This document shows positions 1 to 64,000 of a DNA stretch of 64,000 nucleotides, one piece after another. How positions within the stretch are numbered: position 1 is the first letter of the stretch; the number at the start of each line of letters is the position of its first letter. The notes under the pieces are model-generated. The model searched no databases. It saw only the letters and a program-made list of their open reading frames with translations, and was not told where the DNA came from. The DNA is from Cytobacillus gottheilii (GTDB lineage Bacteria; Bacillota; Bacilli; Bacillales; Cytobacillaceae): the NCBI RefSeq assembly GCF_900166665.1, contig NZ_LT800494.1, positions 2,043,144 through 2,107,143 on the forward strand. Reading direction: 5' to 3'. Made by a program: the position numbers and the translations under genes.

Positions 1-400
1 TGATCCAACAGATAAGGATTACATCACAGTAGTTCCTAATGACCTCGTTAATTCTGTTTTACATGAGGTTTCTAACCTGGGGTTTCGGATTCGCGAAGTT
101 GAATGTGAACAGGCACCGCGCCGTGTACGAGGACGACTTCCATTTATCCAAGAATTTGAGTTCGTGCCAACTTCCGGTCCCTTCCGAGGCCGTTTAGATG
201 AACTTGAAATTGTATTTTTCCCTGTCTCCCTAAATCAGACAGAAATCATCATGCAAGTGGACCGAAAAGCAAGAGGGTTAGGCGGCTTTTTATCAGAAGC
301 AATGTCTATGGATGAAACGAATTTGAGGTTAACGATTCACCAAAGCGATCTGCCAAATCTGCAGCAGAAACTGCAATCAGTCATAGCACAATATTCATAA
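1..400 (+). CDS. spo0M: Sporulation-control protein Spo0M, 3' part
   Basis: The gene is cut by the window edge; reading from base 2 gives the last 132 residues. The visible part has the arrestin-like end of the Spo0M family: a stretch around EFEFVPTSGPFRGRLDELEI, then a beta-rich segment and a conserved MDRKARG-like region (here VDRKARGLGGFLSEA). Spo0M is a cytosolic protein that affects sporulation onset in Bacillus; its molecular activity is not settled. A hairpin with a U tract follows the stop within 5 bases, so the gene probably ends its transcript here. The start and upstream control cannot be seen. Confidence 0.85.
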   Translation, partial: DPTDKDYITVVPNDLVNSVLHEVSNLGFRIREVECEQAPRRVRGRLPFIQEFEFVPTSGPFRGRLDELEIVFFPVSLNQTEIIMQVDRKARGLGGFLSEAMSMDETNLRLTIHQSDLPNLQQKLQSVIAQYS

Positions 401-404
401 GGCC

Positions 405-440
405 AAAAAAAAGATGGGGCAGTGTCTCATCTTTTTTTTG
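405..440 (+). terminator. Intrinsic terminator after spo0M
   Basis: An A-rich run followed by AGATG, a short loop and CATCT leads into eight T residues, starting five bases after the spo0M stop. The A run and T run also pair, lengthening the stem. Confidence 0.8.
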
Positions 441-649
441 TCAAAAATTGTTTCAATTCTATTTTGATCCTCATACATATTGTATAAAAATGAAATAATT
501 GCTCGCATAGGCAAAAAGGATGTCAAATTTCTTTTTTGAATCGACAAAAGTAGAATATTTTTGATGAAGGATATGACAAGCAAAATCTCTAAATGTCTAG
601 ATAAGAAAGAACGTGTGATTAGGCAGTTTAGACGTTTGGAGGGATGAAG

Positions 650-958
650 ATGTTGAAGGAATTATCAAAAACAAGAAAAAAACAATTCGATGTCACTATT
701 TTTCAAACACCAATATTCAATCAAAAAAAAGGGTATAAACAGGTTTATCGGATCGTGGTAGAAGGCGCAGACCATGATGATTGCTTAGGGTATGTATTCA
801 AGAAATTTAACGTACTGGATCGACTGCCTGCCGATTTTCAAGGCAGATATATCACAACAGGTGATATCCTTTATATTGATGAAGGGCGTCACGGCCAGAT
901 GTATTATCAGCTTCAGCCAGGCGGCTGGCAAGTAATTAACCGAATTCATATCAGGTAA
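650..958 (+). CDS. yodL: YodL-like protein
   Basis: A 102-residue protein resembling Bacillus subtilis YodL (about the same length), with the conserved core YRIVVEGADHDDCLGYVFKKF and an end rich in aromatic and Gly residues (YYQLQPGGWQVINRI). YodL of B. subtilis is sporulation-expressed and, when overproduced, disturbs cell shape through MreB; that role is carried over here by inference. An in-frame ATG lies at 644, but the GGAGG at 638-642 touches it, while the ATG at 650 is seven bases away, so 650 is the better start. The neighbours deoD, yodJ and ctpA match the B. subtilis yod region. Confidence 0.75.
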   Translation: MLKELSKTRKKQFDVTIFQTPIFNQKKGYKQVYRIVVEGADHDDCLGYVFKKFNVLDRLPADFQGRYITTGDILYIDEGRHGQMYYQLQPGGWQVINRIHIR

Positions 959-966
959 TGATGTTT

Positions 967-1001
967 CCTAAGAGAAGGAAAAGTAGTCCCCTTCTCTTAG
1001 G
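967..1001. terminator. Inverted repeat between convergent genes
   Basis: A 12-bp perfect inverted repeat (CCTAAGAGAAGG and its complement) lies between yodL and the small gene on the other strand. It lacks a clear U tract on either side, so it may be a weak bidirectional terminator. Confidence 0.55.
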
Positions 1002-1023
1002 AAGGCTTAAACAAATCCTCTAA

Positions 1024-1170
1024 TTACTTATGTGATCCTGGTCCGTTCTTACGGCCACCGCTAGCGGAATATTCTTTACCATGAGCCTCTTGTTCAGCAA
1101 TAATTGCCTCTTCAGGAATATGATTATTTTTCTTCGGTGAATTAATTCTATTACGATGTTTTTTACCCAT
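1024..1170 (-). CDS. Small basic protein of unknown function
   Basis: A 48-residue protein rich in Lys, Asn and His, starting MGKKHRNRINSPKKNNHIPE and ending GGRKNGPGSHK. The reading frame extends upstream to 1278, but the ATG at 1170 has a GGAAGGGG seven bases before it, which fixes the start. Size, composition and the sporulation-rich neighbourhood resemble minor small acid-soluble spore proteins, but I cannot match it to a named Ssp family. It faces yodL and diverges from deoD. Confidence 0.65.
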   Translation of the reverse strand: MGKKHRNRINSPKKNNHIPEEAIIAEQEAHGKEYSASGGRKNGPGSHK

Positions 1171-1372
1171 CTGGCATCCCCTTCCTTTTATTACAAATGT
1201 ATTTTTATTAGTGAACTGTGCATATCTCACATGAATGGGAGAAGCTATCATTAGGTTGCCCAGGAAGAGGATTCTCATTCTGCCGCCTGGAGGTTTCGCC
1301 TAAGGAATGTATATGGTATATTGTGATTGTACAACCAAGTTTACATAGTTAGAAATTGGGAGGTTTTTTACA

Positions 1373-2077
1373 ATGAGTGTACATATTGGAGCAAAAGAAG
1401 GCCAAATTGCTGAGACGGTGTTATTGCCGGGAGATCCGCTCAGAGCAAAATATATTGCTGAAACATTTTTAGAAGGTGCAGAATGCTATAACGAAGTCCG
1501 TAATATGTTCGGATATACAGGCACGTACAAAGGAAAACGTATTTCTGTGCAGGGTACGGGCATGGGAGTACCATCCATTTCAATTTATATCAATGAATTG
1601 ATGAACAGCTACAATGTCCAAAACTTAATCAGAGTAGGCACATGCGGAGCGATTCAAAAGGATGTTAAGGTAAGAGACGTCATCTTGGCGATGACGGCAT
1701 CCACAGATTCTCAAATGAATAGGCTTACTTTTGGCGGTGTGGACTATGCCCCTACAGCGAACTTCGATCTCTTAAAGAAAGCTTATGATTCCGGTGTAGA
1801 AAAGGGTCTGAACTTAAAGGTAGGAAATGTCTTCACGGCTGATATGTTTTATAATGATAACTCTGAGCTGGAAAAATGGGCTAAATACCAAATTCTTGCG
1901 ATTGAAATGGAGACAGCTGCTCTTTATACGCTTGCAGCAAAACTGGACCGCAAGGCATTGTCTGTGTTAACAGTCAGCGATCATATTTTAACCGGAGAAG
2001 AGACAACAGCAGAAGAAAGACAAACGACCTTCAATGAAATGATTGAAGTAGCTTTAGAAGCAGCAATTAAAGAATAA
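1373..2077 (+). CDS. deoD: Purine nucleoside phosphorylase, DeoD type
   Basis: A 234-residue cytosolic enzyme that splits purine (deoxy)nucleosides with phosphate to give the base and (deoxy)ribose 1-phosphate. The length fits hexameric DeoD enzymes. Family features are the N-terminal [23 protein letters not shown] phosphate-binding region, the glycine motif [15 protein letters not shown], and [13 protein letters not shown] followed by TVSDHI. A GGGAGG precedes the ATG. The gene is monocistronic: a strong terminator follows. In B. subtilis it also lies beside yodL and yodJ. Confidence 0.95.
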
Positions 2078-2080
2078 GCA

Positions 2081-2113
2081 AAAAAGAACTGGCCGCTTGG
2101 CCGGTTTTTTCTT
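2081..2113 (+). terminator. Intrinsic terminator after deoD
   Basis: AAAAAGAACTGGCC, a GCTT loop and GGCCGGTTTTTT form a GC-rich hairpin with a U tail directly after the deoD stop. Confidence 0.9.
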
Positions 2114-2259
2114 TTGCATTCAGATAGGTTGGATTGACTGTAGGATTAATTAATGGCTCTTTGATTTATACATTTCTTACCATTAACGACATTTTTCGCA
2201 TTCAGATCATGATCGTGCTAAAATAGAGTGGAATGATTTAGACGGAAATAGGTGAGAAA

Positions 2260-3153
2260 ATGAAAAAACAACTAATGCTCCTTGGATTGCTATGCATTCT
2301 TCTTTCGGGATGCAGTCAATTAAACGGTTACTTAGAGAACATTCCATTCATCGGAAATGGGAATAACAACGGTTCACATGACAATGTAGATCCTGTGCAA
2401 AATGACGATAAACAACAATCAGAAGAAGAAGAAAATACAGAAACGCCTCAACAGGAAGCTATTGAAGACGACGCTGCGAATGACGAATCAGCAAACCAAG
2501 AGAACAATCTTGTTTTAGAAGCCTCATTCTTTAATCATATTAAGGTTGTCGATGGAAAAAATTATATACAGAATCCAGAAAACGTTATGGCATTAGTAAA
2601 TAAGGATTATTATTATGTAGAAAAATATACACCTGCTGACCTGGTTCGGCCGAATGTTGAATTCTCTTTTGGAGATCAGGATATAGAGAAAAGTTATATG
2701 CGCGAGGAAGCTGCTGGTGCTCTTGAGAAAATGTTTGCACAAGCAAAGAATGAGGGCGTTAATTTATTCGCTGTTTCTGGTTATCGTTCATATTCCAGGC
2801 AAAACGATCTTTTTAAAGCAGAGGTAGCTAAGGTTGGGGAAGAACTGGCCGCACAAACAGTTGCATATCCAGGAAGCAGTGAACATCAATCAGGTCTGGC
2901 GATGGATATTTCAAGCCATAGTGCAGATTTTCTGCTAACAGAACAATTTGCAGAGACTGCTGAAGGGAAATGGCTTGCAGATCATGCACACTTGTTTGGC
3001 TTTATTCTGCGTTATCCAAAAGGAAAAGAAGATATCACAGGATATAGCTTTGAACCTTGGCATTATCGGTATGTAGGCATAGAAGGTGCCAAAGTAATAT
3101 TTGAAAAAAATCTTACTTTGGAGGAATACTTTAATCTGGTAAAAAAAATATAA
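2260..3153 (+). CDS. yodJ: D-Ala-D-Ala carboxypeptidase lipoprotein, VanY/M15B family
   Basis: A 297-residue lipoprotein expected to trim D-Ala from peptidoglycan stem peptides outside the membrane. Residues 1-18 form a lipoprotein signal with lipobox LLSGC (Cys18), followed by a low-complexity Glu/Asn/Gln linker up to about residue 85. The catalytic domain carries the M15B zinc-site motifs SGYRSYSRQ, SEHQSGLAMDI (His and Asp ligands) and EPWHYRYVG (final His ligand). Position next to deoD and ctpA matches B. subtilis yodJ. Confidence 0.88.
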   Translation: MKKQLMLLGLLCILLSGCSQLNGYLENIPFIGNGNNNGSHDNVDPVQNDDKQQSEEEENTETPQQEAIEDDAANDESANQENNLVLEASFFNHIKVVDGKNYIQNPENVMALVNKDYYYVEKYTPADLVRPNVEFSFGDQDIEKSYMREEAAGALEKMFAQAKNEGVNLFAVSGYRSYSRQNDLFKAEVAKVGEELAAQTVAYPGSSEHQSGLAMDISSHSADFLLTEQFAETAEGKWLADHAHLFGFILRYPKGKEDITGYSFEPWHYRYVGIEGAKVIFEKNLTLEEYFNLVKKI

Positions 3154-3418
3154 ACAATTAGCTTAGCCTCATCAATCAGCTCCTGATAGTGATTGAACAG
3201 GAAGCTTTTGGAATTATTAACATCACTTCATTCATGCAATAATAACGCTACAAGGATCATTCTGCCTGTAATGATTTTATTATCAAAATGTTAGATGATG
3301 GTGTATAATTTGTACAAGTTTTTATTACGTATTCTTTAGTGAATAAGTATGATTTTTTTGTTAATCACAGTGAAAAAATGGTATTCTATTCAAAAGAAGT
3401 TCGTTACCTAATGGTTAT

Positions 3419-4906
3419 ATGAAAGTGGTGAATGATTTGCAGGATGAGAATTTAAATCAAGATTCAACAGAAAAGCAATCAAGCTTTATCAAGATGAAAA
3501 AATTCCAATTTGTTATGCTTTTATTTTTAGTTGTATTTCTTTCTGCGGGGATAACAACTTTTGCTTTAGCATTTGGGGATGAAAAAGCAGTAAGTGTTGG
3601 AAATGAAACAAGCAGAAGTGAATTTGATAAATTATATACGGCTTTTGATACATTGAAAGATGGCTACTTTCAAGACGTAGAAGATCAAACGCTAATAAAC
3701 GGTGCAATTAATGGAATGTTAGAGTCTTTGGATGATCCATATTCAGATTATATGGATGTGGAGGAAGCGAAAAACTTCCATGAGAGCATATCTTCCTCTT
3801 TTGAAGGAATTGGAGCAGAAATTACGGAACAGGAAGGTTCTATTGTCATTGTTTCACCTTTAAAGGGTTCTCCAGCAGAGAAGGCTGGATTAAAACCTAA
3901 CGATATCGTATTATCAGTCGATGGAGAAAGTATTCAAGGAATGAGTTCAACCGAGGCAGTGCTGCTTATACGCGGTGAAAAAGGGTCGACAGTTGAGCTT
4001 TCGATCCAGCGGGCTGGCACAAACGAACCAATTACAATTCCAATTGTCCGCGATACGATTCCAATTGAAACGGTTTATGGAGAAATGATTGATGATGAAA
4101 TCGCAAAAGTGCAGATTACATCGTTCTCAGAACAAACCGGTCAGGAATTAGTTGAAACATTAAACAACCTTCAAAATGAAGGAATGAAGGGACTAGTTCT
4201 GGATCTAAGACAGAATCCTGGCGGCTTATTGGATCAAGCGATCTTAATTTCAAGTTTATTTGTTCCTGAAGGGGAAATTTTATTCCAGATTGAAGATCGT
4301 GAAGGTAACCGAGAAGCAGTACAGTCGACTGCACAAGAAAATACTGATATGCCTTTAGTCGTTGTCATTGACCAAGGAAGTGCAAGTGCTTCAGAAATTT
4401 TAGCAGGTGCCGTTCAGGAATCTGCAGATATTCCGCTAGTTGGTCAAAAATCATTCGGAAAAGGCACAGTGCAGCGTGCACAAGATTTTACTGACGGATC
4501 GAATATGAAGTTTACGACTGAAAAATGGCTGACACCTGATGGCAACTGGATCCATACAAAAGGTATCCAGCCAGACTATGAAGTTGCTTTGCCGGATTAT
4601 GCTTCATTGCCATATGTTAGTCCAGATCTTGAATTGAAGATATCCTCTTCTTCAACACAAGTTCAGTCTGCACAACAGATGCTGGCAGCACTAGACTTTG
4701 ATCCAGGCAGAACGGACGGCTTTTTCGATGAAAAAACAGAAGCAGCCGTAAAACAATTTCAACAATCTGTTCAACTTGAAGAGACAGGCGTTCTAACTGG
4801 TCAAACGACACTGCTGCTGATGGAAGAGTTAAGAGCATTAATTGACAAAAACGATACGCAAATCTTAAAGGCAACTGAAATATTAAAAGAAAAACTAAAT
4901 TCTTAA
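3419..4906 (+). CDS. ctpA: Carboxy-terminal processing protease CtpA, S41A family
   Basis: A membrane-anchored serine protease of 495 residues. Order: cytoplasmic tail, one membrane segment (about 28-50), S41 helical part, PDZ domain (about 120-200, GIGAEI to STEAVLLIRGEKGS), the S41 catalytic core with GSASASE near residues 320-326 and the Lys motif SFGKGTVQ, and a C-terminal peptidoglycan-binding domain (about 415-480, DPGRTDGFFDEKTEAAVKQF). The ATG at 3419 has no good ribosome binding site; a TTG at 3437 with AAGTGGTG about eight bases upstream may be the true start. A terminator follows the stop. Confidence 0.93.
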   Translation: MKVVNDLQDENLNQDSTEKQSSFIKMKKFQFVMLLFLVVFLSAGITTFALAFGDEKAVSVGNETSRSEFDKLYTAFDTLKDGYFQDVEDQTLINGAINGMLESLDDPYSDYMDVEEAKNFHESISSSFEGIGAEITEQEGSIVIVSPLKGSPAEKAGLKPNDIVLSVDGESIQGMSSTEAVLLIRGEKGSTVELSIQRAGTNEPITIPIVRDTIPIETVYGEMIDDEIAKVQITSFSEQTGQELVETLNNLQNEGMKGLVLDLRQNPGGLLDQAILISSLFVPEGEILFQIEDREGNREAVQSTAQENTDMPLVVVIDQGSASASEILAGAVQESADIPLVGQKSFGKGTVQRAQDFTDGSNMKFTTEKWLTPDGNWIHTKGIQPDYEVALPDYASLPYVSPDLELKISSSSTQVQSAQQMLAALDFDPGRTDGFFDEKTEAAVKQFQQSVQLEETGVLTGQTTLLLMEELRALIDKNDTQILKATEILKEKLNS

Positions 4907-4913
4907 TTTACTG

Positions 4914-4942
4914 CTCCTCACCATCAGGTGGGGAGTTTTTTT
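4914..4942 (+). terminator. Intrinsic terminator after ctpA
   Basis: CTCCTCACC, loop ATCA, GGTGGGGAG and seven T residues, with a single wobble pair in the stem. Confidence 0.9.
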
Positions 4943-5124
4943 ATCCAAACAGCCTTTTGAAAGTACAACATCATAAGTTGATTCTTCTTTAAATATTTTG
5001 TTTTTATCACTGGGGTTCTTATAGGTAAAAGGTTCGTTTTTAATAGATAGCGTATAGAAATCACTGTCCTGTATAACAATGGTAAAAGAAGGGTTTTATA
5101 AACGAACTTCAGAGGTGAGCTGTT

Positions 5125-6042
5125 ATGAAAAAAAGAGTATGTCTCTTAATGATATTCACCATGGTGATTTTGTCAGGCTGCTTAAATGGCGATCATTTAT
5201 CAGAAAAAGAATCAGAGCCTTTTCATTTTTCTTCAAATCATAAAAACTTTCTATTAATAGGAGTTGACAGCAGGGGAGAAGAAGAATCCCGTTCGGATGC
5301 AATCCTTGTTGCCCGCTATGAGCCGAAGGATAATACAATGAAGATTGTATCGCTCATGCGTGACAGCTATGTCAAAATTCCTGATTACCCTTTTGAATAT
5401 AGTAAATTAAATCATGCTTATTATTTAGGGGGCAAAGAGTTATTAAAGGAAACCATTCAAGATAACTTTGGAATTGTTATTGATCATACTGCGGTCATTG
5501 ATTTTAATGGATTTGCCAGTATGATGGATATTCTTGCTCCTGATGGTATAGAGGTTGAAGTGTCACAGCAGCTGATTGATGATATGGGGCTGGATGTGGC
5601 TCCCGGGAAACAAAAGCTTAATGGTGAACAGTTACTCTCTTATGTTCGCTTTCGCCATGATGCCAAAAGCGACTTTGGCAGGGTTGACCGTCAGAGAGAG
5701 GTGCTAGTTTCAATTAAAGACCAAGTGATGGAGCAATTTACAACTCCAGAAGGGCTTGTGAAATTTCCGGAAGTGCTCAATGAAGTCTTAAACTATGTGG
5801 ATACAGATTTAAACTTTGAAGAAGCATTTTCAATTGGTGCTTCCTTTTTACTTAATCCAATTACAGAAGTTGAAACCTTAAGAGTTCCTGTAGCTGACAG
5901 TTACGAGAACAAAAGCTACAAGCATGCAGGGGCTGTACTGGAAATGAATCTGGAAGAAAACACAGAAGCTTTAAAACAATTTTTCAATGAGATTAAACAA
6001 GAAGAAATTATGAGACAAGAGCATAATGAAAAAGAAAATTGA
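5125..6042 (+). CDS. LytR-CpsA-Psr (LCP) family protein with a lipobox
   Basis: A 305-residue extracytoplasmic LCP protein. LCP enzymes move wall teichoic acid or other glycopolymers from a lipid carrier to peptidoglycan. The domain shows NFLLIGVDSRG, SRSDAILVARYEP, the Arg-rich IVSLMRDSYVKIP, KLNHAYYLGG and SYVRFRHDAKSDFGRVDRQREV, all family hallmarks. The N terminus is unusual: residues 2-19 end in ILSGC (Cys19), a lipobox, where most LCP proteins have an uncleaved membrane anchor. AGAGGTGAG precedes the ATG. The gene stands alone and is followed by a dispersed repeat whose hairpin probably ends the transcript. Confidence 0.88.
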   Translation: MKKRVCLLMIFTMVILSGCLNGDHLSEKESEPFHFSSNHKNFLLIGVDSRGEEESRSDAILVARYEPKDNTMKIVSLMRDSYVKIPDYPFEYSKLNHAYYLGGKELLKETIQDNFGIVIDHTAVIDFNGFASMMDILAPDGIEVEVSQQLIDDMGLDVAPGKQKLNGEQLLSYVRFRHDAKSDFGRVDRQREVLVSIKDQVMEQFTTPEGLVKFPEVLNEVLNYVDTDLNFEEAFSIGASFLLNPITEVETLRVPVADSYENKSYKHAGAVLEMNLEENTEALKQFFNEIKQEEIMRQEHNEKEN

Positions 6043-6123
6043 ACAATGGTGCAGGGAAGAAAACAAAAAAATGTAGGGATATCTGAATTTCGGATAGTAG
6101 AGTTCAAAAATATATGATACATC

Positions 6124-6423
6124 GAGTCTGGGACATAAGTATTTAACAGACCCAGAGAACCGAATGGTTAGGGAGTCACCTTTCTAATCATTCGGTTATT
6201 TATTTATGATTATAAAATACATTTTATTAACATGAGTGAAATGGAGCGGAGGACACTCGACTCCTGTGGGCAATAGAGGAAAAGGTGAGACCCCGCAGGA
6301 GCTTCCTCCCCACGGAAAGCGAGGGTCTGCAGTGCAATGGAACGGACTAGTTTAAATATCCAAAACCAAGATATATTGAATATTCTTATTTTAGAAAGAA
6401 TAATTTCATTTTGTCCCAGCTTC
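6124..6423 (+). repeat. Dispersed MITE-like repeat, copy A
   Basis: A 300-bp non-coding element bounded by imperfect terminal inverted repeats: CTGGGACATAA at the left and TTTTGTCCCAG at the right. After the left end comes a terminator-like hairpin (ACCGAATGGTTAG / CTAATCATTCGGT, about 6159-6197), then a GC-rich core with GGAGCGGAGGAC, CCCCGCAGGAGC and CACGGAAAGCGAGGG. It begins 82 bases after the LCP gene stop. The rest of the gap, to 6595, is AT-rich and I see nothing else in it. Confidence 0.85.
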
Positions 6424-6595
6424 TTTTTTATTGCTGCTAAAATTTTTTCTTCATTATAATGTCAGCTGGAATTTTCGATTTGTTATGTGCTTTTTTTATG
6501 AGATAAATTATTTGTAGGTCGCCGGCAAAACCTTTAAAATGATTATTTAGAGTCTCATAATAAAAAATGGATGTTTAGAATAATGAGGTGATTTC

Positions 6596-7000
6596 TTGAG
6601 GCAGATTGTTCAGCTTGATGGACACATTAGACAGGAAGTTGCTGAAATAGAATGCAAATGGGAAAAGGTTGCAAGAGAGTTTTCTGCTTACTATGATCAA
6701 AAGTTTTGCATGTTCAATGAAGAATTGATTATAGAAGTCATAAGAAACCAAAAAGGCAAACTAGCTGCACAAACAGATATTATTACGCCATATTATGAAT
6801 CTTATTTAGAAATTGGTATAGAAAGTGAAGATGAATACTATCCGAACGCTTATATCCCTATTTGGAAATGCAAACAAGAGACATTTCAAAGAGTTGGTTA
6901 TCTTACAAATCGTACAATAACAGAACTGGGCGAGATTCTACATGAAATGATAAAAGAAATGCTGGAAGATAGAGAGGGAAATGGAGATTACAATGAATAA
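6596..7000 (+). CDS. Protein of unknown function
   Basis: A 134-residue acidic cytosolic protein that I do not recognise. No signal peptide, membrane segment or metal motif is visible; the middle has many aromatic residues (PYYESYLEIG, DEYYPNAYIPIWKCK), and the last third looks helical. The TTG start is supported by GAGGTG six bases upstream. Its end overlaps the start of the CobW-type GTPase gene, so the two are probably co-transcribed and translationally coupled. Confidence 0.6.
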   Translation: MRQIVQLDGHIRQEVAEIECKWEKVAREFSAYYDQKFCMFNEELIIEVIRNQKGKLAAQTDIITPYYESYLEIGIESEDEYYPNAYIPIWKCKQETFQRVGYLTNRTITELGEILHEMIKEMLEDREGNGDYNE

Positions 7001-7910
7001 AACAGAAATTTATATTCTATCAGGTTTCTTAGGGAGCGGGAAAACAACGCTGCTTAAGCAGCTGCTTCTAGAGGAAAAAGAGAAGGGAAGAAAAACAGCT
7101 GTCTTAATGAATGAGCTAGGAAAAGTATCGATTGATTCTGATGCTGTCGATACAGATGTCCCTTTAAAAGAGCTTCTTGATGGGTGTATTTGCTGCACCA
7201 TCCAAGACAAGCTCGAGGCACAGCTTCAAGAACTTTTAGTTATGGAAAAACCAGAGGTCATCTATATTGAATCAACGGGTGCAGCTCATCCAATTGAAGT
7301 GCTGGATGGCATCCTGTCTCCTATTTTTGCCGATCAATTATGGGTAAAGGGCATTATCTCAGTCTTAGATGGTCAGCTTTGGTTAGAGAGAAGCAGTCTT
7401 AGCCCTCAAATCAGACAGCTGCTTGTTGAACAAGTTAAACATTCAGATTTGCTGCTTTTGAATAAAGCAGATCAGCTGACAGAAGCGCAGCAAGGTCAGC
7501 TGGTTTATGACGTGCAAGCAATAAATCCAAATGTGCTTGCCTTGTTGACCACATATTCAAAAGTACCAATGGAAAAGGTTCGAAACTTATCTGCCAGCAA
7601 AAGAGCAGAAAGTGAAACAGCTCATGTTAAGCAAGATTTAAATTTGGGCACGTTTGTTTATACGTTTAAAAGGTCTGTACACCGTGAAGGATTTATAAAT
7701 TTTCTACAGAGTTTGCCTGATACAATATATAGAATAAAAGGATACATTCAATTCACCAATTCTCCGTATCCCGAGCTTTTCCAATATTCGTATGGGATGC
7801 CAATTTTTCTGCCTGAAAACATGAAGATGCCATTAAATATGGTGTTTATTGGTGAACAGATTGATTGGCAGGACATACAGTCTCAACTGGAGACTCTCTC
7901 TGCTGATTAA
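6993..7910 (+). CDS. CobW/COG0523-family GTPase, putative metallochaperone
   Basis: A 305-residue P-loop GTPase of the CobW/YjiA/YciC (ZagA) group, proteins that deliver metal, often zinc, to target enzymes. Walker A is GFLGSGKTT (residues 11-19), the metal-binding CxCC motif is GCICC (Cys65, Cys67, Cys68), Walker B lies in VIYIESTGAAHP, and LLLNKADQL is the guanine-specificity motif NKxD. The C-terminal CobW_C domain is short. An ATG at 6981 is in frame, but GGAG at 6983-6986 favours the ATG at 6993. The target protein is not evident from the neighbours, and no Zur box was recognised. Confidence 0.85.
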   Translation: MNKTEIYILSGFLGSGKTTLLKQLLLEEKEKGRKTAVLMNELGKVSIDSDAVDTDVPLKELLDGCICCTIQDKLEAQLQELLVMEKPEVIYIESTGAAHPIEVLDGILSPIFADQLWVKGIISVLDGQLWLERSSLSPQIRQLLVEQVKHSDLLLLNKADQLTEAQQGQLVYDVQAINPNVLALLTTYSKVPMEKVRNLSASKRAESETAHVKQDLNLGTFVYTFKRSVHREGFINFLQSLPDTIYRIKGYIQFTNSPYPELFQYSYGMPIFLPENMKMPLNMVFIGEQIDWQDIQSQLETLSAD

Positions 7911-7973
7911 TCTATATGAGGTTTTAATTCATATCAAAAGGGAATGACTTCAATAAAAGGAGTGGATCTCAGT

Positions 7974-8144
7974 ATGCCGTGGAGCAAAAATGATTATCCT
8001 GATGCCATGAAAAACCTAGACCCTAAAGTAAGAAATAAAGCGATTGAAATTGCAAATGCATTGTTGGATGAAGATTATGAAGAAGGACGAGCTATTCCCA
8101 TTGCCATCGATAAAGCCAAGGAATGGAAAGAAAACAGAGAATAA
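7974..8144 (+). CDS. Small protein resembling the YdaT N-terminal region
   Basis: A 56-residue protein beginning MPWSKNDYPDAMKNL and containing EIANALLDEDYEEGRAIPIA. This pattern recalls the N-terminal part of B. subtilis YdaT as I remember it, without the C-terminal domain. The frame has an earlier ATG at 7944, but AAAGGAG at 7956-7962 supports 7974. Function is unknown. Confidence 0.7.
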   Translation: MPWSKNDYPDAMKNLDPKVRNKAIEIANALLDEDYEEGRAIPIAIDKAKEWKENRE

Positions 8145-8192
8145 CTAAATATATAACGAATAGTCTCTCTTATGTTTAGGGAGACTTTTAAT

Positions 8193-9050
8193 ATGAAAAC
8201 AATATATAGGTTAACGTTCATACTGACAGTCATGTTGTTCTTTTTCCTGAATATCAAAATGCTGGAAGGAGTGGCATCTACTCACGGATTGGGCTATCAT
8301 ATTGAAATGCTTGAGTGGGACCAAGTTAATAAACAGCTCCCCAAATTCAGTAAATTTCATGTGTTGGATACAGAGTCGGGAAGAATGTTTGAAGTGCAAA
8401 GAAGAGCGGGTTCTCAACATGCAGATGTTCAACCGCTGACAGCAAAAGATACAAAAATAATGAAAGAAATTTATGATGGTCAATGGAGCTGGCGAAGAAG
8501 GTCCATTATTGTCATAACAAAAGACAGATGGATTGCAGCATCCATGCATGGCATGCCGCATGGAGCTGGTGCGTTGCCTAATAATTTTCCGGGGCATTTT
8601 TGTATTCATTTTTATGGAAGTACAACTCATCGTACGAATGAGATGGATTTATCACACAAATTAATGATCTTCAAAGCATCGGGCAGATTATATCCCTATT
8701 TAACATTTGCAGATGCCAAAGAAGTGATAAACTCTTATATAACAGGGTTAAAAGAACATGATGAACAGATTGCAGAGTTTATCTCTTTACAGAAAACAAA
8801 TTGGAATAAGCTTTTTCCAAAGATTGAAAACGCTAAGGTATCCAGCGTTCAGCTTCCGGATGAAATCCACGATCAGTCAGAATTAGTACTTGAGGTACCA
8901 ACGAAAATCGAATGGTATGTAAAGAATCATGGAAGGCAAGTATTTACCGGAAAGATCGTTCTTGTTCGATTTTCACCCGCTGGACCATGGAAAGTAAATT
9001 CTGTACAGTTTTTAGAAGATCATAACCATTTTAATGGAAACATAAACTAA
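8193..9050 (+). CDS. Exported or membrane-anchored protein of unknown function
   Basis: A 285-residue protein with an N-terminal hydrophobic segment (about residues 5-23) that may be a signal peptide or anchor. The mature part contains FEVQRRAGSQHADVQPL, WSWRRRSIIVI, IAASMHGMPHGAG and FPGHFCIHFYGSTTHR. The His/Cys-rich blocks are reminiscent of an L,D-transpeptidase-like or other cell-wall enzyme active site, but I cannot prove the fold. AGGGAGA eight bases upstream supports the ATG at 8193 over the one at 8172. A shared terminator separates it from the convergent zinc-ribbon gene. Confidence 0.65.
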   Translation: MKTIYRLTFILTVMLFFFLNIKMLEGVASTHGLGYHIEMLEWDQVNKQLPKFSKFHVLDTESGRMFEVQRRAGSQHADVQPLTAKDTKIMKEIYDGQWSWRRRSIIVITKDRWIAASMHGMPHGAGALPNNFPGHFCIHFYGSTTHRTNEMDLSHKLMIFKASGRLYPYLTFADAKEVINSYITGLKEHDEQIAEFISLQKTNWNKLFPKIENAKVSSVQLPDEIHDQSELVLEVPTKIEWYVKNHGRQVFTGKIVLVRFSPAGPWKVNSVQFLEDHNHFNGNIN

Positions 9051-9089
9051 AGAAATAAGCTTGAGAGACGATCTCTCAAGCTTATTTCT
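9051..9089. terminator. Bidirectional terminator
   Basis: A near-perfect inverted repeat AGAAATAAGCTTGAGAGA / TCTCTCAAGCTTATTTCT with A and T runs on either side, serving both convergent genes; it overlaps the stop of the minus-strand gene. Confidence 0.85.
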
Positions 9090-9324
9090 TCTCTCCAAAT
9101 GCTATAAATGTTTTTTCATCTTCCACTAACCCACATGCCGCACACTGCACTTTATAATCTGGGCCTTTATACGGAATATGAAATGGTGATAGATTATTGG
9201 CTGAATATTCTTCTATTGTTTCACCAGACGCAGGATCCATTTTAACTGATTTGGAAACTTGTTCAATAATATTGAATCTGCTGCGATTTGTTTTACAGTT
9301 CGGACAACAATACGGTGCATTCAT
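9082..9324 (-). CDS. Small zinc-ribbon protein
   Basis: An 80-residue protein with two CxxC pairs, CPNC near the start (Cys7, Cys10) and CAAC near residues 61-64, which together can bind one zinc as a zinc ribbon. Between them is a polar stretch with SGETIEEYSANN. No catalytic motif is seen and the partner is unknown. AAGGAGG precedes the start on the minus strand. It converges with the exported-protein gene and shares its terminator. Confidence 0.75.
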   Translation of the reverse strand: MNAPYCCPNCKTNRSRFNIIEQVSKSVKMDPASGETIEEYSANNLSPFHIPYKGPDYKVQCAACGLVEDEKTFIAFGEKK

Positions 9325-9400
9325 CTGATAAACCTCCTTTCTTACCCTATCTTTTTATAGAGCTCTTTTAGGATAATTTTTCTTTTTGAAAAAAAGTCTA

Positions 9401-9528
9401 GTTGATTGGAGCAGAAGATGCGAGACTCCTGCGAGAGGAGTGGAACAGGTGAGTCCCTACAGGAGCGTAAGCTAAGAGAATGCTCACTCCGCCCCGCGGA
9501 AAGCGGGCATCCTGGAGCGGAAATCAAC
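9401..9528 (+). repeat. Small palindromic repeat, type 2
   Basis: A 128-bp non-coding element. It starts GTTGATTGGAGC and ends GAGCGGAAATCAAC, an imperfect terminal inverted repeat. Inside are GACTCCTGCGAGAGGAGT and CCCCGCGGAAAGCGGGC, both self-complementary. Its core is clearly related to the middle part of the larger dispersed repeats at 6.1, 14.4 and 46.9 kb. Confidence 0.75.
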
Positions 9529-9659
9529 TTCTACCTTTAAATCGAAATCAGCCTTTAAAAAAGATGTTGTGAGACAGCTCTCCTTATATTTTGCATTCCT
9601 TCTTTTATTTATGTGAAAATACTAAGAGGAAAGAAAAGAACGTAAAAGGGAGAATAGCG

Positions 9660-9941
9660 ATGAATTACGAAAATTTATTGATTCAATACAGAAGTCTTTG
9701 GCAAAATCGTCAATTAACTGGAAGTGATCGTACTCCGGAAGAAGTGCTTAAGATGGCAATCCAACGCGAACTTTTAGATGAAAACGCACATCCCCGCGTA
9801 CGCAAGTCAATATATGAAAAATTCTACTTTGCTATAAAGAGAATAAATGAGTCAAACTTAAAAGCAACAGACAAAGATGTGCTTATTACAATCCATATTA
9901 CAATTTTGGATCAAATAAAATCTTACAACACAGATCAATAA
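9660..9941 (+). CDS. Small protein of unknown function
   Basis: A 93-residue, mostly helical, soluble protein starting MNYENLLIQYRSLWQNRQ. No motif is recognised. An earlier in-frame ATG at 9591 lies in AT-rich DNA without a ribosome binding site, whereas AAAGGGAG stands before the ATG at 9660. It stands upstream of the lipoprotein/two-component operon but is separated from it by 67 bases. Confidence 0.6.
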   Translation: MNYENLLIQYRSLWQNRQLTGSDRTPEEVLKMAIQRELLDENAHPRVRKSIYEKFYFAIKRINESNLKATDKDVLITIHITILDQIKSYNTDQ

Positions 9942-10008
9942 TAGTTCACAATTTACACACAAAAAAGGGTTATAGTAAATGCATATAGTTACAAAGGGGA
10001 ATTGGGAG

Positions 10009-10989
10009 ATGCCAGTAATCAAAGCCTTGTTTTTAGGTATTTCTTTGCTAGTCTTGCTAACATCGTGCAGCAATAATACATATGAGCCTATTCCAACTGA
10101 TATTTCACTTGCGGCAACCGTCAATATTAAGGATATGTCTGTCACATTCATTGATGTAGATAAACGTAGCATTATAACAGAATGGCAGCTCGAAAAACCT
10201 TATACTGGAGGTCTTATTTTTCCAGATGGAGATTCTTTGTTATTGTATGGAAAAGAAGTGGAAACAGCAGATTTGTTTTCTTTAAAATCGGGTGAAAAAA
10301 AGGCGGGCTGGGAAACGGGTAAAGGAATTGTCAATGCCAGAGTTATAAATGATACGAAAGAAGTTGCTCTTGTGAATAAGAATGAAAACGTAGTGCAATT
10401 TTATACGTTTGATGGAGATAAACTGGCAGAAGCGGAAACAGATTCTTCTCCACTCTCCATTGTGGTAGGGGATGCAGACGAATTATTTGTAGTAAGTTCT
10501 AAAAATGAAACATTAACAAGAGTAAATGTACAAACGAAAAAAACAATTGGCAGTTATGCGATTCATGGTGCTGCGTCCGGTGCGCTTCTTTTAGAGCAGG
10601 AAAACCAGTTCTGGTTAGGTGGCCATGGTGAAGGGGCAACGATCGAAAAGAATATTCATGTGTATAATGCCGATGACGGAGAATTGATAAAAAAAATTGC
10701 TGCCCCTGTTATGCCGATTAATTTCCTCCAGTATGAGCAGTATGTATTTGTTCTAAGCCACGGATCGAGTCAGCTCTATAAGATGGATCTTGAGGGTAAC
10801 ATAATAGATACGGCTAGAGTTGGAGCAAACCCGTTTGAATTAGCTTTAACTTCAGCCGATGAACTCCTCGTTGCTGGCTATGACAGTAATGATTTGTATT
10901 TTATCGATCCTGAGAATTTAGAGGAAGAAGATATATTAGAAGTAGGAAATGGGCCATTTACTATTGTATTAAGGGTGAAGACAGAATGA
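10009..10989 (+). CDS. Beta-propeller lipoprotein, putative sensor partner
   Basis: A 326-residue lipoprotein. Residues 1-20 form a lipoprotein signal with LLTSC (Cys20). The mature part has several repeats typical of YncE-like or WD-like propellers (VTFIDVDKRSIITEWQLEKP, FYTFDGDKLAEAE, TRVNVQTKKTIGSY, IHVYNADDGELIKKI, LYKMDLEGNIIDTARVGANPFELALT, LYFIDPENLEEEDIL). The start at 10009 gives the lipobox proper spacing; an ATG at 9979 would add ten residues. Its stop overlaps the response regulator start, so the three genes form one operon and this protein may detect the signal outside the cell. Confidence 0.8.
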   Translation: MPVIKALFLGISLLVLLTSCSNNTYEPIPTDISLAATVNIKDMSVTFIDVDKRSIITEWQLEKPYTGGLIFPDGDSLLLYGKEVETADLFSLKSGEKKAGWETGKGIVNARVINDTKEVALVNKNENVVQFYTFDGDKLAEAETDSSPLSIVVGDADELFVVSSKNETLTRVNVQTKKTIGSYAIHGAASGALLLEQENQFWLGGHGEGATIEKNIHVYNADDGELIKKIAAPVMPINFLQYEQYVFVLSHGSSQLYKMDLEGNIIDTARVGANPFELALTSADELLVAGYDSNDLYFIDPENLEEEDILEVGNGPFTIVLRVKTE

Positions 10990-11666
10990 GCAGCGTTAAC
11001 GTATTAATCATTGATGATGAAGCCGATATGAGACATTTAACCGAAATGTATCTTGCGAATTCTGGATTTTTATGTGTGTCAGCCGGCAGCGGCAAGGAAG
11101 CCTATGAAGTAATGGAGAAACGAAAGATTGACTTAATTATTCTTGATATTATGATGCCTGGTGAGGATGGCTTTAAGGTTTGTGAGAACTTAAGAAAGAA
11201 ATATGATACGCCCATTATCTTTTTATCCGCTAAAGGAGAAGAATGGGATAAAGTGAAAGCTCTGCAATTGGGCGGTGATGACTATATCGTGAAACCGCTG
11301 AGTCCAGGAGAGCTTGTTGCTAGAATGCATGCGGTTTTAAGAAGAACTGGACTTTCAAAGCAGGAATCCTCTCTGCATCAATTAGGAAAAATCAGTTTAG
11401 ATAAAAAAGCCCGCAAAGTAATGGTTGATCATCGGACGGTCAATCTTACATTAAAGGAATTTGAGTTGCTTCTTTTTTTTATGGATCATCGAAATCAGGC
11501 TCTTTCAAGAGAACAGCTTCTGCAGCATGTATGGGGAATAGATTATGAAGGCAGCTTGAGAACAGTAGATACTCATGTAAAAACATTGAGGATGAAGCTG
11601 CAGGAGGGTGACTATATTGAAACAGTTTGGGGCGTAGGGTACAAGCTAGAGGTGCCTTCTGCATGA
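10986..11666 (+). CDS. OmpR-family response regulator
   Basis: A 226-residue DNA-binding response regulator. The receiver domain (1-120) has the acidic pair IIDDEAD, phosphoacceptor Asp54 in IILDIMMPG, and the Lys in IVKPLSPGE. A winged-helix domain follows (about 128-225) with LTLKEFELLLFF, SREQLLQHVWG, RTVDTHVKTLRMKL and ETVWGVGYKL. It overlaps the preceding and following genes by four bases each, consistent with strict co-expression with its kinase. Confidence 0.95.
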   Translation: MSSVNVLIIDDEADMRHLTEMYLANSGFLCVSAGSGKEAYEVMEKRKIDLIILDIMMPGEDGFKVCENLRKKYDTPIIFLSAKGEEWDKVKALQLGGDDYIVKPLSPGELVARMHAVLRRTGLSKQESSLHQLGKISLDKKARKVMVDHRTVNLTLKEFELLLFFMDHRNQALSREQLLQHVWGIDYEGSLRTVDTHVKTLRMKLQEGDYIETVWGVGYKLEVPSA

Positions 11667-13057
11667 AGCACCTAACCAATACATTAGCAAAAAAACTATG
11701 GCTTACAGTTACAGCAGCCATTTTAATAACCATTCTCTATTCCTATTTTCTTTCTTATTTATTCTATGAAAAGCTTTATGTAGAAGATATTGAAAAATCC
11801 TTGCTTGATGAGGGTATGGCCCTTGCAAAAGACTATGAGGGAGGGCCATTAACGGAAGAGCTTAAGGAACAGGTTGAGTGGTATAACACGAAATCAGATT
11901 CAGAGGTTTTTATCGTCAGCAACCCTCGGGAGTTAAGTGCTTGTTTGCCTTTTGACATTGATTATGAATCCCTGATTGGTGAAGAAGAACGAGAAGAGCT
12001 TCTGCAGGGGAATCCGGTTTATAAAGAAGGATTTGAGGAACGCTTTGATCGAAACATTATGGGTGTCGTTATCCCTCTTTTGGACGATGATCGTTTAGAA
12101 GGAATTATTTATATTTATTTGCCGTTGGCCAAAATTACAGAAATTACGCAGGATTTTGCTTACCTTTGGATGATCGCTTCCTTTCTATTTTTAATTGTTG
12201 CATTAGGTTCAGGTGCATGGCTGGTCAAAAGACTAACAATGCCATTATTAGAAATTACGCAGGCTGCCGATTCAGTTTCAAAAGGGAATTATGGTGTTCA
12301 TTTGAACATTCAATCGACGGATGAAATTGGTGAGCTTGCTTTTGCTTTTAATCATATGGCAGATTCAATTAGACGAGAAGATGAAAGGAAGAGAGACTTC
12401 CTCGCAAATGTATCCCATGAACTTCGGACTCCTATCTCATATGTAAAAGGCTATAGTGATGCATTAATGACAAATATGTTCACAACTGAGGAAGAGAGGA
12501 TTAGATACTTAAGTCTTATCCACCGGGAATCTGGAAGGATGGAGAGACTAGTTGGTGATCTCTTAGATCTTTCGAAGCTGGAGACAGATGAATATCGATT
12601 AGAAATGATGCCTCTGCCTCTTGCTCAGTTAATTGAAGATGCTATTCAAAAATATGGGTCAACACTCAAAGAGAAAAAACTATCATTAATGAAGGATTTA
12701 GATCCGGAGGTCATTATTAATGGAGATGAAGGGCGAATCGAACAAGTAATCCAAAATATAATGGATAATGCGATCCGATATACAAATGAAGGCTGTATAT
12801 CAATTTCACTATATAGTTCAAAGAATGGATGTTGTGTTGAAGTAACTGATACGGGGGCAGGAATCCCGGAAGAGGACCTTAAAAAAGTGAAGCAGCGTTT
12901 TTATCGAGTGAATAAGGCGCGAACCCGCACTGATGGTGGGACTGGTTTAGGACTGGCTATTGCAGAGAAGCTTGTGCAGTTACATGGCGGAGAACTGCAA
13001 ATTACAAGCGAAGTGAATAAAGGTACAACCGTAAAAATAGCGCTTCCTTCCATTTAA
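11663..13057 (+). CDS. Sensor histidine kinase
   Basis: A 464-residue membrane kinase. Membrane segments lie at about 12-34 and 166-188, enclosing an extracellular domain of roughly 130 residues. After it come HAMP (about 190-240), the HisKA motif NVSHELRTP with phosphorylated His252, and the ATPase domain with NIMDNAIRYT, DTGAGIPEEDL, FYRVNKART and GTGLGLAIAEKL. The ATG at 11663 overlaps the regulator stop; a longer frame from 11627 has no ribosome binding site of its own. Signal unknown; the lipoprotein encoded first in the operon is the likeliest input. Confidence 0.95.
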   Translation: MKHLTNTLAKKLWLTVTAAILITILYSYFLSYLFYEKLYVEDIEKSLLDEGMALAKDYEGGPLTEELKEQVEWYNTKSDSEVFIVSNPRELSACLPFDIDYESLIGEEEREELLQGNPVYKEGFEERFDRNIMGVVIPLLDDDRLEGIIYIYLPLAKITEITQDFAYLWMIASFLFLIVALGSGAWLVKRLTMPLLEITQAADSVSKGNYGVHLNIQSTDEIGELAFAFNHMADSIRREDERKRDFLANVSHELRTPISYVKGYSDALMTNMFTTEEERIRYLSLIHRESGRMERLVGDLLDLSKLETDEYRLEMMPLPLAQLIEDAIQKYGSTLKEKKLSLMKDLDPEVIINGDEGRIEQVIQNIMDNAIRYTNEGCISISLYSSKNGCCVEVTDTGAGIPEEDLKKVKQRFYRVNKARTRTDGGTGLGLAIAEKLVQLHGGELQITSEVNKGTTVKIALPSI

Positions 13058-13240
13058 TAGGAAAAAGGCTTTAAGCTTGTCTTTAATCGGCAAGCTTTGT
13101 TACATAGGTGTAATAATCGTAACTCCAGATCTGGTCCTAAAAACCTGTCAATGCTCATTTCTTAGTATATAATTGGTATTCTCATACGTTCATTGCCAAT
13201 TTAGTATAATAGAACCTTAGGATAATTAACCAGAAGAGTT

Positions 13241-13275
13241 TGAGAAAAACATAGATGGCTACTATGTTTTTCTCA
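13241..13275 (+). other. Perfect 14-bp inverted repeat
   Basis: TGAGAAAAACATAG and its exact complement are separated by seven bases. It lies in the 367-base gap between the kinase and the CAP gene. It could be a terminator, since the downstream arm contains five T residues, or an operator; the rest of the gap shows only a weak stem (AAGCTTG / CAAGCTT) at 13073-13098. Confidence 0.6.
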
Positions 13276-13424
13276 TTGCTTCAAATGAAAATCATCGTTT
13301 ATGTTCTATCAATATACCTATTTGTTAAATCCTCCCTGAATTATTACGGAAAAACCCGTGGTATGATGATTCTGCAAGCAAGACAGCACAAAAAACTTTA
13401 CAGATATCAGGGAGGAAACAATAG

Positions 13425-14399
13425 ATGAATAAAAAAATGATTTTTTCAGTCGCAGCAGCAGCAACACTATTAATGTCAGCACCTGGGATCAATAAAGCAG
13501 ATGCTGCTTCACCAGTACAAGCAAAAGTAGAAACAAAAGTGTATCACTATCAAACTAGTAACGTGAATTTTGAACAGATCAATAGCATTCTTCAAAAATA
13601 TATGAAAAACTACTATAATTTAGATTTGAATGCATTGCTTCAAAAAACAGCAATTCAGCAGCAAGCTAAACAAGAAACCGTAGTAAAAACACCAGTACAA
13701 ACTGAAAAGCCAAAAACAGAAGCACCGGCAAAAACACCAGTACAAACTGAAAAGCCAAAAACAGAAGCACCGGCAAAAACGCCAGTACAAACTGAAAAGC
13801 CAAAAACAGAAGCACCAGTAAAAGCACCAGTACAAACTGAAAAGCCAAAAGCAGAAACACCAGCAAAAGCACCAGTACAAACTGAAAAGCCAAAAGCAGA
13901 AACACCAGCAAAAGCACCAGTACAAACTGAAAAACCGAAAAAAGAAACAACTGCACCAGCAGCAAATACGCAAACAAAAGCTCCAGCTCAATCAAACACA
14001 ACAACAGCAGCGAAATCTCAAGTATCTGCTTTCGAACAGCAAGTGCTTGATCTGACGAATGCTGAGCGTGCAAAATATGGTGTGCCTGCTCTGAAGCTTG
14101 ATACTGAACTAAGCAAGGTTGCGCGTGAAAAGTCAAATGATATGAAAACTAGAGGTTACTTTGATCATAATAGCCCAACTTATGGTTCACCATTCGATAT
14201 GATGAAGCAGTTTGGCATTACTTATAAAACTGCAGGTGAAAACATTGCTATGGGTCAGCGTTCTCCTCAGGAAGTAGTAACTGCATGGATGAACAGTGAG
14301 GGTCACCGTAAAAATATCTTAAACGCAAACTTTACACACCTTGGTGTAGGTCATGTTGCAGATGGCAACTACTGGACTCAAATGTTTATCGGTAAATAA
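13425..14399 (+). CDS. Secreted CAP/SCP-domain protein with tandem repeats
   Basis: A 324-residue exported protein. Residues 1-27 are a signal peptide (lysine start, AAAATLLMSAPG, cleavage likely after ADA). A spacer with six 15-residue Pro/Lys/Glu-rich repeats (about 88-177) leads to a C-terminal CAP domain (about 205-323) with LTNAERAKYGVPALKLD, ARDKSNDM-like AREKSNDM, GYFDHNSPTYGSP, GENIAMGQ and WMNSEGHRKNILN. The architecture resembles B. subtilis YkwD, a secreted CAP protein of unknown activity. GGGAGG precedes the ATG. Confidence 0.9.
   Translation: MNKKMIFSVAAAATLLMSAPGINKADAASPVQAKVETKVYHYQTSNVNFEQINSILQKYMKNYYNLDLNALLQKTAIQQQAKQETVVKTPVQTEKPKTEAPAKTPVQTEKPKTEAPAKTPVQTEKPKTEAPVKAPVQTEKPKAETPAKAPVQTEKPKAETPAKAPVQTEKPKKETTAPAANTQTKAPAQSNTTTAAKSQVSAFEQQVLDLTNAERAKYGVPALKLDTELSKVAREKSNDMKTRGYFDHNSPTYGSPFDMMKQFGITYKTAGENIAMGQRSPQEVVTAWMNSEGHRKNILNANFTHLGVGHVADGNYWTQMFIGK
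13686..13955 (+). repeat. Six in-frame 45-bp tandem repeats
   Basis: Six head-to-tail 45-bp units inside the CAP gene encode KTPVQTEKPKTEAPA and variants. Units 1-3 share KTEAP, units 4-5 share KAETP and unit 6 has KKETT, indicating past duplication of neighbouring units. Copy number may vary between strains. Confidence 0.95.
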
Positions 14400-14446
14400 C
14401 AGCTAAATACTAGGCTTGGACAGTCGTATTTACCAAGACCATAGAA

Positions 14447-14764
14447 GAGGCTGGGACATCATATTTAACACACCAATAGAACCGAATGGTTAGGAAGTCA
14501 TCTTTCTAATCATTCGGTTTTTTTATTTATGAATATAAAAATATATTTTATTAACATGAGTGAAATGGAGCGGAGGATCCTCGACTCCTGTGGGCAATAG
14601 AGGAAAGGGTCAGACCCCGCAGAAGCTTTGCTTCGAGGAAGCTCAGCTTGCTCCCCACGGAAAGCGAGGGTCCGTAGCGCAATGGAACGGACTTGTTTAA
14701 ATTCCTAAAACAAAATGTTGAATATTCGTGTTTTAGAAATATTAATTTCGTTTGTCCCAGATTC
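14447..14764 (+). repeat. Dispersed MITE-like repeat, copy B
   Basis: A 318-bp copy with left end GAGGCTGGGACAT, right end TTTGTCCCAG, the hairpin ACCGAATGGTTAGGAAG / CTTTCTAATCATTCGGT followed by seven T residues (14481-14526), and the GC-rich core. Compared with copy A it has an extra segment GCTTTGCTTCGAGGAAGCTCAGC. It starts 48 bases after the CAP gene stop. No other feature was seen between it and 14838. Confidence 0.87.
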
Positions 14765-14838
14765 CTTTTTCGTTATTTTAGAATATACCTAATTTTGGTT
14801 TTGTCTCAACCTCTATTTTCCCCTGCTTTCTGTACCCA

Positions 14839-15327
14839 TTAAAGCTTTGTAAATTCGATCTCAGAAAACTGAGCATCAATATTTTTAGGTAATTTTATTT
14901 CAAGGATGCCATCTTGAAAGTTTGCTTTTGAACCTTTCCGTTTAACTATAGCAGGCAATGTGATGGTTGTTTTATCCTCAAAGGATGGAATGGCCTCAAT
15001 TATCATTTGATTCGAAGTATGATATAACCTCATTTGATGCAGCCAGTCTTCGTCTTTAATAAAAACTTTTACATACACATCATCATGAGTCTCAAATACT
15101 GAAGTGTCCAGCTTTAATGATGCTTGCTCTTTTTTCGAACCGGCATTCTCATTACCGAAACCGCCAAAAAAATCATTAAAGTTTGGCATGCCATTTGATT
15201 GCTGGGGAAAAACATTTCCCATTATATTATGAACATATTGATTGATTTCTTCCGGTTTCATATTCTTTAAATCCTGGAAATTATTTTTCATTTCTTTATT
15301 AAAAGGAAATAAATTCCATGGAAACAT
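14839..15327 (-). CDS. Hsp20/alpha-crystallin-like protein, possibly a spore coat protein
   Basis: A 162-residue protein starting MFPWNLFPFNKEMKNNFQDL with a Gly/Phe/Asn-rich stretch (FNDFFGGFGNENAG), then a beta-sandwich domain (about 70-160) with LDTSVFETHDDVYVKVFI, TITLPAIVKRKGSKANFQDGILEIKLPK. That is the small heat-shock layout, and the weak core resembles coat-associated members such as GerT or CotP rather than a general chaperone. The assignment to the spore coat is inference. AAGGATGA precedes the start on the minus strand. Confidence 0.7.
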   Translation of the reverse strand: MFPWNLFPFNKEMKNNFQDLKNMKPEEINQYVHNIMGNVFPQQSNGMPNFNDFFGGFGNENAGSKKEQASLKLDTSVFETHDDVYVKVFIKDEDWLHQMRLYHTSNQMIIEAIPSFEDKTTITLPAIVKRKGSKANFQDGILEIKLPKNIDAQFSEIEFTKL

Positions 15328-15592
15328 TTAAATCATCCTTTCAAAGAAGCAAAAACTGTAAATCGTCTAGAGTACTTGTTTTTGCAGGCAAGTTTTCATC
15401 AAACACAGTAAAGCAATTATGATGAATTTACTTGATCTATACTTGATAATCTATGCATTTGTACCATTTTTTGTACGTCAAAACCCGTGATAATTTTTAA
15501 ACTTTAACCGTTTTTGTTGCATATATAAGCTGTACTTACTAGTATAATGATAGTAGGTCTGTACAATAAAAAACAAAACGGGGTAATTATTT

Positions 15593-16366
15593 GTGGGAAA
15601 GAGAACAGCTTTAATTACAGGAGGAGCGACTGGAATCGGTAAGATGGCTGCAATTAAGCTCGCACAAGAAGGCATTAATCTCGTTATAAATTATCGTAAC
15701 AGTCAGTACGAAGCTGAACAGCTTTGTCAGCACCTAACAACTGTATATAACACAGAGAATATTTGTATAAGGGGAGATATTGCCAACAGCAATGACTGTG
15801 AAATCCTGACCTCTCAAGCATTAAAAGAATTTAACTCAATTGATATTCTTGTTCACAATGCTGGTCCCTATATTCATGAAAGAAAAAAGATGACAGATTA
15901 TTCATTAGAGGAGTGGAGATACTTAGTAGACGGCAACTTAAATGCTGTATTCTATCTATCGAAATTACTCATTCCGCAGATGAGAAACAATCAGTGGGGA
16001 AGAATAATCACCATTGGATTTGATCGTGCGGAAGCATCCTCTGGCTGGATCTATAGATCTGCTTTTGCTGCGAGTAAATCGGCTGTTGCGTCATTAACTA
16101 AAACAATAGCAATGGAAGAAGCAAAATACGGCATCACGGCAAATATGGTTTGTCCTGGAGATATAGTTGGCGATTGGAAAGAGAAAGAGATCGAAGACGC
16201 TATTTCTATAAAGGATGTGAACACGCCTGTTGGGAGACCTGGAACGGGCGAAGATATAGCAAGATGTATATGTTTTTTAGTTGAAGATAAGTCCAGCTTT
16301 ATTACAGGAAGCATCATTCCAGTTACAGGCGGAAAAGATGTATTAGGGAAGATACATAGGTTATAA
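15593..16366 (+). CDS. Short-chain dehydrogenase/reductase family protein with altered active site
   Basis: A 257-residue SDR protein with the N-terminal NAD(P)-binding motif TGGATGIGKMAA, NAG-like VHNAGPY and the C-terminal GSIIPVTGG. The usual catalytic YxxxK is FAASK here (Phe158, Lys162; codon TTT), and no Ser is present where the catalytic Ser should be (ITIGFDRAEA). The protein may therefore not work as an oxidoreductase. The start is GTG with GGGG upstream. The 265 bases before it contain a TATAAT at 15543 but no clear -35. Confidence 0.88.
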   Translation: MGKRTALITGGATGIGKMAAIKLAQEGINLVINYRNSQYEAEQLCQHLTTVYNTENICIRGDIANSNDCEILTSQALKEFNSIDILVHNAGPYIHERKKMTDYSLEEWRYLVDGNLNAVFYLSKLLIPQMRNNQWGRIITIGFDRAEASSGWIYRSAFAASKSAVASLTKTIAMEEAKYGITANMVCPGDIVGDWKEKEIEDAISIKDVNTPVGRPGTGEDIARCICFLVEDKSSFITGSIIPVTGGKDVLGKIHRL

Positions 16367-16513
16367 TCGTCTATCAGCTTAATTGTTTGAAATATAGGAT
16401 TTAGTAATAAAAATAAAAGTATTGGTAGTACTGATTCACATAAAAGCATAAGTCATGTTTTTCCCCTTCTTTCATATAGTATACGAATGAGTGAATGAGG
16501 GGAGAGATATAGC

Positions 16514-16672
16514 ATGGCTTATCACGGCTCAAAAGGCTGGTATATCATGGAATTAAAAAAAAGAGGAATTCGTAAACACCCGATTGAAGCAAAGAAGCTT
16601 GAGCTATATAAAACGTTTGTGGTGCGTAAAATCTATTTAGACATGATTGCTAAATATGAAAAGAAAGATTAA
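16514..16672 (+). CDS. YflJ-like DUF2639 small protein
   Basis: A 52-residue basic protein starting MAYHGSKGWYIMELKKRGIR, a pattern I associate with the YflJ/DUF2639 family of Bacillus. Function unknown. GGGGAGAG nine bases upstream supports the ATG, and a terminator lies just after the stop. Confidence 0.8.
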   Translation: MAYHGSKGWYIMELKKRGIRKHPIEAKKLELYKTFVVRKIYLDMIAKYEKKD

Positions 16673-16680
16673 ATCAACAG

Positions 16681-16716
16681 AAAAAGCAGGCGAGTTAGGA
16701 CTCAGCCTGCTTTTTT
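16681..16716. terminator. Bidirectional terminator
   Basis: AAAAAGCAGGCGAGT, loop, ACTCAGCCTGCTTTTTT: a GC-rich stem with U runs in both directions between the YflJ-like gene and the convergent GNAT gene. Confidence 0.88.
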
Positions 16717-16720
16717 ATAT

Positions 16721-17284
16721 TTATGCTTCTAACAAATGAGAGCTATCATCAATAGCCGCAGTATTTGTTCTTAATACATGCAATGTATACAAATCTTTTG
16801 GAATTTCGTATAAATTATAAGTTGCGTCATTTGCATTTAATTGCTGTAATAATGATTTTCTTGTTTCATTTGCCTTAACAACATACGGCAGTTTTTCAGC
16901 AGCCTTCTGAGAGCGGATATTTTCCACCCGTATTCTCATATAGATCGTTTCAATGCCCAGCTCGTAAAATAATTCTTCAAAAAAGGCATCTTTCGCTAAT
17001 TTATTATAGCCTTTTCCATGATACTCTTTTCCAAGCCAAGTGCCTAAAAATCCTGCATTTTCCTGAACATCAAAAAGATTGATTGTGCCAATTGGAGAAC
17101 CCCACTCATCAAGAATGGTGCGTGATATAAGTTCACCGCGTTCTTCAGCTTCAATCGTTTGTTTCGTTAAAAATAAAAATTCATCATCAGAGTATGCTTT
17201 TTGGCGCACGAAAGGGAAGACATCTGGGTGCGTCATTAATTCGTACAAATCATGGCAATCTTGAAGATCGCGTTTCTTAAGCAT
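16721..17284 (-). CDS. GNAT-family N-acetyltransferase
   Basis: A 187-residue RimJ/RimL-like acetyltransferase using acetyl-CoA; substrate unknown. GNAT features are MLKKRDLQDCHDLYELMTHPDV at the start, FLGTWLGKEYHGKGYNKLA (acetyl-CoA loop) and ELGIETIYMRIRVENIRSQKAAEKL. The frame runs upstream to 17344, but GGAGGG six bases before the ATG at 17284 fixes the start. The leader is unusual: it contains a tRNA-like T arm, a long alternative hairpin and a possible hairpin over the ribosome binding site. Confidence 0.85.
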   Translation of the reverse strand: MLKKRDLQDCHDLYELMTHPDVFPFVRQKAYSDDEFLFLTKQTIEAEERGELISRTILDEWGSPIGTINLFDVQENAGFLGTWLGKEYHGKGYNKLAKDAFFEELFYELGIETIYMRIRVENIRSQKAAEKLPYVVKANETRKSLLQQLNANDATYNLYEIPKDLYTLHVLRTNTAAIDDSSHLLEA

Positions 17285-17440
17285 GGGGGATCCCTCCAAA
17301 CTGAGGACAGTCCTTCTCCACGTCAAATAGAGAATTCGGTCCACCCTCGAAATTTTTTGTAAAGTTGCTAAAAAATTTCGGGGTGGGAATCGAACCCACT
17401 AGAACCAGCTTAACTGGTGGCGCACCATTTGCCTTCCCTA
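17285..17440 (-). promoter_or_regulatory. Structured leader with tRNA-like T arm before the GNAT gene
   Basis: Read on the minus strand. At 17399-17383 GTGGG-TTCGATT-CCCAC is a perfect tRNA T arm and loop. Before it are ACCAG-TTAAG-CTGGT (17418-17404) and GGC-AAATGGTGC-GCC (17433-17419), resembling anticodon and D arms, but no matching acceptor stem or CCA. The CCCAC can instead pair downstream in an 11+6 bp hairpin (17386-17341, CCACCC / GGGTGG plus CGAAATTTTTT). A short CCTC/GAGG stem (about 17306-17293) covers the ribosome binding site. AGGGTGGACCG also resembles a T-box core. From 17441 to 17662 the DNA is AT-rich with no gene. Confidence 0.55.
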
Positions 17441-17662
17441 TATACTACTGCTTTTATTAAAAAACCAAAAAGTAAAATTGCTCCCTTTTAAAGATCATCG
17501 TCTCTGTATTTTCATTACTATCGTATAATACTAAAAAAAATTGAAAAAGGGAATAGGTTTTTTTCTTATTTTTTTCATCATTTTTTGGCATTTTTCAACA
17601 AATAAAATTTGTGGCTTTTTAGCAAAAAATGTTGCTTTCTAATAGGTGAGAAGGGCAAATAG

Positions 17663-18781
17663 TTAATGATAAATCATTTCACCGCTGATCATCGTCCAGA
17701 TTGGTTTTGCAGAAAAATGAAAAGGATGGGAACTCCATAACACAAGATCTGCATCTTTTTTTGGTTCAATGCTGCCAAGCCGATGATCTATTCTTAAATT
17801 CCTGGCAGGTAAGATCGTTATTCCTTCTAAGGCTTTTTGTTCAGTTAGTCCTTCTCTGACGGCAACTGCAGCACAAACATTTAAATATTGAATTGGTGTG
17901 TAGGGATGGTCGGTTGTGATGGATACTTCAACCTGGCGATCTGCAAGCTCTTGATATGTTTTCCATGTTTTGTTTTTTAACTCAATCTTTGACCTTCTTG
18001 TTAGTGTTGGACCGACAGAAACTTTTAAACTCTGATTCTTGAGCTCATCTGCAATGAGATGTCCTTCTGTACAATGTTCAATACGCAAATCAAGATTAAA
18101 TTCCTCCGCAAAACGCAACGCCGAAATAATATCATCTGCACGATGAGCATGTACCCTAACAGGTATTTCTCTTTTAAGCGCCTGAATGATTGGCCGAAGA
18201 CGGATGTCTTCAGGATTGTCAGCGTAAAAAGCAGAATAAAAGGCTTCACGGAGCATTCCCATAATGCCCATTCTTGTTATAGACTCTTTATTACCATGGC
18301 TATGCATTCTTTTAGGATTTTCGCCTAATGCAACCTTTAGTCCTGCTGTTTCCTGAACAAGCATTTTTTGAATATTTTTGCCATGCGTTTTTATAACTGA
18401 GGTTGTACCTCCGATTACATTGGCACTTCCCGGCATAATATGGACGGTTGTTATCCCATATTTTATTGCATCAGAGAAGGCTGGATCTAGTGGGTAGACG
18501 CCATCCATAGCACGAATATGCGGAGTTAGAGGCTCAATGGTTTCATTTGCATCATTTCCTGCCCAGCCTGTGCCTTCATCATATAAACCTAAATGTGTGT
18601 GAACATCAATAAAACCTGGGAGCAGAGGTCGCTGTCCGCAGTCAATCACCTTACATGCTTCGGTAATAGGAATGTGAGGAGCAAGAATACTGATCGTCCC
18701 ATCCTTAATATAAATATCCCCTAAAAAAGGCGGTGCTGTTATGGGATAAATAAGAGCACTCTTCAGTAATATATTTGACAT
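17663..18781 (-). CDS. Metal-dependent amidohydrolase
   Basis: A 372-residue cytosolic hydrolase of the amidohydrolase superfamily (imidazolonepropionase/dihydroorotase-like). Motifs: PGFIDVHTHLG (HxH metal ligands), VHAHR, RIEHCTEG, and SITTDHPYTP, with C-terminal KKDADLVLWSSHP typical of the composite beta domain. Substrate unknown. No pathway partner lies beside it; the upstream neighbour is a dispersed repeat and then uppP. The start overlaps a typical ribosome binding site (AAAAGGATG). Confidence 0.85.
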   Translation of the reverse strand: MSNILLKSALIYPITAPPFLGDIYIKDGTISILAPHIPITEACKVIDCGQRPLLPGFIDVHTHLGLYDEGTGWAGNDANETIEPLTPHIRAMDGVYPLDPAFSDAIKYGITTVHIMPGSANVIGGTTSVIKTHGKNIQKMLVQETAGLKVALGENPKRMHSHGNKESITRMGIMGMLREAFYSAFYADNPEDIRLRPIIQALKREIPVRVHAHRADDIISALRFAEEFNLDLRIEHCTEGHLIADELKNQSLKVSVGPTLTRRSKIELKNKTWKTYQELADRQVEVSITTDHPYTPIQYLNVCAAVAVREGLTEQKALEGITILPARNLRIDHRLGSIEPKKDADLVLWSSHPFHFSAKPIWTMISGEMIYH

Positions 18782-18851
18782 TGTTTTTCATCCTTTTATA
18801 CGATGGTTATGGTTCATTAACTAGTAAGGATAAGTCTAATCATTTTTATAA

Positions 18852-19062
18852 GAGGCTGGGACATAAGTATTTAACACAACCACAGAACCGAATGATTAAG
18901 GAGTGAACCTTTCTGATCATTCGGTTTTTTATTTGTTTAACATTTAATATTTCTAAACATGAGTGAAATGGAGCGCAGGTGGAACGGGCTTTTGTAAACA
19001 CCTAAACCTTGAAAATGGACATTCGTGTTTTACAAATAGTAGTTTCGTTTTGTCCCAACCTC
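18852..19062 (+). repeat. Dispersed MITE-like repeat, copy C (internally deleted)
   Basis: A 211-bp copy with the best terminal inverted repeats: GAGGCTGGGACATAA and TTTTGTCCCAACCTC. The ACCGAATGATTAAG / CTGATCATTCGGT hairpin and its U tract are kept; most of the GC-rich core is missing, leaving ATGGAGCGCAGGTGGAACGG. Unlike the other copies it lies between two minus-strand genes, so its U-tailed hairpin points against them. Confidence 0.87.
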
Positions 19063-19069
19063 AAGGATA

Positions 19070-19861
19070 TTAAAACACACCAGTGATCTGTAAGAGGACG
19101 ACAATTAAACCTAATATCCAAACATATACCGCAAAGATCTTTAATGATTTTTTCTTTAGAAAATTAATCATCCATACAACAGCAAAATAGCCAAACAGAG
19201 CTGAGGATAGTGTAGCGACCAATAAACTGCCAAGAGAAACCGCTTCAATATGCCCATTGACCATATCACCAAATTTCATGACAATTCCGCCGGCAATAAC
19301 AGGAATAGAAAGTAAAAAAGAAAAATAAGCTGCTGTTTCTCGATCAAGCTTTCGAAAAAGACCTGCGGCTATTGTAAGTCCGGAGCGGGATACAGCTGGG
19401 AAAATCGCTGCTGCCTGAAAGGAACCGATAAAAATGGCATCTCCATATGAAAGATCATGCATTTGTTTTGACCCTTTTTTAACAGAATCAGCCATCCATA
19501 AAATAAATCCGGTAAAGATAAACTCCCAGCCAATCGTAATGCCCGTTTTTGAGATGCTTTCGAATAAGTCATTAAAAGTGAGTCCGACAAGAACAGCAGG
19601 AATCGTACCAGTGACCAGAAGCATAGAAAGTTTCCCAAACGGTTTTTTGATAATTTGAAACAGCTCATCTTTATAGACCACAATAACAGCTAATAAAGTT
19701 CCAATATGAAGCATCGTATCTAAGAATAGCCCAGCTTCATCTAAGCCAAATAAATGTCTGCCTATATAAAGGTGTCCTGTGCTGGATATAGGGATAAATT
19801 CAGTCAGGCCCTGAATAATCCCCAATATAAAAGCTTCAATTTTTGATAGCAAATTCATCAC
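19070..19861 (-). CDS. uppP: Undecaprenyl-diphosphatase UppP (BacA)
   Basis: A 263-residue polytopic membrane enzyme that removes one phosphate from undecaprenyl diphosphate, recycling the lipid carrier for peptidoglycan and other wall polymers, and giving some bacitracin resistance. It has the two family motifs, GIIQGLTEFIPISSTGHL near the N terminus and FPAVSRSGLTI in the middle, and about seven or eight membrane segments. The length is normal. Its stop lies eight bases from repeat copy C. Confidence 0.96.
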   Translation of the reverse strand: MMNLLSKIEAFILGIIQGLTEFIPISSTGHLYIGRHLFGLDEAGLFLDTMLHIGTLLAVIVVYKDELFQIIKKPFGKLSMLLVTGTIPAVLVGLTFNDLFESISKTGITIGWEFIFTGFILWMADSVKKGSKQMHDLSYGDAIFIGSFQAAAIFPAVSRSGLTIAAGLFRKLDRETAAYFSFLLSIPVIAGGIVMKFGDMVNGHIEAVSLGSLLVATLSSALFGYFAVVWMINFLKKKSLKIFAVYVWILGLIVVLLQITGVF

Positions 19862-20038
19862 CCTTTGTATGGTATAGGATCGTTTTTTTGAATAAGCATA
19901 GGGTATATCATCCTTATAAACATTTTATTCAGGTTGTCCTAATCAAGAACTTTAAAAAAATACAATGAAACTTTTAGAAGGCTGGTACGTAAAATAAGAT
20001 AAGAGGAAAATAACGATTAAATGAATAGGAGCGTTAAA

Positions 20039-20380
20039 ATGAATTTAGATAAAATGGGAAGTCCTTCTCAAGACGAGCGGTTAATCGCAGCCGCCATTTA
20101 TGTGACGAGCTTTTTTTCAGCCTTTCTTGGACCGCTAATTATTTGGCTTTTAAAGAAGGATTCTTCTTCGTTCGTAGATCATCATGGTAGAGAGTATTTG
20201 AACTTCTTTATTTCTTACAGTGTTTATTCCATCATCAGTGTTGTATTAATGATCGTGTTAATTGGCTTTGTAACTATTTGGGTGATTGGCGTCTTAGCCT
20301 TTGTTTTCACTATTATTGCTGCCATCAAAGCCTTTGAAGGAAAAGGATACCGCATCCCACTAGTGTTTCGAATTTTATAA
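20039..20380 (+). CDS. DUF4870 membrane protein
   Basis: A 113-residue protein with two or three membrane segments and the DUF4870 signature: QDERLIAAAIYVTSFF, FLGPLIIWLLKKDSSSFVDHHGREYLNF, and AIKAFEGKGYRIPL. Function unknown. GGAG eight bases upstream favours the ATG at 20039 over 20021. A strong terminator separates it from yxlEFG. Confidence 0.85.
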   Translation: MNLDKMGSPSQDERLIAAAIYVTSFFSAFLGPLIIWLLKKDSSSFVDHHGREYLNFFISYSVYSIISVVLMIVLIGFVTIWVIGVLAFVFTIIAAIKAFEGKGYRIPLVFRIL

Positions 20381-20388
20381 TGCATAGC

Positions 20389-20421
20389 AGCCCCGGAGGG
20401 AATTCCTTCCGGGGCTTTTTC
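20389..20421 (+). terminator. Intrinsic terminator
   Basis: AGCCCCGGAGGG, loop AATT, CCTTCCGGGGCT and five T residues: a very stable GC-rich stem. Confidence 0.92.
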
Positions 20422-20594
20422 GTATTTTTAAAAGTTTTTATAGTTTGTAAAGATTTTTTGAACGATTTCTAAACTTATTCGTCTTATCTGTAAGGAATGG
20501 CTTCAGCCAATAGGAGGCACAAGCTGTTTGCCATTTTTACTGCTAAAGCTTGCTAATAAGCAAGAAAGAAAAATATAAAACTGGGAGGAACAGC

Positions 20595-20798
20595 ATGGAT
20601 GCTTTAAATGAAATCAATTGGGGGTTACTGCTGCCATTTTTTATTTTGCAAGCTATTCTTTTAATCCTTGCCCTTATTGATATTTTCAGGAATAAACAAC
20701 TAAATGGCCCTAAATGGATGTGGATCCTTATTGTTCTTGTTGGCAATATTTTAGGTTCCGTTCTTTATTTTATATTTGGAAGGAGGCAAAATGGATGA
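20595..20798 (+). CDS. yxlE: YxlE-like PLDc_N-domain membrane protein
   Basis: A 67-residue membrane protein with two hydrophobic helices and the PLDc_N pattern LPFFILQAILLILALIDI ... NGPKWMWILIVLVGNILGSVLYFIFGRR. GGGAGG precedes the ATG. Its stop overlaps the ATPase gene start. In B. subtilis yxlE precedes yxlF and yxlG in the sigY operon; here sigY, yxlC and yxlD are absent. Confidence 0.85.
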   Translation: MDALNEINWGLLLPFFILQAILLILALIDIFRNKQLNGPKWMWILIVLVGNILGSVLYFIFGRRQNG

Positions 20799-21706
20799 TC
20801 ACATTGAGAGCTGAAAACTTAAAGAAGAAGTATTCAAAAAAGGAAGTCATAAAAGGAATTCAGTTTGATCTTCCGGCGAATACATGTATTGCTTTATTAG
20901 GGGCAAATGGTGCTGGAAAAACGACCGTTCTCCAAATGCTGGCTGGAATCATTCACCCAACTGAAGGGCAAATAATTGTAAAAGGATCAGCATCTATTAA
21001 AAAACGAAGAACTGCCATAGGGTATTTACCTCAAAATCCAGCCTTTTTTGATTGGATGACAGGTTTGGAATACCTCATATACAGTACTAGACTAACAGGT
21101 GCAACCAAAAAGGCTGCTTACGATAGAGCACTAAGTTTACTTGAAACTGTAGGTCTTGGTCATGCAGGCAACAACAGAATAGCTCAATATTCAGGGGGAA
21201 TGCGCCAAAGGTTAGGGATCGCACAGGCGATTACGCATCAGCCGGATATATTGCTGCTCGATGAGCCGGTTTCCGCACTGGATCCGGTTGGAAGAAGAGA
21301 GGTTCTCACCCTATTTCAACAGCTAAAAAAACATACAACTGTGTTTTATTCTACACATATATTACATGATGCCGAGGAAGTCAGTGATGAAATTATCTTC
21401 CTTGATAGAGGGCAGATTGTAGAGGGAGGGTCACTGCAGTCTTTAAAGAAGAAATATAAGAAAAATAAACTATCAATTGTGTTTGAGGAAGATATTCAGA
21501 ATGTTATGGCCCAATTACAATCTGCATTTCCAGACTTTAAAATGGAAAGTGAAGGACAAATGATTCATATTTTTTCAGAGGATTGTTATGCAGTACAGAA
21601 ATTATTAATGAAGGAAGTATTAGCAAGAAATTGGCGGACGCTTAAATTTGAAATAAGCAGTACTAGTTTGGAAGAAATGTTTTTAAAGGTGGCTGATCAA
21701 AAGTGA
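20795..21706 (+). CDS. yxlF: ABC transporter ATP-binding protein, YxlF-like
   Basis: A 303-residue cytosolic ATPase subunit. Walker A GANGAGKTT, Q loop YLPQNPAFFDWMT, signature YSGGMRQRLGIAQA, Walker B DILLLDEPVSALD, and switch His in YSTHILHD are all intact. The C-terminal extension is typical of export-type subunits. The ATG at 20795 overlaps the yxlE stop and follows AGGAGG; a longer frame from 20714 has no own site. It pairs with the permease encoded next; substrate unknown. Confidence 0.92.
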   Translation: MITLRAENLKKKYSKKEVIKGIQFDLPANTCIALLGANGAGKTTVLQMLAGIIHPTEGQIIVKGSASIKKRRTAIGYLPQNPAFFDWMTGLEYLIYSTRLTGATKKAAYDRALSLLETVGLGHAGNNRIAQYSGGMRQRLGIAQAITHQPDILLLDEPVSALDPVGRREVLTLFQQLKKHTTVFYSTHILHDAEEVSDEIIFLDRGQIVEGGSLQSLKKKYKKNKLSIVFEEDIQNVMAQLQSAFPDFKMESEGQMIHIFSEDCYAVQKLLMKEVLARNWRTLKFEISSTSLEEMFLKVADQK

Positions 21707-22479
21707 AACAATGGCTACTATTTGCAGAAAAAGAATGGCTTGAAATGTGGAGGAGCTATAAATGGGTTTGGATGCCGATTGTCTTTATACTGATTGGTGT
21801 ACAGCAGCCCCTATCACTCTATTTTTTGCCGGATATAATTAATTCTGCTGGAAATCTTCCTGAGGGAACAGTGATTGAAATTCCGACACCCTCTGCTGAA
21901 GAAGTGTTTGCAGCTTCTATTGGCCAGTATAATACTCTTGGCATCTTAACAGTTGTTCTGGCTTTTATGGGCATGATTTCAGCTGAACGGAAGAATGGAA
22001 GCGCAGGGATGATCCTGGTAAAACCAGTATCGAGATCAGCTTATATTTTAGCAAAATGGTTTAGTTCAGCAATGCTATTATTATGTTCAGTTTTGTGCGG
22101 TTATTTTGCCACATGGTATTATACAGGAAATTTATTTGCTTTTATTCCACTTAAGGATTTTATTGAGTCGCTCTCTTTATATAGCTTATGGCTGCTATTT
22201 ATTTTATCGATCCTGTTGTTCTTTAATAGTATCTTTAAATCTCAGGGAATGATTGCGTTTATTGTCTTTGCTATTGTGATCATCATGAGTATGGTTAGCA
22301 GTGTGATGCCTGAAGGGTTATCCTGGAATCCATCCTTATTAAGCTCCTATTCAGGCTTAGTCCTGGAAAATGAACCATTTCCAAGCGGTTTTTACAGCGT
22401 TTTAACTATTACTGTTATTAGTACCTTTATTTTTATAAGTTCTTCGATATTTATCTTTTCAAAGAGAGAACTTGTATAA
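21703..22479 (+). CDS. yxlG: ABC transporter permease, YxlG-like
   Basis: A 258-residue ABC-2 type membrane protein with about six hydrophobic segments (FIPLKDF and SAERKNGSAGMILVKPVSRSAYILAKW are the typical cytoplasmic loops). It starts with GTG overlapping the yxlF stop, so ATPase and permease are translationally coupled. Substrate unknown; in B. subtilis the homologous genes sit with the sigma-Y system. Confidence 0.9.
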   Translation: MKQWLLFAEKEWLEMWRSYKWVWMPIVFILIGVQQPLSLYFLPDIINSAGNLPEGTVIEIPTPSAEEVFAASIGQYNTLGILTVVLAFMGMISAERKNGSAGMILVKPVSRSAYILAKWFSSAMLLLCSVLCGYFATWYYTGNLFAFIPLKDFIESLSLYSLWLLFILSILLFFNSIFKSQGMIAFIVFAIVIIMSMVSSVMPEGLSWNPSLLSSYSGLVLENEPFPSGFYSVLTITVISTFIFISSSIFIFSKRELV

Positions 22480-22622
22480 GCATTAGAAAAATGCCATTGT
22501 TCAAACCACAGTGAAATTTTATTTTTATATAATTTTCAGCAGATTCTATCATGAAAATAAAATGTTCATAATAGACTTACTAGAGCAGGAGATTGATAAG
22601 TCCAAAATAGTAGGTGAGTAAA

Positions 22623-23417
22623 TTGAACATGCATATGTATTATAAACAAAAAGCGGTTATCGCATTAAATGCAGGAATAGCAGCGCTGATTCCGCCGGTA
22701 TATTTTATAGTTTACGGTCTGATTGATCCGCTTCATAGATATTTCGTATGGCTTTTATGTCCATTTTTAGTGTATAGCTTTATTTGTTATCAGGTTTTTG
22801 TCATAAACAAGAAAAGATGTGAAGAAACGAAGAGTGTTATGGAAGAAGCAGCTGTGAGCCTTGAACAGGATGTTACCTCGATCGAAAAGCTCTTAATAAC
22901 GTTTTTGCCTTCGCCTAATTTGCATATGCAGCTATATGATCACAACGGATATATGGCAGGGGAGCTAAGGGATATAAATCAGAAAGCGGTTCGATGGTTT
23001 ATGCCATATTTTGCAGAAAGATTATTGACTAAAAAGTATGGGTTATATGATCATAGCGGCAGGTTGAACAGTACGATCCTGATTAAGAAAAATACAATTG
23101 AATTAATTGGCATGAAAGAAAATGCCGTTTTGCATTTTAAAAGCAAGCGAGGCAAAGGCTTTATTGAGTTTTTGGATTATAAACGCTCCAAAAGCTACTA
23201 TCTGGAAAAATCACTGTTTCGTATGGATGCTAAAATCTTTATTAACTCATCAGCAGAATCGGCTGTTTTACAAAAAGGATATTTGCCGCTGTCATATCAA
23301 TCATTTTTTAAAGACGCAAATACACCGCTATTGACATTTCATAAAGAGCTTGACCATATGGAAAAGCTAAGTGTGCTGGCAATTATCGCAGACTATTTAT
23401 CTACATTAGATCATTAA
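22623..23417 (+). CDS. Membrane protein of unknown function
   Basis: A 264-residue protein with two membrane segments near the N terminus (about 14-33 and 42-61) followed by a cytoplasmic domain of about 200 residues with QLYDHNGYMAGELRD and GLYDHSGRLNSTILIKK, which look like a duplicated tubby- or YxxD-type strand motif. I do not recognise the family. The start is uncertain: TTG at 22623, five bases after AGGTGA, or ATG at 22629. Confidence 0.6.
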   Translation: MNMHMYYKQKAVIALNAGIAALIPPVYFIVYGLIDPLHRYFVWLLCPFLVYSFICYQVFVINKKRCEETKSVMEEAAVSLEQDVTSIEKLLITFLPSPNLHMQLYDHNGYMAGELRDINQKAVRWFMPYFAERLLTKKYGLYDHSGRLNSTILIKKNTIELIGMKENAVLHFKSKRGKGFIEFLDYKRSKSYYLEKSLFRMDAKIFINSSAESAVLQKGYLPLSYQSFFKDANTPLLTFHKELDHMEKLSVLAIIADYLSTLDH

Positions 23418-23523
23418 GTTTTCAACAATAGCCTGCATGCTTCTTCACTTTTTTAAAATTTTGTGAAAACATATACGAGTGCTATAAACAGTGATATAAT
23501 TGGCTTTGCATGAGGTGATTAGA

Positions 23524-24099
23524 GTGAAAAAGTTAGTGATCATTGTTATTGCAGTACTCGCTGTGATGTTCGTCATAGATGTTACGATCTTAAAAGACAA
23601 AGGGATAATCCCGATATCTTTTGGCGTAGAAAAATATGAAAAAATCGAAAATGTGAATGATTTAAAAATTGGCTTAGAAGCTGGTGATCTTGCTCCAGAA
23701 ATAGAGCTGGTTGATATGGAAGGCAATGTTCAGAAACTTAGTGAGCTGCGAGGGCAAAAAGTGCTTTTAAATTTTTGGGCCAGCTGGTGCGGGCCATGTG
23801 AAATAGAGATGCCCCATATGGAAAAGCTTTATCAAAAATATAAGGATGAAGGCTTTACCGTTTTTGCGGTTAACATGAGTCAAAGTGAACGTAACGATGA
23901 TGATGCTGAAAAATTTGTAAAAAAACATAAACTGACTTTCCCGATCCCTATGGATAGAGACGGAGTCGTAAGCAGGGACTATGATGTGGTTGGCTATCCG
24001 ACATCCTATTTTATTGATTCAGATGGCGTAATCCGCCATATCGTTTTAGGTACCCTTGATGAAGAATATTTGGAGAATCAAATTTTAAAACTTCCTTAA
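23524..24099 (+). CDS. Membrane-anchored thioredoxin-like protein, ResA/YneN type
   Basis: A 191-residue thiol-disulfide protein. An N-terminal membrane segment (about 3-19) anchors a TlpA-like thioredoxin fold outside the membrane. The active site is WASWCGPC (Cys89 and Cys92), followed by the Glu-rich EIEMPHMEK helix and the cis-Pro region GYPTSYFID. Likely a reductant of extracytoplasmic disulfides; no cytochrome maturation genes are adjacent, so ResA's exact job cannot be claimed. GTG start with GAGGTGA upstream. A hairpin terminator lies 75 bases after the stop. Confidence 0.88.
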   Translation: MKKLVIIVIAVLAVMFVIDVTILKDKGIIPISFGVEKYEKIENVNDLKIGLEAGDLAPEIELVDMEGNVQKLSELRGQKVLLNFWASWCGPCEIEMPHMEKLYQKYKDEGFTVFAVNMSQSERNDDDAEKFVKKHKLTFPIPMDRDGVVSRDYDVVGYPTSYFIDSDGVIRHIVLGTLDEEYLENQILKLP

Positions 24100-24174
24100 A
24101 AATATCAGATGGCTATTAAGCCGGTCATGAAAAGAAGTGCCCGTCAGCAGAAAAAACAGAGGCTAAAGGGAACT

Positions 24175-24212
24175 AAAAAAGCAGCGGACACAGACTTGTC
24201 CGCTGCTTTTTA
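24175..24212. terminator. Bidirectional terminator
   Basis: AAAAAAGCAGCGGACA, loop CAGACT, TGTCCGCTGCTTTTT, between the thioredoxin gene and the convergent ecsC-like gene. Confidence 0.9.
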
Positions 24213-24213
24213 T

Positions 24214-25026
24214 TTATTCCTCAATTACTTCTGTCACACTCTGCAACCGTTCCATAATCTTTCTTTTGCGGTAAAGCATCATTCCGGCTTCTGCGATATC
24301 ATTAACAGCTGATCGGTTAATAAAGGCACCGAATAACAGGCCGGCAACAGGGATCATTTGAAAGAGTTTTTTCCAGCCGATTTGATCTCTATATGAAAAA
24401 ACAACCTCACGCCAGCCTTGAAGCTCGGAAATAACTTCTCTATTAGCTGCAAGACTTGGGTTACTCATGTGTGTGATTTGATTTAAAATTGCTTTTTTGC
24501 CAACTATATCAGAAGAGACAAACTGAAGAATTTTTACAATAAACATTCTTTCCTGTTTGTCATTCGGATCATAACCATAGCATAGAGCAATATCCTGCAA
24601 GGTTTTTAATTGAATTCCAAGCAGAAGGGGAATATCAATTGATAGCGTGAAAATCCCGCCAAAACCAGTGCTTGCTCCTTGAACAGTGGCTATTCGTTTT
24701 CTGTTTCCTGAAAGCTTCGTTACAGGTTCATCCATTTCTGAGATGAATAAATGATCGACCTCTTCAAGTGAGGTTATCCCTTTATCAGGATAATACGATT
24801 TCAAGGACTTAATGGAGCTTAAATATTTGCCGCCGGATTGAATATAGCTCCCAAGTTCATCAAGGATCACTCCAACCTTATTTTGCAGAAATTGCGGTGT
24901 GAATTTATCAAGCAGCTTGAACGGGAGACGTCCTAATTTCTCCCAGAACCACAAATCAGACTGATCTTGTTCCCATGCTTTAATTTTTTCTAATTCCTCT
25001 TGTAAATGCTGTTTATTTTCAGTCAA
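24214..25026 (-). CDS. EcsC-family protein
   Basis: A 270-residue protein with the EcsC-family signatures: TVQGASTGFGGIFTLSIDIPLLLGIQLKTLQDIALCYGYDP and QMIPVAGLLFGAFINRSAVNDIAEAGMMLYRKR. The domain includes hydrophobic stretches that may touch the membrane. EcsC in B. subtilis accompanies the EcsAB ABC transporter; here no ecsA or ecsB is adjacent, so this is a stand-alone paralogue of unknown role. Confidence 0.85.
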   Translation of the reverse strand: MTENKQHLQEELEKIKAWEQDQSDLWFWEKLGRLPFKLLDKFTPQFLQNKVGVILDELGSYIQSGGKYLSSIKSLKSYYPDKGITSLEEVDHLFISEMDEPVTKLSGNRKRIATVQGASTGFGGIFTLSIDIPLLLGIQLKTLQDIALCYGYDPNDKQERMFIVKILQFVSSDIVGKKAILNQITHMSNPSLAANREVISELQGWREVVFSYRDQIGWKKLFQMIPVAGLLFGAFINRSAVNDIAEAGMMLYRKRKIMERLQSVTEVIEE

Positions 25027-25120
25027 ATTTAGTTATTCCTCTCGTTTTTATTAACCTATATACGATTGAAAATGTAGAAAGTTTCATTTTCGTTTAGTAT
25101 AAGCGGATTCGGTTATCCTA

Positions 25121-25149
25121 TTGGCAGTTTACTCTTTTTTTGTTACAAT
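25121..25149 (+). promoter_or_regulatory. Sigma-A promoter of the purine permease
   Basis: TTGGCA and TACAAT separated by 17 bases. No purine riboswitch core was seen between this and the start codon at 25224. Confidence 0.65.
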
Positions 25150-25223
25150 ATTAATTTGTGGCTCACCTGTTTCTGCAGGGAGAGCGGGTAGGGAGAGGGC
25201 TAATTGAATAGTTAGGTATTACA

Positions 25224-26525
25224 ATGAACAAAGTGTTAAATAAGCTATTTGAGCTTAACAGCAATAATACTACTGTAAAAAGAGAGATTATGGCTGGATT
25301 CATTGGCTTTTTTACGATTGTGTATATTATTGCAGTCAATTCACTCATTCTTTCTGAAGCGGGAATACCGCTTGAGGCAGCCATTTTAGCAACTATTATC
25401 ACTTCGGTTGTCGGATGTCTGATCATGGGTTTCTGGGCAAACGTTCCCATCTTGCTAGTTCCGGGAATGGGTATTAATGCATTGTTTTCATACACAATGG
25501 TACAGTCGATGGGACTTTCATGGCAAGAAGCACTAGCAGTGGTTTTTGTTTCTGGACTTATTTTTGCAGTGATTGCTTTTTCTCGATTTGCTTCAGCTTT
25601 AAGTTCAGCGATTCCTCAATCGCTTAAAGAAGCCATTACGGTAGGGTTAGGCTTGTTCCTCATGCTGATCGGCCTTGAAAAAGGCGGAATTGTTGTAAAA
25701 GGAACAAACTCATTGATCTCGCTTGGTCATCTGGGAGAACCCCATGTGCTGGCCACCGTTATAACCTTTTTGCTGGCATTGGTTCTTTTCATTCGCAACG
25801 TTCCGGGAAATTTCCTTATTACTGTTGTGGCAGGAACACTGATTGCTTGGTTATTTGGCACAATTGAATCTCAGGGTTCACAAAACGGCCATTTTGCTTT
25901 AAATGATTATTTCCAGGTGTTCGGAAGTATGTCCTTTGATAACATTCTTTCTATTACCTTCTGGATTGCCGTTTTTTCATTAACAATGGTTCTTGTTTTC
26001 GAAAATATCGGATTAGTGCACGGACATGTATCATTTATTAATCGAAATGATCGTTTTTCTCGTGCTTTTCAGGCGAATTCAGTTTCTGCTCTTTTATCAG
26101 GTGTATTTGGAACAAGCCCAACCGTTTCAACGGTCGAAAGTGCTGCAAGTATGGCGGCTGGCGGAAGAACTGGACTGACGACAGTGACAGCAGGCTTGCT
26201 CTTTTTAGCATCAGCATTTTTTATACCGGTTATTAAGCTCATTCCAAACAGTGCAATTGCACCAATTCTCATTATTATTGGCGGATTGATGCTGCAGAAC
26301 ATTCGTAATTTAGATATGAAGGATATGAGTGAAAGCTTTCCTGCATTATTCTTAATTGCTATGATTCCGTTTACGTATAGTATTGCAGATGGAATTGCAG
26401 TTGGGTTCATCTTGTATCCTATTCTAAAGATCGCGATTGGCAAAGCAAAGGAAGTATCCATTCCTCTCTATGTCATTGCTGCATTATTTCTCTTTAATTT
26501 TGTTTTTCATGTTATAGGTTCATAA
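25224..26525 (+). CDS. AzgA-type purine permease (PbuG/PbuO-like)
   Basis: A 433-residue NCS2/AzgA membrane transporter for adenine, guanine or hypoxanthine. Typical features are REIMAGFIGFFTIVYIIAVN, VPGMGINALFSY, GLGLFLMLIGLEKGGIVV, VFGTSPTVSTVESAASMAAGGRTG (the Thr-Ser substrate-site region), and about 12 hydrophobic segments. Exact base specificity cannot be read. Preceded by a sigma-A promoter and followed by a terminator, so it is monocistronic. Confidence 0.92.
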   Translation: MNKVLNKLFELNSNNTTVKREIMAGFIGFFTIVYIIAVNSLILSEAGIPLEAAILATIITSVVGCLIMGFWANVPILLVPGMGINALFSYTMVQSMGLSWQEALAVVFVSGLIFAVIAFSRFASALSSAIPQSLKEAITVGLGLFLMLIGLEKGGIVVKGTNSLISLGHLGEPHVLATVITFLLALVLFIRNVPGNFLITVVAGTLIAWLFGTIESQGSQNGHFALNDYFQVFGSMSFDNILSITFWIAVFSLTMVLVFENIGLVHGHVSFINRNDRFSRAFQANSVSALLSGVFGTSPTVSTVESAASMAAGGRTGLTTVTAGLLFLASAFFIPVIKLIPNSAIAPILIIIGGLMLQNIRNLDMKDMSESFPALFLIAMIPFTYSIADGIAVGFILYPILKIAIGKAKEVSIPLYVIAALFLFNFVFHVIGS

Positions 26526-26551
26526 CAAAGATAGATATTGAATAATAAGAG

Positions 26552-26588
26552 AAAATGCTTGAAGCCATGTGACTTCAAGCATTTTTTT
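26552..26588 (+). terminator. Intrinsic terminator after the purine permease
   Basis: AAAATGCTTGAAG, loop CCATGTGA, CTTCAAGCATTTTTTT. Confidence 0.9.
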
Positions 26589-26789
26589 ATGCATTTAATT
26601 TACTAAATGTGCGAATGTATACGAAGAAATTCCGTTTATTTAGGCAAATACCAGCATTGCAGATTGAAAAACGGAATAGGGGTACCGATACCCAATTCGG
26701 CAATATAGCTTAACTGAATACTTATGTCTCGGCTTCTTTGCATCCCCCGCTATGTCAAATATCATATGTAAATATTTCTAATTTCAAAA

Positions 26790-26806
26790 TTCGGCAATTT
26801 TCGACA
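26790..26806 (-). promoter_or_regulatory. Two tandem Spo0A boxes before pdeH
   Basis: TTCGGCA (26790-26796) and TTCGACA (26800-26806) are reverse-strand 0A boxes (consensus TGNCGAA) spaced one helical turn apart; the second overlaps a possible -35. A third TTCGGCA lies at 26696-26702. B. subtilis yuxH (pdeH) is repressed by Spo0A, so repression is expected here. The rest of 26589-26877 holds only short palindromes such as GGGTACCGATACCC. Confidence 0.65.
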
Positions 26807-26877
26807 AAATTACACAATTTCTTGTAGTAAAATAATCCTAGTGCATTTGATCTGTGTTTGGTTGAGGGGGTAGTCAG

Positions 26878-28119
26878 ATGGAGTTTTTTGTTGCAAGACA
26901 GCCGATATTAACGAGAGATGAAGAGGTTTTCGCTTATGAGCTTTTGTATAGGGGAGATCAGCTGAACGTGGAGGTTGATGGAGATCAAGCAACGGCTGAC
27001 GTGGTTGTAAATGGTTTCTTGAATATTGGTATCGAAAAATTATCAGCAGGCAAGCCTTGTTTTGTTAATTTTACGGAAAAGCTCCTTGAACAAAGGCTGC
27101 CTCTGTTTTTTAACCGTAATGAACTCGTTGTTGAAATACTAGAATCAGTGCAGCCGTCAAAACAACTGATTGACACTTGTTTAGAACTAAAGCAGCTTGG
27201 CTATCGGATCGCATTGGATGACTTTGTGCTTGATGAAAGGAATAAATATAGCTTGCAGCTATTAAGAATCGTGGATATTTTAAAAATAGATATCTTGAAC
27301 ACATCGGAGGATGACCGTCTCAAAAGTGAGCTGGTAGCGAAAAAATTAAATATCTCTCTGCTGGCTGAAAAGGTTGAAACACGAGAAGCTTTTGAAGATG
27401 CAAAAAGTAGAGGTTATAACTATTTTCAAGGTTATTTCTTTTCTAAACCAGTTACAATTTCAACTCATGACGTACCTTCTTCCCTTCATTCTTATTATGA
27501 AATCATTCAAAGTATCTCTAAAGAAGATCCTAGTATAGACGAAGTGGCTGATTTGTTCGAAAGGGATATTTCCTTATCCTATAAGCTTCTGAAATTAATT
27601 AATTCACCTGCGTATCGACCAAAAAATCGGATCAATTCTATTAGGCAGGCAATTATGCTGTTAGGGTTAATTGAACTGGAAAAATGGGTCTATATTATGC
27701 TTGTCCGTGAAATGTCCTTTAAACCAGAAGAGATATCTAATGAAATCATTCATCTTTCGCTGGTCAGAGCTAAGATGTGTGAGGAGATACGTTTGCAGAC
27801 AAAAGGATCCTTCTCCTCCTCAAGTTATTTTATTACTGGAATGTTCTCATTAATAGAATCTCTTGTTCATATTCCAATGACCGTTATTTTAAACGATCTT
27901 CCTTTAGATGAAGTAATTTGTGACGCGCTCAATGGAAAAGATAATCACTTAAAAAAGGTGCTCGATTTGGCCGAGGCTGTTGAAAGTGCGAATTGGGGTA
28001 TACTCGATCAATTTTCGGTAGATTTAAACATAAATGAACATAATTTATTTAATATATATTCAGATGCTATTGAATGGTCTGAGTCGCTTTTGACGGTACA
28101 TGACCCAATTTCCTCATGA
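26878..28119 (+). CDS. pdeH: EAL-HDOD protein, c-di-GMP phosphodiesterase
   Basis: A 413-residue cytosolic protein like B. subtilis YuxH/PdeH, which breaks down cyclic di-GMP. The N-terminal EAL domain (about 1-200) has ELL (21-23) in place of EAL but keeps the expected ligands: Asn in CFVNFTE, Glu in VVEILE, the Asp pair in ALDDFVLDE, Lys in LKIDIL, Glu in AEKVET and Gln in YFQGYFFSKP. The HDOD domain follows (about 205-400). GAGGGGG precedes the ATG. Tandem Spo0A boxes upstream suggest it is shut off when sporulation or matrix formation begins. Confidence 0.88.
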   Translation: MEFFVARQPILTRDEEVFAYELLYRGDQLNVEVDGDQATADVVVNGFLNIGIEKLSAGKPCFVNFTEKLLEQRLPLFFNRNELVVEILESVQPSKQLIDTCLELKQLGYRIALDDFVLDERNKYSLQLLRIVDILKIDILNTSEDDRLKSELVAKKLNISLLAEKVETREAFEDAKSRGYNYFQGYFFSKPVTISTHDVPSSLHSYYEIIQSISKEDPSIDEVADLFERDISLSYKLLKLINSPAYRPKNRINSIRQAIMLLGLIELEKWVYIMLVREMSFKPEEISNEIIHLSLVRAKMCEEIRLQTKGSFSSSSYFITGMFSLIESLVHIPMTVILNDLPLDEVICDALNGKDNHLKKVLDLAEAVESANWGILDQFSVDLNINEHNLFNIYSDAIEWSESLLTVHDPISS

Positions 28120-28205
28120 AAAATAAGTTTAGTACACCTTTGCCATTGAACAAAGGTAAATTTTATGGCACTCTTTTTATAACTGCTTATTGAGGAGGAT
28201 AATGT

Positions 28206-29174
28206 ATGGAATTAAATATTATTAAGTGTCATGGCTCGGGAAATGACTTTTTTATCATAGATGAAATGGCGCATTCTTATGAATTAACAGATCAACAGCG
28301 AAGCAGCCTGGCAATCTTGCTGTGTAATCGGGAAACCGAGCTTGGTGCTGATGGGATTTTATTTGTGCAAATGAGTGAACATGCAGATGCATGCATGCGT
28401 GTGTTTAACTCTGATGGTTCAGAGGCTTCAATGTGCGGCAATGGCCTCCGTTGTGTAGCTCGCTATGTTTGTGAAAAGCTTTCTTTAAAAGAAGCAGTGA
28501 TTGAAACAATGAAAGCCGATTTGCAGGTGAGTGTTCAGGATGATTTGCACGATGGGGTGCCGACTTATATGGTTGAAATTTCACCGATCTCCTTTAATGT
28601 CAAAGACCTTCCTTTACATATTGAAGAAAAAGAACTGATTCAGGGTAAGCTGCCTACCCTGTCTAAAGAACTCGCTTTTACAGCGTTAGCAGTGCCAAAT
28701 CCGCATATTATTTCGGTTGTAAACAAGGAGCAGCTGCAATCTTCTATTCAAAAGAAATTAAGTGAGACTGTCAATGGTCCTAATGATTTATTCCCGGATG
28801 GAGTGAATGTGAGTTTTGTGCTCCCGTTGAGAAAGGGCGAAATTTATGTTCGTACCTTTGAACGCGGCGTTGGTTTTACTAATGCATGCGGTACGGCCAT
28901 GTCTGCTTCTAGTCTTGTTACCTGCTTATTAGACTTGAACCAAAAGGAAGAAATCATACAAGTTTATAATAATGGAGGAAAGGTTAGATGTGTTGTGCAT
29001 GAGGATCATATTGATTTAATCGGCAATGCATCATATGTGTTCAGCTGTTATGTAAAAGTTGATTTAGATGGCAGCGCTTTTCGGGTCACAAACAAACAGG
29101 AATATAATGAAGAAATAAATCGATATAAAGAACTGGAAAAGATAGCAGCATCTGTATTAGGAGAGTATCTGTAA
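28206..29174 (+). CDS. dapF: Diaminopimelate epimerase
   Basis: A 322-residue cytosolic enzyme converting LL- to meso-diaminopimelate for lysine and peptidoglycan synthesis. Both catalytic cysteines are present: ASMCGNGLRCVARY and FTNACGTAMSAS, and KCHGSGNDFFIID marks the N terminus. It is some 35-40 residues longer than typical DapF, with extra sequence at the C terminus (NKQEYNEEINRYKELEKI). GAGGAGG precedes the start. It shares a terminator with the convergent ligD. Confidence 0.95.
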   Translation: MELNIIKCHGSGNDFFIIDEMAHSYELTDQQRSSLAILLCNRETELGADGILFVQMSEHADACMRVFNSDGSEASMCGNGLRCVARYVCEKLSLKEAVIETMKADLQVSVQDDLHDGVPTYMVEISPISFNVKDLPLHIEEKELIQGKLPTLSKELAFTALAVPNPHIISVVNKEQLQSSIQKKLSETVNGPNDLFPDGVNVSFVLPLRKGEIYVRTFERGVGFTNACGTAMSASSLVTCLLDLNQKEEIIQVYNNGGKVRCVVHEDHIDLIGNASYVFSCYVKVDLDGSAFRVTNKQEYNEEINRYKELEKIAASVLGEYL

Positions 29175-29177
29175 TAT

Positions 29178-29217
29178 AAAATCCCAAAAGCATATTAAGC
29201 TTTTGGGATTTTCTTTT
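29178..29217. terminator. Bidirectional terminator between dapF and ligD
   Basis: AAAATCCCAAAAGC, loop, GCTTTTGGGATTTTCTTTT, overlapping the ligD stop. Confidence 0.88.
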
Positions 29218-31054
29218 CTTCTTGTTTTAAAAAGGATCGTACGGGAGCGAAAGGCTGGGTCTCTTTCGTTTCAAAGTAAGCAGAAAAAGGATCTCCGTTT
29301 TCTTTTAGCCGTGGAATCATATTTTTAATAGTGAAATCTTCAATTTTTAATGTGTGGTTAACCTCTTTCCAATATAATGGAGCTGCAACGGTTGCCTTCT
29401 CTTTTCCCCGAGGAGAATAGGGGGCAATAATCGTTTTTCCTTCAGCATGCTGGATATAATCTACATAAAGCCGATTACCCCGATTTTTTTTCAGCCTTTC
29501 TATTGTAAAAGAATCAGGATCCTTTGTGATTAAATAATGAGCAATAAAAGAGGTGAATAGCCTTGTATCATCAAAGGTGTATTGATTGTCAGGAAGAGGG
29601 ATGTAAACTTGCAATCCTTTACTGCCGGACGTCTTTATAAAACCTGTTAACGACAAGCCATCCAGCACTTCTTTAATGAGAAGTGCTGCTTTTATGGCTA
29701 GAGGAAATCCCTCAACAGAAGGCGGATCCAAATCAAATACAATTTCACTGGGTCCGGTTGAATGGATCGTCTGAAATGGGATATGAAATTCAAATGCAAG
29801 CTGATTTCCAAGCCACAGCAGACTTTGCAAATGATTGCACACGATATACTCTATATCTTCATGCTTTTTCGTTTCAATAAAAGAAGGGGCATACTCAGGA
29901 ACATTTTTCTGATAAAACGGTTCTCCAAGCATCCCATGAGGATATCGAATGACGGTTAAGGTGCGATTTTGCAAAAATGGCAGCAGGTAAGGAGATATCT
30001 CTTGCAGGAAATGGATATAATCAACTTTTTTAATCGCAGGGTTTATCCATAATGGTTTATCTGGATGTGTAATGTTTATATCAGCTGTTAGATTTTTCTG
30101 CTGCTGAACAAAATCCTGATAGGTACATTGTGCCGGCTGAAGATCAAAGCGAAATCGATGAAAATGTGGTTCTCGCATTTGGTTATCATACATTTCCAAA
30201 TATTTGATTTCTGTGCAAATCGCAGGTTCAACATAAATGAAATTTTGATCTTCATCTGTTTTATTATTTTTTATCGTTTGCATGAGTGCATTTTTTTCAT
30301 CTGGCTTAAGTCCGAATAGAAATTGACCAATATCAATAATCTGTCCATGAAGATCATAAACACCACTATAAAAATAACCGTTCGATTTTTCGTATTTAAT
30401 AATAAAACAGTTGACATACTTCCAGTTTTTATACTTCAGCCAGCCTGAGGATCTTTTGCCTGCATCATATCTTTGGTTGCTCCTTTTACTGACAATTCCC
30501 TCTCCGTCAGAAAGAACAACTTGTTCCCAAATTGCCGAGAATTTTTTCTCGAAGGGAATCATTTGGAGCAGTTTTTTACTTCTCTCATCTGGCTGTAAGG
30601 GAAGGTGACATAATTGGAAAAAATCAGTTAAAATGGCTTTGCGCTCAAGGTAAGTCTTATTTACTTGTGTTTCTCCTTTCAAGGAAAGAATATCAAAGAT
30701 GAGCAGTCGGCATGGACGATTTTCTGCCTTTTCCTTAATTTTCCCTTCAGACCTCATTCGGCCTCGAATTTGAATGGCAGAAAAATCAGCTTTAAAAGAG
30801 TTTTCCAGTGACACAAGTTCTCCGTCTAGAGTAAATGGAATATATGGAAGAAATGTCTGTTCATTTTCTAATAAAAAATGGCTGATTTCCGGAAACAGGT
30901 CTTGGAGCGGCTTGTCATTTCGGCTTTTAATCTTAATTCCATCATGAGTCCATTCAAGAATCGCTCGAAATCCGTCATATTTCACTTCATGGTTCCATTC
31001 ATCTCCACTAATATTTTCAAAAGTTAGTGTTGGTAGCATGGGTTTCATGTTCAA
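29195..31054 (-). CDS. ligD: ATP-dependent DNA ligase LigD (ligase-polymerase)
   Basis: A 619-residue enzyme of bacterial non-homologous end joining. The N-terminal ligase domain (about 1-300) has motif I EVKYDGFRA with nucleotidyl-acceptor Lys25, and DGELVSLE, DGEGIVSKRSNQRY, SGWLKYKNWKY. The C-terminal primase-polymerase domain (about 320-610) carries ITHPDKPLW, IVFDLDPPS (metal Asp pair) and TSGSKGLQVYIPL. This ligase-first, no nuclease domain layout is the Bacillus type. Divergent from ku with 150 bases between them. In B. subtilis the pair acts in spore DNA repair. Confidence 0.95.
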   Translation of the reverse strand: MNMKPMLPTLTFENISGDEWNHEVKYDGFRAILEWTHDGIKIKSRNDKPLQDLFPEISHFLLENEQTFLPYIPFTLDGELVSLENSFKADFSAIQIRGRMRSEGKIKEKAENRPCRLLIFDILSLKGETQVNKTYLERKAILTDFFQLCHLPLQPDERSKKLLQMIPFEKKFSAIWEQVVLSDGEGIVSKRSNQRYDAGKRSSGWLKYKNWKYVNCFIIKYEKSNGYFYSGVYDLHGQIIDIGQFLFGLKPDEKNALMQTIKNNKTDEDQNFIYVEPAICTEIKYLEMYDNQMREPHFHRFRFDLQPAQCTYQDFVQQQKNLTADINITHPDKPLWINPAIKKVDYIHFLQEISPYLLPFLQNRTLTVIRYPHGMLGEPFYQKNVPEYAPSFIETKKHEDIEYIVCNHLQSLLWLGNQLAFEFHIPFQTIHSTGPSEIVFDLDPPSVEGFPLAIKAALLIKEVLDGLSLTGFIKTSGSKGLQVYIPLPDNQYTFDDTRLFTSFIAHYLITKDPDSFTIERLKKNRGNRLYVDYIQHAEGKTIIAPYSPRGKEKATVAAPLYWKEVNHTLKIEDFTIKNMIPRLKENGDPFSAYFETKETQPFAPVRSFLKQEEKKIPKA

Positions 31055-31204
31055 ACCTCCCCTGCAGATTGGTTTTGGTTAGTATACCCTGCTCTTTCTT
31101 CTCTAATTTCCTTTATTTTTATAGTGTGAGACAACCTTTTATAACGCAACTTATTACTAAATGATCGCGGAGTCGCTAAAAAAAGGATGAAGGGAGAAAA
31201 TGTC

Positions 31205-32044
31205 ATGCACACAATGTGGAAAGGAAGCATTAGTTTTGGACTTGTGAATATTCCAATAAAGCTTCATACAGCAACAGAGGATAAAGATATTAAATTAAGA
31301 ACACTTCATAAAGAATGTCATTCACCAATTAAATATGAAAAAGTTTGCCCTGTTTGTGAAAAGGAAGTAAAAAATGAGGATCTTGTTAAAGCTTACGAGT
31401 ATACCAAAGGGAAATTTGTTGTTTTGGAAGCAGATGAATTAGAAAAGCTTCGAAAAGAAAATGAGGATAAAGCAGTTGAAATTATCGATTTTGTCAAAAT
31501 TCAAGAGATCGATCCTATCTATTTTGACCGAACCTATTATATGTCACCAGGAGATGGCGGCAGCAAGGCATATGGACTGCTGCGAAAAGCATTAACGAAT
31601 TCTGAAAAGGTCGGAATTGCCAAAATCATTATTCGATCCAAGGAACAGCTTGCTGTTGTTCGTGTGTATGAAAATACAATAGTAATGGAAACGATTCATT
31701 TTCCAGATGAAGTGAGAAAACCTGGTGATGTACCAAATGTTCCAGCAGAAGACAAAGTGACGGATAAGGAATTAGAAACAGCTATCATGCTCATTGAGCA
31801 GCTGACAACAACCTTTGAACCGAATAAGTATCAAGACGATTATCGAACGGCTCTGCTTGAATTGATTGAATCCAAACAAACAGGTAAAGAAGTTGTAGCA
31901 TCTGCAGAGAAAGCTCCTGCAGCAAATGTGACTGACTTAATGGCAGCTCTCCAAGCCTCTATTGATAAGACAAAACCGGCAACAGCAGCAACGGGGACAG
32001 CCAAGAAAAAACGTGTTCGTTCAAAGGTGAAAAAAGAAGCATAA
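31205..32044 (+). CDS. ku: Ku DNA end-binding protein
   Basis: A 279-residue protein that threads onto double-strand DNA ends and recruits LigD. Bacterial Ku hallmarks: MWKGSISFGLVNIPIKLHTAT, LHKECHSPIKYEKVCPVCEKEV, YTKGKFVVLEADEL and the C-terminal EQLTTTFEPNKYQDDYRTALLELI. An Ala/Lys-rich tail ends in TAKKKRVRSKVKKEA, suited for DNA binding. An in-frame ATG at 31187 exists, but AGGGAGAA is best placed for the ATG at 31205. The divergent ligD supports the pathway. Confidence 0.95.
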   Translation: MHTMWKGSISFGLVNIPIKLHTATEDKDIKLRTLHKECHSPIKYEKVCPVCEKEVKNEDLVKAYEYTKGKFVVLEADELEKLRKENEDKAVEIIDFVKIQEIDPIYFDRTYYMSPGDGGSKAYGLLRKALTNSEKVGIAKIIIRSKEQLAVVRVYENTIVMETIHFPDEVRKPGDVPNVPAEDKVTDKELETAIMLIEQLTTTFEPNKYQDDYRTALLELIESKQTGKEVVASAEKAPAANVTDLMAALQASIDKTKPATAATGTAKKKRVRSKVKKEA

Positions 32045-32063
32045 AGAAGAGGCGAGTTATGGT

Positions 32064-32115
32064 CCCGAACGGCCAGCAGGGATAATTTTATCTCTGCTGG
32101 CCGTTCGGGTTTTAC
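32064..32115 (+). terminator. Intrinsic terminator after ku
   Basis: CCCGAACGGCCAGCAG and its exact complement around a short AT-rich loop, then a T-rich tail. Confidence 0.88.
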
Positions 32116-32250
32116 TTTTGAATTTTTAATGGATATTTTATTATTTTGCAGACGTTGGCTAATATCGTATACTCAAGAAGCAGTAGTCGTGTTTTTACAA
32201 TAGAACATTGGGTAATAGAAGAAAAAAGAAACGGAGAAAAGTATAGACGA

Positions 32251-32928
32251 ATGATATTTAATCATATAAGAAAACAAAAGATCTTTTATTGGTTTGCCAT
32301 AATTGGGTGTATTTCACTTTTCCTTTTCACGTTTATTCAACTAGTTGATGCCTTAGATGAAAGTGAGTTATTAGCGTACGAAATGATCGTGATAAATTTT
32401 GTGCAAAGCTTTCTTCGTCCCCAGCTGACAGAAATAATTATCGCATTTACTTTTCTGGGATCTGTTCCTTGGATCACGATAGGTACAATTATAGCCGTTG
32501 TGATTCTGTTATATAAGAAAAAAATGGATCTCGCAATTTTAATGGCTGCTGCTAATTTGTTTGGAGGTTTATTTAATTTATTGCTTAAATGGATATTTAA
32601 ACGAGAAAGACCAGATATACAGCCCTTAATCACGGAGGCGGGATTTTCCTTTCCAAGCGGGCACTCGATGGGGTCTTTTATCTTTTACGGAACGATCGCC
32701 TACTTAATTGTTTTATTGGCAGAAAGAAAGTTATTCGTTATTATAGGTTGTTTTATGATGGGATTGATGATTCTAGGCATTGGTCTTTCAAGAATATACC
32801 TAGGAGTACACTATCCGAGCGATGTTCTTGCTGGTTTTTCTGCAGGTGCTGTTTGGCTAATTGTATGCGCTCTCTTTCTAAAACTGTATAAGTATCGTTT
32901 AAAGCGAAGGTACAGGGGAATGATGTGA
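32251..32928 (+). CDS. PAP2-family membrane phosphatase
   Basis: A 225-residue polytopic membrane protein with the three PAP2 motifs: KWIFKRERP, PSGHSMGS and SRIYLGVHYPSDVLAG. Such enzymes dephosphorylate lipid phosphates such as undecaprenyl diphosphate or phosphatidate; the substrate cannot be read here. About six membrane segments. The frame continues upstream to 32146, but that part is not hydrophobic or conserved-looking; GGAG before the ATG at 32251 is somewhat distant (14 bases), so the start is uncertain. Confidence 0.85.
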   Translation: MIFNHIRKQKIFYWFAIIGCISLFLFTFIQLVDALDESELLAYEMIVINFVQSFLRPQLTEIIIAFTFLGSVPWITIGTIIAVVILLYKKKMDLAILMAAANLFGGLFNLLLKWIFKRERPDIQPLITEAGFSFPSGHSMGSFIFYGTIAYLIVLLAERKLFVIIGCFMMGLMILGIGLSRIYLGVHYPSDVLAGFSAGAVWLIVCALFLKLYKYRLKRRYRGMM

Positions 32929-33029
32929 CCAGTCGTTTGCCTTGCCGGCTTGAGAGTCGGCAGGTTATCCGAAATAATGCCTGGAATGAGCAAAGGAGTT
33001 ATCGAAATATTGTTATAAAGTAGATTCCC

Positions 33030-33058
33030 TTGACAGCATCACTAATATCCAGTATAAT
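33030..33058 (+). promoter_or_regulatory. Perfect consensus sigma-A promoter without an obvious gene
   Basis: TTGACA, 17 bases, TATAAT. The next coding start on this strand is folD, about 660 bases away. A transcript from here would run through the region before the ZTP riboswitch. No convincing reading frame lies in 33060-33597. The remaining part of the gap, 32929-33029, has only a small stem (CTTGCCG / CGGCAGG). Confidence 0.7.
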
Positions 33059-33423
33059 TCCAATTGTAGTATTTGAGCATTAAGAACGCCATATTCATGT
33101 GGCAGAGTAACATTGTATGAAAAGAGCGGCTCTTATATACTGAGCAAGTAATTGGTATGTCAATTAAGAAATAATTTTTGTGGACAACTATATGTTGAAT
33201 TTCTTCTTATAACATCTTCTTTCATAACCGTATACTTTCTCCAAATCTAAAACAGCCGACCTCAGGCTGATCATTTTATATTTCACAAAAGAGTTGCTTT
33301 TATCAAGATACCTTGAAATCCTGATTCCCACTGGAACAGCCAAGGAGCTGTAAGGATGGAAGAGAGGAAGGGCTTTCATTGTTTTAGGTAAAAGGATCGC
33401 AGTTCTCAAATATTCAAGATGCT

Positions 33424-33500
33424 GGAGCACAAGTATTCAGCTTAATGATACAACCGAAAGATTAGAAAAGAACTTTTTCTAACCATTCGGTTTTTTTATT
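33424..33500 (+). repeat. Degenerate fragment of the dispersed repeat
   Basis: GAGCACAAGTATTCAG and the hairpin ACCGAAAGATTAGAAAAG / CTTTTTCTAACCATTCGGT followed by seven T residues match the left third of the dispersed repeats, with mismatches. It probably acts as a terminator about 100 bases before the folD leader. Confidence 0.65.
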
Positions 33501-33597
33501 TCTTTAAATTGAATTTTTCCGAACGATTATCCTGAAAATCATTGAAATATATGTGTTTTGTGATAAAATAAAATTGGAAAATTGGATATGTTTAAAA

Positions 33598-33700
33598 ATC
33601 GCAGTAACTGACGACAATGCGGAATGAACCGCTGGGGAGCTGCGTCTATGTATAGCCGGTCGTCTGGGCAGAGAGAAGGAATCCCCTTGTCTCTTTTCTT
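33598..33700 (+). promoter_or_regulatory. ZTP (pfl) riboswitch with terminator before folD
   Basis: The aptamer hallmarks are present: GCAGTAACTGACG, GAACCGCTGGGGAGC and, after a short spacer, GCCGGTCGTCTGGGCA (to 33670). ZTP riboswitches sense AICAR triphosphate, a sign of 10-formyl-tetrahydrofolate shortage, and switch on one-carbon genes. The next bases (33671-33700) form GAGAGAAGG / CCTTGTCTC with TTTTCTT, an intrinsic terminator expected to be prevented on ligand binding. The folD context agrees. Confidence 0.88.
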
Positions 33701-33719
33701 ATTAATTGGAGGGATATAC

Positions 33720-34586
33720 ATGGAGAATACATTGATTCTTGATGGAAATGCAGTCGCTGCAAGTGTAAAAGAAAGCTTAAAAGAAAGAATTAAATTGTTA
33801 GTTCAAAATGGTGTTACACCGTGCTTAGCCACGATTCTTGTAGGGGATGATCCATCTTCTGAAACATATGTAAGAATGAAAGGCAACGCTTGTGAAAAGT
33901 TAGGGATTGTTTCTCAAAGAATTCACCTTTCAAAAGATACAACTACAGATGAGCTGCTTGAAGTCATTACTGATTTAAATAATGATCGTAATGTCCATGG
34001 GATTTTGCTTCAGCATCCTGTCCCGGAACAAATTGATGAGCGGAAAGCATTCGAGACGATAGCGATTGAGAAGGATGTGGACGGGGTCACAAGTCTAGGG
34101 TACGGACAGACTGCTTTTGGATTTGGTGTCTATCCTTCTTGTACACCTGCAGCTATTTTAGAAATAATGGATTTCTATAATATAGAAGCTTCAGGAAAAC
34201 ATGCTGTTGTAGTTGGAAGAAGTCCAATCCTTGGGAAGCCAGTTTCCGCACTGCTATTAAATAGAAATGCAACAGTAACTACATGTCACTCTTATACAAC
34301 TGATCTTGAACAGTTTGTTAAGCAAGCAGATATCGTCATTGCGGCTGTAGGAAAACCGAATTTTATCCAAGGTGAATGGATTAAAGAGGGTGCAGTTGTT
34401 TTAGATGCTGGTTATAATAAAGGAAACATTGGGGATGCACATTATGAAAGCTGTGCCAAAAAGGCATCAGCTATTACCCCAGTTCCTGGTGGAGTAGGAC
34501 CTGTCACGATTTCTATGCTGCTTAAACATACCGTTATTGCGGCCGAAAAATGCATGTATAAAAAGACAACTGCTCCTAGGCTATAA
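33720..34586 (+). CDS. folD: Methylenetetrahydrofolate dehydrogenase/cyclohydrolase FolD
   Basis: A 288-residue bifunctional cytosolic enzyme that turns 5,10-methylene-THF into 10-formyl-THF, feeding purine synthesis. Motifs: LATILVGDDPSSETYVRMK (catalytic Lys), GILLQHPVPEQID, KDVDGVT, VVVGRSPILGKPVSALLLNRNATVT (NADP site) and PVPGGVGPVTISMLL. GGAGG eight bases upstream supports the ATG at 33720; the frame extends further upstream only across the riboswitch. Expression is expected to rise when ZTP accumulates. Confidence 0.97.
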   Translation: MENTLILDGNAVAASVKESLKERIKLLVQNGVTPCLATILVGDDPSSETYVRMKGNACEKLGIVSQRIHLSKDTTTDELLEVITDLNNDRNVHGILLQHPVPEQIDERKAFETIAIEKDVDGVTSLGYGQTAFGFGVYPSCTPAAILEIMDFYNIEASGKHAVVVGRSPILGKPVSALLLNRNATVTTCHSYTTDLEQFVKQADIVIAAVGKPNFIQGEWIKEGAVVLDAGYNKGNIGDAHYESCAKKASAITPVPGGVGPVTISMLLKHTVIAAEKCMYKKTTAPRL

Positions 34587-34663
34587 TTAAATGTTAATAA
34601 AAAAAATCAAGTATATAATGGTGATGTTAGTCGGTAATTGTATCCTCAAATCGTACAATTGAT

Positions 34664-34692
34664 TTGACATATTCGATTAAATCACTTATTAT
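34664..34692 (+). promoter_or_regulatory. Sigma-A promoter of the first csp gene
   Basis: TTGACA, 17 bases, TATTAT, about 160 bases before the csp start; the implied long untranslated leader is typical of cold-shock genes. Confidence 0.7.
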
Positions 34693-34854
34693 AAAGTTAA
34701 CGCTGTAATGTTCGTTATATATTTTATGGATAAGTGGTCGTAACTGCAATGAAATGTAGGCGATTTTATTCCTCATTTCAAGTGGTTGCGATCTTTTTAT
34801 GTTTAAGCTTATATAATCAAGACTTATAGTGAACATATTTTTGGAGGTATTATC

Positions 34855-35055
34855 ATGAACACAGGTAAAGTAAAATGGTTTAACGCAGAAAAAGGTTTTG
34901 GTTTCATCGAAACTTCTGAAGGTCAAGACGTATTCGTTCACTTTTCAGCTATCCAATCTGAAGGTTTCAAAACTTTAGAAGAAGGTCAAGACGTAACTTT
35001 CGAAATCGTTGAAGGTAACCGTGGACCTCAAGCTGCTAACGTTACAAAAGCATAA
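34855..35055 (+). CDS. Cold-shock protein, CspB family
   Basis: A 66-residue OB-fold RNA chaperone. RNP1 KGFGFIE and RNP2 VFVHF are intact, and length and sequence match CspB/CspC/CspD of Bacillus; I do not choose among them. GGAGG stands eight bases upstream. A long 5' leader and a terminator right after the stop make a one-gene unit. A second copy lies at 37223, on the far side of cshA. Confidence 0.96.
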
Positions 35056-35070
35056 TAATTGCTAACATGA

Positions 35071-35104
35071 GGTGATGCATGAAAGCCATGCATCGCCTTT
35101 TTAT
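35071..35104 (+). terminator. Intrinsic terminator after csp
   Basis: GGTGATGCATG, loop AAAGC, CATGCATCGCC and five T residues. Confidence 0.9.
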
Positions 35105-35684
35105 TGCATTTTAAGAGAGTATAATTGTTTAGCGCTGGAGAGAATTCGACGCAGTTGCTAATTTGGAATAAAGTATAAGTGCAACTAAGCCTAGCTGTTC
35201 GCCTTTCAGGCTTGCCAATCGGCAAGACTCTTTATCATAAGACCTTTGACATAATATTTTGTCCTTTCTGACTCCACACAAGCCGACTTCTTTTATTCTT
35301 CAAAGGAATTCCATCCACTATTTAGCTGTGGCAGGAAACGGTCTTATCAATCCTGTCGATAAAAGTGACATTTGGTATATTATGTTTCATATTAAGCAAT
35401 TAAAAGCTTTTATATATACTTACTTTTCCGTCTTAAGGTGATGTTAGCTCCTTACAAGGCAATGTCTAAGGTATACCATGGTAAACCTGGATTTTTGTGC
35501 CAATGAGCTTTCCTTCAGATCTATCTTATTAAGGAACGTTTCCTTCCTTTTTTAATGAGGTATAGAAAAAAGGAAGAAATCTTTTAAAAATAATATTTAA
35601 AACAATGATAAAAAGAAATAAAAGCTGGGAAAACTAGCATTATTGAAAAAATTAGCATGGAAAGAATTAAGGAGGAAATACATT
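35105..35684 (+). other. Gene-free region before cshA
   Basis: About 580 bases with no supported gene. Contains a small stem CTTGCC-AATC-GGCAAG (35213-35228) and, near cshA, a U-rich hairpin TTTCCTTCCTTTTTT / AAAAAAGGAAGAAA (about 35540-35580). A long helicase leader is plausible, as known for cold-induced helicase mRNAs, but I see no named RNA element. Confidence 0.5.
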
Positions 35685-37145
35685 TTGACAACTTTTTCAG
35701 ATTTTGGTTTAAGCGCAGAGCTAGTAAAAGCTCTATCTAATATGGGATTCGAAGAGCCGACACCTATTCAGGCACAAGCTATTCCAATTGCAATTACAGG
35801 TCAGGACATGATTGGACAGGCGCAAACAGGTACAGGTAAAACGACTGCTTTTGGTGTGCCCTTGTTAGAGAAGATTCAATCGGATGAGGGGGTACAAGGT
35901 CTTGTGCTTGCACCAACTCGTGAGCTTGCTGTTCAGGTTGCTGAGGAATTAAACCGTATTGGTCAGGTAAAAGGCATACGTACACTTCCAATTTACGGCG
36001 GACAGGATATAAACCGTCAAATTCGCGCTTTGAAAAACAGACCGCAAATTATTGCTGCAACACCTGGGCGCTTAATCGATCATATTGAACGAAAAACAAT
36101 CAGACTTGCGAATATCAAAACGGTTGTTCTTGATGAAGCAGATGAAATGCTGAACATGGGCTTTATTGAAGATATTGAAAGAATTTTAAGTGAGGTCAAA
36201 GGTGAGCGCCAAACACTATTGTTCTCAGCAACTATGCCAAAAAGAATTCAAGCTCTTGCTGAAAAGTTTATGGTTGAACCTCAAATCGTAAAAGTTAAGG
36301 CAAAAGAAATGACGGTTAAAAATATTGAACAGAGCTACATTGAAGTACATGAGAAACAAAAATTTGATGTGCTTTGCAGCTTGCTTGATATTCAGTCACC
36401 AGAACTTGCTATTGTTTTTGGACGGACAAAAAAACGTGTTGATGAAGTCGTGGAAGGCTTAATTAAGCGCGGCTACTCAGCTGAAGGAATTCACGGTGAC
36501 ATTCCACAAGCAAAACGTGATCAAGTAATCCGCCGTTTTAAAGAACAGACAATTGATATCATGGTTGCGACCGACGTTGCTGCACGTGGACTTGATATTT
36601 CTGGTGTTTCTCACGTTTACAACTTTGACATCCCGCAAGATCCTGAATCATATGTTCACAGAATCGGCAGAACTGGACGTGCAGGTAAAAAAGGCTTGGC
36701 TGTTACATTTGTAACTCCTAGAGAAATCGACCACTTAAAGATCATTGAAAATGTTACAAAGAGCAAAATGGCGAAACAGCCTGTTCCGTCTTTTAAAGAC
36801 GTATTGGCGGGCAACCAGCAGGCAACTATTAATAAACTAATGAATGTTATTGAAAAAAATGAACATGGCGATTACAAGCGTATTGCAGAATCTTTACTTG
36901 AAGATACAGACTCTGTAACAATGTTAGCTGCAGCTCTAAAACTGCTTACGAAAGATCCTGATGTTACTCCGGTTAAGTTGACTGCAGTGGAACCGTTGCG
37001 CTCTAAAAAGCCAAAAAGCGGTACACGTGATCGTAACCGCTATTCAGACAGACCGCGTGGAAACAGAGACCGCGGCCGTGATCGCAGAGAAAGTGGAAGA
37101 GACAGAGACCGCAGAAGAAGTAGAAATCGAAATAATGAATTATAA
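35685..37145 (+). CDS. cshA: DEAD-box RNA helicase CshA
   Basis: A 486-residue ATP-dependent RNA helicase. Q motif [13 protein letters not shown], motif I AQTGTGKT, Ia [23 protein letters not shown] region [12 protein letters not shown] and [12 protein letters not shown] are intact. A C-terminal Arg/Gly/Asp-rich tail ([20 protein letters not shown]) binds RNA. CshA helps RNA turnover and cold adaptation with Csp proteins. GGAGG nine bases before the TTG at 35685 fixes the start; the frame reaches back to 35643. It is flanked by two csp genes. Confidence 0.95.
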
Positions 37146-37222
37146 AAACCAGATAAATTAGGCATAATGATTATAGGCAGTTATTTTCTGCTCTGATTTA
37201 AAGATATTAGGAGGAAACAAAA

Positions 37223-37423
37223 ATGGCAACAGGAAAAGTAAAATGGTTTAATTCTGAAAAAGGTTTTGGCTTTATCGAAGTAGAGGGTGGAGAAGATGTA
37301 TTTGTACATTACTCTGCAATTCAAACGGAAGGCTTTAAAACACTTGAAGAAGGCCAAGAAGTTCAATTTGATATAGAAGATGGCCAGCGTGGCCCTCAAG
37401 CCGTAAACGTAACAAAAAATTAA
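37223..37423 (+). CDS. Cold-shock protein, second copy
   Basis: A 66-residue OB-fold protein with RNP1 KGFGFIE and RNP2 VFVHY, similar to the csp at 34855 but with clear differences at the C-terminal half ([20 protein letters not shown]). AGGAGG precedes it. It starts 77 bases after cshA, so it may be co-transcribed with the helicase. Confidence 0.95.
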
Positions 37424-37428
37424 GTAAA

Positions 37429-37460
37429 AAAATAAAAAGCCGTTCTCGGCTTTTTATTTT
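37429..37460. terminator. Bidirectional terminator after csp
   Basis: AAAATAAAAAGCCG, loop TTCT, CGGCTTTTTATTTT; also serves the convergent acetyltransferase gene. Confidence 0.88.
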
Positions 37461-37469
37461 GTCTTTACA

Positions 37470-38294
37470 TCATTTTGTATATTGATAATAGTCCTGTACC
37501 CCATAAACTTTAAAGCCGCAGGACTCATATAGCTTAAGAGCGGTATTATTGGTGGCGACTACATCTAAATGGATGGATTCGGCACCTTTTTTATTTAGAG
37601 ATACTAGACAAGAAGTCAAAGCAGCTTTGCCAATGCCCTTGCCCTGGAATGAAGGATGAATCGCAAATGCATAAATCCAATTTTCTGTACCGTCATCCTG
37701 AACGCGTATTTTTCCGACATCTTTATGAAGGTATGAAATGATGTAATTGGTCTGATCATCATTTGTAAGTGCCTTATTGTTTGTATCTAAAGCATGTTCG
37801 AGTGGAATTCCAAAGCATAAATGGTCCAGCTCACTCATTTTTTTTAAATCAGCACTCTTTGCATGTCGTAGTTTGACATTCGTGTTGTTTTGAATTAGTT
37901 CTTTTTGACTCCATTTCATCTGATGTTCGGAAAATGAATAATCATAGCCTTTAGCCTTTATAAAGGATTTTGCTGTAATTGAATTTCCCGGAGCATTGAG
38001 TAGGATCTTTTGATATGGTTCTAATATTGGCAAGGCATCAGCCAGCAAGGCAGAGAAGATGCCATTTCTCCTATAGTCAGGGTGAACCATCCCGCAGATC
38101 TCAGCTTCGTTGCCAAATCCATATACGGCAGCAAAACCTACTAATACACCGTCATGATAATGGAAAAAGTCACTTTTTTCGGCTTCCTTCCTATGATTTA
38201 GCATATCCCAATTTAACTTCAAGCTAATATCATCATGATGTTCGCAGATGATCTGCAGCAATTGTATCTGCTGTATTTCGTTCATCGTTAGCAT
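37470..38294 (-). CDS. Tandem GNAT acetyltransferase
   Basis: A 274-residue protein with two GNAT folds. The N-terminal copy has EICGMVHPDYRRNGIFSALL, the C-terminal copy IYAFAIHPSFQGKGIGKAALTSCL and DVVATNNTALKLYESCGFK, both acetyl-CoA-binding patterns. Substrate unknown; small-molecule or protein acetylation is possible. The ATG at 38294, nine bases after GGGGG, is used; a second ATG lies three codons later. Confidence 0.85.
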   Translation of the reverse strand: MLTMNEIQQIQLLQIICEHHDDISLKLNWDMLNHRKEAEKSDFFHYHDGVLVGFAAVYGFGNEAEICGMVHPDYRRNGIFSALLADALPILEPYQKILLNAPGNSITAKSFIKAKGYDYSFSEHQMKWSQKELIQNNTNVKLRHAKSADLKKMSELDHLCFGIPLEHALDTNNKALTNDDQTNYIISYLHKDVGKIRVQDDGTENWIYAFAIHPSFQGKGIGKAALTSCLVSLNKKGAESIHLDVVATNNTALKLYESCGFKVYGVQDYYQYTK

Positions 38295-38503
38295 TTTCTC
38301 ATTCCCCCACTTGAGAATAGTAATAAAGGGATTATGACTGCCCTATGTGTTGATTTTAGATGCATGTAGCTGTATTCATTAATCTTACTTCATAGAGATG
38401 AAGTTTGTATAGGTCATTTATGTTTGATGAATGGGGAAATGGTTTATAATACTAAAATCAAACGATTTATGCTATGATCAATTCAGAAAGCGGGGCGAAT
38501 AAA

Positions 38504-38911
38504 TTGAAAGCATTTTCTGTTAAGTTCCATAAAGAAGATCGAGTAGATGCAATGAATGTATTTAAACTAAACGAAGAAGATTTTCAAAGAGCCACTGAAG
38601 GCGGGACAAGGCATCTCTTTGAATTAGATACAAATATAGGATTTTTTGTTTACTTTGATGGGGTAGATGAAAATGGAAAGGAATCCTACATGGTCCTTCA
38701 TTATGAAGGTGAAGAAGATGAGCCAGATGCATGCTATGCTTTTGAATTGAAAGATTTTTACCAATTTGCAGCTCTTCATTTGAATGATCTGGAATTCAAC
38801 GAAGAAATGGAAGAAGAAGAGGATGAGGAAGAGGAAGTGTATACTCCGATCCATCATTTAGCTCATTTAATGTACCATATTATTGAAGAAGGTAAAACAA
38901 TTGAAGTTTAG
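38504..38911 (+). CDS. Acidic protein of unknown function
   Basis: A 135-residue acidic protein starting MKAFSVKFHKEDRVDAMNVF, with a run of Glu and Asp near residue 108 (EEMEEEEDEEEEVY). No motif or membrane segment is recognised. The TTG at 38504 is preferred because GCGGGG precedes it; an ATG at 38474 has no ribosome binding site. It ends in a perfect terminator shared with the convergent gene. Confidence 0.65.
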   Translation: MKAFSVKFHKEDRVDAMNVFKLNEEDFQRATEGGTRHLFELDTNIGFFVYFDGVDENGKESYMVLHYEGEEDEPDACYAFELKDFYQFAALHLNDLEFNEEMEEEEDEEEEVYTPIHHLAHLMYHIIEEGKTIEV

Positions 38912-38922
38912 GCAACTGAGCA

Positions 38923-38956
38923 GAAAAGCTGAACCGTGTTCACGGTTCAGCTTTTC
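38923..38956. terminator. Bidirectional terminator
   Basis: A perfect 16-bp inverted repeat GAAAAGCTGAACCGTG with a two-base gap, between convergent genes. Confidence 0.88.
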
Positions 38957-38965
38957 GTCTTATGC

Positions 38966-39253
38966 TTATTCGGCAGTATCATTGTGTTCGCTGCAAAAAC
39001 GAAGTATTTCAGCTTCTTCGTCTTCTTCCAGTGCAAAATCAAGAATTTCTCCGGTTCCTGTCTGGAAATGGTAATTCAATATTTTGCTATCCTGTTCATC
39101 TCGATAAAATAAAACACGCAGGCTAATGCCGGCTTCTGAATATAATTCATCATCTTCATCAACTTCTAAACTTAAGAAAAACTCATATCTTAAACCAGAA
39201 AGTATTCCAGTGGGATCTTTTATTTGTTCAACAGTGTAACTATCGATATTCAT
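38966..39253 (-). CDS. DUF6509-like small protein
   Basis: A 95-residue acidic protein starting MNIDSYTVEQIKDPTGILSG with RYEFFLSLEVDEDDELYSE; the pattern resembles the DUF6509 family of Bacillus as I recall it. Function unknown. GGAAAGGA eight bases before the start supports it. Confidence 0.65.
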   Translation of the reverse strand: MNIDSYTVEQIKDPTGILSGLRYEFFLSLEVDEDDELYSEAGISLRVLFYRDEQDSKILNYHFQTGTGEILDFALEEDEEAEILRFCSEHNDTAE

Positions 39254-39419
39254 ATTATGTTCATCCTTTCCTTCTGAACTGCTGCCTTAGCCATTATACA
39301 CCTTTTCAGCACCACAATGAAAATCTGCAGGTTTTTTTGTTTCAATTTATCAGTTTTGACGGTAAAGGTAAAATGTGTTATAATAAAAAAGATAAATATT
39401 CGAATATTTTTGTTTCGAC

Positions 39420-39481
39420 CACACTTGTTATAAAGAACCTATAACAAACGTTCTTTATATTAACGTGTGATTTTTATTTTT
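39420..39481 (+). promoter_or_regulatory. Long leader hairpin before ydjO
   Basis: CACACTTGTTATAAAGAAC and GTTCTTTATATTAACGTGTG pair almost completely around a ten-base loop and are followed by a T-rich run, 40 bases before the ydjO start. It looks like a terminator or temperature-sensitive attenuator within the leader. Confidence 0.55.
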
Positions 39482-39517
39482 CTCAAGGGTTTTACTCTTT
39501 CTAGGAGGTGCCTATTC

Positions 39518-39730
39518 ATGGCAAAGGGATTTGGAAGAAGAAACATAGAAGAAGTAAAAACGGAAGAGGTTAAGATTTGGGAGTGTACTTCCGAAACATG
39601 TAATTGCTGGGTGCGAGACAATTTTAAAAGCAGCGAGAAACCTCTTTGCCCTATTTGTAACACTGAAATGAAGGAAAACATAAAAGAATTGCAAGTTGTT
39701 AACAACAGCAGTATTTTTTCGACTAAATGA
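39518..39730 (+). CDS. ydjO: Cold-inducible YdjO-family protein
   Basis: A 70-residue protein with the YdjO pattern: VKIWECTSETCNCWVRDNFKSSEKPLCPIC. The paired Cys residues (CTSETCNC and CPIC) can bind zinc. B. subtilis YdjO is listed as cold-inducible; its activity is unknown. AGGAGGTG before the ATG at 39518 fixes the start within a longer frame. Preceded by a strong leader hairpin and followed by a terminator. The nearby csp and cshA genes fit a cold theme. Confidence 0.8.
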   Translation: MAKGFGRRNIEEVKTEEVKIWECTSETCNCWVRDNFKSSEKPLCPICNTEMKENIKELQVVNNSSIFSTK

Positions 39731-39745
39731 ATAACTTGAAATTTG

Positions 39746-39775
39746 AAAGCTGGCAGAATGATTGCCAGCTTTTTG
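39746..39775 (+). terminator. Intrinsic terminator after ydjO
   Basis: AAAGCTGGCA, loop, TGCCAGCTTTTT-like stem. Confidence 0.87.
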
Positions 39776-39912
39776 CTGTTTATGAACTCGAGGCACCATG
39801 CCGTTAAGATTGCTGCGGTTATTGGCATTATTTTAAAACGGGTTATCGCCAACAAGTTACAGATCCTATTTAGCGCTTTGGTATGAGATGCTGCAACGGC
39901 ATATTCAGTCTG

Positions 39913-40977
39913 CTACTGCTGTCTTTTTTTCATTTTTTCTAGAACTGTGTCCAGTTCGTCTGGCCGAAGCAGCTCTATAGGAGAGTAGCCTTGTTCAAAT
40001 TGAATCATATCAGCTTCTATTAGGAGCACATATTTTTGATTGATTTTGGCTAAATGGATCTGCTCACCATAATCGCTCAAAAGTCCCTTTATTGATATAT
40101 GATCAAGCTTCATTTTCAGCTCTGCTTCCGGTGTAAGCTCTGTAATTTGGGCTGTGGCCTCTACTACTTGCTCTGTACTAAACCGTTCCTGCAGTTCTCT
40201 TTTGGGGCTGGTTGCCCAAACATCCATTGCGGTTTCGAATTGTTCTCTTTCCTCGCTCTCGCCTTCAAATGATTCCTCTATATGTGATTGAACCATTGTC
40301 ATTACTTGAGACTTAATAATTTCTGGCATTGATTCTCCGTACTCTACATACTTTAAGAAGTCTTCAAAATATCGGGCATGGGATGCCTGGTGAATTTTAA
40401 CTTCATTAGGCTCGATTATTCCTTCTTCAGGCATGTAAGGATATTGGATGGATTTCATATTCTTCGTTGTAATGGCCATTTCAACATTTCTGATTAAGGT
40501 TGCTTCATCAGATATAGATGCTACTTTCGGCTCGAAATCACACTTCATAATGAAAAGAAATGGCTCATCAAGGTACTTTCGTAGTTTTGCAGAAATAATA
40601 AGCAATACACCGCCCCGAATGGCGGCTGTATCAGCGTATGCTCCCACAATCGCTTCGTTAGCTTCTTGAAATTCTTCTTTAGTAGCTGCATTTCTTACCT
40701 TTGAAAATACATTAAAGTTTGGATTAGAGGTGAGGTCATGTCCATCTTCCGTAATAAAGCGACCGATTTTAGTAGGGGCATTTTCTGATTTTGGGTGCCT
40801 CTCTACTTTTCTTTTGTTAATCTTAGTGAGTTCTCCATCAAGAAAATCTCTTAATGGACTTTCTTCATAAGCAGCCTGATCTAATGTTTGGTAGTGTTTA
40901 TTCGATTTACTTACATTTTCGCCTTCACCGTGTATATTAATTACATAAAATGATAAGAACTTAATTTCAAAATCCAT
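39913..40977 (-). CDS. Conserved protein, probably DUF3900 family
   Basis: A 354-residue cytosolic protein starting MDFEIKFLSFYVINIHGEGE, with TAAIRGGVLLIISAKLRKYLDEPFLFIMKCDFEPK and KIHQASHARYFEDFLKYVEYGESMPEI. The latter stretch with conserved His residues resembles nucleoid-associated YejK-like proteins in layout, though I link it from memory to DUF3900. Function unknown. AAAGGTGA precedes the start. Confidence 0.7.
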   Translation of the reverse strand: MDFEIKFLSFYVINIHGEGENVSKSNKHYQTLDQAAYEESPLRDFLDGELTKINKRKVERHPKSENAPTKIGRFITEDGHDLTSNPNFNVFSKVRNAATKEEFQEANEAIVGAYADTAAIRGGVLLIISAKLRKYLDEPFLFIMKCDFEPKVASISDEATLIRNVEMAITTKNMKSIQYPYMPEEGIIEPNEVKIHQASHARYFEDFLKYVEYGESMPEIIKSQVMTMVQSHIEESFEGESEEREQFETAMDVWATSPKRELQERFSTEQVVEATAQITELTPEAELKMKLDHISIKGLLSDYGEQIHLAKINQKYVLLIEADMIQFEQGYSPIELLRPDELDTVLEKMKKRQQ

Positions 40978-41149
40978 TTATATGCTCACCTTTTTAAATT
41001 GTTATCATAGCATACTTGGACTATTGTCCAAATCAGCACTACAAAAGTATAGGAGAATAATCCGAATACGTCAATCATCAGCTGTTGCATATTGTGGAGT
41101 TGTTAGGAAAAAATAATTTGTATTAAAGATTCCTACTGGATGTGATTGA

Positions 41150-41983
41150 ATGGAGAATACAATATGGTATGCCATTTTAGGAATCATCGGCTATATTATG
41201 ATTAGATGCACATATAAAAAAACAGATTTACGTCAGTACATAGCATTATACATTTTCACAATGGGACTTGCCTTTTTTATGGAGTACTTTGTGCTTATCC
41301 TTTTTGATGCATATGCATATCATCCAAAAGTATTTGGGGACAACTGGTTTGATAACACAGTGGGATCGAGTATGTCACAGGCACTATTTATTCCAAGCCT
41401 GCTATTGTTAATTATTACTTTTCAATTAAAACTAAGAAGGATTCTGTTCATATTATTCGGTGTTTTTTTAATAGAGGAGTTTTTTACCTGGATTAATATC
41501 TATGAACATTACTGGTGGAAATCATGGTATACGTTTATTATTTTATTCATATCCATTTACGTCCTGAAAATGTGGAGAAACCTGCTCAAAAAACCATTTT
41601 CATTTACTAGGTTTTTAACAATGTATATGGCCATTACAACATGTATGCAAGGGCTGACCATCATCAGTCAAGCATTCTTTAGAACACATTATTATACCGT
41701 CGGCTGGTTTACTGAGTTATCTAGAGATAGTGTTGCATTTAATACTGCCTACTGGATGATTTATAGCTTGCTTTTAGCAGCTATTGTTCTTTACTGTTTT
41801 TCTTTCTTAGCATGCTCCATTCTGCTTGTTGGTGATTTATCAATTAATGTTATTTTAGAGGGTGCTGGAGTATTGCATATAAACCAATTTTGGCATCCGG
41901 CTATGTTGGGCATCTGTTTGCTGCTTGTCCTATTAATGATGAAAAGATTAGAAGCTTATTTATTTTGCAGGATTCTAAAGTAA
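41150..41983 (+). CDS. Multi-pass membrane protein of unknown function
   Basis: A 277-residue protein with about seven or eight hydrophobic segments and many aromatic residues (EHYWWKSWYTFIILFISIYVL). A patch FGDNWFDNTVGSSMSQALF lies between segments two and three. I do not recognise the family; similar Bacillus proteins are listed as uncharacterised membrane proteins. It precedes sspH by 65 bases without a clear terminator, so the two may share a transcript. Confidence 0.7.
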   Translation: MENTIWYAILGIIGYIMIRCTYKKTDLRQYIALYIFTMGLAFFMEYFVLILFDAYAYHPKVFGDNWFDNTVGSSMSQALFIPSLLLLIITFQLKLRRILFILFGVFLIEEFFTWINIYEHYWWKSWYTFIILFISIYVLKMWRNLLKKPFSFTRFLTMYMAITTCMQGLTIISQAFFRTHYYTVGWFTELSRDSVAFNTAYWMIYSLLLAAIVLYCFSFLACSILLVGDLSINVILEGAGVLHINQFWHPAMLGICLLLVLLMMKRLEAYLFCRILK

Positions 41984-42048
41984 CGTATAAAACATGCAAA
42001 ACAGTTTAAAATAATTCTGATCACATACAAGGGAAAAGGGGTGTCCAA

Positions 42049-42228
42049 GTGGAAATAAATCGCGTTAAACAAATTTTATCATCAAGTGCAGATATTCAGG
42101 TTCAATATAATGGTGCATCTGTTTGGATTGATGGAATCAATGAAGAAAAGCAAATGGCAACGGTGCATTTGCGCGGGCCTTTAGAAGAGCGGACAGAAGT
42201 AGCGATTGCAGATCTTAGAGAGATGTAG
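42049..42228 (+). CDS. sspH: Small acid-soluble spore protein, H family
   Basis: A 59-residue protein, MEINRVKQILSSSADIQVQY followed by NGASVWIDGINEE, matching the SspH family in length and pattern. It is deposited in the spore core; made in the forespore in B. subtilis. Start GTG with AAAGGGG upstream. A terminator hairpin overlaps the end of the gene. Confidence 0.85.
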   Translation: MEINRVKQILSSSADIQVQYNGASVWIDGINEEKQMATVHLRGPLEERTEVAIADLREM

Positions 42229-42260
42229 AGAGTTGCCAATAGGCATCTCTTTTTCTTTTT
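42219..42260 (+). terminator. Intrinsic terminator overlapping the sspH end
   Basis: AGAGATG (42219-42225) and CATCTCT (42244-42250) enclose the stop codon and lead into a T-rich tail. Confidence 0.75.
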
Positions 42261-42398
42261 AGGCAGAACAGCCGAAAGCCAAGTTAATAGCGGAGTATAT
42301 TTAAGCAAAAATTGAACAAGGTAAGTTAAGCACAGTGTCTATGTTGCCTTTAAATACGCTGCCAGAGTATAATACCCTTAAAAAGAGGGGGCTAGCCC

Positions 42399-42725
42399 AT
42401 GAACATGGATGCAGCGGATCATGCAGCTTGTGATCATCAAAATGAGCGTAAAAGCCATCATTCAGAAGAGGTCAAGAAAAACCTGACTACCCGGTTAAAT
42501 CGAATTGAAGGTCAAATACGGGGCATAAAAGGACTCATTGAAAAAGATACATATTGTGATGATGTCATCACTCAAATATCTGCTACACAATCTGCTTTAA
42601 ACAGTGTTGCGAAACTGCTGCTGGAAGGTCATTTGAAAAGCTGTATAGTAGAGCGGATACAAGAGGGTGATGACAAAGTGTTAGATGAATTTTTAACAAC
42701 TGTTCAAAAATTGATGAAGAAATGA
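42399..42725 (+). CDS. csoR: Copper-sensing repressor CsoR
   Basis: A 108-residue all-helical repressor of the DUF156/CsoR family. The Cu(I) ligands Cys-His-Cys are present in YCDDV, EGHLKSC, and Arg/Glu residues LNRIEGQIRGI mark helix 1. An N-terminal His/Cys-rich extension (AADHAACDHQNERKSHHSE) is unusual. A TACCC / GGGGG pair (42373-42391) spans the ribosome binding site and may be part of an operator. copZ follows after nine bases. Confidence 0.92.
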   Translation: MNMDAADHAACDHQNERKSHHSEEVKKNLTTRLNRIEGQIRGIKGLIEKDTYCDDVITQISATQSALNSVAKLLLEGHLKSCIVERIQEGDDKVLDEFLTTVQKLMKK

Positions 42726-42734
42726 GGAACACGT

Positions 42735-42941
42735 ATGGAGTGTATAACTATAAAAGTGAGCGGAATGTCCTGTGGTCATTGTGTAAAAGCGGTAGAGGAC
42801 AGTGTCGGCGAGCTTCCTGGTGTTGAAAAGGTGAAGGTTGAACTTGAAGGCGGGAAGGTTGAGGTTGAATATAATCCGAATTCTGTTACACTTGATAAGA
42901 TCAAAGTAACAATTGGTGAACAAGGATATGATGTTTTATAG
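42735..42941 (+). CDS. copZ: Copper chaperone CopZ
   Basis: A 68-residue ferredoxin-like metallochaperone with the Cu(I) site GMSCGHC. Delivers copper to the CopA exporter in the cytosol. It is the last gene of the csoR operon; no copA follows here, so the exporter must be elsewhere. A strong terminator lies seven bases after the stop. Confidence 0.94.
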   Translation: MECITIKVSGMSCGHCVKAVEDSVGELPGVEKVKVELEGGKVEVEYNPNSVTLDKIKVTIGEQGYDVL

Positions 42942-42948
42942 AGAATCG

Positions 42949-42986
42949 TAGAACGTGTATTTATTACACGTTCTATTATTTTTTTT
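42949..42986 (+). terminator. Intrinsic terminator after copZ
   Basis: TAGAACGTGTA, loop TTTAT, TACACGTTCTA and a T-rich tail. Confidence 0.92.
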
Positions 42987-43084
42987 GTGTGAAGAAAAAT
43001 TTTTTTTTGCTGGAAAATCGTGCTGGACCAAGTGTTTCTAAGAGAGTAATGGGAAAAATAGAGTGTTCTAGCAAAATAAAAAAA

Positions 43085-43113
43085 TTGAATTATATTTTCG
43101 CATATGATAGAAT
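43085..43113 (+). promoter_or_regulatory. Sigma-A promoter of the nrd operon
   Basis: TTGAAT, 17 bases, TAGAAT. The predicted transcription start near 43120 lies within the first NrdR box and implies a leader of about 525 bases. Confidence 0.7.
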
Positions 43114-43116
43114 TAC

Positions 43117-43163
43117 ATACAATATCTAGTGTTGGTTCTGTTGATGCAAACTATATATAGATA
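43117..43163 (+). promoter_or_regulatory. Two NrdR boxes
   Basis: ATACAATATCTAGTGT (43117-43132; one mismatch to ACACWATATNTWGTGT) and AAACTATATATAGATA (43148-43163; three mismatches), 31 bases apart start to start, the spacing usual for NrdR tandem boxes. They overlap the likely transcription start, consistent with repression by NrdR-ATP/dATP. Confidence 0.75.
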
Positions 43164-43229
43164 ATCTGCACAACCATCCGGACTTAAAAAGAATTCGCTA
43201 GAACGCTTACTATTGCACTTATTATCTGA

Positions 43230-43374
43230 AGTTGCAATATAAATAGTGAACCACTGATACGAAATATAGTTGCTATAGGCAATGTGATATGAAGGGCAAC
43301 TAGGTGAAAAATGCACAAGCCAGAGAGACTGCTTGCGCGAGCAAAAGTTTCTTTCTTCGGGAAGTGTTTTTTTT
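43230..43374 (+). promoter_or_regulatory. Structured leader, possible attenuator with B12-box-like motif
   Basis: Contains TAGTTGC / GCAACTA (about 43266-43302), AAGCCAGAGAGACTGC (43317-43332), resembling the cobalamin-riboswitch box AGYCAGGAGACCTGCC, and a CTTTC-TTCG-GGAAG hairpin followed by TGTTTTTTTTT (43350-43374), a terminator. Other conserved cobalamin-aptamer cores were not recognised, so ligand identity is open. The rest of the leader to 43646 has no supported gene. Confidence 0.45.
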
Positions 43375-43646
43375 TGTGAAAATTATAATCGGCGACGACC
43401 AAAAGAGATGATCCGTGTTGTAAAGGACAATAAAATCTTCTTTTGATTTCTGGTTAAATTGATGCATCATACAGCATGAACCTTTAATTTTCGTTTTGCT
43501 TGGCTCAAGTTGGTGGGTTTAAGCGTATTCTCAACTGTTTAAAAACACCTGAAATAGGACATTTACATAATGTGCATCAGGTGCATAATGTGTTTCCAAA
43601 AGAACAGCATTCCGCTGATTCTTTCATGTTGAAGGAGGAATTATCA

Positions 43647-45866
43647 ATGACGAGTTTAACAGAAGTTGTTAACTTTCAGGAACTGCAGGAAATGTTTCCT
43701 GAACTGCAAATGGAATATTTAGAAAAGAAAGCTGCACAATTAGAAAGCTTAAATGAAAATTCTTTTTTTGATCAGCTGATTCTTGAATGTCTATCCTTTA
43801 TTTCAATGGATGAACCTAATTGGACATATGTGGCAGCACATATGTATCTACAGCAATTATACCGTCATGCAGGTGAGAATCGGGGTTATCATGCAGATCA
43901 AAAATATGGCAGCTTTTATGATCTATTACATAAACTCGTCTCATTAGATATATATGAAAGTAAGCTAATAGAGAAATATGATCGAGCTGAAATCGATGAG
44001 CTTGGACGTTTTATTAACCCAGATAAAGATCAGTTATTCACTTATCTAGGGATTAAGATGCTGGCTGACCGATATTTAGCAAAAGACCGTAAGAAGAACA
44101 TTTATGAATTGCCTCAAGAGCGGTTCATGGTGATCAGTATGATTCTGATGCAAAATGAAGAGCCTTCTCAAAGAGTTGAACTAGTCAAAGAAGCTTATTG
44201 GGCGTTAAGTAATTTATATATGACTGTAGCAACACCGACTATGTCAAATGCTGGTAAAAAGTGGGGCCAGCTTTCAAGCTGCTTTATAGAAACGGTAGAT
44301 GACAGCTTAGATTCTATTTATGACAGCAACACAGATATTGCTGCATTATCAAAGAATGGCGGAGGAATTGGTGTCTACCTAGGGAAAATCCGCAGCAGAG
44401 GCAGTGACATTAAAGGGTTTAAAGGGGCCTCTTCAGGTGTATTGCCATGGATGAAGCAATTAAATAACACAGCTGTAAGTGTTGATCAGCTTGGTCAAAG
44501 ACAGGGAGCGATCAGTGTTTATTTAGATGTATGGCACAAAGATATTTTCTCTTTCTTAGATGCAAAATTAAACAATGGGGACGAGCGTTTACGGACACAT
44601 GACCTTTTCACTGGCATCTGTATTCCGGATTTATTTATGGAAGCTGTTGAGAGTCGTGGAGACTGGCATTTATTTGACCCTCATGAAGTCAGAAGAGTGA
44701 TGGGCTTCTCGCTAGAGGATTACTTCGATGAAAAAGATGGAGAAGGCTCTTTCAGAGAAAAGTATCAAGAGTGTGTTGATAATGAGCAGCTAAGCCGTGA
44801 AACAATACCGGCAATTGAAATTATGAAATCTGTTCTTAGAAGCCAGCTTGAAACAGGAACTCCATTTATGTTCTATCGTGATGAAGTAAATCGTAAAAAT
44901 GCAAATGGACATAAGGGAATGATCTATTGCACAAATCTTTGTACAGAGATTGTTCAAAACCAAAGTGTTACAAAAAGAATAGAGGAATACACAAAGGACG
45001 GCAAAATTGTAATTGAAAAAACGCCTGGTGACTTTGTTGTATGTAATCTTTCTTCTATCAATCTAGCACGTGCTGTCAGTGATTCTGCATTAGAGAGACT
45101 CATTAAGATTCAAGTTAGAATGCTTGATAATGTTATTGATATTAATACGATCCCTGTTATACAAGGACAATTAACAAACCAAAAGTACCGTGCAATTGGC
45201 TTAGGGACATTTGGCTGGCATCATCTGCTTGCGATCAGCAAGATTTCTTGGGAAAGCGAAAAAGCAGTACAATTTGCCGATGAGCTATATGAAAAAATTG
45301 CCTATTTAACCATTCAGAGTTCAATGGAGCTTGCTGCTGAAAAAGATTCTTACCCAGCATTCGAAGGCTCCGACTGGGATACTGGAGCATATTTTGAAAA
45401 ACGCGGCTATCTGAATTCAGAAAGCAGCTTAGATTGGCAAGGGTTAATGGAATCTGTTCAAAAAAATGGGATGAGAAATGCTTACCTGCTGGCAGTAGCA
45501 CCTAATGCTTCAACAGCTCTGATCGCTGGAAGCACACCAAGCATCGATCCAATTTTCAACAAGCAATATTCTGAAGAGAAAAAGGATTATCGTATTCCTG
45601 TAACAGCTCCAGACCTAAACAGTGAGACTACATGGTACTACAAATCTGCCTACTTATTGGATCAAAAATGGAGTATCCTCCAAAATGCGCAGCGTCAAAA
45701 GCATATTGATCAGGCGATTTCATTTAACTTGTATGTACCTAACTCAATCAAAGCAAAAGACCTTCTTGATCTTCATACAACAGCTTGGAAAGAAAAGTTA
45801 AAAACAACTTATTATATAAGATCAACATCATCTGAAATTGAAGACTGTGAATCTTGTTCGAGCTGA
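43647..45866 (+). CDS. nrdA: Ribonucleoside-diphosphate reductase, alpha subunit
   Basis: A 739-residue catalytic subunit of class I ribonucleotide reductase, making deoxyribonucleotides. The active-site pattern CNLSSINLARA, NGGGIGVYLGKIRSRGSDIKG, the Tyr-rich C-terminal part, and redox tail EIEDCESCSS (CxxC) are seen. GGAGG before the ATG at 43647 marks the start in a frame that runs back to 43500. There is no nrdI nearby, which speaks for class Ia rather than Ib, though sequence alone does not settle the metal centre. nrdB follows after 19 bases. Confidence 0.92.
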   Translation: MTSLTEVVNFQELQEMFPELQMEYLEKKAAQLESLNENSFFDQLILECLSFISMDEPNWTYVAAHMYLQQLYRHAGENRGYHADQKYGSFYDLLHKLVSLDIYESKLIEKYDRAEIDELGRFINPDKDQLFTYLGIKMLADRYLAKDRKKNIYELPQERFMVISMILMQNEEPSQRVELVKEAYWALSNLYMTVATPTMSNAGKKWGQLSSCFIETVDDSLDSIYDSNTDIAALSKNGGGIGVYLGKIRSRGSDIKGFKGASSGVLPWMKQLNNTAVSVDQLGQRQGAISVYLDVWHKDIFSFLDAKLNNGDERLRTHDLFTGICIPDLFMEAVESRGDWHLFDPHEVRRVMGFSLEDYFDEKDGEGSFREKYQECVDNEQLSRETIPAIEIMKSVLRSQLETGTPFMFYRDEVNRKNANGHKGMIYCTNLCTEIVQNQSVTKRIEEYTKDGKIVIEKTPGDFVVCNLSSINLARAVSDSALERLIKIQVRMLDNVIDINTIPVIQGQLTNQKYRAIGLGTFGWHHLLAISKISWESEKAVQFADELYEKIAYLTIQSSMELAAEKDSYPAFEGSDWDTGAYFEKRGYLNSESSLDWQGLMESVQKNGMRNAYLLAVAPNASTALIAGSTPSIDPIFNKQYSEEKKDYRIPVTAPDLNSETTWYYKSAYLLDQKWSILQNAQRQKHIDQAISFNLYVPNSIKAKDLLDLHTTAWKEKLKTTYYIRSTSSEIEDCESCSS

Positions 45867-45885
45867 TTTGAAAGGGGAAATACGC

Positions 45886-46926
45886 ATGGCCACTATTAAT
45901 AAAAGAAAAATTATGGATGAAACTGCACCGAACCGGTCAACAGCTATCATAAATGGCTCAACTTCAAATATATTAAACTGGGATGATGTCCGCTATTCTT
46001 GGGCCTATCCTAAATACAAAAAAATGCTGGCTAACTTCTGGACGCCATTCGAGATTAACATGTCTCAGGATATTAAGCAGTTCCCTGAATTAACGAAGGA
46101 CGAGCAAGATTCTTTCTTGAAAATCATTGGTTTATTAGCGCTGCTTGATAGTATCCAGACAGATTACGCAGGCAAGGTTGCCGATTATCTAACAGATTCA
46201 AGTCTGTCAGCATTAATGATTATTCTTGCACAGCAAGAGGTTATTCATAATCACTCTTATTCTTATGTTCTCTCGAGTATTGTTTCAAAACAAAAGCAAG
46301 ACGAAGTATTTGAATACTGGCGTACCGAGGAAACATTAGTAAAGAGAAATGAATTTGTGACAAATGGATATAAAGATTTTGCAAAGGATCCAACTGCAGA
46401 AAATCTATTAAAGTCAATTGTTTATGATGTTGTATTAGAAGGTTTATTCTTCTATTCAGGATTTGCATTTTTCTACTATCTGGCAAGAAATCAAAAAATG
46501 GTTTCCACATCCACGATGATTAACTATATTAATCGTGATGAACAAATTCATGTGGATTTATTTGTTAAGATCTTTAAAGAAATACTGGCGGAAAATCCTG
46601 AATTGAATACACCAGAACTAAAAGCGTTTGTTAAAGAAACGTTTAAAGAAGCAGCAGAGCTTGAAATTGAATGGGCTCGCACAGTAATCGGAAATAAATT
46701 AGAGGGTGTTCTCCTGAGCGATCTTGAAGCATATATTAAATTTTATGCCAATGTACGAAGCAACCAGCTTGGATTTGAACGACCATTTGAAGGCTTTAGA
46801 ACAAATCCATTGCGATGGATCGTAGCTTATGAAGAAGTTGACCAGGGCAAATCAGACTTTTTTGAGCAAAAATCCCGTCAATATACAAAAGTGAATCAAG
46901 TCGACAACGGCTTTGATGAGCTTTAA
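45886..46926 (+). CDS. nrdB: Ribonucleoside-diphosphate reductase, beta subunit
   Basis: A 346-residue radical-generating subunit. Metal ligands are visible in LLDSIQTDYAG, AQQEVIHNHSYS, VLEGLFFYSGFAFFY and DEQIHVDLF. The C terminus YTKVNQVDNGFDEL resembles the tail that docks on the alpha subunit. AAAGGGG precedes the ATG at 45886. It is the last gene of the operon; a dispersed repeat begins ten bases after its stop and its hairpin is the likely terminator. Confidence 0.92.
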   Translation: MATINKRKIMDETAPNRSTAIINGSTSNILNWDDVRYSWAYPKYKKMLANFWTPFEINMSQDIKQFPELTKDEQDSFLKIIGLLALLDSIQTDYAGKVADYLTDSSLSALMIILAQQEVIHNHSYSYVLSSIVSKQKQDEVFEYWRTEETLVKRNEFVTNGYKDFAKDPTAENLLKSIVYDVVLEGLFFYSGFAFFYYLARNQKMVSTSTMINYINRDEQIHVDLFVKIFKEILAENPELNTPELKAFVKETFKEAAELEIEWARTVIGNKLEGVLLSDLEAYIKFYANVRSNQLGFERPFEGFRTNPLRWIVAYEEVDQGKSDFFEQKSRQYTKVNQVDNGFDEL

Positions 46927-46935
46927 TGAGAAGAT

Positions 46936-47252
46936 GAGGCTGGGACATAAGTATTTAACTTAACCATAGAACCGAATGATTAGGAAGTGAATCTTTCTAA
47001 CCATTCGGTTTTTTATTTGTTTACCATTTAATATTTCTAAACATGAGTGAAATGGAGCGGAGGACCCTCTACTCCTATGGCAATAGAGGAAAAGGTAAGA
47101 GCCCGCAGTAGCTTTGCTCCGAGGAGGCTCAGCTTCCTCCCCATGGAAAGCGAGGGTCTGGAGCGCAGGTAAAACGGGCTTGTGTAAACAAGTAAACCTT
47201 GAAAATGAACATTCGTGTTTTATAAATACTAATTTCGTTTTGTCCGAGCCTC
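46936..47252 (+). repeat. Dispersed MITE-like repeat, copy D
   Basis: A 317-bp copy with terminal repeats GAGGCTGGGACATAA and TTTTGTCCGAGCCTC, the ACCGAATGATTAGGAAG / CTTTCTAACCATTCGGT hairpin with U tract (46971-47014), and the GC-rich core. It starts ten bases after the nrdB stop. From 47253 to 47414 is AT-rich DNA with no other feature. Confidence 0.88.
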
Positions 47253-47414
47253 TTTTTTGGTTATTTTCTGAAAGATATGCAATTTAATTTAATTGTATAT
47301 TAATTTGTCAACATTATTTCTGAGAAAAATTTTACGAATTTTTGAACATAATAATTGTATTTCGTATAAAACTAAATTATAATTATTATAAATTAGGTGA
47401 TGGGGTGAGAAATT

Positions 47415-47636
47415 ATGATTCGTGTTGCATTTTCCAGTTTCGGAGCAATTATTTTGATCGTTATTGAATCATATATTGCTATGTACCTAAAAGGATCCTC
47501 AACCATTCAATTTGGAGGCTTAAGTCCTGTGATCTCCATTTGGGCGATGAATTTTTTCTTGCTATTTACAATGTTTACTCACTATAAAATCTGGAAAGAA
47601 AATCGGGAAGTCACAAAGGAAAATACCTCTGTCTAA
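47415..47636 (+). CDS. Small two-helix membrane protein
   Basis: A 73-residue protein with hydrophobic segments at about 5-24 and 40-59 and a charged C-terminal tail (WKENREVTKENTSV). GGTGATGGGGTGAG precedes the ATG. Function unknown. A hairpin terminator at 47721-47756 follows. Confidence 0.65.
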   Translation: MIRVAFSSFGAIILIVIESYIAMYLKGSSTIQFGGLSPVISIWAMNFFLLFTMFTHYKIWKENREVTKENTSV

Positions 47637-47720
47637 ACGGATCATTGTGTTTGGGCCCACAGGGATTTATTTTCATGAGGGTCCTAAGGCACAAACTCAT
47701 GTGGTTGTCTATATACATGC

Positions 47721-47756
47721 GAAAAGCCTATCCAGAAGTGGAGAGGCTTTTTTTAT
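47721..47756 (+). terminator. Intrinsic terminator
   Basis: AAAAGCCTATCC, loop, GGAGAGGCTTTTTTT. Confidence 0.82.
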
Positions 47757-47870
47757 ACTCCACAAAGGAAAATTTAGGATGTTTTTTTAAAAGACGTCCT
47801 CATTTAAAATGAAAAATTTATTTATAAAAAATTAAATATTTTAAATACGATTAAATTCATTTTTAACTAT

Positions 47871-47904
47871 TATAATATAACTTATAGGAAACATTACCTA
47901 TAAG
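47871..47904 (+). promoter_or_regulatory. Predicted -10 with adjacent inverted repeat before dgcW
   Basis: TATAAT at 47871-47876 is followed by CTTATAGG (47881-47888), an 8-base gap and CCTATAAG (47897-47904). The position at the expected transcription start suggests an operator or a 5' stem. No clear -35 was seen. Confidence 0.5.
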
Positions 47905-47931
47905 AATTTTAAGAGAGGCTAGGTACTTTCC

Positions 47932-50403
47932 ATGGAACTTACTAGCTATTACAATATAACACTTGTATTCATTTCTATTTTAATTGCTGTTATTGCTTCA
48001 TATGCATCTTTAAATATTGTCAGCCGCCTAAGAAGATCTTCAGGCATTGTTCGTTATATTTGGCTTACTGCTGGTGCTTTTTCGTTAGGATTTGGTATTT
48101 GGTCTATGCACTTTATTGCCATGTTGGCACACCATCTTAGTATTCCTGTTATGTACGACACCTTTCTTGTGGTTTTGTCAATTGTTTTGGCAGTAATTGC
48201 ATGTGCTGTTGCTTTTGCAATTGTAAGCATAGGCTTAAATCGAGGATTGTATATTTTTGTTGGTGCTGCTTTTATTTCAGCTGGGATTGCTCTCATGCAT
48301 TATGTAGGAATGGCAGCCATGGTAATGGATGCTGCCATTATTTATGATCCATTTTTATTCGTTTTATCAATTATTATTGCTTTTGTTGCTTCATTAGCGG
48401 CTTTATACTTATTCTTTTATTTTGAAAAGAATGCCAATCAAAAATACACTCATCTTAAAAAGATAGCAAGTTCTTTAGTTATGGGTGCAGCCATTTCCGG
48501 CATGCATTTCACTGGAATGGCTGCAGCGTCATATCAGTCTATGGGAATCGGCCACCATCACGCACACGCTCATACTTCAGCTGCCATTAATACAACCGTA
48601 ATGGGCTTTAGTATCGGAATTGGCATGTTTCTACTCCTCGCAATTAGTTTAGTAAGTACATTTCTAGATAGAAGATTTCAGCAAAAAGCTGATCAGCTTC
48701 AATTTTTAGATAATATGTATCAATCGATTATTATGACTGCGAATGATGCAATCGTTTTAGCTGACAGTGAAGGAACAATTATTGCTTGGAACAATGCAGC
48801 GGAAGCTATATTCTTCTATAAAGAAGATGAGATTATTGGTAAGAATTTAGAAAAAATCATTCCTGCTAAATATCACAAAGCACATAGTAAAGGATTGAAG
48901 GATTATGTTGCTTCTGGAAAAGAACAAATTATAGGGAAGTCGGTTGAGTTAGAAGGAATGCGAAAAAATGGAGAAGTATTCTCTATTGAATTAACTTTAT
49001 CTACATTGACGAATGAAGAAAATACGTATTTCAGTGGAATCATTCGGGATATATCCGAACGGAAAGAGAATGAGAGGAAAATAACGGAGCTTGTTTATCG
49101 TGATCCATTAACAAACTTACCGAATAGAAGGTTCTTGAATAATTACCTATCCTTAAGTATAGAGCAAGCAGCTGTAAATCATCAGTCATTGGCAGTTCTT
49201 TTTATTGATTTGGATCGCTTTAAATATATTAATGATACACTCGGCCATAGTGTCGGTGATCAGCTTCTCGTTGAAGTATCTAAGCGGATGTCTAAATATA
49301 TTGAGAAAAAGGACATGCTTGCCAGGCAGGGTGGAGATGAGTATATATTAATCTTCCCGCAAACAAATCATCAGCATGCAGCGAAAATTTCACAGCAGAT
49401 TTTAGATGAATTATTAATGCCCTTTCATTTTGAGGATAACGAACTGTTTATCTCAGCTTCAATTGGCATCAGTATGTACCCCGAGGATGGCGGAGAAGCT
49501 GATCTGCTTGTGAAAAATGCGGATACCGCGATGTACAGAGCAAAGGAAATTGGAAAAAACAATTTTCAGTTCTTTACATCAGATATGAATGAACTGATGG
49601 CTAAAAAAATGAGACTTGAGGTTGGGTTACGTAAAGCCCTCATTAATAATGAGCTTGAACTGTATTATCAGCCGCAAATAAAGGTAAACAATGGTCATAT
49701 AAAGGGAGTTGAAGCACTCATCCGCTGGAACCATCCCAAGATGGGCATCGTTTCGCCTGCTGAATTTATTCCACTCGCAGAAGAGACGGGATTGATCATT
49801 CAGATTGGAAATTGGGTAATTGAAACAGCATGCAGACAAGCGAAGGAATGGGAGATACAGGGATATTCTCCAGTAAGAATGAGTATAAATATCTCAGCAC
49901 GTCAATTCCAGCAGACTTCTTTCGTGGATACTGTAATGGAAATTATTGAAAATACTAAAATTGATCCACAATATTTGGAACTTGAATTAACAGAAACTAT
50001 TGTACAAGACCCTGTTTATGCGATTCCTGTTTTGAATCAATTGAAAGATATGGGCATCAAATTATCTTTAGATGATTTCGGTACAGGATATTCTTCATTA
50101 AGCTACTTAAAGTCCTTTCCGCTTGATACATTAAAAATTGACCGTTCATTTATTAGTACAGTTAACGAAAGCGGGAAAGACGCAGCGATTGTCAAAACGA
50201 TTATTAATATGGCTAATAGCCTTGATCTAAATGTAATAGCTGAAGGTGTAGAAACAAATGAACAGCTGTTATCTTTAAAACAGGATGGCTGTGACGAATA
50301 TCAGGGATACTTGTTCAGTAAGCCTGTCAAAGCACTTGCAGTACAAGAATTACTGCAAAAATGTATGGAAGAAAAGTCAATAGAACAAATAGTTGAAGTT
50401 TAG
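47932..50403 (+). CDS. dgcW: MHYT-PAS-GGDEF-EAL protein, DgcW-like
   Basis: An 823-residue membrane enzyme that can make or break cyclic di-GMP. The MHYT sensor (about 1-245) has seven membrane segments and the His motifs SMHFIAM, ALMHYVGM and GMHFTGM, suggested to sense O2, CO or NO through a metal. A PAS domain follows (about 255-370), then GGDEF with GGDEY (467-471) and EAL with EALIRW (594-599), DDFGTGYSS and VIAEGVE; both catalytic centres look usable. The layout matches B. subtilis DgcW (YkoW). The cassette downstream suggests its product controls a polysaccharide. Confidence 0.93.
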   Translation: MELTSYYNITLVFISILIAVIASYASLNIVSRLRRSSGIVRYIWLTAGAFSLGFGIWSMHFIAMLAHHLSIPVMYDTFLVVLSIVLAVIACAVAFAIVSIGLNRGLYIFVGAAFISAGIALMHYVGMAAMVMDAAIIYDPFLFVLSIIIAFVASLAALYLFFYFEKNANQKYTHLKKIASSLVMGAAISGMHFTGMAAASYQSMGIGHHHAHAHTSAAINTTVMGFSIGIGMFLLLAISLVSTFLDRRFQQKADQLQFLDNMYQSIIMTANDAIVLADSEGTIIAWNNAAEAIFFYKEDEIIGKNLEKIIPAKYHKAHSKGLKDYVASGKEQIIGKSVELEGMRKNGEVFSIELTLSTLTNEENTYFSGIIRDISERKENERKITELVYRDPLTNLPNRRFLNNYLSLSIEQAAVNHQSLAVLFIDLDRFKYINDTLGHSVGDQLLVEVSKRMSKYIEKKDMLARQGGDEYILIFPQTNHQHAAKISQQILDELLMPFHFEDNELFISASIGISMYPEDGGEADLLVKNADTAMYRAKEIGKNNFQFFTSDMNELMAKKMRLEVGLRKALINNELELYYQPQIKVNNGHIKGVEALIRWNHPKMGIVSPAEFIPLAEETGLIIQIGNWVIETACRQAKEWEIQGYSPVRMSINISARQFQQTSFVDTVMEIIENTKIDPQYLELELTETIVQDPVYAIPVLNQLKDMGIKLSLDDFGTGYSSLSYLKSFPLDTLKIDRSFISTVNESGKDAAIVKTIINMANSLDLNVIAEGVETNEQLLSLKQDGCDEYQGYLFSKPVKALAVQELLQKCMEEKSIEQIVEV

Positions 50404-50463
50404 TTCTTTCACCTATGTTCATTAACATTCAAATAAAGCCTAAACAATAAGGAAACAAATAAT

Positions 50464-50541
50464 AGGCTGCACAAAAGTGTTATCCAAAATCACAGAACTG
50501 AATGGTTAGGAAGTAAGTCTTTCTAATCATTTGGTTTTTTT
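50464..50541 (+). repeat. Truncated left end of the dispersed repeat, copy E
   Basis: GGCTGCACAAAAGTGTTAT is a degenerate left end, then the hairpin ACTGAATGGTTAGGAAG / CTTTCTAATCATTTGGT with eight T residues. The remaining two thirds are absent. It begins 61 bases after the dgcW stop. The rest of the gap up to 50714 has no other supported feature. Confidence 0.75.
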
Positions 50542-50714
50542 TGTGATTTTACTTTAAAAAGGTGTTCACCATTCTCAATATTGAATGGGAGAAGTTGGAC
50601 TATTATTTTTCTTTGGAATCATTGTTATAATACTTGGTAAGTGTTAATTCTTGCAATGTTAATGGGCCACCTTTCCTTTTATCTATATATTATTTCCAAG
50701 GAGGCTAATTCATA

Positions 50715-51476
50715 ATGAAAAGATCCATTCTTATTAATATGGTTATAGTTGCTATGATTAGTATTTTAGGTGTCATCTTCCTGACAGATTTGCCATTCTA
50801 CAAACTGGCATTAATTCTGATTGCTTCATCCATCCTGCTTCTTTCTTTCTCCAGCATTCAATACTTATTCCCTATCATTATTTCAGTCATTTTAGGATTC
50901 GGTGCCTTTTTAACAGGGTACGCTTTTTTAGCAGCTCACCAAGAGAATATTCAGATTGAACTTATGTATATTCATTTGTTATTAACTGCTTTTTTACTGC
51001 TTTACTGGGTTCTTGTACATTATTTAAAAAAGACAGTAAATGAAAGCAATCAGTTGTACGAAAAAGTAAAATCCCTTGAGAAATACGATGTGACAACAAA
51101 ATTATTAACAACCCACGAGTTTCTTGACCAGTCAAAAATCGTCCAAAAAGGTGCAGCTAGAAGAAATGAATCGCTTTGGCTGTTAGTTTTGGAATTGAAC
51201 CATGAAAAAAAGACCACATTAGCTACATTAAAGCATAAACTCTCTCAAATTGTATTCTCTTCTATTCGTGAAGAATACGATTTTGTTACTGCCACAAACA
51301 AAGGAATTCTCATTCTGGTGCAGAATACAAATGAGAATGGGGTTGAAGTAGTGTTACAGAGGATTCATTCGAAATCACATACCGTTTTTAATCAGATCCG
51401 ACCCCCTTATCAATATAAATGTCTGGAGATCATATCCATTCAGCAAATCATAGAAGAAGTGGAGGAAAAGAAATGA
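50715..51476 (+). CDS. Membrane protein with degenerate GGDEF-like domain
   Basis: A 253-residue protein with four hydrophobic segments (about 8-105), a short coiled region, and a C-terminal domain whose pattern follows GGDEF proteins: YDVTTKLLTTHEFLDQ for DxLTGLxNRRxF and EYDFVTATNKGILILVQNT in place of RYGGDEF. The catalytic GGDEF is gone and the inhibitory-site Arg of RxxD appears to be Glu (EEYD). It resembles YdaK of B. subtilis in layout. It overlaps the GT2 gene by four bases and is probably a regulatory partner of it. Confidence 0.75.
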   Translation: MKRSILINMVIVAMISILGVIFLTDLPFYKLALILIASSILLLSFSSIQYLFPIIISVILGFGAFLTGYAFLAAHQENIQIELMYIHLLLTAFLLLYWVLVHYLKKTVNESNQLYEKVKSLEKYDVTTKLLTTHEFLDQSKIVQKGAARRNESLWLLVLELNHEKKTTLATLKHKLSQIVFSSIREEYDFVTATNKGILILVQNTNENGVEVVLQRIHSKSHTVFNQIRPPYQYKCLEIISIQQIIEEVEEKK

Positions 51477-52702
51477 CAAGTATCTTAACGATGATTATGA
51501 TTTTCTTTTGGATTCTGCTTCTTTTTTATTCAGCCGTGACAATAAGCGGTTTATGGTACAGAGTACGGTATAAGCATCCAGCACCGCTCGAGAAATATCC
51601 AAGTATAGCCTTATTTATCCCTGCTTATAATGAAGGAGTCGTTATTAGTGATACTTTAAGTGCTATGGGAAAACTTAACTATCCCGGGAAACTTGATGTT
51701 TATTTGCTGGATGATGGTTCCAAGGATGATACCGGAGTTATTGCCAAGGAGTTTTCAGAGGCATTTGCAAACATTCATTATATTCCTGTTCCAGATGGTG
51801 AGCCTAGAGGAAAGTCACGTGTTTTAAACTATGGATTGAAAATCTCCACTTCAGATTATTTTATTGTTTATGATGCTGACAATCAGCCGGAATCAGATGC
51901 TGTCACAAAACTAGTGGAAGCTGCTGAAACAACAAAGGGTGCAGCAGGGGCTGTTGGCTATGTGAAGACACAAAACAAAGAAACCAATATGTTAACCAGA
52001 ATGATTACACTGGAATTTCGGGTGTTTCAGCTTTTAATGCAATGTGGAAGATGGTCGTTATTTAAGCTGGGATCGTTAGCTGGCACTAATATGCTTTTAA
52101 GAAGAGAAGTGATTGAGGAACTTGGCGGATACGATGTTTATGCTTTAGCAGAAGATGCAGAGTTAACGGTCAGATTAACTGCAGCTGGTTATTTGCTGCC
52201 GGTAGTTCCGACATCTTGTACATGGGAACAAGAGCCTGAAAGTCTAAAGGTGTTTATTAAGCAAAGAACACGCTGGTTAACTGGCAATATTTATTTGCTG
52301 GAAAAGTCATTAAGGGAATTTTCCTTTTGGAAAGGAAGAACATTTATTCTCTCTCTGCAGCATTTATTAACATATGCTGTATTTATTGGACTGCTTCTTT
52401 TCTCACATATCTTTTTCCTGCTTAGTATATTGGGTGTTGACATTCCGAATATTGCAGCACCGCTACTTATGTTATGGTTTATGAGCTATATTGTGTACAG
52501 TGCTCAGCTGTTAAGTGCTATTGTCATAGATGATGATATTTCTCTTCGAAATGTAATCTACGTGTTTATTATGTATTTTACCTATGCACAATTATTTGTG
52601 ATCTTGCTGATTAGAAGCTTGTATACTTATATTAAAAGCAGAATGAAAGGGCAAACTGTTTCATGGGATAAAACACAGCGTTTTAAACAGAAGGCGATGT
52701 AA
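51473..52702 (+). CDS. Processive GT2 glycosyltransferase
   Basis: A 409-residue membrane glycosyltransferase like those that make and secrete beta-glycans. One N-terminal membrane helix, GT-A domain with FIPAYNEGVV, LDDGSKDDT, YDADNQPES (DxD), AEDAELTVR and KQRTRWLTGN (QxxRW, the processive motif), then about four C-terminal helices. Start ATG at 51473 overlaps the preceding stop, with GGAGG upstream. Polymer unknown; B. subtilis YdaM is a plausible relative. Confidence 0.9.
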   Translation: MTSILTMIMIFFWILLLFYSAVTISGLWYRVRYKHPAPLEKYPSIALFIPAYNEGVVISDTLSAMGKLNYPGKLDVYLLDDGSKDDTGVIAKEFSEAFANIHYIPVPDGEPRGKSRVLNYGLKISTSDYFIVYDADNQPESDAVTKLVEAAETTKGAAGAVGYVKTQNKETNMLTRMITLEFRVFQLLMQCGRWSLFKLGSLAGTNMLLRREVIEELGGYDVYALAEDAELTVRLTAAGYLLPVVPTSCTWEQEPESLKVFIKQRTRWLTGNIYLLEKSLREFSFWKGRTFILSLQHLLTYAVFIGLLLFSHIFFLLSILGVDIPNIAAPLLMLWFMSYIVYSAQLLSAIVIDDDISLRNVIYVFIMYFTYAQLFVILLIRSLYTYIKSRMKGQTVSWDKTQRFKQKAM

Positions 52703-53694
52703 TGAAAAAATATAGTCTAATGATACTTAGTGTCGTGTTTGTACTATTTGCTTTGTACTTTTGGAATAAAAGCGGGGACGGTGCTACCGTGCAAAAACAT
52801 GTAAAAAAACATTATATGAATGATTCTCTTATTTCTACCTATCAAACCGGAGAAGATCAGCAATATTTATCAGAAAGTCTTGGATTATATATGAATTATT
52901 TACTGCTGGCAAAAGATAATGCAGGGTTTCGTGAGCAAGTAGACGTCCTAAAAACAAGATTTTTGTTATCAAATGAAAAGGGCATATATATACGGTGGTC
53001 GCTTGATCAGCAAGCAGCCGCTAATGCCTTAATTGATGATGTAAGGATAATTCAGGCACTTTTCAAAGGTTCATCATTATTTGATGAAGAAGAGTATTAC
53101 AAATTAGCTGATGATCTAAAGAATTCTTTATTAACCCTTCAGTATAAAAATGGAATTTATCGTGACTTCTCAGATTGGACTACAGGTGAACCAGCAGAAA
53201 GGATAACATTAAGCTATTTAACAGATGACTTTTTTTTAACCTTCACAGATACGGATACTACAGAAACACTGCTTTTAAATGCATTAGATGATGAAAATCC
53301 TTTTTTCCCAGAGTATTACGATAACGGCGAGCAAGCTTATCAATATAGCAATAAGGTTCATATGGTGGATCAGCTGTTAATTGCAGCCAACAAAGTGAAA
53401 CGTGGACAGGACCTTCCCTTATTCAATAATTGGCTGCTCTCACAATGGGAGGAAAAAGAAAAAGTTTTTGGCCGTTATGATAGAACCAGCGGAGAGCCCC
53501 TCGTTTCATATGAATCATTGGCTGTCTATGCGTTTGCCTATGATTATTTAGTGTTAATTGGTGAACAGCGAGTTGCAGAAAGTATGTGGAAACATGCAGT
53601 TGCACTTGAACAATCGATTGCTTCTGAGGATGAGCATTTCTTTGATTATATTTTATTTCATACCATTAATGACTTTAGCACCTCTCCATTATAG
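52702..53694 (+). CDS. GH8-like glycoside hydrolase, membrane-anchored
   Basis: A 330-residue protein with an N-terminal membrane segment (about 5-21) and a helical domain resembling GH8 (BcsZ/YdaJ) endoglucanases. SESLGLYMNYLLL would carry the catalytic acid Glu and ALIDDVRIIQALF the region of the catalytic Asp, and LSYLTDDFF and NKVHMVDQLLIAA follow in order. GH8 enzymes accompany many cellulose-type synthases. The start overlaps the GT2 stop. Activity is inferred from weak motif matches. Confidence 0.72.
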   Translation: MKKYSLMILSVVFVLFALYFWNKSGDGATVQKHVKKHYMNDSLISTYQTGEDQQYLSESLGLYMNYLLLAKDNAGFREQVDVLKTRFLLSNEKGIYIRWSLDQQAAANALIDDVRIIQALFKGSSLFDEEEYYKLADDLKNSLLTLQYKNGIYRDFSDWTTGEPAERITLSYLTDDFFLTFTDTDTTETLLLNALDDENPFFPEYYDNGEQAYQYSNKVHMVDQLLIAANKVKRGQDLPLFNNWLLSQWEEKEKVFGRYDRTSGEPLVSYESLAVYAFAYDYLVLIGEQRVAESMWKHAVALEQSIASEDEHFFDYILFHTINDFSTSPL

Positions 53695-53704
53695 GAGGGT
53701 GCCT

Positions 53705-53860
53705 TTATTTTAACTCTTCGATTGTAATTCTTACTTTTTCGCCATGAATGTCTTTTAATAATTGTAGTAGGTCTTCACCGCCAATAGATAAGTTTACTGC
53801 TTTTTCCTCATTTGCATGAACGTCTGTGTTTACAATTCCTTCTAAATTAATATCAAGCAA
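53705..53860 (-). CDS. Small conserved-looking protein
   Basis: A 51-residue acidic protein, MLDINLEGIVNTDVHANEEK and then AVNLSIGGEDLLQLLKDIHG, ending EKVRITIEELK. A TTG start lies eight bases after AGGAGG, an excellent ribosome binding site, which makes the gene likely despite its size. No known motif. It converges with the polysaccharide cassette. Confidence 0.72.
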   Translation of the reverse strand: MLDINLEGIVNTDVHANEEKAVNLSIGGEDLLQLLKDIHGEKVRITIEELK

Positions 53861-54004
53861 TTAGATAACCTCCTAAATGTAATTTATAGATTATATTCAC
53901 GATTTGGGTTGTTTTCAAACATGTATAACCATGTGATGAATTTCACAAGTTTGTGAAAAAAAGAAGGTAAAGCTAGGTGGAGTGGATGAAGGATTGTTGG
54001 AGTG

Positions 54005-54295
54005 TTAAATTGCTTTTTTATACTCCGCTTCTGTTTCTCGTGCATGTGCACACGCTGCATTGAATGAATCAAAGCTTTCTGACTGGTAAACAAGTTCGTT
54101 CCAATTAAAGCTTCCTACTTCACTAGATGGATAAACCGCAACTCGCCAGCTGTATTTTCTCTTTTTCTCTAAGTGACCTTCTATGGCGATTAGCCAGTGA
54201 CTATAGGAGATAGTGCTATTTTCGATATCTGCAGACGGAAGCGGGATGATCGACTTTTGAAAAAAATCCACATAACTATTTGTAAGGGTGTTCAT
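54005..54295 (-). CDS. Small protein of unknown function
   Basis: A 96-residue protein starting MNTLTNSYVDFFQKSIIPLP, with WRVAVYPSSEVGSFNWNELVYQ in the middle and a helical end. No motif recognised. AAAGGCGG nine bases upstream of the start supports it. Confidence 0.6.
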   Translation of the reverse strand: MNTLTNSYVDFFQKSIIPLPSADIENSTISYSHWLIAIEGHLEKKRKYSWRVAVYPSSEVGSFNWNELVYQSESFDSFNAACAHARETEAEYKKAI

Positions 54296-54518
54296 TGTTA
54301 TATACCGCCTTTCAAAAAGGATTGTTTATAGTTCTATTATATGTTTTAAAATGCCGTTTTTCTGTTACACCTTTCTGAATTTGTTTGATTAGAGAGTTAC
54401 TTTTGACACTATAGAAATGCTTAAATTCAAGAATATTACATCTTATGTCTAATCTGCTTGTTAAAAGGTTAATAATAACTATGTATCTGATCTAAATTAA
54501 AAATTGGGAGGAATTATC

Positions 54519-55118
54519 TTGAGTTCAGCTTTCTTAAATGCTATTAAAAAACGCCGCTCCATTTATGGCATCAGTAAGGAACATGTTGCTTCAGATGATG
54601 TAGTAAAAGAAATCATAAATGAAGCAGTGCTCCATACTCCATCATCTTTTAACTCGCAAAGCACGCGAATTGTCTTATTGCTGGGAGAGAAGCATGATAA
54701 GGTTTGGGAATTAACAAAGGATGCTTTAAGAAAGGTTGTTCCCGCTGAAAACTTTTCGCCGACAGAGGAAAAGATCAATTCGTTTAAATCCGGATATGGC
54801 ACGGTGTTATTTTATGAAGATCAAGAAGTAGTAAAAGGACTTCAGAAGGATTTTGCATTATATGCAGACAATTTCCCTGTTTGGTCTGAACATACATCCG
54901 CTATGCATCAGTTTGTGATTTGGACTGCATTAACAGAAGTTGGTTTTGGTGCGTCGCTGCAGCATTATAATCCATTAATTGATGAGTCGATTCAGCAGGA
55001 ATGGTCAATTCCGTCATCTTGGAAGCTAATTGCCCAAATGCCATTTGGAAAACCAACTATGGCTCCTGGTGAAAAAGAATTTAAGCCGCTGGAAGAGCGA
55101 ATCAAGATAGTTGAATAA
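54519..55118 (+). CDS. Nitroreductase-family protein, YfhC-like
   Basis: A 199-residue FMN-dependent oxidoreductase-like protein. Family features: IKKRRSIYGIS (FMN phosphate site), HTPSSFNSQSTRIVLLLG, and AMHQFVIWTALTEVGFGASLQHYNPLID; substrate unknown. TTG start at 54519 preceded by GGGAGG. Ends in a good terminator; it is a single-gene unit next to the KaiC-like module. Confidence 0.87.
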   Translation: MSSAFLNAIKKRRSIYGISKEHVASDDVVKEIINEAVLHTPSSFNSQSTRIVLLLGEKHDKVWELTKDALRKVVPAENFSPTEEKINSFKSGYGTVLFYEDQEVVKGLQKDFALYADNFPVWSEHTSAMHQFVIWTALTEVGFGASLQHYNPLIDESIQQEWSIPSSWKLIAQMPFGKPTMAPGEKEFKPLEERIKIVE

Positions 55119-55129
55119 TTATTTGTTAT

Positions 55130-55165
55130 AACCTTAAGAGTTTACTTTTCTTAAGGTTTTTTTTA
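55130..55165 (+). terminator. Intrinsic terminator
   Basis: AACCTTAAG, loop, CTTAAGGTT and seven T residues after the nitroreductase gene. Confidence 0.88.
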
Positions 55166-55274
55166 TCCAAGAAATTTCCTTTTATCTCTTGGTGAATAGT
55201 TAGTACATTTATGGTATGATTTTTTAAGATCATGACCATTAAATTGGAAACTAACTTAGAGGTGATGGGGTAGC

Positions 55275-56723
55275 ATGTCTGAACAAGACAAAGTAGCAAC
55301 AGGTATTACGGGGTTAGATGAGGTCCTTTATGGAGGTCTTCCGGCAGGATCTATATCTTTAATACAAGGATCTCCTGGTACAGGTAAAACAACATTGGGT
55401 TTACAATTTCTAATTGAAGGTGCCCGTAAGTATAATGAGGCGGGTATTTATATAACATTTGAAGAATTGCCAGAACAATTATATCGTGATTCTGCTTCTT
55501 TCGGCTGGGATCTAAAAGACCTGGAAAAAAACAACCTGCTTAGAGTTATATGTATACAGCCAGAAGTGCTTATTGATCATATTACAAAGCCTAATGGACT
55601 GTTAGAAAATGTCATTAAGACAATCAACTGTAAGAGAATTGTACTGGATAGTGTCAGTTTATATCGAGTATTAAACACCGAAGCAGAAGCGAGAAATAAA
55701 GTGTATTTATTAAGAAATGTTTTTAAAAAGTGGGGTTTAACAACACTCCTCATCAATGAAATAGCAGGATTGCAAAATCCACTGGAACAAAACTCATTTG
55801 AAAATTACTTAAGTGACGGTGTTATCCATTTATCACTAAGCAAGTTTATGGATAAATATAGGTCAAGACAATTAGAAATTCTTAAGATGAGAGGCACAAA
55901 GATTGTAGAAGGTGAACACCGTTTTAAATTTTTAGATCATGGAATACATGTGATACCAGCTCTCTCAATGGCTGAAGATAAATTAATTATTAAAAATTCA
56001 TCTGATACGATTTCTACAGGTATTCAAACGTTAGATGATATTTTATCAGGCGGTTTACAAAGAGGAACGACCTTTACTATTGATACAAACAGTAAAGCAA
56101 ATTACCGTTACATTGTTACAGCTTTGCTGGCCAAACGATTGGAAGCTGGTGATAAGCTCATTTCTATGATGACTAACACCTCTACAATCGATACGATTTC
56201 TTTTGCTCTTAGTGAATATGGAATTTGCCTTAACGACTTGATCAAAGAGCAAAAAGCCTATTTTGTAGATTTATTTAAGCGTGATATTCCAGTAAATTCG
56301 AAGCAATATCATTCTGGAATTATTCAAATTACGGATTTTTCAGAAGAGGGTTTTCGTAAACAATTGCAAGAGAAGTTTTCAGATATCATTCAGACCAATT
56401 TAGCAAGCGGAGGCAACTGGTTTGTTTATTATGACTTAAATGTTCTTATCAGTCTTTTAGGAATTTCCTTTACACAGCGATTTTTCGCTGAAGAAGCTTT
56501 ACGCTGCAGATTAAATGGGATTACGATGCTTGCTCATATTAATTTTGCTGAAATCAGCCAAGCAGCAGGCTCTGTTTTTGAGCGTGCCAGCAATGGCATC
56601 ATTCGCACATGGGTGGACGGGAATTATCAGCTGCTTCAAGTGACGAAATCACCAACTGGAAGAATGTCGGCTCCCCATATTATTGAAAATATTGATGAAA
56701 AACCATTTTTGCGATTAATTTAA
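55275..56723 (+). CDS. KaiC-like RecA-superfamily ATPase
   Basis: A 482-residue cytosolic protein with two tandem KaiC-type RecA folds. The first has Walker A GSPGTGKTT (residues 32-40), catalytic Glu pair in TFEELPEQL (63-64) and Walker B RIVLDSVS (Asp125). The second (about 248-470) starts GIQTLDDILSGGLQRGT as a KaiC domain should, but its P-loop region reads DTNSKANYR without GK(S/T), so it probably does not bind ATP normally. No kaiA or kaiB is nearby, so circadian function is not implied. The downstream gene encodes a LuxR-type regulator. Confidence 0.88.
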   Translation: MSEQDKVATGITGLDEVLYGGLPAGSISLIQGSPGTGKTTLGLQFLIEGARKYNEAGIYITFEELPEQLYRDSASFGWDLKDLEKNNLLRVICIQPEVLIDHITKPNGLLENVIKTINCKRIVLDSVSLYRVLNTEAEARNKVYLLRNVFKKWGLTTLLINEIAGLQNPLEQNSFENYLSDGVIHLSLSKFMDKYRSRQLEILKMRGTKIVEGEHRFKFLDHGIHVIPALSMAEDKLIIKNSSDTISTGIQTLDDILSGGLQRGTTFTIDTNSKANYRYIVTALLAKRLEAGDKLISMMTNTSTIDTISFALSEYGICLNDLIKEQKAYFVDLFKRDIPVNSKQYHSGIIQITDFSEEGFRKQLQEKFSDIIQTNLASGGNWFVYYDLNVLISLLGISFTQRFFAEEALRCRLNGITMLAHINFAEISQAAGSVFERASNGIIRTWVDGNYQLLQVTKSPTGRMSAPHIIENIDEKPFLRLI

Positions 56724-56735
56724 GGGGATAAGAAT

Positions 56736-56978
56736 GTGACCAATGAAAAAAGTAATCTCTTAATTCAAATGGAATGTATGTTATTTTTCGAGGAAAATCA
56801 ATATGCTATGGAAACAGTCAGCAGTATTAGCATGCGAATTGGGAGAAGACCGGAGGATATTGCTTTGGTCTTAAATCAGCTGACAGTTTTAAATGTTGTA
56901 GATGTTTTCGGTGAAGGAGACTCTGCGATTTATTGTTATCGAATCCCTGATGTACAAAGTGATGTGATAATTAAATGA
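56736..56978 (+). CDS. Small winged-helix-like protein
   Basis: An 80-residue protein. SISMRIGRRPEDIALVLNQLTVLNVVDVFGEGDSAIYCY reads as helix-turn-helix plus wing, so it may be a small DNA- or protein-binding wHTH. GTG start with AAGGGG upstream. It lies 12 bases after the KaiC-like gene and overlaps the next one by four bases, so all three form an operon. Confidence 0.65.
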   Translation: MTNEKSNLLIQMECMLFFEENQYAMETVSSISMRIGRRPEDIALVLNQLTVLNVVDVFGEGDSAIYCYRIPDVQSDVIIK

Positions 56979-59134
56979 TTGATCAGAAAGTACTGCAGAA
57001 TCTACATGAATTATTGGGTGCATATGCAAAAATCAGCGGTTTATCGATATTAATAATAGATGAAAACGGAAAAAAACTGCTTCCGACTATGCTTGGCAAA
57101 AGCTTAAAGCCGCTGTTCGGAGAACTTGACAGTATTGAAACCTTCTATTTAGATATTATAAAAAAAACAGCTACAGAAGAGTTTACATTTATTTATAATA
57201 TTGCTATAGACAAAGTGAAAATCATCATATCTCCTCTTCATACACAAACTGGAGAAAAGTATTTTATTTTAGCTGGACCTATTGTTGAAGAAGATACAAA
57301 AGATGCTTTATTGAATAATATTATGTCAAGTTCTCTGCCTTCAGAGTTGAAGCAGAGTCTGACCTATAATATCAGTTTGTCAAAAGAATTGACGCCAGCA
57401 GAAGTGAATGAAAAAATGTCCATCATTTCAAGCTTGAGTCAAAACGTTCGGTATATGTTAAATATCCAGCTCAATATTGGCTGGATTAAGGATAATTTAA
57501 CAGCTATAATCGATCAGGGGTGTTCACCAGAAATTCCTTCATTAGAACAGCTGATAAAGGATTTTCACGATCATACAGAAGTATTAGATACAATTTGTTA
57601 CGCAGAAAAAAGCAGCAATGACGATTATATTGTGACATATGCATTTGGTGACTATGCCAGCCATTTAAAAGGCATTACTTTTCGCCACGGGGAAGGTTTT
57701 TTAGGACTTGCCAGTGTGTCTGATGGACCAAAAGACTGGAGTTCGATTGAACGTGATCCAAGGAGTGCACTTTTTATAGATTTAGACATGCCAATCCCAG
57801 AAAATCTCTGGTGCAATTCTATACAATTATATGGGCATACAACGGGCATTATCTTTACACTTGATTTTAATAAAAGTAAATTAGTGGCTGTACAAAATTA
57901 TATCCGCAATATGATTGTTTCCATTCTTACTTCGCGCATGAATCTAGTTATTATGAGTGAATCATACTTGAAACAAAAACAGCGCTTGGCAGGCTTAGTG
58001 GAGATTGCAGGGTTTATTAAATCATCCGAAAATATGCAAAAGATTATGTATGCTCTAGTTGATAGCTGTATCACTTTATTTCCTAAACCGATTTCTGCTT
58101 TAATGTATATAGCACAAGATGTACAGAGAACAAAAGTAAAAATTGTTTCTAGGGGTTATTCAAAAGACAAACAGAAACAATATGTACAGGAATCCTCTAA
58201 GATTTTATTTACTACCTCCGTTAAAAAAGCGAATAAACCGATTGTGTCGGTTCGAGAGCAGGGTAAAATCTATCAATATGATTTTCCGCTTGTCATTCAT
58301 AATGAATTATATGGTGCACTTACACTTTCATGCCATCATTCTGCTGATATGGAGGAATGTCTTGGCTTAATGTCCACACTTGTCACTATTGCCAGTATGC
58401 ATATAGAAAAGATGTGTGAAAAAGGTGAAAGTGGAAATGTAGCAGATGAACTTTCAAATATGTTATTCAAAAGTTTGAAAGAACAAAACATGAGCACTTA
58501 TGAACATCTAAAAACACTTGAAATGCATGTTTCATCCGTTTTAACTTCCAATCCTCATCTGGCTGGTGATCATGAACTGATCAAAAGAGCGATACGTTTA
58601 TCTTCTTTTTCAGCTGAATTTCTAAAGAGCAGTCCGTATTTAGCAAAAGAAGCGTTCTTGCTTGAGCAGTGTAAACAGATGGAGAAGCAGGAGGCAGTGC
58701 CTGAGGATTCGGCAATGGAATTACTATTTATGTTCGTAGCCCTTCAGTATGATACACAGAAAATGGCATTAAAAACGAATCTTCTCAATAAGGTCGGCCT
58801 TAATGAAGGTAAAATTGAGTCCATTAAAGAGCTGTTAGAGGAACAAGGGGTATTAGAAGCAGAGCTTCAGTTAGGAGCAGAGACCGAAAAGGTTCAGAAT
58901 CGAACTCTTATTGAAGATATTGTGAAGCAGTATGGGTTAACAGCAAGAGAGAAAGATATTTTCCAAGGGATTCTGCATGCAAGCAGCAATAAAGAAATTG
59001 CTAAGAACCTTTATATAAGTGAGCATACAGTAAAGAATCATATTACCAATTTATTTAATAAGCTTGGTGTAACAGAAAGAGCCCAGGCGATTGCTCTTGT
59101 ATTAAATTCTAGTTTAAACAATGAGAAAAGCTAA
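56975..59134 (+). CDS. PocR/GAF-domain LuxR-type transcription regulator
   Basis: A 719-residue regulator. The first part (about 5-170) is PocR-like: LQNLHELLGAYAKISGLSILIIDENGKKLLP. GAF-like regions follow (about 190-330 with GITFRHGEGFLGLASVSDGPKDWSS, and about 340-480 with VEIAGFIKSSENMQKIMYALVDSC). The C-terminal HTH (about 655-715) is typical NarL/LuxR: LTAREKDIFQGILHASSNKEIAKNLYISEHTVKNHITNLFNKLGVTERAQA. No phosphoacceptor receiver domain is present. A terminator follows. The CalY/SipW operon starts 350 bases downstream and may be a target. Confidence 0.85.
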   Translation: MIDQKVLQNLHELLGAYAKISGLSILIIDENGKKLLPTMLGKSLKPLFGELDSIETFYLDIIKKTATEEFTFIYNIAIDKVKIIISPLHTQTGEKYFILAGPIVEEDTKDALLNNIMSSSLPSELKQSLTYNISLSKELTPAEVNEKMSIISSLSQNVRYMLNIQLNIGWIKDNLTAIIDQGCSPEIPSLEQLIKDFHDHTEVLDTICYAEKSSNDDYIVTYAFGDYASHLKGITFRHGEGFLGLASVSDGPKDWSSIERDPRSALFIDLDMPIPENLWCNSIQLYGHTTGIIFTLDFNKSKLVAVQNYIRNMIVSILTSRMNLVIMSESYLKQKQRLAGLVEIAGFIKSSENMQKIMYALVDSCITLFPKPISALMYIAQDVQRTKVKIVSRGYSKDKQKQYVQESSKILFTTSVKKANKPIVSVREQGKIYQYDFPLVIHNELYGALTLSCHHSADMEECLGLMSTLVTIASMHIEKMCEKGESGNVADELSNMLFKSLKEQNMSTYEHLKTLEMHVSSVLTSNPHLAGDHELIKRAIRLSSFSAEFLKSSPYLAKEAFLLEQCKQMEKQEAVPEDSAMELLFMFVALQYDTQKMALKTNLLNKVGLNEGKIESIKELLEEQGVLEAELQLGAETEKVQNRTLIEDIVKQYGLTAREKDIFQGILHASSNKEIAKNLYISEHTVKNHITNLFNKLGVTERAQAIALVLNSSLNNEKS

Positions 59135-59170
59135 TGTGTGTTAATTCCCAACATACATTAGCTTTTTTTT
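59127..59170 (+). terminator. Intrinsic terminator
   Basis: AAGCTAATGTGTGTT, loop, AACATACATTAGCTTTTTTTT overlapping the regulator stop. Confidence 0.9.
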
Positions 59171-59207
59171 CTGAAAAATAATAGGAAAACAGGCTTTTTC
59201 CATCAAG

Positions 59208-59223
59208 GTTCCTATATAGGAAC
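59208..59223. promoter_or_regulatory. 16-bp perfect palindrome before the CalY operon
   Basis: GTTCCTATATAGGAAC is a perfect palindrome, and its half GTTCCTATA recurs at 59332-59340. They lie in the 315-base gap before the calY-like gene and resemble a two-site operator. A weak cre-like TGAAAGCGCTGCC is at about 59233. No clear sigma-A promoter was recognised. Confidence 0.55.
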
Positions 59224-59486
59224 AGAGAAAAGTGAAAGCGCTGCCTCCTGTGCTGTCGCTGGGTCGATGAAGAATAAATTTGAGCAAATATGACTCTAAA
59301 TCTAGCATTTTATAAAAAGAGTAGGGAAGCAGTTCCTATACCAGACAAGAAAGATTAGGAAATACCGGCTATACTTTTTTTTACAATTTTTCTTCATAAT
59401 TGAAACAGTAGTAGTGATTATGACAAATGTACTATATAAAACAATTGCTTATCAGGCGACGATCAAATTTGAAGGAGAAATGTATC

Positions 59487-60032
59487 ATGTTCAAAATGAA
59501 TAAAACAAAAAAACTAAGCTTGCTGATTTTTTCTAGCATGACTGTCATTGCATTTATATTAGTTCAATCTGTTTCTCAATCAACAGCTTATTTCACAGCA
59601 AATACAGCTAATGCAGGAGATCAAATTAATACAGGGAATTTAGCTTTAGCGCTAGGAGATGGAGAGAGTGTCACAAGTCCTTTCACTGTAAACAATTTCG
59701 TTCCTGGTGATTATATTGAAAGAACTTTTACAGTAAATAACACTGGTAGTGTAGATTTCTCATTGGATGTTTCTTCTGCAGGAACAGATCAGTCTGTATT
59801 ATGGTCTGATGAGACAAAGGGACTCCAAATTACGATAAATGATGGACCGGCAATGCCAATTAGTAAACTAGAAAAAGAAATGGTCGGAAATGTGCTGGCT
59901 TCTGGATTAACAACGGTAAAAGTGAAAATTCAATTGCCGGTAGAAGCAGATAATGAATTTGAAAACAAAGCGCAAAATTTTCAGCTGATATTTACAGCTG
60001 CTTCTATTGAAGGAGTGAAACGAAATGATTAA
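59487..60032 (+). CDS. TasA/camelysin (CalY) family fibre protein
   Basis: A 181-residue exported protein. Signal sequence about 1-34, with TAYFTANTANAGDQINTGNLALAL after it, the pattern of TasA/CalY proteins, then FVPGDYIERTFTVNNTGSVDFSLDVSS, a beta-sandwich. Such proteins form extracellular fibres of the biofilm matrix and are cleaved by SipW-type peptidases, encoded next. GGAGAAATG-type site precedes the ATG at 59487; the frame extends to 59427. Confidence 0.85.
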   Translation: MFKMNKTKKLSLLIFSSMTVIAFILVQSVSQSTAYFTANTANAGDQINTGNLALALGDGESVTSPFTVNNFVPGDYIERTFTVNNTGSVDFSLDVSSAGTDQSVLWSDETKGLQITINDGPAMPISKLEKEMVGNVLASGLTTVKVKIQLPVEADNEFENKAQNFQLIFTAASIEGVKRND

Positions 60033-60510
60033 GGTAAAAAGCAAAACATATCTTGCTGCTATTCTTGCCGTTTTCCTTCTCGTTTGTGTAGCTGGGAGTT
60101 ATTTGCTGGGATATCGTTCAACTATCGTTATTCATGAAAGCATGGAGCCGGCGATCCCAAAATGGTCACTTGTCGTCTTGCAGACGAAAAACATTAAACC
60201 AGAGAAATATGATATTGTTCAATTTCGAGTGGAAGGAAAATATACACCTGTTGTGCATCGAATCGTTGAAGAAAGTGAAAATCATTTTGTTACACAAGGT
60301 GATGCCAATCCAATTACTGACAGTAATGAGCTTACAGTCAAGGACATTGACGGGGTATATGTCACACACATTCCTATTCTAGGCATTATATTTTTCTGGA
60401 TTCAGCAATTTAATTATTTAATCATCGGCAGTCTAATCCTAATTAGTGTTGCTTTAGGGCTTTCCCTAATGAAAAAAGAAAAAATGATTCCAAATGAAGC
60501 TGAAGTTTAA
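60025..60510 (+). CDS. sipW: SipW-like type I signal peptidase
   Basis: A 161-residue membrane serine peptidase of the ER/archaeal-like (S26B) group. Order: N-terminal membrane segment, catalytic Ser in HESMEPAIPKWSLVV, His in YTPVVHRIVEE, conserved VTQGDANPITDSNE, and a second C-terminal membrane segment (IFFWIQQFNYLIIGSLILISVALG). That layout is the SipW type that processes TasA. It overlaps the CalY-like gene by eight bases. Confidence 0.9.
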   Translation: MIKVKSKTYLAAILAVFLLVCVAGSYLLGYRSTIVIHESMEPAIPKWSLVVLQTKNIKPEKYDIVQFRVEGKYTPVVHRIVEESENHFVTQGDANPITDSNELTVKDIDGVYVTHIPILGIIFFWIQQFNYLIIGSLILISVALGLSLMKKEKMIPNEAEV

Positions 60511-61162
60511 AATTTTCTTAACGACAGTAGCCATTTTATTTCTTTTCTGTCTGAATGTGTATTCTTATTATGAGGATGCCAAAAGAACAGATATGAAGAT
60601 AAGTACATCTTCAGGGGGCCTATTCTATTTTAAAGCAACTTTAGGTGCAGCTAAAAATGTGGATGGGCAGTTTGTAGGGAAAGAATTGTCCAACATTGAG
60701 GAAACGGTAAATGGAAAAAAGGTGAATCAAACCTTTGCCTTCGATCTTGGCAAGCTGGCGAGACCGGCATTGGTTTCCGTTGTATTATTAAGCGGTGATT
60801 TAACTTACGAATATACGGATATATTACAAATTAAAAATAAATCAACTGAAGAACTGAATGTTTCCTTGGAAATGGCAGATCTTTCACTGCCGAATAGTGT
60901 AAACAGCATGAAAAATTGGATACTGCCGAGATTTGCAGTAAGCAATACAAAAACGGCGATTCTAAAGCCAGGTGAGAAAACCGCTATACATGTAAGTGCA
61001 ATTGTAGGGAAGAGAGTGTTATTATCTTATGAGACCGTCGGATTAGGGGTTTATAGCGGTTTATTAAAGATCAATACTCATCAAAAAAACGGGCAGACAA
61101 GTTCTGTTCAGTACAATTTAAGCACTGAAATAATAGATGGAATATTTTTGGGTATATATTAA
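60494..61162 (+). CDS. Exported protein of unknown function in the CalY/SipW operon
   Basis: A 222-residue protein with an N-terminal signal or anchor (about 4-24) and a beta-rich body: LQIKNKSTEELNVSLEMADLSLP, AILKPGEKTAIHVSAIVGKR, VYSGLLKINTHQKNGQT. The body recalls Ig-like DUF916-type or WxL-linked proteins, but no W-x-L motif is seen. Overlaps sipW by 17 bases, so it is likely a third matrix component. Start chosen at the ATG overlapping the sipW end. Confidence 0.65.
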   Translation: MKLKFKIFLTTVAILFLFCLNVYSYYEDAKRTDMKISTSSGGLFYFKATLGAAKNVDGQFVGKELSNIEETVNGKKVNQTFAFDLGKLARPALVSVVLLSGDLTYEYTDILQIKNKSTEELNVSLEMADLSLPNSVNSMKNWILPRFAVSNTKTAILKPGEKTAIHVSAIVGKRVLLSYETVGLGVYSGLLKINTHQKNGQTSSVQYNLSTEIIDGIFLGIY

Positions 61163-61200
61163 TTTATTATTAAAACCTTAGTGAAACTAAAAAAGGAAAA

Positions 61201-61487
61201 GAAGCCGGGACATAAGGATTAAACGTTAATAGAACCGAATGGTTAGGAAGCTCATCTTTCTAATCATTCGGTTTTTCAATGTTTATTTATAAAGGATACC
61301 TTTAATCATGAGTAAAATGGAGCAGAAGACAGTGACTCCTGCGAGAAATTCAGGGGTGCCTAGGAGATTCAGCTTCCTCCACGCGGAAAGTGAGGACCTG
61401 CAGCGCAGGTGGACGTGCCTGTTTTAAATACCGAAACGAGGACATGGAGTATTCGTGTGTTTTATAAAAACCTTAATTTGCATTAAG
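61201..61487 (+). repeat. Dispersed MITE-like repeat, copy F (degenerate right end)
   Basis: Left end GAAGCCGGGACATAA, hairpin ACCGAATGGTTAGGAAG / CTTTCTAATCATTCGGT (61235-61275), a core with GACTCCTGCGAG and CGCGGAAAGTGAGGACC, but no recognisable right terminal repeat. It starts 39 bases after the operon stop. From 61488 to 61742 follow AT-rich DNA with GTTTCCTTAGGAGAC-like stem at about 61546 and the inverted repeat TCTCAAAATA / TATTTTGAGA (61670-61700). Confidence 0.78.
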
Positions 61488-61742
61488 TTTAAAGCAATAT
61501 TTTCAGCCTAGAAGACAAAGAATAAAGAAACATAAAAAGATCCGTTTCCTTAGGAGACGGACAAAAAAAGAGACTATGGATTCATCAGAAAAAAACAAAG
61601 ATAAAACAACATATAGTATTTTTTCTCAAAATGAAAACTATATATTGTTATTTTTGATTTTATCATAATTCTCAAAATAGTTCAAACTATTATTTTGAGA
61701 TAATTCCAAAATAATAGCCAATCATATTTTCATTCAAAAACG

Positions 61743-61763
61743 GTCAAAATATGAGTATTTTTG
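61743..61763. promoter_or_regulatory. Possible FruR operator
   Basis: TCAAAATATGAGTATTTTTGA is a near-perfect palindrome about 80 bases before fruR, a suitable place for autoregulation by a DeoR-type repressor. Not proven. Confidence 0.4.
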
Positions 61764-61782
61764 ATAGAAAATGATTGATTTC

Positions 61783-61796
61783 TGCAATCGGTTTCA
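61783..61796 (+). promoter_or_regulatory. Candidate cre site (CcpA)
   Basis: TGCAATCGGTTTCA agrees with 12 of 14 positions of the cre consensus TGWAARCGNTTNCA; suits a sugar-PTS operon under carbon catabolite control. Confidence 0.5.
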
Positions 61797-61843
61797 GTAA
61801 AATAAGATTATGATAATGCATGAACAAAAAGGAGAACTTTATA

Positions 61844-62596
61844 ATGCTCACGCCAGACAGGCATCAGCTTATATTAAAACTATTAAAACAGCAGTCAACA
61901 GTTAAAATACAAGAGATTGTAGAGGCTACAGATAGTTCTGAATCAACAATCAGACGTGATTTAACTCTCTTGGAAAGAGGAAAATACTTAAAACGAGTTC
62001 ATGGTGGAGCATCAAGACTACAAGGCAAGCTTCAGGAGCCAAGTATGATTGAAAAATCAGCCAAAAACCTTCAAGAAAAAAAATGGATCGCTAAACATGC
62101 AGCAGAGTTAGTTGAAGAAGGAGATTCGATTTATTTGGATGCTGGTTCTACGGTGGCTGAAATAATCCCCTTTCTCCCCGTTCATAATATTGTTGTAGTG
62201 ACAAATGGATTGACGCACGTAAACCTATTATTAGAACGAAATATAACCACTTATATAATTGGTGGTTATGCTAAACCGAAAACAAATGCAGTTATTGGCC
62301 GAGGAGCACTTGAAAGCTTGAAGCAATATCGTTTTGATAAATGCTTTATGGGCGTTAATGGGATTCATCCAGAATTTGGCTTTACTACACCCGATCAGGA
62401 AGAGGCATTAATTAAACAACATGCTATTGGGTTATCTCGAGAAGCCTATGTGCTGGCCGATGATTCTAAGTTGTTTGAAATAGGGTTCGCTAAAATAGGA
62501 GATTTACACGAAGCTGTAATTATTACAAATGAAAACGACGAAGAAAGTTTAAGCGAAATAAAGAGTAAAACCATGGTAAAGGTTGTGACAGCATGA
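61844..62596 (+). CDS. fruR: DeoR-family repressor of the fructose operon
   Basis: A 250-residue repressor. The N-terminal winged HTH (DRHQLILKLLKQQSTVKIQEIVEATDSSESTIRRDLTLLERGKYLKRVHGGA) is a DeoR signature; the C-terminal sugar-phosphate sensor has IYLDAGSTVAEI and VTNGLTHVNLL, FMGVNGIHPEFGFTTPDQEEA. GGAG seven to eight bases before the ATG at 61844 supports this start rather than 61820. Its stop overlaps the fruK start. Likely ligand fructose 1-phosphate or fructose 1,6-bisphosphate. Confidence 0.92.
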   Translation: MLTPDRHQLILKLLKQQSTVKIQEIVEATDSSESTIRRDLTLLERGKYLKRVHGGASRLQGKLQEPSMIEKSAKNLQEKKWIAKHAAELVEEGDSIYLDAGSTVAEIIPFLPVHNIVVVTNGLTHVNLLLERNITTYIIGGYAKPKTNAVIGRGALESLKQYRFDKCFMGVNGIHPEFGFTTPDQEEALIKQHAIGLSREAYVLADDSKLFEIGFAKIGDLHEAVIITNENDEESLSEIKSKTMVKVVTA

Positions 62597-63516
62597 TATA
62601 TACGTTAACGCTAAACCCTTCTGTAGACTATATTACAACTCTTAATCAATTTAATGTAGGTCATCTGAATCGAGTTGAAGAGGGAACGAAGCTGCCAGGC
62701 GGCAAAGGGATCAACGTTTCCCGTCTTTTAAAAAGAATGGGAGTTTCAAGTGTTGCTCTTGGCTATGTCGGTGGATTTACTGGCAATTATATCGAGGCAT
62801 ATTTACAGGATGAACAAATAAATACAGAATTTGTACACGTTAACGATGATACAAGGATTAACGTAAAGATTAAGGCTGCTGAAGAAACAGAATTGAACGG
62901 AAAGGGTCCAAATATAACAGCAGAAGAAATGGAACAGTTAAAAAGCAGAATTTCTAGTTTAACGGAAAAGGATTTACTTGTAATAGCAGGGAGCATACCA
63001 GCTAGCATGCCTGCTTCGATTTATGAAGAAATTGTGAAAATACTAGCAGATAACGGCACTGCTTTTGTGGTTGATGCAGAAGGTGAGTTATTACGAAAGG
63101 TGCTTCCATACCGTCCATTCCTTATTAAGCCAAACCATCACGAACTTGGTCAGCTTTTTGAGACGGTCGTTACTTCTGCTGAAGAAGCTATTCATTATGG
63201 AAAGCAGCTGCAGGAGATGGGTGCTCAGCATGTGATCGTTTCAATGGCGGGAGACGGTGCCATTTTAATTAGTAAAGATAAAATCTATATCTCCAATGTT
63301 CCAAAAGGAGAGGTGCAGAGCTCAGTTGGTGCTGGCGATTCAATGGTAGCTGGCTTTTTGGCTCAATATGAAAAGACACAAGACATGGAAAAAGCCTTCC
63401 AGTATAGTGTTGCAAGCGGCAGTGCAACTGCATTTTCTATTGGGCTTGCGACCGAGGATAAAATTCAGCAGCTCTTAGGAGAAGTGAATATAAGAAAAGG
63501 AAATGGAGCGAACTAA
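62593..63516 (+). CDS. fruK: 1-phosphofructokinase
   Basis: A 307-residue PfkB-family kinase turning fructose 1-phosphate into fructose 1,6-bisphosphate with ATP. Features: TLNPSVDYITTLNQFNVGHLNRVEE, GGKGINVSRLLKRMG, and the C-terminal VGAGDSMVAGFLAQY with the catalytic Asp. The length is normal. It overlaps fruR by four bases and is followed one base later by fruA. Confidence 0.95.
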   Translation: MIYTLTLNPSVDYITTLNQFNVGHLNRVEEGTKLPGGKGINVSRLLKRMGVSSVALGYVGGFTGNYIEAYLQDEQINTEFVHVNDDTRINVKIKAAEETELNGKGPNITAEEMEQLKSRISSLTEKDLLVIAGSIPASMPASIYEEIVKILADNGTAFVVDAEGELLRKVLPYRPFLIKPNHHELGQLFETVVTSAEEAIHYGKQLQEMGAQHVIVSMAGDGAILISKDKIYISNVPKGEVQSSVGAGDSMVAGFLAQYEKTQDMEKAFQYSVASGSATAFSIGLATEDKIQQLLGEVNIRKGNGAN

Positions 63517-63517
63517 G

Positions 63518-64000
63518 ATGAAAATTACAGAATTGCTGACAAAGGAGACCATTTTGCTTTCGATTAATGGCAGCGAAAAAGCTGAAGCAATTGAAGCATT
63601 AGTCAATAAATTAGATTCAGCAGGCAAATTAAATGACCGAGATGAATTTAAGAAAGCTATTCATAAAAGAGAAGAGCAAAGTACAACAGGAATTGGAGAG
63701 GGAATTGCGATTCCGCATGCTAAAACCTCTGCAGTTAAAACTCCTGCCATTGCTTTCGGTAAGTCTGAAAATGGTGTTGATTATCAATCATTGGACGGAC
63801 AGCCAGCGTTTCTTTTCTTTATGATTGCTGCTCCTGAGGGTGCAAACAATACACATTTAGAAGCATTGTCACGTCTATCTTCCATTCTGATGAATGACGA
63901 AGCACGACAAAAACTGCAAAATGTTAAAGTAGAGCAAGATGTCATTGATATTATCAATTCATATGACCAGGAAGATGAAGAAGAACCTGCCCAAGAAGCG
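63518..64000 (+). CDS. fruA: PTS fructose transporter, EIIA domain of FruA, 5' part
   Basis: The visible 161 residues are the N-terminal EIIA domain (PTS_EIIA_2). The phosphorylated His is in GEGIAIPHAKT; KAEAIEALVNKLDSAGKLND and EALSRLSSILMNDEARQKL follow the family. An acidic linker (EDEEEPAQEA) begins at the window end, probably leading to the EIIB and EIIC domains as in other FruA proteins. Cut by the window edge. It imports and phosphorylates fructose. Confidence 0.93.
   Translation, partial: MKITELLTKETILLSINGSEKAEAIEALVNKLDSAGKLNDRDEFKKAIHKREEQSTTGIGEGIAIPHAKTSAVKTPAIAFGKSENGVDYQSLDGQPAFLFFMIAAPEGANNTHLEALSRLSSILMNDEARQKLQNVKVEQDVIDIINSYDQEDEEEPAQEA

Follow-up and report, generated by a model that had tools for sequence, protein, structure and literature searches.

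We propose that three adjacent genes of Cytobacillus gottheilii, encoding a KaiC-like ATPase, a small winged-helix protein (W) and a transcriptional regulator (R), form a local switch that has no receiver domain, is coupled to KaiC and acts on interchangeable targets connected with a surface lifestyle; the targets here would be a second TasA/SipW operon and an MHYT-GGDEF-EAL enzyme. We regard this reading as reasonably likely. Because the cassette repeatedly precedes appendage and c-di-GMP genes and many loci have a DNA site in common, we take control of the adjacent operon as the best explanation; in this genome a second set of genes for biofilm fibres is probably under the control of the cassette. 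All positions given below are those of the 64,000-nucleotide stretch that was analysed (the window).

The ORF check of the window located six open reading frames at 55275-61162, all on the forward strand and all where the sequence-only reading had placed them. The first encodes the KaiC-like ATPase (55275..56723, 482 residues), the second W (56736..56978, 80 residues, GTG start) and the third R (56975..59134, 719 residues); 12 bp separate the KaiC and W genes, and the W and R genes overlap by 4 bp. A strong intrinsic terminator on the same strand covers the stop codon of the regulator (59123..59169: 20-pair stem, -23 kcal/mol, z=-9.1, T tract), and the fibre operon behind it is therefore expected to have a promoter of its own. 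The proposed division into two operons, one for the ATPase, small protein and regulator and one for a fibre protein, a peptidase and an exported protein, is borne out by the genes and by the terminator between them. G+C content is 34-37% throughout 47-61 kb, where composition gives no foreign signature. A riboswitch scan of 46-63 kb returned no Rfam match at the gathering score, and a sigma-70 promoter scan of the region was uninformative (16 sites against 26 expected).

The fibre operon begins with a TasA/CalY-like, SipW-dependent fibre protein (59427..60032), which matches PF12389 at 26.5 bits (cut-off 22.5) and does not reach TIGR04090 (24.2 bits, cut-off 60); the likelier start, judged from the sequence, is the ATG at 59487, which is preceded by AAGGAG. 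It is followed by a SipW-like signal peptidase of the archaeal/ER type (60025..60510), which passes TIGR02228 (59.6 bits against 51.85) and falls well short of the SipW equivalog NF046067 (38.1 bits, cut-off 190). The last gene (60494..61162) encodes an exported protein of 222 residues, called unknown in the sequence-only reading, that belongs to no Pfam or NCBIfam family; a search of 61 relatives and of 397 genomes from the order found it in its own genome alone, and it is possibly a minor part of the fibre. The tapA-sipW-tasA or calY clusters of Bacillus, which stand under SinR control, likewise combine a fibre protein with a SipW-type peptidase. C. gottheilii has such a canonical cluster elsewhere in its genome, whose proteins are 26-31% identical to the fibre protein and whose peptidase is 27% identical to the one described here. 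On these sequence comparisons the operon in the window is a second, divergent TasA/SipW operon. The canonical cluster is adjoined by a SinR-like gene, whereas the window operon is adjoined by the KaiC cassette.

The ATPase contains two RecA-like (KaiC) domains: PF06745 matches it in two stretches (E=3.9e-65), and in a profile comparison it aligns with each of the two halves of KaiC in 8zn5. It does not reach the KaiC equivalog models (TIGR02655: 144.9 against 546.25 bits; NF006799: 205.3 against 408 bits). The N-terminal domain has an intact P-loop (GSPGTGKTT) and an FEE motif, and the C-terminal domain has DTNSKAN in place of a P-loop (DTNSKAN or DTNSKSN in type A). Conservation of DTNSKAN among the named loci is biased because that peptide served as the search query; the single P-loop was therefore rechecked on loci found by profile, and GxxGxGKT is confined to the first domain both in the 29 aligned rows and in the full-length proteins of those loci. 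KaiC of the cyanobacterial clock, in contrast, has a P-loop in both domains. Membership of the KaiC family might suggest a clock component, with the cassette timing matrix production over the day; the lack of a P-loop in the second domain makes ATP-dependent autophosphorylation of the KaiC type unlikely there, and we consider a clock role very improbable. Control driven by the ATP state, as originally suggested, would have the one conserved P-loop as its basis.

R ends in a LuxR-type helix-turn-helix (GerE, E=2.5e-17) that is also present in 29/29 relatives; its core, SEHTVKNH, is nearly fixed, with S682 and H684-H689 invariant in 29 rows. No receiver domain was found in R by Pfam at E<=1, in agreement with the sequence-only reading. 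As to the PocR/GAF label attached to the N-terminal part, Pfam supports neither domain on the window protein itself, but GAF_2 is recognised in 26 and PocR in 16 of the 29 relatives. A fold search with the model of the full-length window protein, which covered mainly residues 164-488, shows two GAF folds, one at about 164-336 and the other at about 326-490 (Z about 16). We describe R as having a PocR-like N-terminus (by its relatives), two GAF folds, a helical region (490-650) and the LuxR-type domain.

W has no match in Pfam, and a profile search of PDB sequences brought no clear hit (best E=0.0069). Its AlphaFold model (pLDDT 88.6) has the element order H-H-H-E-E, and the top Foldseek hits, most of them to winged-helix domains such as Zalpha and those of ArsR-type regulators, have weak E-values (best 4.9e-3); the original description as a small wHTH-like protein is consistent with this. 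A W-like domain within R was sought by profile comparison and rejected (probabilities <2%). W is fused to a LuxR helix-turn-helix in 7/7 proteins of a sister form and lies between the other two cassette genes in 38/38 named loci.

The order KaiC-W-R is identical in all 38 named Bacillales/Paenibacillales loci, which upholds the view of the three genes as a single unit; these and the following counts are not independent because the loci share ancestry. Within Cytobacillus the cassette is carried by 4/36 genomes; in the remaining three a Tad pilus takes the position held by the fibre operon in C. gottheilii. A Tad pilus operon follows the cassette in 8/38 named loci (domains confirmed in C. oceanisediminis), a gene for a giant BslA-type surface protein in 3/38, and GGDEF/EAL or HD-domain genes in 20/38 (Pfam GGDEF or EAL in 14, HD_5 in 6). 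GGDEF/EAL, HD or kinase-cluster genes lie within 5 kb downstream in 20/38 loci against 4/38 upstream. TasA/SipW genes are another matter: the window's TasA, SipW and exported protein gave no BLAST hit (E<=1e-3) among the ORFs of the 38 named and 18 further loci. The pairing of the two operons, for which a neighbourhood survey had been proposed, is absent from all of them, which is half of what the sequence-only reading had itself named as evidence against it, and we reject the KaiC cassette and TasA/SipW as a conserved pair.

A DNA site recurs among the loci. The everted repeat AATAGGAA-N4-TTCCTATT (TAGGAA-N4-TTCCTA, at most one mismatch) occurs within 330 bp after R in 23/45 loci and is represented in 10 of the 14 named genera; dinucleotide shuffles give a mean of 0.095 and a maximum of 2, and other intergenic stretches contain it in 7/350 cases. 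The spacing is sharply defined, any other spacing or orientation reaching at most 5 loci. The site is missing within 330 bp at 22/45 loci, including 12/13 Paenibacillus, and L073 and L055 have no N4 site after the regulator. Extension of the scan to the target gene added three loci (L060, L067 and L070, sites 355-637 bp from the regulator stop), with the result that 8/8 Tad loci have the N4 site. One could take it for a 3' or autoregulatory signal of the cassette, or for the target of a general regulator (e.g. a GerE-like or stress factor), with the KaiC trio acting elsewhere: most sites lie within about 100 bp of the regulator stop, and similar sites occur elsewhere in the genomes at background level. 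However, none is found in the 300 bp before the KaiC gene of the same loci, the L060 site precedes the Tad operon and that of L067 lies about 300 bp before a GGDEF/EAL gene. Furthermore, in L069 and L048 a similar site stands behind an additional regulator gene without KaiC, and at L069 this site precedes an MCP gene. We judge this explanation to be quite improbable and prefer a site through which the cassette would act on its neighbour.

In the window, the palindrome GTTCCTATATAGGAAC at 59208..59223, already noticed in the sequence-only reading, is real, and its head-to-head TTCCTA/TAGGAA half-sites are those of the multi-locus everted site. We consider it a candidate operator for the fibre operon; the 4.78-Mb genome has a single copy of TTCCTATATAGGAA. 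The four cassette-bearing Cytobacillus genomes each have one perfect inverted pair directly after R, of 4-6 genome-wide; L062 also has such a pair after its regulator gene, and the inverted form is common only in Cytobacillus and L062. A weak everted copy (GTAGGGAAGCAGTTCCTATA, 59321..59340, 2 mismatches) scores 6.4 with the matrix, less than the 9.2 that marks the 99% level of shuffles, and does not rank among the top 15 matrix matches in the window. It is followed by a weak forward-strand match to a second conserved promoter element (GAAATACCGGCTAT, 59359..59372), which scores 2.1 bits against 8.9 to 20.5 at other loci. The best matrix match in the window is instead TATAGGAAACATTACCTATA at 47883..47902 (13.6 bits, next 7.9, with a matrix made from the sites of other loci), one of 7 TAGGAA-N4-TTCCTA sites with at most one mismatch in the genome. 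This candidate operator lies 30 bp before a forward-strand gene (47932..50403) for an MHYT-PAS-GGDEF-EAL protein of c-di-GMP turnover (all four domains by Pfam), a probable second target on this evidence. Genome-wide the site shows no enrichment: this genome has 7 copies, and ten Cytobacillus genomes without the cassette have 4-11. This is compatible with a local site and lends no support to a wider regulon; a regulon with many sites was rejected, the site being at background level.

These observations bear on whether the fibre operon is a target at all. The cassette could be a c-di-GMP or lifestyle regulator whose true target is the MHYT-GGDEF-EAL gene, with TasA/SipW adjacent by chance and under its own control. 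GGDEF/EAL genes are the commonest neighbours of the cassette, the strongest N4 site precedes such a gene, the one before the fibre operon is weak, and adjacency to TasA/SipW is unique to the window. Against this, the exact half-site pair arose in the 292-bp gap before the fibre operon in 24/20000 shuffles, it is placed as in the Tad-linked Cytobacillus cassettes, and the terminator puts it in the promoter region of the fibre operon itself. We consider chance adjacency unlikely, though deserving of attention. The claim that the adjacent cassette controls matrix fibres is kept in part: the conserved receiver-less unit, its recurrent neighbours and the half-sites favour it, but among the loci compared the TasA/SipW pairing was seen in this genome alone.

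We suggest that the cassette would work as a one-component switch on the neighbouring operon. R would detect small ligands with its N-terminal domains and, at the promoter of the operon that follows, bind paired TAGGAA half-sites. Its co-encoded partners would be W and the KaiC-like ATPase, in which the first RecA domain has a working ATP site and the second is dead. In the likeliest scheme the ATP-bound or hydrolysis state of a KaiC ring would decide whether W and R are held or released, gating their action at the promoter. The output would be swapped between loci (Tad pili, c-di-GMP enzymes, the BslA-type surface protein or the TasA/SipW fibre). What the analysis shows is the genes, their conservation and order, the DNA sites, the terminator and the W-LuxR fusion; we infer that R binds the sites, that it activates and does not repress, what KaiC and W do, and a ligand. 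Co-occurrence and fusion suggest the tie of KaiC and W to R. The two promoter elements lie about 30, 40 or 50 bp apart, which would place them on one face of the helix. A fuller version, in which the ATP-driven ring acts without a phosphorelay to gate W and R as they jointly occupy the two conserved elements, R at the TAGGAA pairs and W at the element GAA-N5-GGKGAT, the outputs having been exchanged in evolution, is offered tentatively and may well prove wrong.

Outside cyanobacteria, KaiC-like ATPases are widespread and mostly of obscure function. Makarova, Galperin and Koonin are said to have proposed them in 2017 as non-clock signalling hubs in Archaea; the present cassette belongs to Bacillota and comes with a defined candidate target site. 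KaiC-like proteins of Pseudomonas reportedly affect stress resistance and biofilm (Terrettaz, 2023), a bacterial case with a biofilm link, in another phylum. R shares its LuxR-type domain with the CsgD, GerE and NarL-type regulators, and CsgD controls a fibre operon; in place of a receiver-like domain R has a PocR/GAF/GAF sensor part, and it is encoded with a KaiC-like ATPase and W. A parallel in function is found in Haloferax volcanii, where the KaiC-like CirA and CsmR, encoded close together, act on archaellum and pilin genes, CirA being thought to modulate CsmR post-translationally (PMC13286277). CirA/CsmR resembles the cassette in joining a KaiC-like protein to a nearby transcription factor and surface-appendage genes, but it is archaeal, CsmR is Lrp/AsnC-like and has no LuxR, PocR or GAF domains, the genes are not a three-gene operon, and no shared operator was followed across species. 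The earlier statement that no system of this kind is described holds for the literature searched, with the qualification that action of a KaiC-like protein on appendage genes is described in Haloferax.

In many culturable bacilli the cassette brings together a bacterial KaiC-like protein, two partners that are likely to bind DNA, a candidate site and a defined target operon, and with these in hand the role of the KaiC-like protein is directly testable. It also points to a way, depending on neither SinR nor two-component regulators, in which bacilli may switch on c-di-GMP enzymes, pili and matrix fibres.

All six genes described in the sequence-only reading were found where it had placed them. 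The gene for the KaiC-like ATPase (55275-56723) is followed head to tail by those for W (80 aa, 56736-56978) and the regulator R (56975-59134), with a gap of 12 bp and then an overlap of 4 bp. A terminator-like hairpin (55130-55158) closes the nitroreductase gene upstream of the cassette, and at the stop codon of R lies another that has a T tract and a stem of 20 pairs (-23 kcal/mol, z=-9.1). As hairpins bound the cassette, the fibre operon (59427-61162, forward strand) is probably its own transcript, with its control region within the 292-bp gap. The KaiC-like protein retains the first P-loop and the FEE motif, scores far under the KaiC equivalog cut-offs, and has a second RecA domain without a P-loop; in its place is DTNSKAN (29 aligned rows), a peptide partly used to find the named loci, so that its conservation there is biased. 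Full-length KaiC-like proteins recovered by profile search also have a single P-loop. R carries a LuxR HTH; GAF_2 is matched in 26 of the 29 members of its family (28 cassettes and one paralogue) and PocR in 16, and the structure model of the window protein contains two GAF folds. W is modelled as a winged helix.

The order KaiC-like/W/R is kept in 38/38 named loci, which were fetched with a profile of the KaiC C-terminal domain and come from Paenibacillus, Brevibacillus, Cohnella, Gordonibacillus, and many Bacillaceae (the KaiC gene of L055 is split into frames and the regulator of L063 is truncated at a contig end). Within the order, the domain occurs in 17 of 397 genomes: our own and ten others with the full trio, five with a sister type, and one with a degenerate match (L113). 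The cassette is present in 4 of the 36 genomes of the genus and is therefore sporadic. In the sister type (L106-L112; seven cases spread over six genomes), the KaiC-like gene precedes one for a protein of 148-155 aa, in which W is fused to a LuxR HTH; the W profile matches all seven (E about 1e-12 to 1e-17). Of the evidence that W and the LuxR HTH act together, the fusion is the strongest.

The site TAGGAA-N4-TTCCTA (at most one mismatch) lies within 330 bp downstream of R in 23 of 45 loci (the window, 37 named and seven others), compared to a mean of 0.095 and a maximum of 2 in 200 dinucleotide-shuffle sets and to 7/350 intergenic stretches elsewhere in these loci; none was found in the 300 bp upstream of KaiC. 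Among these seven control matches, that of L051 precedes an MCP gene close to the cassette and that of L098 a Spo0E-like gene, while two lie past the stop codon of a second R-family regulator that has no KaiC of its own and is divergent from the cassette (L048:7922-9829 and L069:6982-9138, both reverse strand; an MCP gene then follows in L069). A looser count (any orientation, gap 0-10) gives 27/45 loci versus 76/2649 other windows, and a leave-one-out matrix places 28/45 loci above the 99% shuffle level. Ten of 14 named genera have the site; in Paenibacillus, it occurs in only 1 of 13 loci. A post hoc extension of the search toward the target gene adds L060, L067, and L070, and, counting L060, all eight Tad loci have the site. 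In L060, imperfect repeats of about 70 bp (13092-13420) separate the regulator from the site, displaced to +355.

In the window, the palindrome at 59208 proved to consist of the same half-sites, paired exactly and head to head; when the gap was shuffled, 24 of 20000 versions contained an exact pair of one orientation or the other. All four cassette-bearing Cytobacillus genomes place one of their 4-6 perfect inverted pairs directly past R; those without the cassette have 3-5, located elsewhere. The N4 copy at 59321, with two mismatches, is not selected by the matrix. By contrast, of the seven N4 sites with at most one mismatch in the 4.78-Mb genome, one (a single mismatch) is located 30 bp upstream of the MHYT-PAS-GGDEF-EAL gene (47932).

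A motif search downstream of the site, with 20 of the 23 sequences after removal of near-duplicates, yielded a second element, GAA-N5-GGKGAT (log-likelihood 97.5, versus 38-48 in six shuffled sets). It occurs in 18/23 loci, 20-90 bp past the site, and is weak in the window. Counted from where the first site begins, its distances (about 31, 40-43, or 48-51 bp) indicate phasing by about 10 bp. Our guess is that W binds here; the element could be such a site or part of a promoter. In the Tad group it lies, by eye, near a likely -35, which would suit activation.

The 47-61 kb region, which holds a GGDEF/EAL gene, a glycosyltransferase operon, the cassette, and the fibre operon, is a variable interval, since the same flanks (the genes at 43500-46926 and a DeoR-type gene at 61820) enclose quite different genes in seven of nine relatives; in the other two, both flanks are not visible in the stretch or contig. 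The operon at 50715-53694, beside the MHYT-GGDEF-EAL gene, encodes a membrane protein, a GT2 glycosyltransferase, and a 330-aa protein, and is reminiscent of the yda exopolysaccharide operon of B. subtilis; similar gene sets occur in L127-L130. Downstream of the fibre operon, a stretch richer in G+C (61320-61440) resembles an interspersed repeat of bacilli. Elsewhere, the genome has a cluster of a SinR-like gene, a SipW-like peptidase, and three PF12389 proteins, with which the window fibre protein shares 26-31% identity; the window fibre system is thus extra and divergent.

The analysis establishes conservation, gene order, neighbours, sites, the terminator, and the fusion; the mechanism is a proposal. 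R would bind the paired half-sites with W as partner in the switch, the single-P-loop KaiC ring would modulate one or both of them, and the GAF/PocR domains would bind a ligand. The literature searched gave nothing on KaiC together with TasA and SipW, on any relevant association of KaiC with PocR, or, in the portions accessible, on a KaiC biofilm operon of Bacillota. Makarova 2017 and Terrettaz 2023 are both cited by the Haloferax CirA/CsmR paper (PMC13286277), whose system is the closest in the literature searched.

The sequence-only reading had tied the cassette to TasA/SipW, a pairing that recurs in none of the 38 named loci. A Tad pilus operon comes next after the cassette in eight; that of C. 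oceanisediminis has DUF192, Peptidase_A24, TadE, Tad, RcpC, T2SSE, and T2SSF over the Pfam cut-off and a Flp pilin match slightly under it. A GGDEF/EAL/HD/kinase-cluster gene lies within 5 kb downstream in 20 (GGDEF or EAL in 14, HD_5 in 6 by Pfam) versus four upstream, and a giant gene follows in three Paenibacillus loci. The two giant genes scanned (L042:13470-19457 and L043:13359-20714) encode exported proteins that combine a BslA domain with Ig-like repeats and, in L042, SLH. The remaining seven loci have none of these within the stretch available. A second W-like gene immediately precedes the GGDEF/EAL gene in two loci (L067:13451-13690, L075:13230-13493), and similar short ORFs precede a GGDEF gene in L097, L099, and L103. 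Spo0E-like genes shortly after the cassette (L051:13483-13698, L069:14104-14274, L039:14177-14353) may point to a connection with the sporulation phosphorelay. Given the neighbour counts, we generalise that the cassette accompanies surface-lifestyle genes, of which the window fibre operon is one instance.
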